Shown piece after piece: positions 1 to 31,558 of a stretch of DNA of 31,558 nucleotides. The notes below the pieces were generated by a model that was not told the origin of the DNA, searched no databases, and saw only the letters and a program-made list of their open reading frames with translations. This DNA is from a virus, in the IMG/VR virus record IMGVR_UViG_3300037485_000324, positions 1-31,558 of that record; one strand, given 5' to 3'. Both the position numbers and the translations under genes were made by a program. Positions within the stretch are counted from its first letter, which is position 1; the number at the start of each line of letters is the position of its first letter.

Positions 1-127
1 TACTTGTGTAACGAATAAATTTATTTTTTTGCATAAAAAAAAGCCGCTACAATTTGCAACGGCTTTTAAAAAAATAAATGAAAAAAAATTACGGTGTTAT
101 TTGTGTCGGTGATGCGTGTGAAGTTAC
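1..127. repeat. Terminal direct repeat, copy 1 (circular closure)
   Basis: Bases 1-127 are identical to 31432-31558. The length, 127, equals a common maximum assembler k-mer, so this is most simply the overlap left when a circular or terminally redundant genome is assembled. It carries the last 13 codons (stop included) of the tail-tube-like gene, an intrinsic terminator, and the first 11 codons (positions 34 to 1, minus strand) of the 128-aa gene whose full copy is at 31079-31465. Confidence 0.95.
39..67 (-). terminator. Intrinsic terminator after the capsid/tail-tube genes
   Basis: On the minus strand the arms AAAAGCCG and CGGCTTTT (8 bp, positions 67-60 and 46-39) enclose a 13-nt loop, and the T-run continues to position 35. 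It lies about 20 bases past the stop codon of the tail-tube-like gene. The T-run abuts the annotated ATG (32-34) of the next gene, so that gene is either leaderless from this start, starts further in, or depends on readthrough. The same hairpin is repeated at 31470-31498. Confidence 0.85.
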
Positions 128-613
128 AACTGTTGAAGTTACAAACGGTGCCATAATAGGCTCTTCTGCTGTAACTGTTAAAGTGTATCCATTCATATCG
201 CCTAAAGCAGTTCCAGTTGAAATTGTACCATTAACGTTGCATCCTCTTGTCAAACCAACAGCAAAATAATTTCCGTTGTTGTCCTCGATAAATACGTGTG
301 GTCTTTGTGATACAATTTTTTGAATTTCAACTTGTGTAGCTACATCCATTTTAGTTAATACTGCCGTAACAGTTTGTCCGTAAAATGTTGTGCCATTCTC
401 ATCACTTGAAGTAATTGTTTGCTCCAAGTTATTTCCGCCTTTTACATCATATTTATAAAAGTTTGTTCCAGATCCACTAATCGCAGTTAGTGTTCCGGCA
501 GTTATAGTCAATGTTCCAAGTGTACCATAATCGGCAAAGTATATTGTTCTAATTCCACCGACTACATCTTTGCAAGGTAGTTTTCTACCAGTTGCCATTA
601 AGCAAGTACTCAT
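89..613 (-). CDS. Putative major tail (tube) protein
   Basis: The 174-aa product is Gly/Thr-rich and probably beta-rich, with no signal peptide or membrane segment. Its pattern (an early PCKDVVGGI segment, a central ENGTTFYGQ segment, then RPHVFIEDNNGNYFAVG and a GTALGDMNGYTLTV segment near the end) resembles proteins encoded beside the major capsid gene in many Bacteroidota phages and usually called tail or structural protein. It follows the capsid gene after a 61-nt gap holding a GC-rich hairpin and is followed by a strong terminator, so it closes a transcription unit. A highly expressed tube protein fits that place. A head decoration or completion protein is the alternative; the fold cannot be settled from sequence alone. 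Confidence 0.6.
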   Translation of the reverse strand: MSTCLMATGRKLPCKDVVGGIRTIYFADYGTLGTLTITAGTLTAISGSGTNFYKYDVKGGNNLEQTITSSDENGTTFYGQTVTAVLTKMDVATQVEIQKIVSQRPHVFIEDNNGNYFAVGLTRGCNVNGTISTGTALGDMNGYTLTVTAEEPIMAPFVTSTVVTSHASPTQITP

Positions 614-641
614 ATTGTTGTCTTTTAAAAGTTAATAAATA

Positions 642-663
642 GCCACCCATTTTACAAGGTGGC
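642..663 (-). terminator. GC-rich hairpin between capsid and tail-tube-like genes
   Basis: GCCACC (642-647) and GGTGGC (658-663) form a 6-bp stem with a 10-nt loop just downstream of the capsid stop codon. On the minus strand it is followed by TATTTATTAACTTTT, which is AT-rich but not a clean T-run. It may be a weak attenuator that lowers downstream expression, or an mRNA 3'-end stabiliser. Confidence 0.45.
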
Positions 664-674
664 ATTTAATTTAA

Positions 675-1586
675 TTATGCTATTCCGTAAGTAACAGAGT
701 CAGCACCTATTCCAACTTGAATACCTCTTGTGAAACGAGCGATAAAACGAACGTTTTTGGAACCATCTAAATCAGCCATATCAATAGTCTTGATAATGTT
801 TGCATCATCTGCCAATCCAAATCCAACAAATAAGTTAGAAATTTGAGCAGCCACCATTACGTTTGCTGGTAAACCATTTGCAACGAATACTGGAACACCA
901 TCAAAGGTTAATTCTTGACCGTTGTACCATTGTGTTCCTAAACCTTGAACTCCATTGTTTGAAGTAGCTGCAACGCTAAATCCACCCAATGCTCTTACGT
1001 ATGCTTTTGCAACGTTTTGAGATACATAAATTCTTAAATCTTCAGTACCGTAAAGTGATGCTGGAATACCATCTACAACTCTTCCCATTTCTGCTACTAC
1101 GTTTGCAGAAGTAATAGCCAAAGGTGTAGCGATTACTGTTGCGCCATCTGTTTTAAGTAATTTACCTAAACCATTTGTTGAATTCCATAAGAAAGTTTCT
1201 GTATCCAAAGCGATGTCTTTCAACATTTTTGCAATAAAGAAATCAGAGAATGTTGCTGGTAAAACATCGAAAGCAGAAAAGCCCATTGAACTTGCTTCCC
1301 AGTCTTGCTCGAAAGGTGTTTTACAAAGTTGTAAATTAACTTGTTTTTCGGCAACAGTCAGAACTTTATCTGAAAGTGTTACTACTCCAGCATCTGTAAA
1401 ATCACAAGTAGCATCTGCAACGATGCCAGAATTTACTAATTTTTTAATATTTGTTTTGTATTTTACATTTGGAATAACTGTTACTCCATTGTTTGCGATT
1501 GTGTTCGCACTTAATACCGCAGCAGCGATATATTTACCAGCGAATTCGCCAGCGTAGTTTGATGTAATTGTAGGTTGATTAGCCAT
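675..1586 (-). CDS. Major capsid protein
   Basis: The 303-aa protein is Ala/Val/Asn-rich and resembles the major capsid family of Bacteroidota phages: an N-terminal YAGEFAGKYIAAAVLSANTI segment (residues 11-30), then PNVKYKTNIKKL, a CDFTDAG segment, and NLQLCKTPFEQDWEA around residues 85-99. There is no signal peptide or membrane helix. It sits directly after the scaffold-like gene and shortly after the XkdF-like protease, the usual protease-scaffold-capsid order. The start is an ATG after a purine-rich leader without Shine-Dalgarno sequence. Length and context fit an HK97-type shell protein; I recognise it by family resemblance and position rather than by a catalytic motif. No other gene here is a better capsid candidate. 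Confidence 0.8.
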   Translation of the reverse strand: MANQPTITSNYAGEFAGKYIAAAVLSANTIANNGVTVIPNVKYKTNIKKLVNSGIVADATCDFTDAGVVTLSDKVLTVAEKQVNLQLCKTPFEQDWEASSMGFSAFDVLPATFSDFFIAKMLKDIALDTETFLWNSTNGLGKLLKTDGATVIATPLAITSANVVAEMGRVVDGIPASLYGTEDLRIYVSQNVAKAYVRALGGFSVAATSNNGVQGLGTQWYNGQELTFDGVPVFVANGLPANVMVAAQISNLFVGFGLADDANIIKTIDMADLDGSKNVRFIARFTRGIQVGIGADSVTYGIA

Positions 1587-1618
1587 TGTTTGTTTTTTTA
1601 AGTTTTATTTTTAATTTG

Positions 1619-2197
1619 TTAGTTTGACAATGCTGCCATTATTCTTGCTTCTGTGTCTGAAAGATTTTTTCCAGAATTAGATTTTGTTAAATTTACTTTT
1701 GTTTCTGTTGGTTTGTGCGTTAATGGTTTTTTTGAAACCGTACTTGAAAGTGTTGCTTTCATTTCAGTTTGCGCACCCATCATAGCATCAATTTTGTTTT
1801 GAAGTTCGTCAAGTTTAACTTGTACGGCTTCCATTACTGCTGAAAGGATTTCTTCCATTGTGGCTGGTACTTCTGCAAGTACTACTTCCTCGATTACTTC
1901 CTCAACTGTTTCAACTGCTGTTTCGGCTGCCATTTCTGTTTCGCCCTCTTCTGCTACTGCTGATGCAATTTCACCAATTTTACCAATCTCGTAAACTTCT
2001 AAAGTGTTACCATCGGCCATCAAATAGCTACCTACTTCCAAAGGCTCTTTGTTATCGCCATCAATAGCGAAAATAGGCTCACCTACTGCAAAGGCATCCG
2101 CTTCCACAACTGTACCGTTGTCCAACGTTTGTTGCTCTAATTTCACATTTCGTGAAAGCAAAGCGTTAATTCTGCTTAAAATGTCTGTGTTTTTCAT
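1619..2197 (-). CDS. Putative scaffold / capsid assembly protein
   Basis: The 192-aa protein has three parts. Residues 1-75 form a small domain with DGTVVEADAFAVGEPIFAID and YEIGKIGEI. Residues 80-115 are a very acidic Glu/Ala/Val-rich stretch. Residues 116-150 form a predicted helix or coiled coil around KLDELQNKIDAMM, followed by a basic Lys/Thr-rich tail. Acid-rich plus coiled-coil composition immediately upstream of the capsid gene is typical of scaffolds. The short RIMAAL segment near the C-terminus could be a capsid-binding tail, which is inference. The gene follows the 52-aa Cys protein after a 53-nt gap containing a TATAACG element that recurs before other late genes. Confidence 0.6.
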   Translation of the reverse strand: MKNTDILSRINALLSRNVKLEQQTLDNGTVVEADAFAVGEPIFAIDGDNKEPLEVGSYLMADGNTLEVYEIGKIGEIASAVAEEGETEMAAETAVETVEEVIEEVVLAEVPATMEEILSAVMEAVQVKLDELQNKIDAMMGAQTEMKATLSSTVSKKPLTHKPTETKVNLTKSNSGKNLSDTEARIMAALSN

Positions 2198-2250
2198 ATT
2201 GTTTAATTATTATTCGTCTGTATAACGATTTAGTTATTTATTTTGCATTT

Positions 2251-2409
2251 TTATTCTGCCTTTCTGTAAATGGTGCCTATTCCTTGCGCTTGTAACGAAC
2301 CATCGCAACACTTTCGACTATAAGTATTGTCTACACATAAACAGCCCCTCTTATCGGTCTTTGGACTTGTTCGGCTTGGTGTCTTAAATTCTTTATTTTC
2401 TTTTGGCAT
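2251..2409 (-). CDS. Small Cys-rich protein (52 aa)
   Basis: I found this gene by reading the gap between the scaffold and protease genes. ATG at 2409 opens 52 codons ending in TAA at 2251, overlapping the last 17 nt of the protease gene. The N-terminal 20 residues are basic and polar; the rest carries the motif GCLC (residues 22-25), NTYSRKCCDG (28-37) and QAQGIG (40-45). A Cys-x-Cys plus Cys-Cys set may bind zinc or form disulfides. Similar small proteins are, from memory, frequent beside the head genes of Bacteroidota phages, but I know no assigned function. The overlap and motif conservation support a real gene. Confidence 0.65.
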   Translation of the reverse strand: MPKENKEFKTPSRTSPKTDKRGCLCVDNTYSRKCCDGSLQAQGIGTIYRKAE

Positions 2410-3016
2410 CTTGTATGTATTTTTGAATTTCTAATAATTCTAATCCGGCAGCTATTTCTTCATAGGTGTCATCTACTTTTGAAAGTGGTGTTTTAGCTTT
2501 GTCGGCAAAATAACCCTCGATTGAAAATCCTTTTACTTTTTTGGTTTTAATAAACTCATTCCAGATCACATCGTTGTTTACTTTAATCGTTCCCATCCAC
2601 GTGCCAACTGGAACATTCAAATTGTATAGGTTAGACTTGTCCTTTTCGGTGTCTTCCACTATCCAACTCTCGACCATAGTTAAACCAGTGATAGCCTCTT
2701 GATGTTCAAATGTAGCATTGCTCTGATTATTATTTTGGAAAAACATTTCCATACATTTACGAATAGTGTCTTGACTAAAATAAATATAGTATTCGCCATT
2801 CTCTTCGTCTCTTCTGTAAATCGGCTTATCTGGGACCAGCATTGCACCCATTATTATCTTTTTTTCTTTGTCTACTTCCGCAAAGGTGTACTCTTTTGGC
2901 TGCTCATTTTTCAAAGCTATCCAATTCTCTTCGATGGCTGGATTTTCAACAATGCTGATTGCATCTATTCCGCTTAACTCCATCGTTTCGTCAATTATTA
3001 ATTCAATTAAAGTCAT
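2393..3016 (-). CDS. XkdF-like prohead protease
   Basis: The 207-aa protein matches the general pattern of the XkdF-type phage serine protease family: GAMLVPDKPIYR (about residues 57-68), IYFSQDTIRKCM (78-89), a central FEHQEA segment, VESWIVED (115-122), VPVGTWMGTIKV (136-147) and VKGFSIEGYFADK near 161-173. The His in FEHQ and the Ser in GFSIEG are the natural candidates for catalytic residues, by analogy with herpesvirus/HK97-type maturation proteases. It sits upstream of the scaffold and capsid genes and probably cleaves scaffold during head maturation. The start follows a 26-nt gap holding the 12-mer AAACACGTTATA (minus strand), shared with the leader of the tail-chaperone gene. Confidence 0.7.
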   Translation of the reverse strand: MTLIELIIDETMELSGIDAISIVENPAIEENWIALKNEQPKEYTFAEVDKEKKIIMGAMLVPDKPIYRRDEENGEYYIYFSQDTIRKCMEMFFQNNNQSNATFEHQEAITGLTMVESWIVEDTEKDKSNLYNLNVPVGTWMGTIKVNNDVIWNEFIKTKKVKGFSIEGYFADKAKTPLSKVDDTYEEIAAGLELLEIQKYIQDAKRK

Positions 3017-3042
3017 AATTTCTTTTTTTGTATAACGTGTTT

Positions 3043-4956
3043 TTATCCTAAAGTTGCATTTTGTACTATTCCCATATTCAAAGATTGTTGTGTAGTAACA
3101 TCGCCACCAACTACAAAGGCTTTTAAAGGTTGTGCATCTCTTGCTCCTATTCCTTCCGCTATTTGATTTGCTCCGCCTTGACCTACTACGTTGAAAGTTG
3201 GTGCTGTTGCTACTGCTCCACCGCCACCGCCACCTCCAGCACTTCCGCCACCGCCACCACCTCCACCGCCTAATAATTTTTTAGCTCTGGCGATATTTGC
3301 TAATATTGTAGCCGTACCACTGGCATAAAATGCTATTTTAGTTGCTAAATAAACTGCTGGCGCTGCTGGTCCGGGTGCTCCACTTGCTGCTCCAGCCGCA
3401 CTCTGTTCAGTACCTTGCATCATTTTTGAAAAAGCTATTGCACTATCAGAAGCAATTTGCGCTAATGCCAATGCTTTCATAGCTGCTTGACCAACTTTTC
3501 CTCTTGCAAGTCCAGTTGATTGTAATGCTGATAATAATTGTTCACCGCTTTGCGCTATGCTGCCAAGTGCTTCAGTTGTGGCTTGGAATGCTTCAATTTT
3601 TCTTTGTCTTGCTTCCTCATCTCTTGCTTCTCTTTCGGTTTGACTATCATATTGGATTTGCGAAATTGTTAATTGAAATTGTTGCTCTGCCGAAAGTAAA
3701 CTATCTTTATATTTTAAGTCGGCATCAATCTTGGCTTGGTTTGATGCGTCTAATGCTTCAAGTCCAGAAACATCAAAACTATCGTCTGTCGGTTTGTTGT
3801 ACTGCTTATCAAGTTCGTCTAATTTCTTTTTTCTCTCTTCGTCTGTTAGTATAGCATCTTTTGCGGCTTGTTTATCTATATCACGAATTCCTAATTGATA
3901 GGCTGCTCTGTCATTTTTTAATTTCAATAATGCATCTTGACTTTCTTTTACAACTGCCTCGCCTTTTGCTTTTGTTTCTGCTGGGTCAAATCCTAACTTT
4001 GTTAAATAATCTGTCGCCTTATCTCCTAACGTTTCATCAAGTTTTGATTTTATATTTACGCCCGGAATTTTATTTAATAAGTCAATAATATTATTAATTG
4101 CCTTTGATGCTGTTTCATATAAAAACCTTTGCGGAATAGTTACAAAATCAATAAATGATTTTAGCATTTCATAATTTCTCTTCGCTCCCTCTGTTGCCAA
4201 GATATTTGTTTTCTCTTGGTTTTTTTGATTTATTTCAGTAGCTTGTATTGCTTCGTCTGTTTGTTTGACTTTAATATCTAAAATTTCTTTTTCAGACTTA
4301 CCTTGTAGTTTTAAAATATTATCTTGATTGCCTATTGTTTTTAACTTTTCATTCTCTTGGTCTACGTTCTTTTGTGATAGTGCATTTAATTTCTTTTGCT
4401 CTTCGCTCACTCCGCTTACTGCTTCTTTAATATCATCCCAATAAGTGAATATCGTTCCTAAAGCCACAATTAACAAACCTATACCAGTACTTCCAATAGC
4501 TGTTTTTATTCCTTTAAAAGCATCAATAGCTACGGCCTTTAATTGTTTGAAACTATCTCTTGCTTCTCCTAATCCTTGCAACCCTTGTGCAATAGCCATA
4601 GCGGATTGAACTTTCAAAAGTTGCTTTTCTAAATCTTTGCTTTCAACACCAGCCAATCCCATCGCACCTTGATAAGCAGCAAAGCCACCAGCAACACCAG
4701 AAAGCGATGCTGTTAAAGATTTAAATTTTGCATCTGGATTAAATGCTTCTGTTAAACTTTTAGCATCGCCAATTTTATCGTTTAATTCTCCAGCCCTTTT
4801 AGCAGCGTTAATAGCCTCTGTCGAAGTAGCACCATATTTATCAGCAAGTGTTTGTACTTCTTGTTGCGCTTGTTTTAATTGGCTCTTTAAACTACCAAGT
4901 GACTTGTCGGCTTGTTCTGTTTTTACGTTTAAATTTATGTCTATTTCTTGTGCCAT
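3043..4956 (-). CDS. Tape measure protein
   Basis: The 637-aa protein starts with a long helical, coiled-coil-rich region (Lys/Gln/Glu/Ala, residues 1-75). It has a hydrophobic segment around IGSTGIGLLIVALGTIFTYW (about 153-172), more helices rich in Lys and Gln, an Ala-rich hydrophobic region near 485-550, then a low-complexity Gly block (two poly-Gly runs split by SA) and a beta-like C-terminus. This fits a tape measure that sets tail length and passes through the host envelope. It is short for the family, implying a short tail. It follows the tail-tip genes, an order opposite to lambda, where the tape measure precedes the tip. The ATG at 4956 overlaps the preceding 50-aa gene by 16 nt. Confidence 0.75.
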   Translation of the reverse strand: MAQEIDINLNVKTEQADKSLGSLKSQLKQAQQEVQTLADKYGATSTEAINAAKRAGELNDKIGDAKSLTEAFNPDAKFKSLTASLSGVAGGFAAYQGAMGLAGVESKDLEKQLLKVQSAMAIAQGLQGLGEARDSFKQLKAVAIDAFKGIKTAIGSTGIGLLIVALGTIFTYWDDIKEAVSGVSEEQKKLNALSQKNVDQENEKLKTIGNQDNILKLQGKSEKEILDIKVKQTDEAIQATEINQKNQEKTNILATEGAKRNYEMLKSFIDFVTIPQRFLYETASKAINNIIDLLNKIPGVNIKSKLDETLGDKATDYLTKLGFDPAETKAKGEAVVKESQDALLKLKNDRAAYQLGIRDIDKQAAKDAILTDEERKKKLDELDKQYNKPTDDSFDVSGLEALDASNQAKIDADLKYKDSLLSAEQQFQLTISQIQYDSQTEREARDEEARQRKIEAFQATTEALGSIAQSGEQLLSALQSTGLARGKVGQAAMKALALAQIASDSAIAFSKMMQGTEQSAAGAASGAPGPAAPAVYLATKIAFYASGTATILANIARAKKLLGGGGGGGGGSAGGGGGGGAVATAPTFNVVGQGGANQIAEGIGARDAQPLKAFVVGGDVTTQQSLNMGIVQNATLG

Positions 4957-5093
4957 TTCAGTAGTCTTTTGTGTTGTTTAAATACTTCTTTCCAAGTCTT
5001 ATTCAGTTTGTTTTTTCCTTTTGCTATTTCTATGTATTCACTTTCGGCATAGTGTTCACTTGCTTTTAATAATTCTAAAATCTGTTCTATCAT
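4941..5093 (-). CDS. Small hypothetical tail-region protein (50 aa)
   Basis: ATG at 5093 overlaps the TAA of the large tail gene (TAATG, 1 nt shared) and the frame runs 50 codons to TAG at 4941, inside the start of the tape measure gene. The product is charged and helical (MIEQILELLKASEHYAESEY at the start, Lys-rich end). There is no membrane segment or known motif. Its coupling to both neighbours suggests a small tail-assembly helper or a translation-coupling peptide; this is inference. Confidence 0.6.
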   Translation of the reverse strand: MIEQILELLKASEHYAESEYIEIAKGKNKLNKTWKEVFKQHKRLLKWHKK

Positions 5094-7690
5094 TATGCTA
5101 ATTGTTTAACGGTTAAATATTCAGTTTTGGCCAATGTTCCTTTTTTATAGTAATCTATTTGCATAGCATCATATCGGTCCAACGCTGTGCCATTTGGTGC
5201 AACGTTTACTTCGACTTCTAAATCCTTTGTATTGTTACTTGATAGTGTGTAAGTCAAGAAGGAACTTGCTGCTAAAATATTAAAACTATCATAGTCATTT
5301 AAATAAATAATTTCATCTACTTTTGTCGGTTGGTTATCTACTTCAATATTCGCTAAACTTGCAAATCTATATCCAACGCTCATCGCTGCATCTGGACCTC
5401 TGTAATCAGTTATTAATTCAAATGATGCCTCGCCACTTGTTAAATCAGTTGTAAATGAATTAATAATGTATCTTTTATTTCTTATTATTAATCTATCATT
5501 TAAGGCTATTCCTAACGCTTCTCCGTAACCATCTTTCACAGTACTACCTAATAAACTAACTGGTAAAATTGCCTTTACTTTGAATACTCTTGTTTTTATG
5601 CTGTAAAGATTTTCAATATAATTTTGATAGTGTCTATTGTAAAGTCCTTCGGGTGCAAGTTCGTTATACCAACTGCTTTGCTCGTTCCCGAAATTCATCG
5701 TCATTAGGTGTGATAAACTTGGATCCGTTGGTAGTGAATTATATTCATTTGAAAATCTATTATAATTTGTAATTAAAGTAGTTCCGCCTCCAGAATTAGT
5801 TACGTAAATTCTATCGGCACCCGCCAATGTAGGTGACACTAAACCATTGCAGTATATTAACATCGGCTTTGGAATGTATGGTTTTAAATCCTTGTCAATT
5901 AAAGTTGCTGTTTGGAATAGTTTGCCCTCTTTTGGTACTTCAAATAATACGTTTTCAAATGGTGCTTTTATTTCATAGGTTGCATTTTCTGTTGTACGTG
6001 GGTTTGTGTATATTAGGTCACCATAACTCGTGCCATATAAACCCTTATAGGCTTGATTTAAGATGTTAATGCTCTCTTCGTATTTGAACTCTATACTCTT
6101 GAATAATTTTGGCTTTTCAATGGTTAAATCATCCGAATAAACATATTGTGAAATATCAATAATTTTACCAGCATTATAAAAACTTTCTAATGGGTTAAAT
6201 TCAAATGTATTGTTTCCTTTTGGGATTATCATTAAATTAAATGCCTTAACTATTCCAGTAATAAAATCTGATATTTTCATATCTGGCAAATAGTTTACAA
6301 TGTCGATATTTTGTACTGTTGTTTGTGCTGGGTTTTCTGCTGTATCATTCGATGCTACTTCGGCACCATACGGCAGAACTCCATACCTACGTGTTAGTTT
6401 AACTCTTGGTGAAAATGTCATTGCTACATCCGAACTCAATCTAAATGTATATTGATGTGGGTTTGCATCTGTGCTTCGTCTTACTGTATCTGCGTTTAAA
6501 TTTGTCGTGCCGGTTTTGTTAGTATAAGATTTGTAAAGTTCGCCATCCTTGTAAACGAAAACGCTGTAAATATCTGTTGATACAACTGGTGTAATTCTTA
6601 TTTCAACTTTGTTGTAAATATCACCCATTGCAGTTGATGGCACCCAATCCCAGCGTGTTGTCAATGTATCACTTGCTAAATTCATTTCTGGAAATGTAGC
6701 AGTCATAGTTGTAAAATTTAAAGGCAATCTTTGTGTCTGCTCGCTCATAGATAGCGAAGACTTCAAATATAAATATAACTTTCGATATTGGTCTAAACTT
6801 AAAAAAGAACCAGTAAAGGTTATGCCGTATTTTTGACTGATGTAAAGAAAGATACTTGAAACTTTTATTGCTGGGAATAAGTCATTCCACTTTACTGCTC
6901 CGGCCACTGTTGTAATGTCGTCTAAAGGATAAGCTGGGTCTTGATAAAAGTATTTCTTTGCACTTCCTATCAAAGGATATTTGATGTCTCCGGTGGTAGT
7001 AGGTGCAACTATTCTTGTTATTACATTACTACTGTCATATGTGTGATTTGTTACTGAATAATCTAAACTATTTAATTTGTCGTCTTTAATTACATCTTTC
7101 AACTGTGTAAGGTTGCCATAAAAAGTAACGTTAAAACTGTCCGGTTGCCCGTTCTTTACTTTTGCATTTTCAAGTTGTATGCTACCCTCTTTAAATTTGT
7201 GTGTATCAATTTCAATATAGGCATCGTATCGTCTTCGGTGGTCAAATCCATTATCTAAAGATGCTTCAAACCAATATTCTAAAATATCGTTATTTCTTTT
7301 CGATGCTGGAATATTAAACGACTGTGAATAATCAGTATATAATTTAGCTATGTCATTTGCGTTTTGTATTTGAGAAGTAACTTTTATTTTTTCCTCTTTA
7401 AATAAATCCAATCTTTGATAATCACTTTTATAAATAGCAAAAGTATCACCGGCCAAAACTACTATTGGACTTTCTAAAGTTATTATGCTTGCTGTATTTG
7501 AAACTATCCAACTTGTTGCGCCTATATTATCACCCGATGTCATTATAGCATAATGTCCAGTATATTGATTAACTGCAAACCCTCCGATTGTATCTCTAAA
7601 TGCAAGGAATGGCGAACTATTTGCAAACGTTGTAATACCAGCATAAACTTGCGTGTTCTTTTTTATGTATATCTCTACATTTCTATTCAT
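5093..7690 (-). CDS. Large tail tip / baseplate-type protein
   Basis: The 865-aa protein is soluble, Tyr/Thr/Asn-rich and likely beta-rich throughout, without signal peptide or membrane helix. I see no enzyme motif. Size, composition and position (between a 357-aa tail protein and the tape measure) match the large tail-associated proteins of Bacteroidota siphophages, which probably form the tail hub or tip. The region around NIVNYLPDMKISDFITGIVK-like residues (mid-protein) reads as a hub-type domain followed by further beta domains, but this is impression rather than homology. It overlaps the preceding gene by 1 nt (TAATG), so translation is likely coupled. Alternative role: receptor-binding side fibre. 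Confidence 0.6.
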   Translation of the reverse strand: MNRNVEIYIKKNTQVYAGITTFANSSPFLAFRDTIGGFAVNQYTGHYAIMTSGDNIGATSWIVSNTASIITLESPIVVLAGDTFAIYKSDYQRLDLFKEEKIKVTSQIQNANDIAKLYTDYSQSFNIPASKRNNDILEYWFEASLDNGFDHRRRYDAYIEIDTHKFKEGSIQLENAKVKNGQPDSFNVTFYGNLTQLKDVIKDDKLNSLDYSVTNHTYDSSNVITRIVAPTTTGDIKYPLIGSAKKYFYQDPAYPLDDITTVAGAVKWNDLFPAIKVSSIFLYISQKYGITFTGSFLSLDQYRKLYLYLKSSLSMSEQTQRLPLNFTTMTATFPEMNLASDTLTTRWDWVPSTAMGDIYNKVEIRITPVVSTDIYSVFVYKDGELYKSYTNKTGTTNLNADTVRRSTDANPHQYTFRLSSDVAMTFSPRVKLTRRYGVLPYGAEVASNDTAENPAQTTVQNIDIVNYLPDMKISDFITGIVKAFNLMIIPKGNNTFEFNPLESFYNAGKIIDISQYVYSDDLTIEKPKLFKSIEFKYEESINILNQAYKGLYGTSYGDLIYTNPRTTENATYEIKAPFENVLFEVPKEGKLFQTATLIDKDLKPYIPKPMLIYCNGLVSPTLAGADRIYVTNSGGGTTLITNYNRFSNEYNSLPTDPSLSHLMTMNFGNEQSSWYNELAPEGLYNRHYQNYIENLYSIKTRVFKVKAILPVSLLGSTVKDGYGEALGIALNDRLIIRNKRYIINSFTTDLTSGEASFELITDYRGPDAAMSVGYRFASLANIEVDNQPTKVDEIIYLNDYDSFNILAASSFLTYTLSSNNTKDLEVEVNVAPNGTALDRYDAMQIDYYKKGTLAKTEYLTVKQLA

Positions 7691-8763
7691 TACACTATGT
7701 TATTAATGATGTTATTTGAATATTCGAAGTCAATAGTATAATTAATATTTTTGTCCTTTAAATAGGTCTTATAACTTATTTGTTTGCTTTTTACTATAAC
7801 TGGCTTTCCATTCAATAAAACAGTTTCACTCAACAATAAATCACGTATTAATAAATTATAGTTTTCATCAACCCATCCAGTATTGCATTTAACCGTTTGC
7901 TGGCCGTTTGTATTCATTGTTTTGCTCTGTCCTACCTTTGGATTGTAATTGTAACTTGGTTGTATTACGTTGTAGTCTGTGCTTTTAATATCAATGCTAT
8001 TTTGACTTGCTTTAAAAAATACAAGTGACTGCCATCCACCGTAAGAATTAATATAATCTACATTATTTGGTGTGTATTTGCATTCTAATAATAATTCGCA
8101 ATCTACTTCGTGAATTAAATCTGTTCCTAAAAATATTTTCATTTGCACACTTGTAGAACCGTATGCTAATGGTATTCTATAATTGTACTCTTCAATCGCT
8201 CCAGCGGTTAAAATAGTCTGTGCATTAATTACGCTGCCAGTTGCATCATAATATCGAACTATATAACTATTCACACTATCACGCTCACAAACAAAATTGT
8301 AGTAAGGAATAGCAAAGTTTGTGTAGGTGGTTATTTTTATTTTATCATCTGGTGTTAATAGCACATATTGAAAGTTTGAAATATCAAAATTAACTCCGCT
8401 ATCTGGATTTGTAAATGAATTTAAACAAACATATAACTCTTCAGAAAATAAAGTAAACGTTGTTCCATTTGCTGTAAAATATGCTTTAGCAAAACAATAT
8501 ACCCAGTTTGAATTACTTTCAACTGTGACCGTTGTAGATGCCTTGTTTGGCTCTATTTGATTGATGTACTCTGTTAGGAATGGTGATATATTATAAGTCA
8601 TTTCTAACTGTGTCACAGATGGTATATTTTCACTCATTACATAGGTTGGAAATGTAGGCATAGCTGTTCCCTTATTCCAAACAAATAATTCTACTTTTGA
8701 TGCTATTGCCGTTGCATCACCTACTACAATAATAAACGGTGACCTTGTTGATATTACTTTCAT
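7690..8763 (-). CDS. Tail protein, possible distal tail component
   Basis: The 357-aa protein is beta-rich, Tyr/Asn/Thr-rich, and has no signal sequence or catalytic motif that I recognise. Segments such as VELFVWNKG near the N-terminus and WQSLVFFKASQN in the second half are hydrophobic beta strands. Its ATG lies in ATGA overlapping the stop of the HK97 gp10-like gene (4 nt), and its stop overlaps the start of the 865-aa tail protein. The tight coupling suggests that the two large proteins form one tail-tip complex. Function is inferred from context only; a distal-tail (Dit-like) role is the most natural guess. Confidence 0.5.
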   Translation of the reverse strand: MKVISTRSPFIIVVGDATAIASKVELFVWNKGTAMPTFPTYVMSENIPSVTQLEMTYNISPFLTEYINQIEPNKASTTVTVESNSNWVYCFAKAYFTANGTTFTLFSEELYVCLNSFTNPDSGVNFDISNFQYVLLTPDDKIKITTYTNFAIPYYNFVCERDSVNSYIVRYYDATGSVINAQTILTAGAIEEYNYRIPLAYGSTSVQMKIFLGTDLIHEVDCELLLECKYTPNNVDYINSYGGWQSLVFFKASQNSIDIKSTDYNVIQPSYNYNPKVGQSKTMNTNGQQTVKCNTGWVDENYNLLIRDLLLSETVLLNGKPVIVKSKQISYKTYLKDKNINYTIDFEYSNNIINNIV

Positions 8764-9314
8764 TTTATATTTTCTTTTATTATTTCACGAACTGTACTTG
8801 CAACGTCTAATCCAAATGCGATTAATATTTCTTCTGGTGCTAATTTAATATTGTCTTCAACTGCATCTTTTAAAAAGTATGTAGGCTTTAATCCTTGATG
8901 GTAAACGGCCTCACGTACTGCGTATGGACTTAACCCTCTTTTATTGGACCAGTCAACAAAATGTTTAACACTTGGTTTTATTCCTTTCTTATAGCTGAAT
9001 GGACTATCGCCACCGTTCTGCTTCCACAACTTTCCCTTGTTGTTTGTTCTTTTGAATTTACTTGTGGTTAGTCTTACACCTCCAACACCTCGAACACCTT
9101 TGTCAATAAATGCTCCATAATCTGACATCGATATGTTTAAAGTTAAACTACGTTTTGAAAACTTAATACCATTGTTGACTACACTCTTTTCTAATTTGCC
9201 AGTATCTACTTTTTTACGCTCTTTTAAATTCTGCTTTGCATCGGCCACTACCTTGTCACCAAAGGCATTCATAGCATCTTCTAAATGTTTATATTTTACT
9301 CTTAAGTCTAACAT
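8760..9314 (-). CDS. HK97 gp10-like tail completion protein
   Basis: The 184-aa protein has the hallmark of HK97-gp10-type proteins: a basic helical N-terminus followed by VDTGKLEKSVV (about residues 36-46), a beta hairpin (SLTLNISMSDYGAFIDKGVRG, given here as its two halves around residue 65), and a PTYFLKDAVEDN segment near the C-terminus. In related phages such proteins sit between head-completion and tail-terminator genes at the head-tail joint. It overlaps its upstream neighbour by 7 nt and its downstream neighbour by 4 nt. The family call rests on the DTG-x-L-x-x-S motif plus context. Confidence 0.7.
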   Translation of the reverse strand: MLDLRVKYKHLEDAMNAFGDKVVADAKQNLKERKKVDTGKLEKSVVNNGIKFSKRSLTLNISMSDYGAFIDKGVRGVGGVRLTTSKFKRTNNKGKLWKQNGGDSPFSYKKGIKPSVKHFVDWSNKRGLSPYAVREAVYHQGLKPTYFLKDAVEDNIKLAPEEILIAFGLDVASTVREIIKENIK

Positions 9315-9778
9315 TTGTTTATATCGTTTGGAATAGTTACAGTTATGTTTGTTTCATAACCGGCCAACATATTTTCAGTCTCTTTATCTACAACTTCGCT
9401 TGTTGGGTTGCCTTCTAATTCCCATCCATCTTTGTGCAACGTTGATTGTCTTAATCTGCTTATTAGACGATTGATAACGTAAAGTTGATTAGTTAGTATG
9501 TAAAATAAATTATCGTTGCCGTAAACGCCTATTTCACCCTCTTTTGATATGTTTACAATATCCAGATTAAAAATAGTTAAATCAAATGATAAGGTATTTT
9601 CGTTATGCTGTACGCTGTTCATCGTGATGTGGCTCAAAGGAAAAATGGTTTGCTTTGCCAGATCTATTTCTGTAAGTGTTCCAATAGTTACTTTATTTAC
9701 AAATGGATTGCTTTGCAACTCATAATTTATCGTATCTATTAAATCGTAAAGTGCTTCAACTCCTTTTTTATTTTCCAT
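9308..9778 (-). CDS. Putative tail terminator / head-tail joining protein
   Basis: The 156-aa protein is of mixed alpha/beta composition, without signal or membrane segment. It has an N-terminal helix (GVEALYDLIDTINYELQSNP), a beta segment that includes HITMNSVQHNENTLSFDL, and a C-terminal ETNITVTIPND. The pattern of an early helix, then strands with alternating hydrophobics, resembles tail-terminator-type proteins, and it lies next to the gp10-like gene, where a terminator is expected. It overlaps the frameshift ORF upstream by 11 nt. No specific motif proves the function. Confidence 0.5.
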   Translation of the reverse strand: MENKKGVEALYDLIDTINYELQSNPFVNKVTIGTLTEIDLAKQTIFPLSHITMNSVQHNENTLSFDLTIFNLDIVNISKEGEIGVYGNDNLFYILTNQLYVINRLISRLRQSTLHKDGWELEGNPTSEVVDKETENMLAGYETNITVTIPNDINKC

Positions 9779-10037
9779 ATTTTTTGTTTATTTTATCCAT
9801 TTGCTTTTGTCTTAATTCGTCTTTGCTTATCTTATAACAAAGCATCTTAAAACACAAATGCATATTTATATCTAATACCTTTTTAACTTTTGTAATGTCG
9901 TTTTTAGCGAGTTCAAATAGTGAACTGAACCATCCCCATTCTGCTGTAAATTGTGCCTCTGGTGTAAATTCATCTGCTTCAATTCCTTTTCCAAAAATTT
10001 GTGTGTAGCTGTCACCAAGTCCGTTCCTAAATTCCAA
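9768..10037 (-). CDS. Tail chaperone extension (-1 frame ORF)
   Basis: This 89-codon frame has no ATG near its left end. It begins in practice at TTG 10037, inside a T9 run where the upstream chaperone ORF is in the 0 frame. Residues such as WGWFSSLFELAKNDITKVKK and LHLCFKM-like text resemble proteins that follow the chaperone gene in Bacteroidota phages. It overlaps the 221-aa ORF by 166 nt, too much for two independent genes, so it is most simply the C-terminal part of a frameshifted 256-aa fusion (167 + 89 residues). In lambda the G-T fusion recruits the tape measure; here the role would be analogous. It overlaps the next gene by 11 nt. Confidence 0.65.
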   Translation of the reverse strand: MEFRNGLGDSYTQIFGKGIEADEFTPEAQFTAEWGWFSSLFELAKNDITKVKKVLDINMHLCFKMLCYKISKDELRQKQMDKINKKYGK

Positions 10038-10537
10038 AAAAAAACATTGGCACCAAACACAGCACTGATAGGCATATCTTTCAATAGATGATGATACTTG
10101 TCGCCTTCGTATTTTTCAATGTTATATTTGCCATCTTTTGTGAACTCTGTAACTGGTCTGTAAAGCACTCCCATAGCTGTAACAATATTATCCCAACTTG
10201 TGATGTTATTATTTAAATCTAAAAACTCTCCAAAGTTTAAATCGTCTAACTTCGGCACCCATCCAAATGTAATTCCATCAAGCATAAAACTTTCAACAAG
10301 TGATGGCTCTTGGCTTAATAAATCTATAATAATCTTTACTACTTTATTAGCATCGTCTTGCTGTATCTGTTTGCTTTGCTCTTCTGTTATTTCACAAAAG
10401 ATTTCAAGTATTTTTAATGATAAAAATGTTTCTGCATTCTTTTCATTTTTACTTTGCTCGAATGCTTTTAAATACTCTTGGTATTTTGAAAGACTTATTT
10501 CGGTTAAGTTTGATGGTACTATTAATTTCATATTCAT
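9872..10537 (-). CDS. Tail assembly chaperone (0-frame product)
   Basis: The 221-aa protein is acidic and helical, with MGVLYRPVTEF (about residues 122-132), YNIEKYEGDKYHHLLKDM (138-155) and GANVFFWNLGTDLV (163-176). These segments resemble the tail assembly chaperone-like family of Bacteroidota phages. The FFWN codons lie on a T9 slippery run, so a -1 shift yields a longer form with a different C-terminus. Without the shift the last 54 residues are a Gln/Asn/Lys/Leu-rich tail. Its ATG lies 26 nt after the terminase stop, in the element AAACACGTTATATG. A second in-frame ATG two codons on (MNMK) is an equal start candidate. Confidence 0.65.
   Translation of the reverse strand: MNMKLIVPSNLTEISLSKYQEYLKAFEQSKNEKNAETFLSLKILEIFCEITEEQSKQIQQDDANKVVKIIIDLLSQEPSLVESFMLDGITFGWVPKLDDLNFGEFLDLNNNITSWDNIVTAMGVLYRPVTEFTKDGKYNIEKYEGDKYHHLLKDMPISAVFGANVFFWNLGTDLVTATHKFLEKELKQMNLHQRHNLQQNGDGSVHYLNSLKTTLQKLKRY
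10034..10045 (-). promoter_or_regulatory. Predicted -1 ribosomal frameshift site (T9 run)
   Basis: On the minus strand the bases read G, nine Ts, GG. The 0 frame reads GTT TTT TTT TGG (Val-Phe-Phe-Trp); slipping back one base gives GTT TTT TTT TTG GAA, which enters the 89-codon frame. All slippage pairs are T-on-T, so tRNA-Phe re-pairing is perfect. The arrangement matches programmed frameshifting in siphophage tail chaperone genes, though transcriptional slippage on T9 could produce the same fusion. Confidence 0.65.
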
Positions 10538-10563
10538 ATAACGTGTTTGTTTTTTATTTGTGA

Positions 10564-11718
10564 TTATCTTACTGCATACTTGCCGTAGTTTGGTCTGGCT
10601 AATTTATCATAAAGGCCATAACGGACCGCATCTATTGTATGGTTGAACATATCCACCGGAACGTTTAATATATTTCCGTTTTTGTCTTCTTGCCATTTGT
10701 AGTTTCTGAATTCTTTTATCATATTGACACTATCTTTTGTAACATAAAGGTTATATCGTTTCATCATATCAATTCCTATGTTTACGCTTCCTTGTCCTTT
10801 TGTAGCTGGTTTAATATTCCAACCCATTCTATAAAGTTCCTCGATTGATTTTGGCTCTGCACTATCAGCATAGATTTCTTTTCGCTCTATTTCGTGCAGC
10901 CTTAACTTTGTATCAATATCTCGATTTGTTAATTTAGTTTCAAAGATTAACTCTTTCAAAAATATGTTATCACCTTGCTGGTAAATAGCCACCAATGTGG
11001 TCGGGTCATTAGTATATCCAAAGTCCATTCCATAACTTAAAAACTTGGCATCTGTTGGAATACTTAAGCACTCGTTAATTCTGAATATAAGGGCTTGTGA
11101 TGAACCAACTAAACCCAAGCCATAGATATTCCAATAGTTTTCGTCAACGGTCTTTAAACGCTCTATTTCGTTTACTGTCTGCTCATCTAAAAATGGATTG
11201 TCTTTATAGGTAGTTATATAAAACTCTGCATCATCTCTTGGCTTTATCTTATCGTAAATGAAGTGGAATTCGTCTGAAGGATTGTAGTCAAGTATTGCCT
11301 TGTCTGTTGTTCTTAATATTAACTGCTGCCAGTCTTCAAAGTATAATTCGTTTGCCTCGTTAATATACAATACATCACGTTTACGACCTCTTACCTTCTG
11401 TGGTTGGTCCAAACTTATAAACTCAAATAGGTTGTTGTTAAGCAAGTATTCTGAATTACTTTTATTGTGATTGCTTTCTTTATAGATGTCGTAGTGTTTT
11501 AATATATCGAAAAAATCCCGCATCGAACTTGCTCGCAATGCTGGGAATGTTTTTCGGCAGATGGTTATCGTCTTGCCATTGTTTCTATCTGAATAACTAA
11601 AGATAAGCCACATTAAAATATTATAGGTCTTGCCACTTCTGGACCCACCTTGCTCAATCGTAATTCTTTTATCTGACCTATCTAAATGGGTGTATATTTT
11701 ATTGGTTTGTATTTCCAT
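10564..11718 (-). CDS. terL: Terminase large subunit
   Basis: The 384-aa protein has both terminase parts. ATPase: Walker A GGSRSGKT at residues 24-31 and Walker B DVLYINEANE at 115-124, with Glu121 as catalytic candidate. RNase H-like nuclease: GMDFGYTNDPT at 230-240 (Asp232), ADSAEPKS at 284-291 (Asp285) and NHTIDAVRYG at 359-368 (Asp363). It most resembles the PBSX/Terminase_3 group and is slightly short for it. It cuts concatemers and drives DNA into proheads. It overlaps the small-terminase gene by 20 nt and is followed by tail genes rather than by the portal, which is unusual. Confidence 0.92.
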   Translation of the reverse strand: MEIQTNKIYTHLDRSDKRITIEQGGSRSGKTYNILMWLIFSYSDRNNGKTITICRKTFPALRASSMRDFFDILKHYDIYKESNHNKSNSEYLLNNNLFEFISLDQPQKVRGRKRDVLYINEANELYFEDWQQLILRTTDKAILDYNPSDEFHFIYDKIKPRDDAEFYITTYKDNPFLDEQTVNEIERLKTVDENYWNIYGLGLVGSSQALIFRINECLSIPTDAKFLSYGMDFGYTNDPTTLVAIYQQGDNIFLKELIFETKLTNRDIDTKLRLHEIERKEIYADSAEPKSIEELYRMGWNIKPATKGQGSVNIGIDMMKRYNLYVTKDSVNMIKEFRNYKWQEDKNGNILNVPVDMFNHTIDAVRYGLYDKLARPNYGKYAVR

Positions 11719-12076
11719 CCGGGTTGTTGTCGATTACTCGTACTGTAAACTCTTTTAGTTCGTGTTTGTTTTCTGACTCTACAAATTGCATCGATAGTTT
11801 TTTTCTTTGCTCATCTGAACATATTATTTTGAATGCACTAATTTGTAAAGTTGGATTATCACTCGCTATAAATTTATTTAAAAGATAAGACGCACCTTTC
11901 GACTTGTTGGTATGTATAGCGTCTTTTATGCTCTCCGATTTCTGTAGTTCTAATTTATAAAACTGTGAAGATTTTAAACCGGTATAGTGTGCAAAGATAT
12001 GGTCTGCACACATAATTTTATTATTTACTATTACATCTGTAATTTCTCTTTCGTGTTCCTCTTTACTCTTTCCCAT
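11699..12076 (-). CDS. terS: Putative terminase small subunit
   Basis: The 125-aa protein is helical, with a basic N-terminus, a segment CADHIFAHYTGLKSSQFYKL (residues 23-42) that could form a helix-turn-helix, then SYLLNKFIASDNPTLQISAF and a KIICSDEQRKKL segment. The order of an N-terminal DNA-binding part, a helical oligomerisation part and a polar tail fits small terminases, which recognise packaging sites. Its position directly before terL with a 20-nt overlap is the main evidence. It shares one base with the adenine methyltransferase stop codon (TAATG). Confidence 0.65.
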   Translation of the reverse strand: MGKSKEEHEREITDVIVNNKIMCADHIFAHYTGLKSSQFYKLELQKSESIKDAIHTNKSKGASYLLNKFIASDNPTLQISAFKIICSDEQRKKLSMQFVESENKHELKEFTVRVIDNNPDGNTNQ

Positions 12077-13008
12077 TATATTATATATTTTTCTTGTCCT
12101 ATTGGTACAAATAGTTTTTCGTCTGGTTGATTATTATGTTTTTGATTTCCGCCTTGCAAAGTACTCTTTTGACTAAATGAAAGTAATACTTCAAAATCTT
12201 CTGGTGCGTTGTATTCTGATATATAAATTTTATGGCTCTTTGATATTTCTCTTACCCAATTCCAAAACTCTTTATGATTGAATGCTCCCTCTTTATACTC
12301 TGCTGTTCCTTGATAAGGTGGGTCACAATATATTATTGCATTTTTTGGTATTTCTACTTCATTATAACTATTACTATAAATTTCCAGTCGTTCCAGTTGT
12401 TGCAGTTGTTCCAGTCGTTCCAGTTGTTCCAGTTGTTGCAGTCGTTCCAGTCGTTCCAGTTCTAAAATTCTATTCTTTAAAACTTTTGCAACTTTACCAA
12501 GTGCTATTCTTCTCTTATGCCAGTCTGTTTGTTTTATTATACCATCTATATATTTTTGAGGGATATTTGGTAGTAATTGTTTTAAAAGTTTTGGGTCTTT
12601 ATTTATTACTAATTCGTGACCAGCTCTTTTGTATGGCTCTGTTTCTTTTCCGAAAATATATGCTTTTTGATTATTACCAAATGACCAAATACACATTACA
12701 TAGCCTACATACCAATCTTCATAGTTATCGCTATTTTTCAACACATCTTCAAACTTTGCTCTTGTAATAAATTCTAAACATTTTTGCTCATTTAAACCTT
12801 TGTTTATTGTTTCGTCTAATAAAGCAGTCACATATTTATTTTTATCATTTGCAATAACATTAAATCCATTTTTATAAAATAATTCTCCAATAGCAAAACC
12901 ACCGCAGAATAAATCTACAATGGTTTTTTTATCTGGATTAAAATTTATAATAGTTTGATAAATTTTTTGTGCTGATTTTCTTTTTGAACCCATATATGGT
13001 ATAGCCAT
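12076..13008 (-). CDS. Dam-type DNA adenine methyltransferase (D12 class)
   Basis: The 310-aa protein has the D12 order: YMGSKR near residues 5-10 (motif X), VDLFCGGFAIGELF at 31-44 (motif I, SAM binding), a target-recognition region at about 60-180, and CDPPYQGT at 228-235 (motif IV, catalytic DPPY). Residues 183-209 are nine Leu-x-x tripeptides (LER, LEQ, LQQ) made by a 9-bp tandem repeat just before the catalytic motif, an unusual insertion for the family. It likely methylates adenine in phage DNA, for protection from restriction or for regulation of packaging. It couples to the ParB-like gene and to terS by 1-nt overlaps. Confidence 0.88.
   Translation of the reverse strand: MAIPYMGSKRKSAQKIYQTIINFNPDKKTIVDLFCGGFAIGELFYKNGFNVIANDKNKYVTALLDETINKGLNEQKCLEFITRAKFEDVLKNSDNYEDWYVGYVMCIWSFGNNQKAYIFGKETEPYKRAGHELVINKDPKLLKQLLPNIPQKYIDGIIKQTDWHKRRIALGKVAKVLKNRILELERLERLQQLEQLERLEQLQQLERLEIYSNSYNEVEIPKNAIIYCDPPYQGTAEYKEGAFNHKEFWNWVREISKSHKIYISEYNAPEDFEVLLSFSQKSTLQGGNQKHNNQPDEKLFVPIGQEKYII
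12382..12462. repeat. 9-bp tandem repeat inside the adenine methyltransferase gene
   Basis: Nine consecutive 9-bp units on the plus strand, mostly TTCCAGTCG or TTCCAGTTG with two TTGCAGTNG variants and a final TTCCAGTTC, fill 81 bases without a gap. Translated on the minus strand they give tripeptides of the form Leu-Glu/Gln-Arg/Gln. Gain or loss of units keeps the frame, so the array can vary in length without knocking out the gene. Confidence 0.95.
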
Positions 13009-13481
13009 TATGCATCAAATTTATGTGAACATTTAGGACACGTTACTACCTTACTTTGTTTATCTGCATTCCTATCTTCATTTGAATTTATATTATCAAA
13101 GTCAATATCTTCATCATCAAAATAAATTGGTGCATCTAATCCCCAATCTTTTAAAGTTTGAACATCCCATTCATTGGCTAACATATCCCAATCCCATTCG
13201 CCACCACTTACATTGTCTTTAATTAAAAACTCTTTTTGTTGCTCTTCTGTTAGGTCTGTTATAATTATCGGTACTTCTTTTAATCCGGCTTCTTTACAAG
13301 CCTTAAATCTCATATTGCCACCTAGTATAATCATATCTTTATTAACTACAATAGGACGAATGTTTAGCATCTCTGGAAAGTCTTTTACAGACTGAACTAA
13401 TTTTTTAAACTTGTCATCCTTTATTAATCTGGGATTGTTAGGATTGACTTTTACCTCTGATATTTTTACTGTTTTATTCAT
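13008..13481 (-). CDS. ParB-like nuclease-domain protein with zinc-ribbon tail
   Basis: The 157-aa protein has a ParB N-terminal-like domain: VNPNNPR (residues 12-18), RPIVVNKDMIILGGNMRFKA (about 42-61) and VPIIITDLTEEQQKEFLIKDN (split around residue 80), the pattern of the ParB/Srx fold with the GG-x-x-R phosphate-binding segment. A very acidic linker (DDEDIDFDN) leads to CPKCSHKF at the C-terminus, a likely half zinc ribbon. Such proteins often precede methyltransferase genes in phages. It could be a nuclease, or a CTP-dependent or DNA-binding regulator. It is followed by the methyltransferase with a 1-nt overlap. Confidence 0.78.
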   Translation of the reverse strand: MNKTVKISEVKVNPNNPRLIKDDKFKKLVQSVKDFPEMLNIRPIVVNKDMIILGGNMRFKACKEAGLKEVPIIITDLTEEQQKEFLIKDNVSGGEWDWDMLANEWDVQTLKDWGLDAPIYFDDEDIDFDNINSNEDRNADKQSKVVTCPKCSHKFDA

Positions 13482-13482
13482 A

Positions 13483-13806
13483 TTATTTTATTTGTGTTTT
13501 TTGTGTTGAACAACTCATTTTGTGTTCGCTATTTGTTTTATGGCAATATTCACAATAATCATCCTGGACACATTTTGGATATGTACAATAATCTAAATTG
13601 CACATTTCACCATCCCGTTTAACTCCATTTAATTTACATTTGTCTGATTGCTTTCCATTTGCCCAAAACATAGAACAATTATAAGCGTCTAATTCTCTGT
13701 TGAATTGTCCATATGATTGCCAAAGTTTTGATGCTGGTGCAGTAAATCTATAACAATAATCTTTTGAAGGACAAAGACTGTCTGCGCATTTTGATATATC
13801 TGCCAT
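13483..13806 (-). CDS. Cysteine-rich protein of unknown function
   Basis: The 107-aa protein contains 11 cysteines: CADSLCPSKDYCYRF (from residue 7), an isolated Cys before SMFWANG, and a C-terminal cluster CNLDYCTYPKC then CEYCHK and one last Cys. The spacing suggests two zinc-binding clusters or an iron-sulphur site. The N-terminal part (CYRFTAPASKLWQSYGQF) recurs, to my recollection, in Bacteroidota phages beside ParB-like and methyltransferase genes. It lies one base from the ParB-like gene and two from the metallophosphoesterase gene, so it is in the same operon. A DNA- or RNA-binding role is plausible but unproven. Confidence 0.6.
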   Translation of the reverse strand: MADISKCADSLCPSKDYCYRFTAPASKLWQSYGQFNRELDAYNCSMFWANGKQSDKCKLNGVKRDGEMCNLDYCTYPKCVQDDYCEYCHKTNSEHKMSCSTQKTQIK

Positions 13807-13808
13807 CT

Positions 13809-14828
13809 CTATACTATTTTATAATTAATAATTCTCATATTCTTAAGTTCATAGTTTCCATCACTTCCAATTTTTACGTGTGCAAATCCGTGATTGTAAT
13901 TATTGTAAGGTGCATACTCTGGCTCTAATCCGCAAAGGCATCCAGTTGACCAAGTTGTAACTACATCACCGCTCAAAGTCTTTTCTGTATGCTCACTTGT
14001 TCTGTGATGATGTCCTACTATTGCGCTCTCTTTTGCTTTTAAAAATAATCCTCTTGCTGGGTTAACTGGTGGTGCAAATCCGCCATACCATTCGTGACCG
14101 TGCAAGATAGGAAGTTTGCCAGCCATTGCCATTTGTTTGTCTTTTATTAACGTCACTCCGTACTCTCTAAAGCGCAATAACTGTTCCAACTTAAAATCAT
14201 CAATACCTAATAATTCGGGTGCCTTAATCATCAAAAAATGCTCCCATCTTACTTCGTGGTTTCCTATCTTAAAGTATATAGGACACTTAAATGTTTCTTG
14301 CAGCAGTTGTAAAAACTCTCTGCCCATTTCTAACTCTCCAGCCAAATCCCTTAATCTTGGATTTTTCAAGAACCTTGATGCCATATAAAAGTCAAGAGTA
14401 TCACCATTTAAATAAACAGCATTTACTTTATTTTCTATACCGTAGTTAATAGCTAAATCAAGTGCTTTGTTGTCTTGATAAGGTAAATGTATGTCTGATA
14501 AAATAAGTATGTTATTTTGTCCTTTTGGAATTATAAACGGCTCGCATTTTTCATAGTCACTCTCTGGCAGTTTACGTCTTACAAAGTTCTTTTTTTCCTC
14601 TGCTGTTCTTGTTTGTACTATTGTTTTTTGACTTGCTCCTTTTATTAGTTCACCTCTGTAACCTCTGACCATCGCTCTTGTTTGTTCTAGATTATCAAAG
14701 TAAAGTTTATTTTCTTCTAGAACCATTCTGGCAATGGCCATAGTTGATGCTTTTGGAAATCTTTGAATGTACTCAATTACTATATCTGACTTGAAACTTT
14801 TTCTGTTTTGATTTCCTTTTTTACTCAT
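13809..14828 (-). CDS. Calcineurin-like metallophosphoesterase with N-terminal helical domain
   Basis: The 339-aa protein has all five metallophosphoesterase motifs: SDIHLPYQD at 111-119 (Asp112, His114), NGDTLDF at 141-147, GNHE at 189-192, HGH at 243-245 and GHHH at 272-275. Together they bind two metals. Residues 1-65 form a basic helical region (IEYIQRFPKASTMAIARMVL), possibly winged-helix DNA binding. Substrate could be DNA ends, cyclic nucleotides or phosphorylated intermediates; neighbours are an exonuclease and a DnaA-like protein, which favours DNA. Thus the fold is certain and the substrate is not. Confidence 0.85.
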   Translation of the reverse strand: MSKKGNQNRKSFKSDIVIEYIQRFPKASTMAIARMVLEENKLYFDNLEQTRAMVRGYRGELIKGASQKTIVQTRTAEEKKNFVRRKLPESDYEKCEPFIIPKGQNNILILSDIHLPYQDNKALDLAINYGIENKVNAVYLNGDTLDFYMASRFLKNPRLRDLAGELEMGREFLQLLQETFKCPIYFKIGNHEVRWEHFLMIKAPELLGIDDFKLEQLLRFREYGVTLIKDKQMAMAGKLPILHGHEWYGGFAPPVNPARGLFLKAKESAIVGHHHRTSEHTEKTLSGDVVTTWSTGCLCGLEPEYAPYNNYNHGFAHVKIGSDGNYELKNMRIINYKIV

Positions 14829-14840
14829 TTGGCTTTTAGT

Positions 14841-15224
14841 TTATTTTATTTGTTGCTCTTGAAAGTCTATTAAATTATTCAATCCTTTTATTCGGTCTAA
14901 ATCGTAAATCTCTCTTACTCGATTAATTAATACTGCTTTTGGATTTGCTGTTCTTAAAATACCGTTTCTGATTTCGTCAAGTCTATAATCTATTTTTCTT
15001 GCTATTTCAAAAGTGTTCACATTATGCAAAACGCTGCAATGTGAAAACGTTTTGCCATTGGTCTTAAATACATCAACTATTGTGTATAACGTTAAATGAA
15101 AATCTTTGCGTAAGATATAACAAAATAGGCTTCTGGCATCTACTACGTTTTGTCTTCTTGAATTTTCAAATACATCTATGTTTAACTTTTCTTTTATCTC
15201 TTCGGATATTGCTTTATAATTCAT
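14841..15224 (-). CDS. DnaA domain IV-like DNA-binding protein
   Basis: The 127-aa protein carries a segment like the DnaA C-terminal DNA-binding domain: RRQNVVDARSLFCYILRKDF (residues 23-42), LTLYTIVDVF, then KTFSHCSVLHNVNTF (about 58-72), equivalent to the DnaA signature GGRDHSTVLHA with changes. There is no AAA+ domain. In DnaA this helix-turn-helix reads DnaA boxes at the origin, so the protein is a candidate phage origin-binding or replication-regulating protein, or it may compete with host DnaA. It stands between the exonuclease and metallophosphoesterase genes. The remaining C-terminal 40 residues are helical and polar. Confidence 0.72.
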   Translation of the reverse strand: MNYKAISEEIKEKLNIDVFENSRRQNVVDARSLFCYILRKDFHLTLYTIVDVFKTNGKTFSHCSVLHNVNTFEIARKIDYRLDEIRNGILRTANPKAVLINRVREIYDLDRIKGLNNLIDFQEQQIK

Positions 15225-15225
15225 T

Positions 15226-15936
15226 TTACTTTGTTTTTAATTTTAATAATCTAAAGCACTGAATATAGTTCTCACGTGCCTTGCTTTTGTATATCTTTTT
15301 AAATAGTTCAAATACTACTCTTATATAACTATAATCGCTTAAACAGTCTTTAAATGCTTTCTTGCAGTATGTCTTGCCATATCCCTTGCAGAAGTTTACA
15401 TTGTCGGATGTGTCACCCATTATCATTTGCTCATAAAAGTTATATTTTGCTTCTTGCTCATCTATATCATAATAGCACTGATGTTTTAAATGGTAATTGT
15501 AAATTAAACAAGGTAATTGCTTATAGTCTTTGTCTATGCTTACAATTAGTACTTCGCTCCTTCCGAATGTTTCTGATAGGTTTTTCCAATATGTTGCTAC
15601 CAGATCATCTGTTTCAATTCCATATCCTTGTTTGGCTTCGTATGTACTTATAACATAGTCTTGCAGTTCATTCAGTATTGGTGGAATATCTCTTGCTATT
15701 CTATTGGCTTTGTAAGTATCTGATATTTGTTTTCTAAAGTTACCTTTTGAACCAGCAAAGGTCATAACCTTATCCAGTTCGTAGGTTTCTTCTATTCGAT
15801 TAATAATAGAAAAAAATACTTCATCAAATTTTAGCTTTGCATCTTCTATGGAATGAAATCCACTATCTGTTTCTTGCTCTTTTGCTTTGTAGCAACTGGA
15901 CCAGATTAAACTGTCCGCATCTATTAGAACTATCAT
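15226..15936 (-). CDS. FEN-type 5'-3' exonuclease
   Basis: The 236-aa protein has the metal-binding residues of the phage T5/T4 RNase H exonuclease family: LIDADSLIW at residues 4-12 (Asp6, Asp8), FRKQISDTYKANR at 67-79 (arch/basic motif), GIETDDLVA at 106-114, SIDKDYKQL at 133-141 (Asp135, Asp137) and MGDTSDN at 173-179. It lacks the polymerase part of PolA and is shorter than T5 exonuclease. It likely removes RNA primers or flaps at phage forks and produces single strands for the ERF protein. Its ATG overlaps the TGA of the 37-aa gene (ATGA). Confidence 0.85.
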   Translation of the reverse strand: MIVLIDADSLIWSSCYKAKEQETDSGFHSIEDAKLKFDEVFFSIINRIEETYELDKVMTFAGSKGNFRKQISDTYKANRIARDIPPILNELQDYVISTYEAKQGYGIETDDLVATYWKNLSETFGRSEVLIVSIDKDYKQLPCLIYNYHLKHQCYYDIDEQEAKYNFYEQMIMGDTSDNVNFCKGYGKTYCKKAFKDCLSDYSYIRVVFELFKKIYKSKARENYIQCFRLLKLKTK

Positions 15937-16046
15937 CCGATTAAACGATTTATCTCTTCTATTTTAGCCAATAACGTTTCAATCTGTTTGGCTCTTTCAA
16001 CTTCGATGGTTTGAAGTAGTAATTCAATTTTTGTTAATTCATTCAT
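15933..16046 (-). CDS. Short coiled-coil protein (37 aa)
   Basis: I found this by eye in the gap upstream of the exonuclease gene. ATG at 16046 opens 37 codons ending in TGA at 15933, where ATGA is shared with the exonuclease start. The peptide (ELTKIELLLQTIEVERAKQI in its first half, LLAKIEEINRLIG at the end) is one amphipathic helix with heptad-like Leu/Ile spacing. An alternative ATG at 16042 is in another frame. A TATCTTTG promoter element lies 27 nt upstream. It may be a translation-coupling leader or a small partner of the exonuclease. Confidence 0.6.
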   Translation of the reverse strand: MNELTKIELLLQTIEVERAKQIETLLAKIEEINRLIG

Positions 16047-16072
16047 TTTATTAGTGTTTAGTGATTATTTTA

Positions 16073-16102
16073 CAAAGATACTAAATAATTGTTAATATCT
16101 AA
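16073..16102 (-). promoter_or_regulatory. Putative Bacteroidota-type promoter before the exonuclease genes
   Basis: On the minus strand TATCTTTG (16080-16073) matches the -7 consensus TAnnTTTG. TTA at 16102-16100, 19 bases upstream, is one mismatch from the -33 TTG. Transcription would start near 16067, about 20 nt before the 37-aa gene, and would separate the exonuclease/methylase/terminase genes from the block above. The element overlaps the end of the cytosine methyltransferase gene by a few bases. Confidence 0.5.
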
Positions 16103-16751
16103 CTATTATAGATGCTTTTAATATATCTTCACATAATTGTTCTGGAATCTTACTTCTATTATAACTTGTTTTTTTTCCTTGTGTTCCTTTTTTAGATCCT
16201 CTTGGTGCGCTTTCGTGTTTGCATTTTGTATTATTATTAAAACATTCTGCTCTTGGTTTCCATCCATTTTGATTAAAAATAGATTGTATATTATTACTCC
16301 AAATATCAGTAGGCTTTGCTCTACTATCTCCATAGGCACAATACCAAACAGTCACTCTTTGTAAATCTTTCATAAAAGGCATTTTACGCATCATTCCTCG
16401 TGGATTTTCAATATAGAAAACCATATTAGGGTTAATTTCTAACCATTCTTTAATAAGGTTTAAATAGTGTTTGTTTACGTTATCACACTTTATAGCGTAG
16501 TCAGTTTTCGGTTCTATACTATTATTTCTATGGGTGTTACAAGCGGCAACTGAATATGTTGTGCAGTCTGGACTTGCCCAAATTACATCTGGAATAAATG
16601 GAACTTGATTCAATTCTAAATTTTCAACATCAGTAACAAGATTAATTTTTTCATATGCAGTCCAATCTATTGAAAAAACATTCATACCTAATTCTTCTGC
16701 TTTATTTCCTATACTTCTAGATCCGGCAAAGATTTCTAAAACATTTATCAT
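16092..16751 (-). CDS. Phage DNA cytosine methyltransferase (C5-type)
   Basis: The 219-aa protein has a compact C5-methyltransferase pattern: LEIFAGSRSIGNKA at residues 5-18 (motif I, SAM site), VIWASPDCTTYS at 57-68 with Cys63 as the catalytic nucleophile (motif IV, here SPDC rather than PPC), and YIENPRG at 113-119 (motif VI). It is short compared with host Dcm enzymes and has a small target-recognition region, as in many phage forms. The likely role is to modify phage DNA against restriction. It is followed by a promoter element and preceded by a nuclease-like gene with a 2-nt gap. Confidence 0.82.
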   Translation of the reverse strand: MINVLEIFAGSRSIGNKAEELGMNVFSIDWTAYEKINLVTDVENLELNQVPFIPDVIWASPDCTTYSVAACNTHRNNSIEPKTDYAIKCDNVNKHYLNLIKEWLEINPNMVFYIENPRGMMRKMPFMKDLQRVTVWYCAYGDSRAKPTDIWSNNIQSIFNQNGWKPRAECFNNNTKCKHESAPRGSKKGTQGKKTSYNRSKIPEQLCEDILKASIIVRY

Positions 16752-16753
16752 TT

Positions 16754-17164
16754 TTAATATTTATTAATTATCGATGCTTGACTTTCTGATAGCATATAGC
16801 AAAACTTGTCTATTAGTTTAGAACTTTCAAACTTTTCAGTTGCTTTACAATTTATAGCAGTTTGTTCTGGTAACTTTAAAGTATCTAAATGATAAAGGTA
16901 GTTTCCATTACTATCAAATACGTAATAGAACTTCATACATTGTTCTTCCATTAGAAAATCATACTTTACTTTTTCTAATATTTTTGTGGGATAATATTTG
17001 TGTCGTAACTTAAATTCAATCACGCAATCGAACCCTTTTGGTGTTTTACCTTTGGCATCGTAATGCTCCATCCCTTCACCAGTCCATTCTAATTGCCAGC
17101 CATCCAAGTTCATCAAATGAATAATGCCTTGCTCCCATTTGTGGTGTGATGTTTCATTACTCAT
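16754..17164 (-). CDS. Possible PD-(D/E)XK nuclease-fold protein
   Basis: The 136-aa protein contains GFDCVIEFKLRHK (residues 44-56), a match to the PD-(D/E)XK active-site core with Asp46, Glu50 and Lys52 (D-x3-E-x-K), followed by helix-like text and a Leu-rich end. Upstream acidic residues (Glu30, Asp36) may complete the site. The family includes RecB-like exonucleases, Holliday resolvases and restriction enzymes. The gene sits directly before a cytosine methyltransferase, so a restriction-like or DNA-processing pair is conceivable. No homologue with known function comes to mind; the motif is short, so the call is tentative. Confidence 0.5.
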   Translation of the reverse strand: MSNETSHHKWEQGIIHLMNLDGWQLEWTGEGMEHYDAKGKTPKGFDCVIEFKLRHKYYPTKILEKVKYDFLMEEQCMKFYYVFDSNGNYLYHLDTLKLPEQTAINCKATEKFESSKLIDKFCYMLSESQASIINKY

Positions 17165-17354
17165 TTTCTTTGTAAATTAAATTAGCCATTAACGTTGCAA
17201 GTTTAGAACTATAAGGTAAATTATATTTTTTAGCTATTGTTATTTGCTCTATTCTTTTACAATCTTTTTCTTTTGATATTTGTTTCAATACAAAATCAAT
17301 TTCATTTTTTAATGTTATAGCTTCTACTATTTCTTTTAAACTATTACTTTCCAT
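17157..17354 (-). CDS. Small hypothetical protein, possible helix-turn-helix
   Basis: The 65-aa protein is highly charged and helical. The stretch IEQITIAKKYNLPYSSKLAT in the second half is consistent with a helix-turn-helix. It overlaps the nuclease-like gene by 8 nt at its stop and the next gene upstream by 11 nt. I do not recognise the family. The size, overlaps and composition are those of phage accessory genes in a middle-expressed operon. Confidence 0.5.
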   Translation of the reverse strand: MESNSLKEIVEAITLKNEIDFVLKQISKEKDCKRIEQITIAKKYNLPYSSKLATLMANLIYKENE

Positions 17355-17547
17355 TTTCTAAATATTTTTTATTTAAATCATCAATGTAAGACTGTATAAT
17401 TTTAGGGTTGCACTTGCAAGGATAATTTACAGCGTGATTAAAATAATGAGCGTGTAATTCACTTATCATTTTATACTCGTCATTGCTTACTGTGTTTCTT
17501 AAATTATCTCTAAAATGCTGCCACCATTCTTTATCTGCTTTTTTCAT
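17344..17547 (-). CDS. Small hypothetical protein (67 aa)
   Basis: The protein is helical, with WWQHFRDNLRNTVSNDEY near the start, two His-rich segments (ELHAHYFNHAV) and a CKCNP element at about residues 44-48. The His and Cys residues could form a metal site. It overlaps both neighbours (4 nt with the upstream 62-aa gene and 11 nt downstream). No family recognised. Confidence 0.55.
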   Translation of the reverse strand: MKKADKEWWQHFRDNLRNTVSNDEYKMISELHAHYFNHAVNYPCKCNPKIIQSYIDDLNKKYLENGK

Positions 17548-17732
17548 TTTCTTTTGATTGTTATTTGGTTTAAATATTCTTTTCTGCTTTCACAGTTGCA
17601 GTTTGGATTTATCTTTTTTACCAGCCACTTGATGCCAGTTACTTTAAATAGCCATTCAAGTTTATTACCTAGTTTTAATTCTTTCGGCTCGTCACCCATT
17701 TCATTTGCTGTGTAGGAATAGTGTTGTTTCAT
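17544..17732 (-). CDS. Small hypothetical protein (62 aa)
   Basis: The protein has a polar N-terminus, a helix with LEWLFKVTGIKWLVKKINP (about residues 26-44), then CNCESRKEYLN. The Trp-rich amphipathic helix and the CNCE motif are reminiscent of short proteins found in many tailed phages, but I cannot assign a role. It shares 4 nt with the gene upstream (93 aa) and 4 nt with the gene downstream. Confidence 0.55.
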   Translation of the reverse strand: MKQHYSYTANEMGDEPKELKLGNKLEWLFKVTGIKWLVKKINPNCNCESRKEYLNQITIKRK

Positions 17733-18010
17733 AGGTTATTTATTTCGTTTTTTACTTCTTTCCAATAATTATATGTAGTAGTATTTACTCCAGATAGTAA
17801 TTTATAGTGACTATCTAATATCTCATCAACTGCTATTAATGCGCATTGTTTGGCTAATTCATTCCAATATGTTAAAACATCAGCACCTAACTCATCATTA
17901 AATTTTTCTGCTTTTTCTTTTGTTTCACTATCAGTAGTCCATTCTAAATCTTCTGCTAATTGATAATACTTATCTACTAACTCTTTTGCTTTTTCTTTTG
18001 CTGGTGTCAT
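17729..18010 (-). CDS. Small hypothetical helical protein (93 aa)
   Basis: The protein is fully helical and acidic: KEKAKELVDKYYQLAEDLEW at the start, a middle segment, then AKQCALIAVDEILDSHYKLL (about 48-67) and YWKEVKNEINNL at the end. The ALIAVDEIL and YWKEVKNEI elements recur as a pair in Bacteroidota phage proteins as I recall them; the function is unknown. The start ATG follows the 43-nt gap downstream of the DUF3310-like gene. Confidence 0.6.
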   Translation of the reverse strand: MTPAKEKAKELVDKYYQLAEDLEWTTDSETKEKAEKFNDELGADVLTYWNELAKQCALIAVDEILDSHYKLLSGVNTTTYNYWKEVKNEINNL

Positions 18011-18053
18011 AGCTGATTTTCTTTTTTATAGATTTCTAATAGTTCTTTTCATC

Positions 18054-18419
18054 TTATTTCTTTTCCAACTGTTTAATCGCCCACTGAGCGTAATTAATAA
18101 TCTTTTCAAAGTCTTGTTTGTCTTGTCCTTTTTTTCTCCAATTATACTTGTCTATGTTCCCACGAACAAATGATAATCGTTCTTCTAATGTGCAGTTACT
18201 TTCCATTCGTTCAAACGTATCAATTCCTATTTGGTATTGTATTGGCTTTTCTGTTGGTTTAGCATCGTTCCAATCTTCCCAATAAGCATAACGCTCTGGT
18301 GTTAATTTCCATTCAAAAGCAAGTCCTAAATCATCATTTAATTCACCATTATATTTTTTCATTCCGCTATACTTTAAAGCCTTTTCTCTAATCTCTTTTG
18401 GTAATTCTGATATTTTCAT
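18054..18419 (-). CDS. DUF3310-like hypothetical protein
   Basis: The 121-aa protein has a C-terminal segment (VRGNIDKYNWRKKGQDKQDF then EKIINYAQWAIKQLEKK, about residues 84-121) with the pattern of DUF3310: conserved asparagine, K-Y-x-W-R and a helical Trp element. The N-terminal 60 residues include LAFEWKLTPERYAYWEDW. DUF3310 proteins are small phage proteins of unknown function, sometimes fused to nucleotide kinases. It overlaps the 62-aa gene by 4 nt. Confidence 0.65.
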   Translation of the reverse strand: MKISELPKEIREKALKYSGMKKYNGELNDDLGLAFEWKLTPERYAYWEDWNDAKPTEKPIQYQIGIDTFERMESNCTLEERLSFVRGNIDKYNWRKKGQDKQDFEKIINYAQWAIKQLEKK

Positions 18420-18604
18420 TTTGTTTTTGTTTTAATTTCTGTTGCTACTTTGTTCCAATAATTACACGCTTGTGTCTCATCACGTTTTCTGCTTTGTGTA
18501 ATCAATCCGTTTACTATTTCTTTTAAATGTTCAATAGGATATTTATTGAGTAGCATTATTACTCTTTCATCTACTGTAAATTGTTCTTCTAAATCAAATT
18601 CCAT
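18416..18604 (-). CDS. Small hypothetical protein (62 aa)
   Basis: The protein is helical: EEQFTVDERVIMLLNKYPIE at the start, KEIVNGLITQSRKRDETQAC and an ending YWNKVATEIKTKTK. The YWNKVATEI element resembles the YWKEVKNEI end of the 93-aa protein nearby, so the two may be related paralogues or share a partner. It overlaps the sigma-like gene by 11 nt and the DUF3310-like gene by 4 nt. No known function. Confidence 0.55.
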   Translation of the reverse strand: MEFDLEEQFTVDERVIMLLNKYPIEHLKEIVNGLITQSRKRDETQACNYWNKVATEIKTKTK

Positions 18605-19130
18605 CTTTAATTTGTTTTTTAATTCTTACTACTGTGTTGCGTATGCTCCAATAACTTAAGTTGGTTTCTTCTGCTAGTTTAGTGACTGAATAAGCCTCGA
18701 TAAATATCTTTTGGTATATGAACTTAATATAACATAAAGATGCCTTGTAACTGCTGTATTCTGTTATTTCGTTTATCTCTTTATCCAAGTCAATAACCCA
18801 ATCTTTTACTAACTTGTTTTTTTTATTAAATTCAACCTCTGTATACTCTATATCATCTTGCACTAGAATAACATCGTCAATATTTATTACTGCTCTTTTT
18901 TTTGCTTTTCTTAAATCATCAAAGTACATATTCTTTAAAGTAACGTAAACAAAAAAATAATTTACTTCCGTTCCATTGTACATTAAATCATTATTTTTAT
19001 TTTGATTGTACGTGTGTATTTTAATATACATTTCTTGAACATAATCTTCTGCTATGTCTTCATTACACCCAAAAGATAAAACGTATTTTAACCAAAGGTT
19101 ATGCTTCAAGAAAAGTATATCTAAAATCAT
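18594..19130 (-). CDS. ECF-like RNA polymerase sigma factor
   Basis: The 178-aa protein has the two-domain layout of small sigma factors. Region 2: YVLSFGCNEDIAEDYVQEMY (about residues 16-35) followed by NYFFVYVTLKNMYFDDLRK (about 58-76), like the -10 recognition and core-binding helices. Region 4: EAYSVTKLAEETNLSYWSIR (about 144-163), then VVRIKKQIKDGI, a helix-turn-helix. It could redirect host RNA polymerase to phage middle or late promoters. It directly follows the helicase gene with no gap. Sequence divergence is high, so promoter specificity cannot be read off. Confidence 0.7.
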   Translation of the reverse strand: MILDILFLKHNLWLKYVLSFGCNEDIAEDYVQEMYIKIHTYNQNKNNDLMYNGTEVNYFFVYVTLKNMYFDDLRKAKKRAVINIDDVILVQDDIEYTEVEFNKKNKLVKDWVIDLDKEINEITEYSSYKASLCYIKFIYQKIFIEAYSVTKLAEETNLSYWSIRNTVVRIKKQIKDGI

Positions 19131-20042
19131 CTACAAAAAGTTTAATTGGCTTTCTTTGATGGTCCTCAAAATCGATTTGCCATTTATACTAAAGCCAACA
19201 TTATTTTGTAAAGCTACGATTTCTATCGGATTATCAATGCTTGTTGGTCGGCCTCCAGTTTCAATCTCTTTTACCTTCCGGATGTGTATCATTGTCGTAG
19301 TGTATAGTTGTGGGTGCAAAGTCAATCGATGTATCACTACAAAGTCATCGGCTCTGTTTACAAACTTACCGCCACCTTCTACATCTGATGCCATTGGCGG
19401 CAGCGGATGCCCAGCAAATTGATGGTCGTTCTTGTACACCATTCTTAAAGCGTTTGTGTTTGCGTGTGTGTTTAACCACATTGAAATTTTATTTTCCTTG
19501 CAGAACATTCTCATTTCTGTACACGCTTGATAATCGTATTCGTGACCGCCTAAAGATTTCATTTGATCGTGGTCTTTTATAAGTGCATTATACGGATCCA
19601 GAAGTATTCCATTATAGTTGAATTCCTTTTTAACTTCTTTGAACATTACCAATGCTGTGTGGTAATCGTACATTACTGAATTATCTACAAATTTAAAATG
19701 ATTATTTATAAAATCAGTATGTGTTTTAAAGTTGCTTTCACTTACTAAATTTATTGGTGTTTCATCTAAAAATTCTACTATCTTTCGGATCAAAGAATAA
19801 CTGTCATTTTCTGTCGAGCATACCAACCATTTAAGATTATGTTTTAATGAATAACAAAGCATTAGATAAAGAATGCTGGTCGTTTTACCTACATTAGCGT
19901 GTCCAAGTACTATATTGAAATTTGATGTCTTAAAACGAATGTATTCGTCTAATTCTGGTATATCAAGTTTCAATCCTTCTTTTAGTTTTCCGCTTCTGAT
20001 ATTGCGAATGATTTCTAATTGTTGTTTGTAGTCTATTAACAT
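19131..20042 (-). CDS. DnaB-type replicative helicase (RecA-like domain only)
   Basis: The 303-aa protein has the DnaB C-terminal signature: Walker A GHANVGKTT at 47-55, Walker B GILLDPYN at 145-152 (Asp149), NTHANT at 191-196 (sensor His193), GGGKFVNRADDFVVIHR at 223-239 and an arginine-finger element RKVKEIETGGRP at 255-266. The DnaB N-terminal domain is absent, so it resembles compact phage helicases that load with another factor. It overlaps the 76-aa gene by 7 nt and ends one base before the sigma-like gene. It likely unwinds phage DNA at forks. No primase domain is present. Confidence 0.87.
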   Translation of the reverse strand: MLIDYKQQLEIIRNIRSGKLKEGLKLDIPELDEYIRFKTSNFNIVLGHANVGKTTSILYLMLCYSLKHNLKWLVCSTENDSYSLIRKIVEFLDETPINLVSESNFKTHTDFINNHFKFVDNSVMYDYHTALVMFKEVKKEFNYNGILLDPYNALIKDHDQMKSLGGHEYDYQACTEMRMFCKENKISMWLNTHANTNALRMVYKNDHQFAGHPLPPMASDVEGGGKFVNRADDFVVIHRLTLHPQLYTTTMIHIRKVKEIETGGRPTSIDNPIEIVALQNNVGFSINGKSILRTIKESQLNFL

Positions 20043-20266
20043 AATTCAAATTCTGTATTATAGTAGTTTTCACTTGTTCCTTTTGCTTCTTTTTCAACTG
20101 CATTAAATTGACCATTTACATAAGCATTTTTTATTTGATGTTTTTCTAATTCAAAAAATTTATAATAATCATTAATAAATTGCCTACCTTCTAAAGTATT
20201 TGTATTAAATAAATTTGGATGCTCAATTTCTAATTGGCTAAATAATTCTTGCATTGCTGTTTTCAT
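20036..20266 (-). CDS. Small hypothetical protein (76 aa)
   Basis: The protein is polar and helical, with FFELEKHQIKNAYVNGQFNA (about 37-56), then EAKGTSENYYNTEF at the end. The ENYYNTEF-like ending is, to my recollection, frequent in Bacteroidota phage proteins. It lies upstream of the helicase with a 7-nt overlap, and downstream of a perfect 8-bp hairpin (20291-20319). It could be a helicase loader or partner, on position only. Confidence 0.55.
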   Translation of the reverse strand: MKTAMQELFSQLEIEHPNLFNTNTLEGRQFINDYYKFFELEKHQIKNAYVNGQFNAVEKEAKGTSENYYNTEFELC

Positions 20267-20290
20267 AATTTTGTTTTAGTGTTTTAATAT

Positions 20291-20319
20291 ATCGGCAGCA
20301 ATATTAATTTACTGCCGAT
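20291..20319 (-). promoter_or_regulatory. Perfect 8-bp hairpin between SSB-like and 76-aa genes
   Basis: ATCGGCAG (20291-20298) and CTGCCGAT (20312-20319) pair perfectly around a 13-nt AT-rich loop. On the minus strand it is followed by ATATTAAAA, without a T-run, then by the leader CACTAAAACAAA and the next ATG at 20266. It lies 12 bases past the SSB-like stop codon. It could lower transcription between the SSB-like gene and the helicase genes, protect the mRNA 3' end, or be an operator for a dimeric protein. Confidence 0.55.
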
Positions 20320-20331
20320 TTATAGTTAAAT

Positions 20332-20694
20332 TTAAAAAGGTAAACCATCTGACTCGTCTTCTTGCTCTGCATTGTCCATCATTGCGTTTATACCTTGTCT
20401 GTCTGGCATAAAACTTTCAGCACTCTTTTCTCTTTCACCTTTGTTGATGTTCCAGCCTTGAATGTTTGCAAAGTAACGACCTTGCCATTCTGTGCCTCTC
20501 AAGTTAATACCGATTTTGACTGTATCACCAATTGCAAAGTTGTCTAATAAGTTAGTTTTGTCTTGTGTGAACTCAACTGGAATAGTCTGTGGATATTGTT
20601 CGTCTGTCTTGACTACTACTAAACGCTTTTTAAATCCTTTTGCTCCGATTGTTTCGGTTGCTCCTACTACGATAATCTGTCCTTGTACTTCCAT
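20332..20694 (-). CDS. SSB-like OB-fold protein (DUF3127-like)
   Basis: The 120-aa protein starts with an OB-like region: GQIIVVGATETIGAKGFKKR (residues 5-24), then FTQDKTNLLDNFAIGDTVKI and a TEWQGRYFANIQGWNI segment (about 68-83). The last residues EDESDGLPF mimic the acidic hydrophobic tip of bacterial SSB, which docks partner proteins. The pattern resembles DUF3127, common in Bacteroidota phages. It likely binds single-stranded DNA during replication and recombination with ERF. The gene ends 12 bases before the 20291-20319 hairpin. Confidence 0.75.
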   Translation of the reverse strand: MEVQGQIIVVGATETIGAKGFKKRLVVVKTDEQYPQTIPVEFTQDKTNLLDNFAIGDTVKIGINLRGTEWQGRYFANIQGWNINKGEREKSAESFMPDRQGINAMMDNAEQEDESDGLPF

Positions 20695-20706
20695 TTTATT
20701 AATTTA

Positions 20707-20910
20707 TTAATTTTTTTTTATTTGTATAAAGTGTTTTATAAATTCATAGCAATTCCAATAGTGTTCTATTTGTTTCTCTTCATTTGTAATGCAATCTGTT
20801 TTTTCACTTTTATAAATTTTACCTTTTTTATAAACTACTTTTTTATTATCTTTCATTTTTACCTTTTTAATGCAGACAAATTCAGTTCCTATTTTAATTT
20901 GTTTAATCAT
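20707..20910 (-). CDS. Small hypothetical protein (67 aa)
   Basis: The protein is basic (many Lys), with GTEFVCIKKVKMKDNKKVVY (about 8-27), a turn KKGKIYKSEKTDCITNEE and HYWNCYEFIKHF near the end. The three-strand-like arrangement with KGKIYKSE and CITNE resembles a short beta-barrel repeat protein found in phage early regions. It follows ERF by one base and precedes the SSB-like gene by 12 bases. Function unknown. Confidence 0.55.
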   Translation of the reverse strand: MIKQIKIGTEFVCIKKVKMKDNKKVVYKKGKIYKSEKTDCITNEEKQIEHYWNCYEFIKHFIQIKKN

Positions 20911-20911
20911 T

Positions 20912-21493
20912 TTATTTGTTGTTTAATAATGCCTCTTTTACTTCGGCTGTTAATGTATATTTTTTTTCAATTAGTGTAATATCGCCACCGCCTTGCATAT
21001 AATCTAATGCTTTTGAATATTCTGTTGTTCCAACTTTTAATTCTGCTTTTACTACTAATGTAGTTTTTTCGTGTTTGTTGGTTGCATCAGCATCGGCAGT
21101 ATCATCAATCAAAAGTAAGTTACCTAATGCGTATTTTTTACCGTAGGAACTTGCAGAACCATATCTTTGTGGCATTGCCATTCCTTTTTGCTCTTTGTCT
21201 ATTTCAACAATAGCTTGTGCATCTATTTTCTGTCCACTTTCAACATCAAAAATAGTAGCGATGCTTTGCATTATTGGTGGGTTAGCATTTATTAAACTTT
21301 CATTAATCGTAAAATAAACTTTGTACTTTTGATTAAATGGTTTTAATGCTTCTAGAATATCCTCAGCACTTCTAAATTTGTATTTTCCAAATGCATTAAA
21401 ATTGCTTTTCTGTGCTTTGAACTCAAACTGTATGTTTGAAAGTTTTTCTCCTAGTTCTAATTGTCTTTGCGTTTCAAAAATTGTTTTTTCCAT
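20912..21493 (-). CDS. erf: ERF-family single-strand annealing protein
   Basis: The 193-aa protein shows the ERF pattern: FNAFGKYKFRSAEDILEALKP in the N-terminal third (split at residue 45), FDVESGQKIDAQAIVEID (about 83-100), then RYGSASSYGKKYALGNLLLI (about 109-128) and DDTADADA (129-136). ERF proteins anneal complementary single strands and help circularise or recombine phage DNA. The C-terminal 50 residues are a variable tail. It lies with the SSB-like gene and upstream of NinG-independent helicase genes, so it belongs to the replication-recombination block. It starts one base after the 56-aa gene. Confidence 0.82.
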   Translation of the reverse strand: MEKTIFETQRQLELGEKLSNIQFEFKAQKSNFNAFGKYKFRSAEDILEALKPFNQKYKVYFTINESLINANPPIMQSIATIFDVESGQKIDAQAIVEIDKEQKGMAMPQRYGSASSYGKKYALGNLLLIDDTADADATNKHEKTTLVVKAELKVGTTEYSKALDYMQGGGDITLIEKKYTLTAEVKEALLNNK

Positions 21494-21494
21494 T

Positions 21495-21665
21495 TTAGTT
21501 TTGTTTTAATGTGTATGAATAATTGTTTTGGTACTCGTTTGAAATAATCTGTGCATCTATAACTTCGATGTTCATTGTCATTCGTTCAACTTGGTCTTGT
21601 AGTTTTAAGTTTTCTACTCTTAAGGCTTCGTTGCTGTGTCTTAAATAATTAATTAGGTCTTCCAT
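21495..21665 (-). CDS. Small hypothetical coiled-coil protein (56 aa)
   Basis: I found this short gene by reading the gap before ERF. ATG at 21665 opens 56 codons ending in TAA at 21495, one base before the ERF start. The product is helical: MEDLINYLRHSNEALRVENL then KLQDQVERMTMNIEVIDAQI, with heptad-like Leu/Val spacing, so a coiled coil is likely. No family recognised. Confidence 0.6.
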   Translation of the reverse strand: MEDLINYLRHSNEALRVENLKLQDQVERMTMNIEVIDAQIISNEYQNNYSYTLKQN

Positions 21666-21668
21666 TTT

Positions 21669-21848
21669 TTAATTTGTTTTAGTGATTTCTGTGTATTCGT
21701 AATATTCATCATAATAAAGGCTATAACTTAAATAAGGATGTATCATTTGCCATTTCTGTTTCATTGCTTGTGCTTCATCGTGTGTAAGTAAAACAGTGTG
21801 CGGATAGCCTTCCTCTAGTAATACCCAGCGTGTGTCTTTAATCTCCAT
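21669..21848 (-). CDS. Small hypothetical protein (59 aa)
   Basis: ATG at 21848 opens 59 codons to TAA at 21669, overlapping the preceding gene by 11 nt and followed after three bases by the next ATG. The product is aromatic-rich: MEIKDTRWVLLEEGYPHTVL, DEAQAMKQKWQ and a Tyr cluster (LYYDEYYEYTE). The leader of the gene below it carries CACTAAAACAAA. Function unknown. Confidence 0.6.
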   Translation of the reverse strand: MEIKDTRWVLLEEGYPHTVLLTHDEAQAMKQKWQMIHPYLSYSLYYDEYYEYTEITKTN

Positions 21849-22023
21849 ATTTCACGTATAATTCAAAGATTAATTGGCTGTCTCTGTTTAGTTGGTCCAG
21901 TTGGTCACCATCTAATGGCTGCCCAGCGTAATCGGCACTAACTACATAAATGTCTGAATGGTCTGGATAATCTACGTAATCTATTCCACCGAATTCAATA
22001 TTGTCAAATAGTTCAAATTTCAT
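21838..22023 (-). CDS. Small acidic hypothetical protein (61 aa)
   Basis: The protein is strongly acidic: FGGIDYVDYPDHSDIYVVSA (about 11-30), then DYAGQPLDGDQLDQLNRDSQ and YVKYGD at the end. It has the size and composition of small phage proteins that mimic DNA or bind partners, but no known family is recognisable. Its start shares a base with the 50-aa gene stop (TAATG). Confidence 0.55.
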   Translation of the reverse strand: MKFELFDNIEFGGIDYVDYPDHSDIYVVSADYAGQPLDGDQLDQLNRDSQLIFELYVKYGD

Positions 22024-22175
22024 TACTTGTAAGTTTTAATATTAATAATAGCTGTTTTCTTTTCTGTCTGCACTTCTTTGATGTTAAATACAACTTCGAT
22101 GTGTGTTAGTTCTTTATCTCTTTTATATACTTCCATCATCTGGTTGTATATCTGTTGAAAGTCTTCGCAACTCAT
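22023..22175 (-). CDS. Small hypothetical protein (50 aa)
   Basis: ATG at 22175 opens 50 codons to TAA at 22023, with TAATG shared with the next gene. The product begins MSCEDFQQIYNQMMEVYKRD and ends in beta-like EVQTEKKTAIINIKTYK. It begins one base before the stop codon of the gene upstream. I found it by eye in a gap that otherwise holds nothing. Function unknown. Confidence 0.6.
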   Translation of the reverse strand: MSCEDFQQIYNQMMEVYKRDKELTHIEVVFNIKEVQTEKKTAIINIKTYK

Positions 22176-22391
22176 TTAATTATTTGTTAAATATTCAACT
22201 ACTTCTTGTTCAAAATCTTCTCGCATATCTTCAATCAGATCTTCTGCATCTATTCCGTTTAGTGTAATATTGTAAATTTCCCATTCTGCTGGTGACCCCG
22301 GATACTCATAAGTTTGTTGCTCATAAGGCTCGTAGTTATACTCAAAATCGAAATCGAACCCTTTGTAATTTATTGTGCTTTTAGTTCCCAT
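22176..22391 (-). CDS. Small very acidic protein (71 aa)
   Basis: The protein is rich in Glu, Asp and Tyr: YKGFDFDFEYNYEPYEQQTY (about 9-28), EYPGSPAEWEIYNIT and DAEDLIEDMREDFEQEVVEY near the end. High acidity and aromatic content could indicate a DNA-mimic or a partner-binding protein. Similar short proteins recur in phage early regions. The stop codon follows the 50-aa gene start by one base. No catalytic motif. Confidence 0.55.
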   Translation of the reverse strand: MGTKSTINYKGFDFDFEYNYEPYEQQTYEYPGSPAEWEIYNITLNGIDAEDLIEDMREDFEQEVVEYLTNN

Positions 22392-22393
22392 CT

Positions 22394-22609
22394 TTAGTCT
22401 TTATTAAATAAGTTAGATAATTCAATTACTCCTAAATTTTTATCGTTAAATCTGCATAAATTTACGGCAGTATTTACAGTTAAATTTAGCCAAGAGATAT
22501 TTCCTTTTAATTCTAAAATTGTCTTTTCAGTTAAACAAGGATATAATAAAGCCTCTTGTTGTAATTTTTCTAAAAATTCTGGTTTTAATGTTTCAAATAA
22601 TGTTTTCAT
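22394..22609 (-). CDS. Small hypothetical protein (71 aa)
   Basis: The protein is helical: MKTLFETLKPEFLEKLQQEA at the start, LKGNISWLNLTVNTAVNLCR (about 34-53) and a Leu/Asn-rich end. There is no membrane helix of full length and no motif that I know. Its leader contains CACTAAACACTAA on the minus strand, as does the 37-aa gene at 15933-16046. It starts with the same MKT as the 28-aa peptide just upstream. Confidence 0.55.
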   Translation of the reverse strand: MKTLFETLKPEFLEKLQQEALLYPCLTEKTILELKGNISWLNLTVNTAVNLCRFNDKNLGVIELSNLFNKD

Positions 22610-22628
22610 AATGTTTAGTGTTTAGTGA

Positions 22629-22715
22629 TTAATATAAAAATCTAGTGATAAAATAAATTGCAACGATTGCAATAAAATAAACTTGGTATTTCTGTTTTGA
22701 TAAAAATGTTTTCAT
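22629..22715 (-). CDS. Transmembrane micropeptide (28 aa)
   Basis: ATG at 22715 opens 28 codons to TAA at 22629. The peptide is a short basic start (MKTFLSKQKYQ) and one hydrophobic helix of about 16 residues (VYFIAIVAIYFITRFLY). It ends 19 nt before the next gene. A single-pass membrane micropeptide from the early operon could target the host envelope or an inner-membrane complex. The frame is short, so a chance ORF is possible, but composition and spacing support it. Confidence 0.5.
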   Translation of the reverse strand: MKTFLSKQKYQVYFIAIVAIYFITRFLY

Positions 22716-22760
22716 AGTTTTAAATGCAGTTTATAGTATGCTGCTCCACTTTGTTTTTAA

Positions 22761-23198
22761 TTATCTGCAATCGTCTTGTAAATAGTTAGAAGCTATGAAA
22801 TTCAAAGCAGCTGAATTTCTATATTTAGCTTGATTTTCTTTATAAAATGGATCAAAATTATTAACGACTGCATCAGTGTTATATTTTAATAATTCTGTAG
22901 CTTCTTGAATAGTAACATTGCTTTTATTTTTAATATCTACATTGATTTTTTTACTTGAAATATATCCTTTAGGAGTTTTAAAAGAACAAGTAAATTGTTT
23001 CCCAATAGATTCTTTAGTATTAGGTTCATCTGAATAAATTATATATCCATTTTCAAAAGAAAATTCTAAAGTTGGATTATTAAAGAACATTAAAACTTCA
23101 TCTCCAAAAAATAATTCTTTAACTGTTGTTTCATATTTAGCAGCGTAAGTATTTGCTTCTTTTTCAATTTCTAATTTTACAAAATCTAATGTGGTCAT
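22761..23198 (-). CDS. Hypothetical protein, first gene of the early operon (145 aa)
   Basis: The protein is soluble and mixed alpha/beta, with FVKLEIEKEANTYAAKYETT at the start, a beta stretch (NPTLEFSFENGYIIYSDEPN, about 41-60), GKQFTCSFKTPKGYISSKK and a helical end. There is no recognised family. As the first gene behind the 23241 promoter it should be among the earliest expressed and may be a host-takeover protein. Its 30-nt leader contains CACTAAAACAAA. The 45-nt gap after it contains nothing visible. Confidence 0.6.
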   Translation of the reverse strand: MTTLDFVKLEIEKEANTYAAKYETTVKELFFGDEVLMFFNNPTLEFSFENGYIIYSDEPNTKESIGKQFTCSFKTPKGYISSKKINVDIKNKSNVTIQEATELLKYNTDAVVNNFDPFYKENQAKYRNSAALNFIASNYLQDDCR

Positions 23199-23233
23199 AA
23201 TATTTGTTTTAGTGTTTCGCTTTATTGCTGGTA

Positions 23234-23241
23234 CAAATATA
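23234..23241 (-). promoter_or_regulatory. Putative promoter (-7 element) of the early operon
   Basis: TATATTTG on the minus strand matches TAnnTTTG of Bacteroidota sigma-A promoters. Transcription would begin near 23228, about 30 nt before the ATG at 23198. A clear TTG is missing at the -33 position; the sequence there is a T-run (about 23259-23266). It lies between a strong terminator (23284-23320) and a gene, the expected place for an early promoter. Confidence 0.55.
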
Positions 23242-23283
23242 TAAACAATTTGTTAATAAAAAAACTTTTTTACATTTATTTTC

Positions 23284-23320
23284 AAAAAAAAATTCCCAAG
23301 CCAATAAAGACAAGGGAATT
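23284..23320 (-). terminator. Strong intrinsic terminator after ninG
   Basis: Minus strand: AATTCCC (23320-23314), a 16-nt loop, GGGAATT (23297-23291), then a run of Ts down to 23284. It lies about 40 nt past the ninG stop and closes that transcription unit just before the early promoter at 23241. Confidence 0.88.
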
Positions 23321-23356
23321 CTCTCGGGTCACTAAACCAAATTATGAATGATAACA

Positions 23357-23911
23357 TTACAAAGATACGTTTAATTGTTTAATTAAAATGTCAAACTTTA
23401 ATTTTTTAGCTATTAATTCATCTTTGGAATATTTGTAGTTTCTTTTCTCGTCGCTAATCAGATCCAACTTCTGGACAAATTCATTTCCGTATCTGTTTAT
23501 TAATCCTTTTCTATATTCAAGTAAATTTCCAGATAAAAACTTATTGCAATGGCTGTTGCATTGCTTGTGGCAGTTCCTCTCATCAAACATCAAACCCGAA
23601 TACATCCCAGCACTATAAAAGTGACCGCCGGCCCAATCTGTTGTATTTAAGTTTCCACAACTAATGCAAGGTAAATCCTTGTCACGCATTCTAACCCACT
23701 TTTGAAACGACTTCTTTGCATCTGCCTCATATTGTGAAAGTGTTTTTAATTTGTCCTTTAAAACGGCCTTTTCTGCTTTCCATTCTCTTGCCTCTTTTTG
23801 GTCTTTTAGGTTTTTAGAATGAATGATGGCACATTTATAATTGCAAACTGCTTGTGCAAATGATACTGGAACAAATGATACTTGACAAACTTTACATTTC
23901 TTTGCTTTCAT
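23357..23911 (-). CDS. ninG: NinG-like recombination protein
   Basis: The 184-aa protein fits the lambda NinG (Rap) family: an N-terminal zinc-type segment (CKVCQVSFVP from residue 6, CNYKC at about 23-27), a helical linker rich in Lys and Glu, CISCGNLNTTDWAGGHFYSA (about 82-101), then MFDERNCHKQCNSHCNKFLS (about 108-127). NinG cuts branched DNA in recombination. The gene ends the unit with the surface lipoprotein and 59-aa gene and is closed by a strong terminator. It is separated from erf by the early promoter, so it may be made at another time. The 59-aa gene overlaps its start by 20 nt. Confidence 0.85.
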   Translation of the reverse strand: MKAKKCKVCQVSFVPVSFAQAVCNYKCAIIHSKNLKDQKEAREWKAEKAVLKDKLKTLSQYEADAKKSFQKWVRMRDKDLPCISCGNLNTTDWAGGHFYSAGMYSGLMFDERNCHKQCNSHCNKFLSGNLLEYRKGLINRYGNEFVQKLDLISDEKRNYKYSKDELIAKKLKFDILIKQLNVSL

Positions 23912-24071
23912 AGTTTATATTTTCTAAATAATTAGTAATATATTCATTTGAAAAGTCTTCGTCAGTAATTATATAATTTACTTTTTGTATTTTTTTATAT
24001 TTCCAAATTACTTCAATTAAATTTTTACCGCCTAATTTATTTCTTTCTATTGATATTATTTTAATTTTCAT
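23892..24071 (-). CDS. Small hypothetical protein (59 aa)
   Basis: ATG at 24071 follows directly on the lipoprotein TAG (TAGATG) and the frame runs 59 codons to TAA at 23892, overlapping ninG by 20 nt. The product is Ile/Lys/Asn-rich (MKIKIISIERNKLGGKNLIE, then VIWKYKKIQKVNYIITDEDF). There is no membrane segment. The tight link on both sides suggests co-translation with ninG. No family recognised. Confidence 0.62.
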   Translation of the reverse strand: MKIKIISIERNKLGGKNLIEVIWKYKKIQKVNYIITDEDFSNEYITNYLENINYESKEM

Positions 24072-24314
24072 CTAATTACAGTATTGACTTCCTAAACTTA
24101 CTATTTCATAAACTTGTTGCTGTGTTATAACATCAGTGCAGTTGTTTTTTACTTTAAAGACTGTATACGGTGTCACTCCATCTGGACCAGCAACATTAAA
24201 CGTTGATGCTTGTATCACTTCACCACAGTTGCAATCACTGTTTGATATTGTTTCATCTGTTGAGCAGCTAAAAGATATTAATGCAACTGCTAAAATTGTA
24301 ATTACTTTTTTCAT
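24072..24314 (-). CDS. Small surface lipoprotein (possible superinfection-exclusion protein)
   Basis: The 80-aa protein starts with a lipoprotein signal: MKKVITILAVALISFSC, with Cys17 as the lipidated residue, followed by STDETISNSD. The acidic residues right after Cys17 resemble the lipoprotein export signal that sends lipoproteins to the Bacteroidota cell surface. The mature part has four more cysteines (28, 30, 59, 79), likely two disulfides, and no enzyme motif. Phage surface lipoproteins often block receptors for later phages (T5 Llp, Cor-type proteins), so exclusion is a good hypothesis. It lies below a structured non-coding region and above the 59-aa gene and ninG, with an A-rich leader but no Shine-Dalgarno sequence. 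Confidence 0.68.
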   Translation of the reverse strand: MKKVITILAVALISFSCSTDETISNSDCNCGEVIQASTFNVAGPDGVTPYTVFKVKNNCTDVITQQQVYEIVSLGSQYCN

Positions 24315-24361
24315 ATTAGTTATTTATTTACTTGTTTAGTTATTTGTTTAGTTATTTATAA

Positions 24362-24400
24362 TGTATTTTCAAAGTTACTTATAGTGTATTTTCAAAGTTA
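24362..24400 (-). promoter_or_regulatory. Two TAACTTTG promoter-like elements in a 23-bp tandem repeat
   Basis: The plus-strand unit TGTATTTTCAAAGTTA occurs at 24362-24377 and 24385-24400. On the minus strand each unit holds TAACTTTG, a match to TAnnTTTG. The upstream copy has no TTG at the proper distance; the other has a TTG only 15 nt upstream. They stand 56 and 79 nt before the lipoprotein ATG and could be tandem promoters or tandem regulator sites. Confidence 0.42.
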
Positions 24401-24410
24401 GTTAGTTAAT

Positions 24411-24449
24411 TATTTACTTTCTTTTGTTAGATTTTGTTGCTTTAAAGAT
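24411..24449. repeat. 40-base imperfect direct repeat, copy A
   Basis: Copy A begins TATTTACTTTCTT and ends TTTAAAGAT. Copy B at 24501-24540 has the same beginning (13 identical bases) and the end TTTGAAAGAT. Nearly all differences are transitions plus one indel. The copies flank a hairpin (24451-24502). Confidence 0.75.
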
Positions 24450-24450
24450 A

Positions 24451-24502
24451 TAGTAAACCCAAGAGAAATAGCCAAAAAAAAAGCTAAATCCATTGGGTAC
24501 TA
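24451..24502 (-). ncRNA. Bulged hairpin between the two 40-base repeats
   Basis: TAGTA-AA-CCCAA (24451-24462) pairs with TTGGGTACTA (24493-24502) as a 10-bp stem with an AA bulge. Inside it, TAGC (24469-24472) pairs with GCTA (24483-24486) around a long homopolymer (A on the plus strand, T on the minus strand). It is part of a run of stem-loops that fills this non-coding region. Confidence 0.5.
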
Positions 24503-24540
24503 TTTACTTTCTTCCGTTGAGTTTCGTCACTTTGAAAGAT
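24501..24540. repeat. 40-base imperfect direct repeat, copy B
   Basis: Second copy of the repeat described at 24411-24449. Within this copy CTTTC (24507-24511) can pair with GAAAG (24534-24538); in copy A one of these pairs is lost. Confidence 0.75.
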
Positions 24541-24666
24541 GCTAAATTTTATTTAAGTTAAATTAGCTTTCGAACTTGCAGTACTTAAATACTGATGCCA
24601 CCATTTCGATTTAGTCTGGTGCTTACTTTCGCATAACCCGATGGTAACCCATCATTTTGTAGTAAG
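24541..24666 (-). ncRNA. Cluster of four further stem-loops
   Basis: Perfect short stems follow one another: GCTAA/TTAGC (24541-24545 with 24563-24567), CAGTA/TACTG (24579-24583 with 24590-24594), CACCA/TGGTG (24599-24603 with 24617-24621) and CTTACT/AGTAAG (24622-24627 with 24661-24666). The last encloses GATGG-TAAC-CCATC (24640-24653). The third and fourth stems touch and could stack coaxially. There is no ORF here. The density of stems suggests a folded RNA; the strand is taken from the promoter at 24809-24838, which would need readthrough of the terminator at 24697-24748. Confidence 0.5.
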
Positions 24667-24696
24667 TTGATAATTTCTCGCAAACGTGATTGTAGA

Positions 24697-24803
24697 CAAA
24701 AACAAGAAACCCTTAATCAAAGAGGCTAGACGGTCTTTGTTAAGGGTTATTTCGGTCATCAAAATGGCAACCTACTTAATCAATAGGTGTCTAGCCAAAT
24801 TGA
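24697..24803 (-). ncRNA. Structured RNA with terminator/antiterminator-like alternative folds
   Basis: Predicted minus-strand RNA from the 24809-24838 promoter. Parts in order: TTGATGA/TCATCAA stem (24800-24806 with 24756-24762) enclosing segment a GGCTAGAC (24796-24789) and a hairpin ACCTA/TAGGT whose 9-nt loop is segment b TTGATTAAG (24783-24775); then a terminator hairpin of 15 bp with one bulge (24748-24734 with 24723-24708), loop CCGTCTAGCC, followed by TTTCTTGTTTTTG. The terminator loop contains the complement of a. Its 5' arm contains CTTAACAA, the complement of b, and its 3' arm repeats b exactly. Pairs a/a* and b/b* are nested, so they form an alternative fold that breaks the terminator. 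Confidence 0.62.
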
Positions 24804-24808
24804 TGAGC

Positions 24809-24838
24809 CAAAGATAGAACTATTATTTTAATAAACAA
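24809..24838 (-). promoter_or_regulatory. Bacteroidota-type promoter for the structured RNA
   Basis: On the minus strand TTG (24838-24836), a 19-base spacer and TATCTTTG (24816-24809) match the consensus TTG-N17-23-TAnnTTTG without mismatch, the best such match I found in the window. Transcription should begin near 24803, at the first base pairs of the structured RNA. It lies directly after the endolysin stop. An AT-only hairpin (TATTTTA/TAAAATA, 24824-24830 with 24840-24846) overlaps it and may weakly end the lysis transcript. Confidence 0.65.
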
Positions 24839-24846
24839 CTAAAATA

Positions 24847-25299
24847 TTAAAATTTTTCATAATTAGTTTTGCCATTTACTTTTTTGGCTCTTAAAACTTG
24901 GTTTCTATTCTTGTCAGAATAAGATACGTGCAACCAATCTGGATTGTCTTTTGTACCGAATTCCCAGATAAGTTGGTCAAACTTCAAATTGTCTTTTATC
25001 CAATGAAATAAAATAGCATTTGTTACCTTACTGCCTTGCATATCTATATCAATAGCCTCGCCTCTGCAATGTTGGCTTGTTACGCTGCCTTTAATGGCTT
25101 GATTTAAGTTAATGATACGATAACCGCTTGTGATGTGAATTGGTACGTTAAAATGCTCCCTTGCTGGCTCGAAAACCTTTTCTGCTAATCTGATTAAATT
25201 TGCTAATTGGACTTGATTAGGCTGGTTTACTATTCCCAATTTGATGGCAGTTTCTGAATGTGTTAATTCCTCGAGTGTTAAATGCTTGCTTACTTTCAT
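24847..25299 (-). CDS. Endolysin, M15-family peptidase
   Basis: The 150-aa protein is a single M15-type (Peptidase_M15_3-like) domain: HITSGYR (residues 55-61), SQHCRGEAIDID at 75-86 with zinc ligands His77 and Asp84, and DWLHVSY at 121-127 with His124. Such enzymes cut peptide bonds of the peptidoglycan stem or cross-link. There is no signal peptide, so export depends on a holin. It is the last gene of the lysis cassette and overlaps the spanin gene by 4 nt (ATGA). The N-terminal KHLTLEELTHSETAIKLGI resembles the usual lead-in of these phage enzymes. Confidence 0.9.
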   Translation of the reverse strand: MKVSKHLTLEELTHSETAIKLGIVNQPNQVQLANLIRLAEKVFEPAREHFNVPIHITSGYRIINLNQAIKGSVTSQHCRGEAIDIDMQGSKVTNAILFHWIKDNLKFDQLIWEFGTKDNPDWLHVSYSDKNRNQVLRAKKVNGKTNYEKF

Positions 25300-25781
25300 A
25301 ATATACTAAATTTGTTTTTTAAATAAATACCTAATGCTATCAATCCCAAAATTAAAAATATAAACCAAAGATAGTTCCAGAATGAAACGGCTTCTTTGTC
25401 TATTTTCTTAACTGTGCTTTGTTTGTGTTCTTCAATCTTGTTGTTACTTTTGATATTAACCGCTTTTTCTTCGATTTGCGCTATTGTTTTATCTTTTACT
25501 ATACTTATACTAACTTTCTTTTTTTGATGCTTAATTTTAGCGTTTAAATAAGTCTTGCCATCTATCACCATCGGTTTTGTGCTGTCAATAGGTGTTACTT
25601 CTATTTCGTCACTTGTTGAATTATTAACTATGTTTAGATTTTCAGTTATATTCGTGCTGGTCTTGGATGTATCTGATATTGCGATTTGCGTTTCTGTCTT
25701 CTTTTGTTCGTCTATTTTGGACTTATCCACCTTTCTGGCACCACAACTGACAAACAACAGCAAAATTAATAAATATTTCAT
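25296..25781 (-). CDS. Probable unimolecular spanin (u-spanin)
   Basis: The 161-aa protein has a lipoprotein signal MKYLLILLLFVSCGAR with Cys13 as lipid site, then a polar Lys/Thr/Asn/Glu-rich periplasmic part with a beta stretch (MVIDGKTYLNAKIKHQKKKV, 71-90), and one transmembrane helix near the C-terminus (FWNYLWFIFLILGLIALGIY, 134-153) followed by a basic tail. Outer-membrane lipid at one end and inner-membrane helix at the other is the layout of the T1 gp11-type u-spanin, which fuses the two membranes in the last step of lysis. It lies between a membrane/coiled-coil gene and the endolysin, overlapping both by 4 nt. Confidence 0.75.
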   Translation of the reverse strand: MKYLLILLLFVSCGARKVDKSKIDEQKKTETQIAISDTSKTSTNITENLNIVNNSTSDEIEVTPIDSTKPMVIDGKTYLNAKIKHQKKKVSISIVKDKTIAQIEEKAVNIKSNNKIEEHKQSTVKKIDKEAVSFWNYLWFIFLILGLIALGIYLKNKFSIL

Positions 25782-26146
25782 ATTCCTTTTTTAAGTTTGT
25801 TTACTTCCAATTTTAATTTGTCGTAGTCACTTTGTAACTTGTTATATTTCGCTTCTAATTCTCTATGTAAACGTTCCCAATTTTGAGAAACTTCTATTTC
25901 CTTTGCGTAACTTAATTGTATCTCGTTAAACTTGTTTTGTAATTCTCTGTTATGCTTTCTCATTTCTGATAGTTCGGTCATAACTTCTGACATCCTATCT
26001 TTATAGTCTTCTAAAAAACCATTATACATATTTTGCATAGTGGAAACTGCATCGGTTTTAGCTTTCATTCTGCCTCCAAAAATCCACGCTACTGGCACTG
26101 AAATATATCCAACTAATGCTAACCAATTGTCTTGTAAAAAATTCAT
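25778..26146 (-). CDS. Membrane-anchored coiled-coil protein of the lysis cassette
   Basis: The 122-aa protein has an N-terminal transmembrane helix (WLALVGYISVPVAWIFGG, residues 8-25) and a long coiled coil of Glu/Lys/Leu/Asn (about 55-122, for example SEMRKHNRELQNKFNEIQLS). The layout resembles i-spanins such as lambda Rz, but there is no separate outer-membrane spanin and a u-spanin follows, so it may instead be an anchor or holin regulator. It overlaps the holin-like gene upstream and the spanin gene downstream by 4 nt each. Confidence 0.6.
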   Translation of the reverse strand: MNFLQDNWLALVGYISVPVAWIFGGRMKAKTDAVSTMQNMYNGFLEDYKDRMSEVMTELSEMRKHNRELQNKFNEIQLSYAKEIEVSQNWERLHRELEAKYNKLQSDYDKLKLEVNKLKKGI

Positions 26147-26346
26147 TCGTTTATTGTTATTTTTGATTTAAAATTATCTTTTGTCATATATGCTAATAAT
26201 GCTGAACCGCCTACTTTTATTATTGTAATCAGTCCGTTATTTATTCCAAAATCTTGAAGGATATTATATTGCGCATCGATTAAAACAGTTATTAACCACG
26301 AAATTACTACCCAATACTCTTTTAAAAACGCTTTTAACTTTACCAT
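26143..26346 (-). CDS. Putative holin (67 aa)
   Basis: I chose the ATG at 26346 (MVKLKAFLKEY), which gives 67 aa; a longer frame from 26391 would add 15 polar residues lying wholly inside the upstream gene. The product has a basic N-terminus, two hydrophobic helices (WVVISWLITVLIDAQ, about 12-26, and GLITIIKVGGSALLAYMT, about 38-55) and a charged tail. This is the size and topology of small holins, which release the endolysin at a set time. It lies two genes before the endolysin. It overlaps the 80-aa membrane gene by 7 nt (ATGGTAA) and the coiled-coil gene by 4 nt. Confidence 0.6.
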   Translation of the reverse strand: MVKLKAFLKEYWVVISWLITVLIDAQYNILQDFGINNGLITIIKVGGSALLAYMTKDNFKSKITINE

Positions 26347-26582
26347 ATTGTGTAGACTATTTGAATTACTAATGCACCGATTACACTCCATTTAACATCC
26401 CAATAATCAACTGGTGCTTTGCTATACATTTCCCATCCCCACTCCCACATCGTAGCTATTACGGCAGTGATAAAAGCACTGATAAAGAACTGAACTAATA
26501 AAGGCACACCCGAATAGGTTTGATTTAAAAGTAACGCTATAAATAAGCCACCGATAAAATGTTTGTGATAATTCTGTTTCAT
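26340..26582 (-). CDS. Small membrane protein next to the holin (80 aa)
   Basis: The protein has a short His/Lys-rich start (MKQNYHKHF) and three hydrophobic segments: IGGLFIALLLNQTYSGVPLL (about 10-29), VQFFISAFITAVIATMWEWG (about 30-49) and VIGALVIQIVYTIW at the end. Size and position suggest a holin, antiholin or pinholin partner of the 67-aa protein. Two adjacent small membrane proteins are common in lysis cassettes, so which is the holin cannot be told from sequence. Its start shares one base with the tail-fibre stop codon. Confidence 0.55.
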   Translation of the reverse strand: MKQNYHKHFIGGLFIALLLNQTYSGVPLLVQFFISAFITAVIATMWEWGWEMYSKAPVDYWDVKWSVIGALVIQIVYTIW

Positions 26583-28216
26583 TAGATTGTAGATTTATTT
26601 TTGTATCGAGTTATTTTAAAATTCTGTTTAGTAAAAGTATCGGCAGCATTTCCAGTTACTGTAAAATATAACGTGTTTGCAACTGCTGGATTAAACGTAT
26701 ATGATGCCCAAGGATTAGCAGCTAATGTCGATGTAGCCTCATCCGTAGCTATTCCTACCGTATTAGCTAAACATTTAATAGTTGAACCTCTAACGTGAAA
26801 TTCTCTTTTAATGGTTTGAAATAAGTTAGTCGTTCCAAGTGATGCACTAATCGCTAAAAATTGAGCAGTTCCACTATTAAAAGTACTTGCAGTATCTGTC
26901 CAAATTCTTATTGTTGATGCTGCTGTTACTCCTACTTTTGCGCTTAATGCTTCTATTTCAAATGCATCTAAATCACTGAAAGTATTTGCCGGAACATCCA
27001 CTTGATACATTACGATATTTGTCCCACCGTTTACAGTTGTACCTAATACATTGCAGTTTAGAATAACTTGCATATAGTTATCAGTAACAAAAGTCTTGAC
27101 TAAATTATTAGTTGGATATTTAGTTGCTGAATTATCTAATAATGTATTCTCTTTATTAGCTACGTTTTCTGGTGTAAAACCTAATGCAGTTGCAATCGTT
27201 TTAGGCTTCCAAAGCAACGTTGGTGTGTCATAGGTCAATACTTCATTATTGTTAGGTGCAATAGCTGATACGTTGTGTAATTCTTCTAATTCGTAACCAT
27301 TATCAACCTTAACAAATATCTTACCTTGATTAATATGTGCATATTCTACAAAGCCAATAATCACGGTGTGAATAGGTGCGGCTGGTTTAATGTTTGTGGC
27401 TTGTCCAGCTACTGTTCCACTCAAATAAAGTACATCGCCATCAACCCAAGTTTCACCTTGCAAACTTCCAGTTGTGTTAATCTGTTGAACTTGTCCGCTA
27501 GTCGTGATAAATCCCTCTGCATTGTTAAGTATGTTTTCAGTTACTAAACCTAAAGTTGTAGTACTGTTTAAATCATTATTTGCTAATGCCAAATCTACTT
27601 TTGGTCTTTGACCTTGCGCTCCAGTTACTCTAACTATTTGATAATTGCTTTCTAATAACGTTATGTTTGTAGCTGTTTTGTTTACTACTCTTGCAACTGT
27701 TTCTTGTCCTATTTGCAAAGTTACTGCTCCACCTTTAAGTTTCAAATCTAATGTTCCAGCAGTATCATTCCATACCATAGAACCAACTCCAGTAGGTACA
27801 TTTGTAGGTGTTAAATCGAATTCTAAATTGCCTAATTGAATACCAAACTCGCCCAAGTTTACATCTTGCGTTGCTCCGCTATATGGTACAAAAGTTGCAG
27901 CACTTGGAATGGTAGGTTTATTTAAAATTAAAGCATCACCACTTACCGCATTCCAATCAGCATTTACATTTACTTCTGCACCGGCAGCAATACCAGCAAG
28001 TTTAGTCTTTTCTGTTTGTGAATACTGTTTGTAAGTTGTTCCATCAAGTACATCGTCTTGATTTAATACTACAACTCCAGTCTGACCGTTTACGCTACTC
28101 ACAGCACCACCGCCACCGCTTACCGTATTAACGTTTATAGTAGTTAAATTAGGCGCAATAGTCAAACTAATAGTCTCAACTGTTGGATAAATATTTATGT
28201 CTATTATATCGCTCAT
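26582..28216 (-). CDS. Tail fibre / receptor-binding protein
   Basis: The 544-aa protein is beta-rich and Thr/Asn/Ala/Val-rich. It starts with an N-terminal attachment region (about 1-35), has a Gly run and SSVNGQTGVVVL (about 39-51, a collagen-like or trimerising link found in many tail fibres), YKQYSQTEKTKLAGIAAGAE (about 62-81) and ADWNAVSGDALILNKPTIPS, then a long domain and a C-terminal beta domain. These elements are typical of Bacteroidota phage fibres and of receptor-binding proteins that vary between related phages. It lies directly upstream of the lysis genes and downstream of the Ig-like protein, with which it may assemble. Confidence 0.72.
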   Translation of the reverse strand: MSDIIDINIYPTVETISLTIAPNLTTINVNTVSGGGGAVSSVNGQTGVVVLNQDDVLDGTTYKQYSQTEKTKLAGIAAGAEVNVNADWNAVSGDALILNKPTIPSAATFVPYSGATQDVNLGEFGIQLGNLEFDLTPTNVPTGVGSMVWNDTAGTLDLKLKGGAVTLQIGQETVARVVNKTATNITLLESNYQIVRVTGAQGQRPKVDLALANNDLNSTTTLGLVTENILNNAEGFITTSGQVQQINTTGSLQGETWVDGDVLYLSGTVAGQATNIKPAAPIHTVIIGFVEYAHINQGKIFVKVDNGYELEELHNVSAIAPNNNEVLTYDTPTLLWKPKTIATALGFTPENVANKENTLLDNSATKYPTNNLVKTFVTDNYMQVILNCNVLGTTVNGGTNIVMYQVDVPANTFSDLDAFEIEALSAKVGVTAASTIRIWTDTASTFNSGTAQFLAISASLGTTNLFQTIKREFHVRGSTIKCLANTVGIATDEATSTLAANPWASYTFNPAVANTLYFTVTGNAADTFTKQNFKITRYKNKSTI

Positions 28217-28217
28217 A

Positions 28218-28553
28218 TTATCGTGTTATATCGCATTCAATTAGAAATTCACCACTTAACCAAGTCTTGACTGTGCCATCTGAAAACAGTATTTCTAAAT
28301 CATAGGCATAATTCCCGCTTGCTATGTTTATGATTTGTTTGTTTATCTTAAATAATCCGCCTACTGCATTTGTTATTGTTATACCAGCACTAGCAACCGA
28401 AGTTAAAGATAATGCAATTAAGCCACCGCATTCGCTTCTTAACTGCATCTTAATTATGGCACCAGTTAAATTAACTGCAACCGTATTTTTTAAAATAGCA
28501 AACGGCATCTCATCAAAAGTGTCGCCTTTTATGTGTGTAAAATTATAACTCAT
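28218..28553 (-). CDS. Ig-like / BppU-type tail protein
   Basis: The 111-aa protein is a single beta domain: FTHIKGDTFDEMPFAILKNT (about 5-24), AVNLTGAIIKMQLRSECGGL (about 26-45), ITITNAVGGLFKINKQ and YAYDLEILFSDGTVKTWLSG. The GDTF, VNLTGA-IxMQLR and YxYDLEI-FSDG elements match the general pattern of BppU N-terminal-like and related small tail domains that often sit upstream of receptor-binding proteins. It ends one base before the fibre gene. Its start overlaps the stop codon of the 36-aa gene by 4 nt. Confidence 0.68.
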   Translation of the reverse strand: MSYNFTHIKGDTFDEMPFAILKNTVAVNLTGAIIKMQLRSECGGLIALSLTSVASAGITITNAVGGLFKINKQIINIASGNYAYDLEILFSDGTVKTWLSGEFLIECDITR

Positions 28554-28660
28554 TTTTTTGTGTTTTGCTTGTTAAGATATTCCTTCATCTTTTCTAAATT
28601 CTCGCTCTTAATCTTGTAAGCTATGAATTTATTTTCTACTTTCTTTGGCTGCTCTTTCAT
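28550..28660 (-). CDS. Small basic protein between connector and Ig-like genes (36 aa)
   Basis: ATG at 28660 lies in ATGA overlapping the connector-like stop codon, and 36 codons run to TGA at 28550, again in ATGA with the next start. The product is short and Lys-rich (MKEQPKKVENKFIAYKIKSE, then NLEKMKEYLNKQNTKK). The overlap at both ends is strong evidence for translation. I found it by eye. Function unknown. Confidence 0.65.
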   Translation of the reverse strand: MKEQPKKVENKFIAYKIKSENLEKMKEYLNKQNTKK

Positions 28661-29160
28661 AATACCCACGTGCAAGGATTTGCTTTTTGGTCTGGATACA
28701 TATCACTATCAGAATTTGTCCAATATTCTGGAAACATAGCACTCGCATTTATACCCATAAAGTCAATAAATCTTTTAGCGTAAAAGTCTGCAAATGTTCT
28801 ATGCTTTTGAACTAATAAATCTAATTCGTCTTTGGTGGTGCTTTCGCTGTTCTCGGATCTATGTTTAAACACTCCGCCATTTCTAATTTGATAGTTAGCG
28901 AATGGAAGGTAGTCCACCATTGCAAAGTGTATTAACATCGGTTGCACATAGTCTTTTACTAAATCTAAATAATCACCAGTTAATGTAGATGTATTTATTT
29001 TGGTAGTAATAGCATCGTAAAGTTTTGTACCCAAATAATTTTGTACGTGCATTTGTTGTGCAATCTTAATAAACTGCATAAATAAATCAGCATCGACGTT
29101 CCCATTTAAGATGGTATTTGCTTTTAAATCTGTCTGTGTAATAAATAAAGTAGTCGCCAT
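28657..29160 (-). CDS. Head-tail connector-like protein (DUF6712-like)
   Basis: The 167-aa protein is helical: residues 1-40 with ITQTDLKANTILNGNVDADL, then FMQFIKIAQQMHVQNYLGTK (about 29-48), VKDYVQPMLIHFAMVDYLPF (about 68-87) and DLLVQKHRTFADFYAKRFID at about 113-132. The pattern of paired helices with an FADFYAKR-like end resembles small proteins called DUF6712 or connector in Bacteroidota phages. Its position just after the portal gene (3 bases) supports a role at the head-tail joint. Confidence 0.62.
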   Translation of the reverse strand: MATTLFITQTDLKANTILNGNVDADLFMQFIKIAQQMHVQNYLGTKLYDAITTKINTSTLTGDYLDLVKDYVQPMLIHFAMVDYLPFANYQIRNGGVFKHRSENSESTTKDELDLLVQKHRTFADFYAKRFIDFMGINASAMFPEYWTNSDSDMYPDQKANPCTWVL

Positions 29161-29163
29161 TTT

Positions 29164-31077
29164 TTATGTGTTTTTAGCTATCCATTCTGGGTGATGTCCG
29201 TTGTAAGGCATATCAATTGGTGCAGTTTTAGCATCTGCTGTTCCGGCTGGACTTGGATTATATCCTTCAATGCTTTCTACTTGCTCACTTGATGAAAGTG
29301 CTTTGTCTGCATATGGTGTTCCATCTGTTTTTGTTTTCAATCTATACAAGTTTTCACTCCAAACGTGGCCACAGTTGACTCCGCCTTTAAATCTGAATAG
29401 TGAATAGTTTTCACCCTTGTGTCCAAACTCATTATTTATGCCTTGAAAACTAGCTTGGTCGATGTCCTCTTTTCTATACACTACACCGTTTGCAGTTCTT
29501 TCCATCATATTAACACAAAACGAGCGTGAATTGCTGCTGCTATGTTTTTGTGTATATTCATAACGAACCTTATAAACGCTTTCATCTAAATAACTTGCTG
29601 CACTTGGTGAACTTTTAATAAATCCTTTTAACTGCGTTTCTTTTACTGTTATTTTAGATTTTGCCCATTCTTTGATTTCTGTATTTTCATCGTTGTAATC
29701 TCTTTTATCCACTAATTCCCATTCGTCTGTAATGGTTTCACCATCAAATGAATTAATATCATAACCTTCTGCATCTTCGCTTAATGTTTGTGGCTCTATT
29801 GGTGCTGTTTCTTGTGGAATTATAGCTGATTTTAAGCCTACTAAAGAGCGTATTTCATCGGCTGTCATACTTTCTAATACCTTGTTAGCTACTAATGGCG
29901 ATAAAGAGTTTATTCCATCGATAATTGTATTGGATTTTTCAGTGATTGTTAACTCATTTGCAGCATCTAAAGGTTGTAAAGTCTTGAAATAAAGGTTTAA
30001 CGTGATGCTATTATAAGCTAAAATGTTATTGAATTCCTTAATCAGCAAGTTTTGGAATGGTTTAATAACAGTATTTTGCATTAAGATAGTTGCAGTCTGT
30101 AATTCATCGGCATTATTACCAAATCCGCTGTTGTCTTTTATCCCTAATAACATCGGTGAAATAACTCTGTGTGATACCATTATTTTTCGCATACTTTCAT
30201 CACTCAAAAATTGGTATTGATTGTGTGCATCTGATAATTGGACCGGTGTAATAGTTGCACCATAATTATTGTTATCGTTGAATGATAGAATGAACCTACC
30301 AGCATTTGATGTGCCGCTAAACTTTTGCGTTATGCTTCTTTCAATATCTCTTTGTTCGTCTTCTGTTGGTGTTCCGTTGTTAAAATTGATTAGCATAGAT
30401 GGCGCAAGTCCATTCATTATGTTATTCAAATGATAGTTAGAAATTTCCTCTTCAAGTTCACAGTATTGTAAACCGCCTTGCCAATCTGGTGGTGAATAAT
30501 AATAAAAACCAGTTTTATAAGGTTTGATATAAAGTATCTGTTCTTGGTCGTTTCCAAATCCAAAGGCCGCTATTTCTGTTGGCTTGTTTTGTCTGTTTAC
30601 TTTTGTCCAATCCTCGGCATAAAAATATACTTCCACTTCGCCATCCTCGTTGCATTTTCCACTACGTAATGTTTCAACTGGAAAGTGATTGCATTCTACT
30701 ATTCTAGTTCGGTCAATAGAATAAACAACTTGAACCGCACATTGTCCCATCGCTTTCAAGTCATAACATAAACGTTCAACTGTATCGTTGTCAAATAATA
30801 AAATGGCTTGCGAATAATCCTCTGGTTTAATAGCTTTGTCTGTTGCGTCCAAGCCTTGACCAAATATCATTTGACTAATACCGTTTATAATAGCGTTATT
30901 GGTTGGACTTCCATTAATACGGTCTTGAATATAACCAAAATAATTATTATCGGATCCGTAATTTATCCAGTCTTGATTTCTAACTTCAATTATTTTTGGA
31001 CTTGTGTAGGTTGCTAAATTTACAATGCCTATACCTACACTTTTTTTGTCCTCTTTTATTACTGCTTTTTTTCTCAT
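29164..31077 (-). CDS. Portal protein with C-terminal extra domain
   Basis: The 637-aa protein has a portal core in residues 1-375: PTNNAIINGISQMIFGQGLD (about 58-77), NYHLNNIMNGLAPSMLINFN (about 214-233), SDAHNQYQFLSDES (about 282-295) and SPMLLGIKDNSGFGNNADEL (307-326). The GFGNNADEL element is typical of Bacteroidota phage portals. After a disordered linker (about 420-455) a second domain follows with SFCVNMM (Cys521), VYRKEDIDQASFQG (533-546) and GGVNCGHVW (565-573), with Cys569 and His571 close together. Most portals end near 450-500 residues, so the extra domain may be a head-morphogenesis (MuF-like) module. The start follows the 128-aa gene by one base. Confidence 0.8.
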   Translation of the reverse strand: MRKKAVIKEDKKSVGIGIVNLATYTSPKIIEVRNQDWINYGSDNNYFGYIQDRINGSPTNNAIINGISQMIFGQGLDATDKAIKPEDYSQAILLFDNDTVERLCYDLKAMGQCAVQVVYSIDRTRIVECNHFPVETLRSGKCNEDGEVEVYFYAEDWTKVNRQNKPTEIAAFGFGNDQEQILYIKPYKTGFYYYSPPDWQGGLQYCELEEEISNYHLNNIMNGLAPSMLINFNNGTPTEDEQRDIERSITQKFSGTSNAGRFILSFNDNNNYGATITPVQLSDAHNQYQFLSDESMRKIMVSHRVISPMLLGIKDNSGFGNNADELQTATILMQNTVIKPFQNLLIKEFNNILAYNSITLNLYFKTLQPLDAANELTITEKSNTIIDGINSLSPLVANKVLESMTADEIRSLVGLKSAIIPQETAPIEPQTLSEDAEGYDINSFDGETITDEWELVDKRDYNDENTEIKEWAKSKITVKETQLKGFIKSSPSAASYLDESVYKVRYEYTQKHSSSNSRSFCVNMMERTANGVVYRKEDIDQASFQGINNEFGHKGENYSLFRFKGGVNCGHVWSENLYRLKTKTDGTPYADKALSSSEQVESIEGYNPSPAGTADAKTAPIDMPYNGHHPEWIAKNT

Positions 31078-31078
31078 A

Positions 31079-31465
31079 TTATTGAATTACGATAAAATCG
31101 TTATTGTTCGTGTTCAAAGTATTATATTTTTGGTAATTTATAGAATAGTCTGTAATGCTTTGAGCAGTTGAAAAAAGTAAATCTTTATATAATTCATCAC
31201 CATTTGAATTTAATACCTTAAACTCAAAGAAAGCACCTTCATATAAGCAGTTAATTGCTTTTTGAATATAAACTAAATCATAAACGTTTGGAAATACGTC
31301 TGGACTTGTAAAAGTGAATACTTCTTTTGTCTGTTCATCTTTTAATTTTAATGTCAAAGCCTCGCCCTCAATATATCCTTTTGGAATAATGATAAAAGTT
31401 TGCGTCGCATTATTTTGATTTACTACTGTCATACTTGTGTAACGAATAAATTTATTTTTTTGCAT
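31079..31465 (-). CDS. Hypothetical protein upstream of the portal (128 aa)
   Basis: The protein is beta-rich with no signal sequence: MTVVNQNNATQTFIIIPKGY (12-31), IEGEALTLKLKDEQTKEVFT (about 32-51) and AFFEFKVLNSNGDELYKDLL (about 78-97). It lies one base before the portal gene. It might be a head or tail accessory protein. The annotated ATG (31463-31465) is in the T-run of the upstream terminator; residue 12 is another Met (31432), which would give a 117-aa form and leave a normal leader. The first 11 codons are duplicated in the 127-bp repeat at the start of the window. Confidence 0.58.
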   Translation of the reverse strand: MQKNKFIRYTSMTVVNQNNATQTFIIIPKGYIEGEALTLKLKDEQTKEVFTFTSPDVFPNVYDLVYIQKAINCLYEGAFFEFKVLNSNGDELYKDLLFSTAQSITDYSINYQKYNTLNTNNNDFIVIQ

Positions 31466-31469
31466 AAAA

Positions 31470-31498
31470 AAAAGCCGCTACAATTTGCAACGGCTTTT
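31470..31498 (-). terminator. Intrinsic terminator (repeat copy of 39-67)
   Basis: Same hairpin AAAAGCCG/CGGCTTTT followed by Ts as at 39-67. In the circle it is one and the same terminator, lying between the tail-tube-like gene and the 128-aa gene. Confidence 0.85.
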
Positions 31499-31519
31499 AA
31501 AAAAATAAATGAAAAAAAA

Positions 31520-31558
31520 TTACGGTGTTATTTGTGTCGGTGATGCGTGTGAAGTTAC
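31520..31558 (-). CDS. Partial 3' end of the tail-tube-like gene
   Basis: This 39-base fragment (12 codons and the TAA stop) is the repeat copy of 89-127. The full gene lies at 89-613; the fragment exists only because of the overlap at the ends of the linear window. Confidence 0.9.
   Translation of the reverse strand, partial: VTSHASPTQITP

Follow-up and report, generated by a model that had tools for sequence, protein, structure and literature searches.

Several described plasmid and phage systems resemble the RNA that we report here. The rep leaders of plasmids pT181 (repC) and pIP501 are attenuators controlled by antisense RNA through kissing loops, and the loop sequence sets the specificity. 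In ColE1 control, RNA I and RNA II (with Rop) form intermolecular loop-loop helices of seven to eight bases, with variable loops in a constant frame, and RNA II primes replication. The HK022 put RNAs and the lambda P_R'-t_R' leader (6S RNA) are short structured RNAs just after a phage promoter.

We analysed a phage record of 31,558 bp (we use "the window" for this whole stretch of DNA). It has a candidate RNA of about 100 nt, RNA1, in which a segment near the 5' end is the exact complement of part of the loop of its own intrinsic terminator. Related phages have many RNAs of this plan, which we call kissing-terminator modules; the upstream pairing segment is the code and its complement in the terminator loop is the anti-code.

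Like the pT181 and pIP501 rep leaders, the modules at replication genes are putative leader RNAs whose intrinsic terminator comes right before the initiator gene, but the modules have code and anti-code within one RNA and no antiterminator pairing. With ColE1 RNA I and RNA II they have in common a loop-loop helix and a variable loop sequence in a constant frame, whereas the kissing is intermolecular in ColE1 and intramolecular in the modules, where one partner is the terminator loop. By the features that we tested, the modules belong neither to the plasmid rep attenuators nor to the RNA I/II group. The put RNAs and the lambda leader are also structured RNAs before a terminator and an operon. 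They differ from the modules in that put has conserved sequence in two hairpins, without code and anti-code, and the lambda leader needs the protein Q; neither is similar in sequence to the modules. Riboswitches with terminator expression platforms likewise have a 5' leader, tertiary loop contacts and a terminator before a start codon, but the modules have no sequence-conserved ligand core across families and no Rfam match. Lambdoid phage morons are promoter-unit-terminator cassettes inserted between phage genes, as the modules are; the modules differ in that they encode no protein and have the pairing code as their constant feature.

Rfam gave no gathering-level match in the window or in 22 related loci. 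The best match below threshold had an E of 0.84 and was on the opposite strand, and nothing there was credible. The open-licence literature that we searched has no description of such RNAs, and the paper describing the LMO6/LMO9 phages (discussed below) does not mention RNA; an earlier description elsewhere is possible. An earlier note on this DNA had stated that it knew no described family with this layout, and neither Rfam nor this literature supplied one.

RNA1 and its surroundings

Nearly all of the main genes in the window are on the minus strand, as are all of the features described here. The last gene of the late block encodes an endolysin-type peptidase M15 (24847..25299, Pfam PF08291) and is followed by about 530 nt without a good gene. 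RNA1 is at the start of that gap. Past the gap, in the minus-strand direction, there is a lipoprotein-like gene (24072..24314, no Pfam match), which is the first gene after RNA1 and a second non-coding element, RNA2. Then come NinG of the early block (23357..23911, Pfam PF05766), ERF, an SSB-like DUF3127 protein and a DnaB-like protein. RNA1 is the opening of the early block, exactly at the late-early boundary, and RNA2 and about 400 nt separate it from the next gene, unlike the tight modules that we found elsewhere. Also in the window (12076-13008) is an adenine methyltransferase of the D12 type, into which a region of LERLEQLQQ-type repeats is inserted.

The Bacteroidetes-type promoter (24809..24838) consists of TTG at 24838-24836, a 19-nt spacer and TATCTTTG at 24816-24809. 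TTG-N19-TATCTTTG has just two matches on the minus strand of the 31.5-kb window, of which this is one, and for TTG-N17..21-TAnnTTTG the module's own promoter is the sole match within several hundred bases. TAnnTTTG is found in all family members. In Flavobacterium psychrophilum the -7 box TAnnTTTG is at -12 to -5 (PMC9723704), and from this we predict that RNA1 starts at A24804, the first base of a near-invariant ATCAAT. The earlier note had the promoter at the same place and the start near 24803, and its coordinates proved right.

RNA1 (24697..24804) has its predicted 3' end in a U-rich tract. In the minimum free energy fold, helix P1 is formed by CATCAATTTGGC (24794..24805) and GCCATTTTGATG (24757..24768); in the short form of the RNA, P1 occurs as AATT..GG/CC..AATT variants. 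Segment a, GGCTAGAC, is at 24789..24796. Next to it is the hairpin P2 (24770..24788, ACCTA-loop-TAGGT) with ACCTATTGAT, which is near-invariant in alignment A1, and the P2 loop is the segment that the earlier note called b. In L290 this hairpin is replaced. P3, the intrinsic terminator hairpin (24708..24748), has its 5' arm at 24748-24734, its loop at 24733-24724 and its 3' arm at 24723-24708. It runs into the U-rich tract TTTCTTGTTTTTG (24697..24709), which is TTTTTT in most homologues. The terminator loop CCGTCTAGCC includes segment a*, GTCTAGCC (24724..24731), the exact complement of a. Because the GGC of a is also in helix P1, P1 and a/a* overlap by about 3 nt. The fold of RNA1 has -36.3 kcal/mol compared with -17.8 for shuffles (z -6.4), and a match of 8 nt between loop and upstream sequence is found by chance in about 0.7% of shuffles.

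Conservation of the a/a* pairing

We fetched homologue loci through the peptidase and NinG proteins, plus a DNA pattern, which gave 26 RNA sequences (21 unique in a and the loop). There are two forms, short (A2) and long (A3), and the window RNA is of the long form. ATCAAT a constant few bases past TTTG, the ACCTATTGAT hairpin and the terminator are kept by all but the most diverged homologues.

The a/a* pairing is kept in homologues from 24 other viral loci by way of 12 distinct combinations. With its own terminator loop, a has a longest Watson-Crick run of 7.6 nt on average, against 3.6 nt with non-self loops, and the observed pairing sum was equalled in 0 of 100,000 permutations. Across the 12 distinct pairs, 95.8% of cells are canonical, with compensatory change at each of positions 3-6. 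Judged by comparison of sequences, the promoter, the terminator and the a/a* pairing of RNA1 are real. This bears out two proposals of the earlier note: a phage-encoded RNA with its own promoter and terminator (TAnnTTTG is in all family members, the terminator in homologues), and an a segment exactly complementary to the terminator loop, where the compensation in homologues is strong support for the a/a* pseudoknot.

One RNA, at L052:4998-5088, is the only member of family 1 (the family of the window RNA) with a mismatched code, GGCTGAA against TTCAGTCC, and its sequence suggests a recombinant of the long form with the short form. In 85,000 bacterial genomes the exact pattern was found mainly in the coding sequence of atpA, and no copy was linked to a promoter. 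DNA similarity searches with the window RNA or the L044 and L053 versions gave only chance matches among named phages. The covariance model R1, which was built on the short form, recovered the long form weakly.

The proposed antiterminator

The earlier note read the locus as a switch between a terminator and an antiterminator in which b takes up a terminator arm as an alternative fold. In favor of this, b can pair with the terminator 5' arm in the window. The homologues, however, show no conservation of this pairing (own sum of 89 against a permuted mean of 86.5, p=0.12). Of the compensatory changes on which the switch would depend, those for a/a* are there and those for b/b* are not. We also compared the upstream RNA with both terminator arms in 43 modules of all families (described below). 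There was no excess pairing with the 5' arm (p=0.45 for Watson-Crick pairs, 0.73 with GU) or with the 3' arm (p=0.90).

The p of 0.12 and the null arm-pairing test led us to reject a two-state switch built on b/b*, which we now rate as very improbable, and the lack of excess with either arm in the 43 modules led us to reject any other arm-pairing antiterminator. Since a/a* and the terminator are mutually compatible, the conserved fold is a pseudoknotted terminator and not a pair of exclusive folds.

A wider class of modules

We had reached two diverged relatives, L290 (without the ACCTATTGAT motif) and L291, by way of the downstream element. They suggested that the architecture alone is essential, so we made a generic search. 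The detector requires TAnnTTTG followed by a segment, 7 nt or longer, that has its reverse complement in the loop of a nearby intrinsic terminator. We ran it on every fetched viral locus, and as controls we used complement-only or reverse-only matches. The first version found 45 unique matches (1 and 1 in the controls) and the refined version 60 unique modules (3 and 1), or 41 at 8 nt (2 and 0). In NinG phages there were 62 against 3 and 0 in the controls. The counts were not above background in other peptidase-set phages (1 against 0 and 1) or in bacterial loci (3 against 1 and 4).

The modules occur in phages of Bacteroidetes-type hosts, including the cultured phages mumin, hattifnatt, phi19:3, Harreka_1 and elemo. 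Most of those outside family 1 have no obvious sequence in common with the window RNA. Comparison shows that what they share is a plan: a TAnnTTTG promoter, a 5' hairpin or helix with a code of 6-9 nt, a short linker, and a terminator loop with the exact complement. In many modules the code is in the apical loop of the 5' hairpin and the anti-code is in the terminator apical loop, above an inner stem. The ACATTATA-motif family has compensation at 6 of 8 code positions, in a table that includes about five false matches. Loop-loop complementarity is kept through compensatory change, as is expected of a kissing-loop (pseudoknotted) RNA. In L056, L059, L092 and L301 the terminator stems of the modules have internal loops, AGUA/GAA, that are similar to the bulged-G (loop E) motif.

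There can be two to four modules in a phage, and the modules of one phage have different codes. Between similar modules, code positions differ in 24% of comparisons and the rest in 12.6%; this is only suggestive of diversifying selection on the code because the similar pairs are not independent. Code 8-mers were found elsewhere in the same locus 6 times against 5.2 expected. This is no excess, and as target seeds in the same genome the code 8-mers found no support.

That count matters for the main rival explanation, that the modules are stand-alone sRNAs. Such a "non-coding moron" would be stable, with ends locked by the kissing helix, and would act in trans; it might bind a protein that recognises the kissing shape, while long early transcripts that ignore the terminator serve the downstream genes. 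A complete promoter-RNA-terminator unit with a strong U tract would fit, and so would the very stable fold, the several modules per phage with differing codes, the varied downstream genes, and the near-invariance of the ACCTATTGAT hairpin and the 5' ATCAAT within family 1. However, the code 8-mers are not in excess elsewhere in the locus, the families have little sequence in common, and a free sRNA would not be expected to have the tight, repeated placement directly before replication genes that we describe next. We consider a stand-alone sRNA possible but doubtful.

Position and downstream genes

Outside family 1, the distance from the end of the upstream gene to the promoter is mostly 2-50 nt, and that from the terminator to the downstream ATG is mostly 8-30 nt. 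The modules are flanked by early genes that run in the same direction, and very often the start codon of a DUF6291 gene follows at 10-30 nt. This leaves no room for a second promoter, so that if the terminator works, the downstream gene needs read-through or terminator-resistant transcription. In most modules we see what an attenuator has, an intrinsic terminator in a gene leader with the ATG shortly downstream.

The downstream genes encode DUF6291 proteins (for which Olleya phage Harreka_1 and the elemo phages have the annotation replication protein), NUMOD4-HNH and GIY-YIG nucleases, DNA methyltransferases, RNase H and helicase. Modules directly before NUMOD4/HNH or GIY-YIG nuclease genes are at L042:1432, L054:270, L055:9754, L067:1511 and L296:4001, so that a module and its homing-type gene may be mobile as a unit. 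Virulent phages from the Baltic Sea that infect Flavobacterium LMO6/LMO9 have two modules; in mumin6-1 (MN812220), which infects Flavobacterium sp. LMO6, their promoters are at 11666 and 12701. A NUMOD4 endonuclease gene comes right after the first module, whose code is GTCGTCG. The second is before the helicase/primase region and has GTGGAACG in mumin6-1 and GTGAGACG in hattifnatt9-1; the differences between these versions are compensated.

In a first set of 19 unique DUF6291 genes, our script found a module within 600 nt of 11, compared with 4.2% of other ORFs. Reading the script misses added L131, L077, L058, L062 and L074 and brought the count to 16. In L076 and L111 the module comes one gene earlier, and L082 is without one. 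Three cultured phages, Cellulophaga phi19:3, Olleya Harreka_1 and Flavobacterium elemoC, were chosen solely for encoding DUF6291, and all three have a module directly upstream of the DUF6291 gene or its operon. A profile scan of viral contigs gave a second set of 76 loci with enough upstream DNA. A module is close upstream in 51 of these, with 29 codes (6 and 3 in the controls; at 7 nt, 40 against 2 and 1), in a set that is not fully independent because a few contigs and close relatives are common to both. The ATG is usually 9-28 nt downstream of the module. The other 25 loci gave no module, and neither did the prophage DUF6291 genes in five Flavobacteriaceae genomes.

As a class, then, the modules have the place of a leader before a replication initiator gene (DUF6291); for the window this holds only loosely, at the start of the early block. 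The earlier note had tied the RNA to the lipoprotein-ninG unit, and we dropped that specific link because the next gene differs among relatives. It is plausible that RNA1 is a leader before early genes, and the recurrence of modules before replication genes strengthens this.

The same adjacency could mean that the transcript acts in phage DNA replication itself, as a primer or by licensing near the initiator gene, like RNA II of ColE1, where control also makes use of kissing helices. We find this highly unlikely, as modules are also before nucleases and methyltransferases, there can be two to four in one phage, and the GC skew of the window has no turning point at RNA1. Another explanation is that the kissing helix merely strengthens or protects an ordinary terminator and RNA end and so separates blocks of transcription. 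The place of RNA1 exactly at the late-early boundary and the compatibility of a/a* with the terminator would suit this. But the modules always have their own promoter just upstream, they occur within arrays of early genes, in which a plain terminator would have polar effects, and an insulator would not need so strict a layout, which makes this explanation improbable.

Proposed mechanism

Our preferred reading, to which we give a probability of about 0.5, is that RNA1 is a member of a broad class of phage kissing-terminator leader modules and a cis-acting attenuator of early and replication genes. The module probably limits read-through into these genes, a regulation that we infer from sequence and position. 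Transcription would start at the module, and the 5' loop would meet the terminator loop as the latter emerges. Most transcripts would end at the terminator and give a compact RNA of 60-135 nt locked by the kissing helix, while a regulated fraction would read through into the downstream early and replication genes, with the module as a cis-acting leader. The code would capture the anti-code before the terminator 3' arm is made, so the kissing helix would be well placed to alter the speed at which the hairpin forms. Since one molecule has both code and anti-code, cis pairing should win over trans pairing, and this speaks against the code itself being used as an antisense. The start, end, termination efficiency and read-through of the modules are predicted. 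Against the attenuator reading, we see no classical antiterminator pairing that could give a regulated terminator its second state, RNA1 is further from its next gene than the tight modules are, 25 of the 76 DUF6291 loci and the five Flavobacteriaceae cases gave no module, and the downstream genes other than replication genes are mixed (homing-type nucleases, methyltransferases).

We suggest more tentatively that the hypervariable 5'-loop code itself, through pairing with its own terminator loop, may set the read-through into replication genes, with an orthogonal code for each phage, much like plasmid incompatibility groups. With diverse codes, a leader would not pair with the leaders elsewhere in its own phage or in a phage that co-infects.

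These comparisons are a sign that many related viruses of flavobacteria have control RNAs of an undescribed class, in which the pairing sequence keeps changing. They suggest a common, uncatalogued RNA device before early and replication genes in many tailed phages of flavobacteria and their relatives. We found the device by self-complementarity and not by sequence, which may explain why family searches miss the modules. The cultured phages offer concrete modules that can be tested, and several dozen natural code/anti-code pairs on terminators would be usable as a natural parts set. If read-through is controlled, the modules would bear directly on the timing of replication in poorly studied phages without a known antitermination system.

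RNA2 and other downstream elements

RNA2 (24440..24695) is a strongly conserved non-coding stretch downstream of RNA1 on the same transcript path, outside the module that the earlier note had claimed. It is about 245-330 nt long, is just past RNA1 in most close relatives, and has no Rfam match. RNA1 and RNA2 together have an identity to the window of about 84% in L002 and 80% in L045. There are three sequence types of RNA2. The window has type II, type I is in L044:4562-4830, L046, L039, L171 and others, and type III is in L042, L053, L120 and L177. In the type I alignment, both sides have changed in 15 of 51 predicted pairs.

Both L046 and L147 have a further promoter and the hairpin GAATTGTGCATAATTC about 400-500 nt past RNA1. 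The loop of this hairpin is matched by that of a terminator downstream of it (GTGCAT/ATGCAC), which makes a second kissing module, placed before a ParB-like gene.
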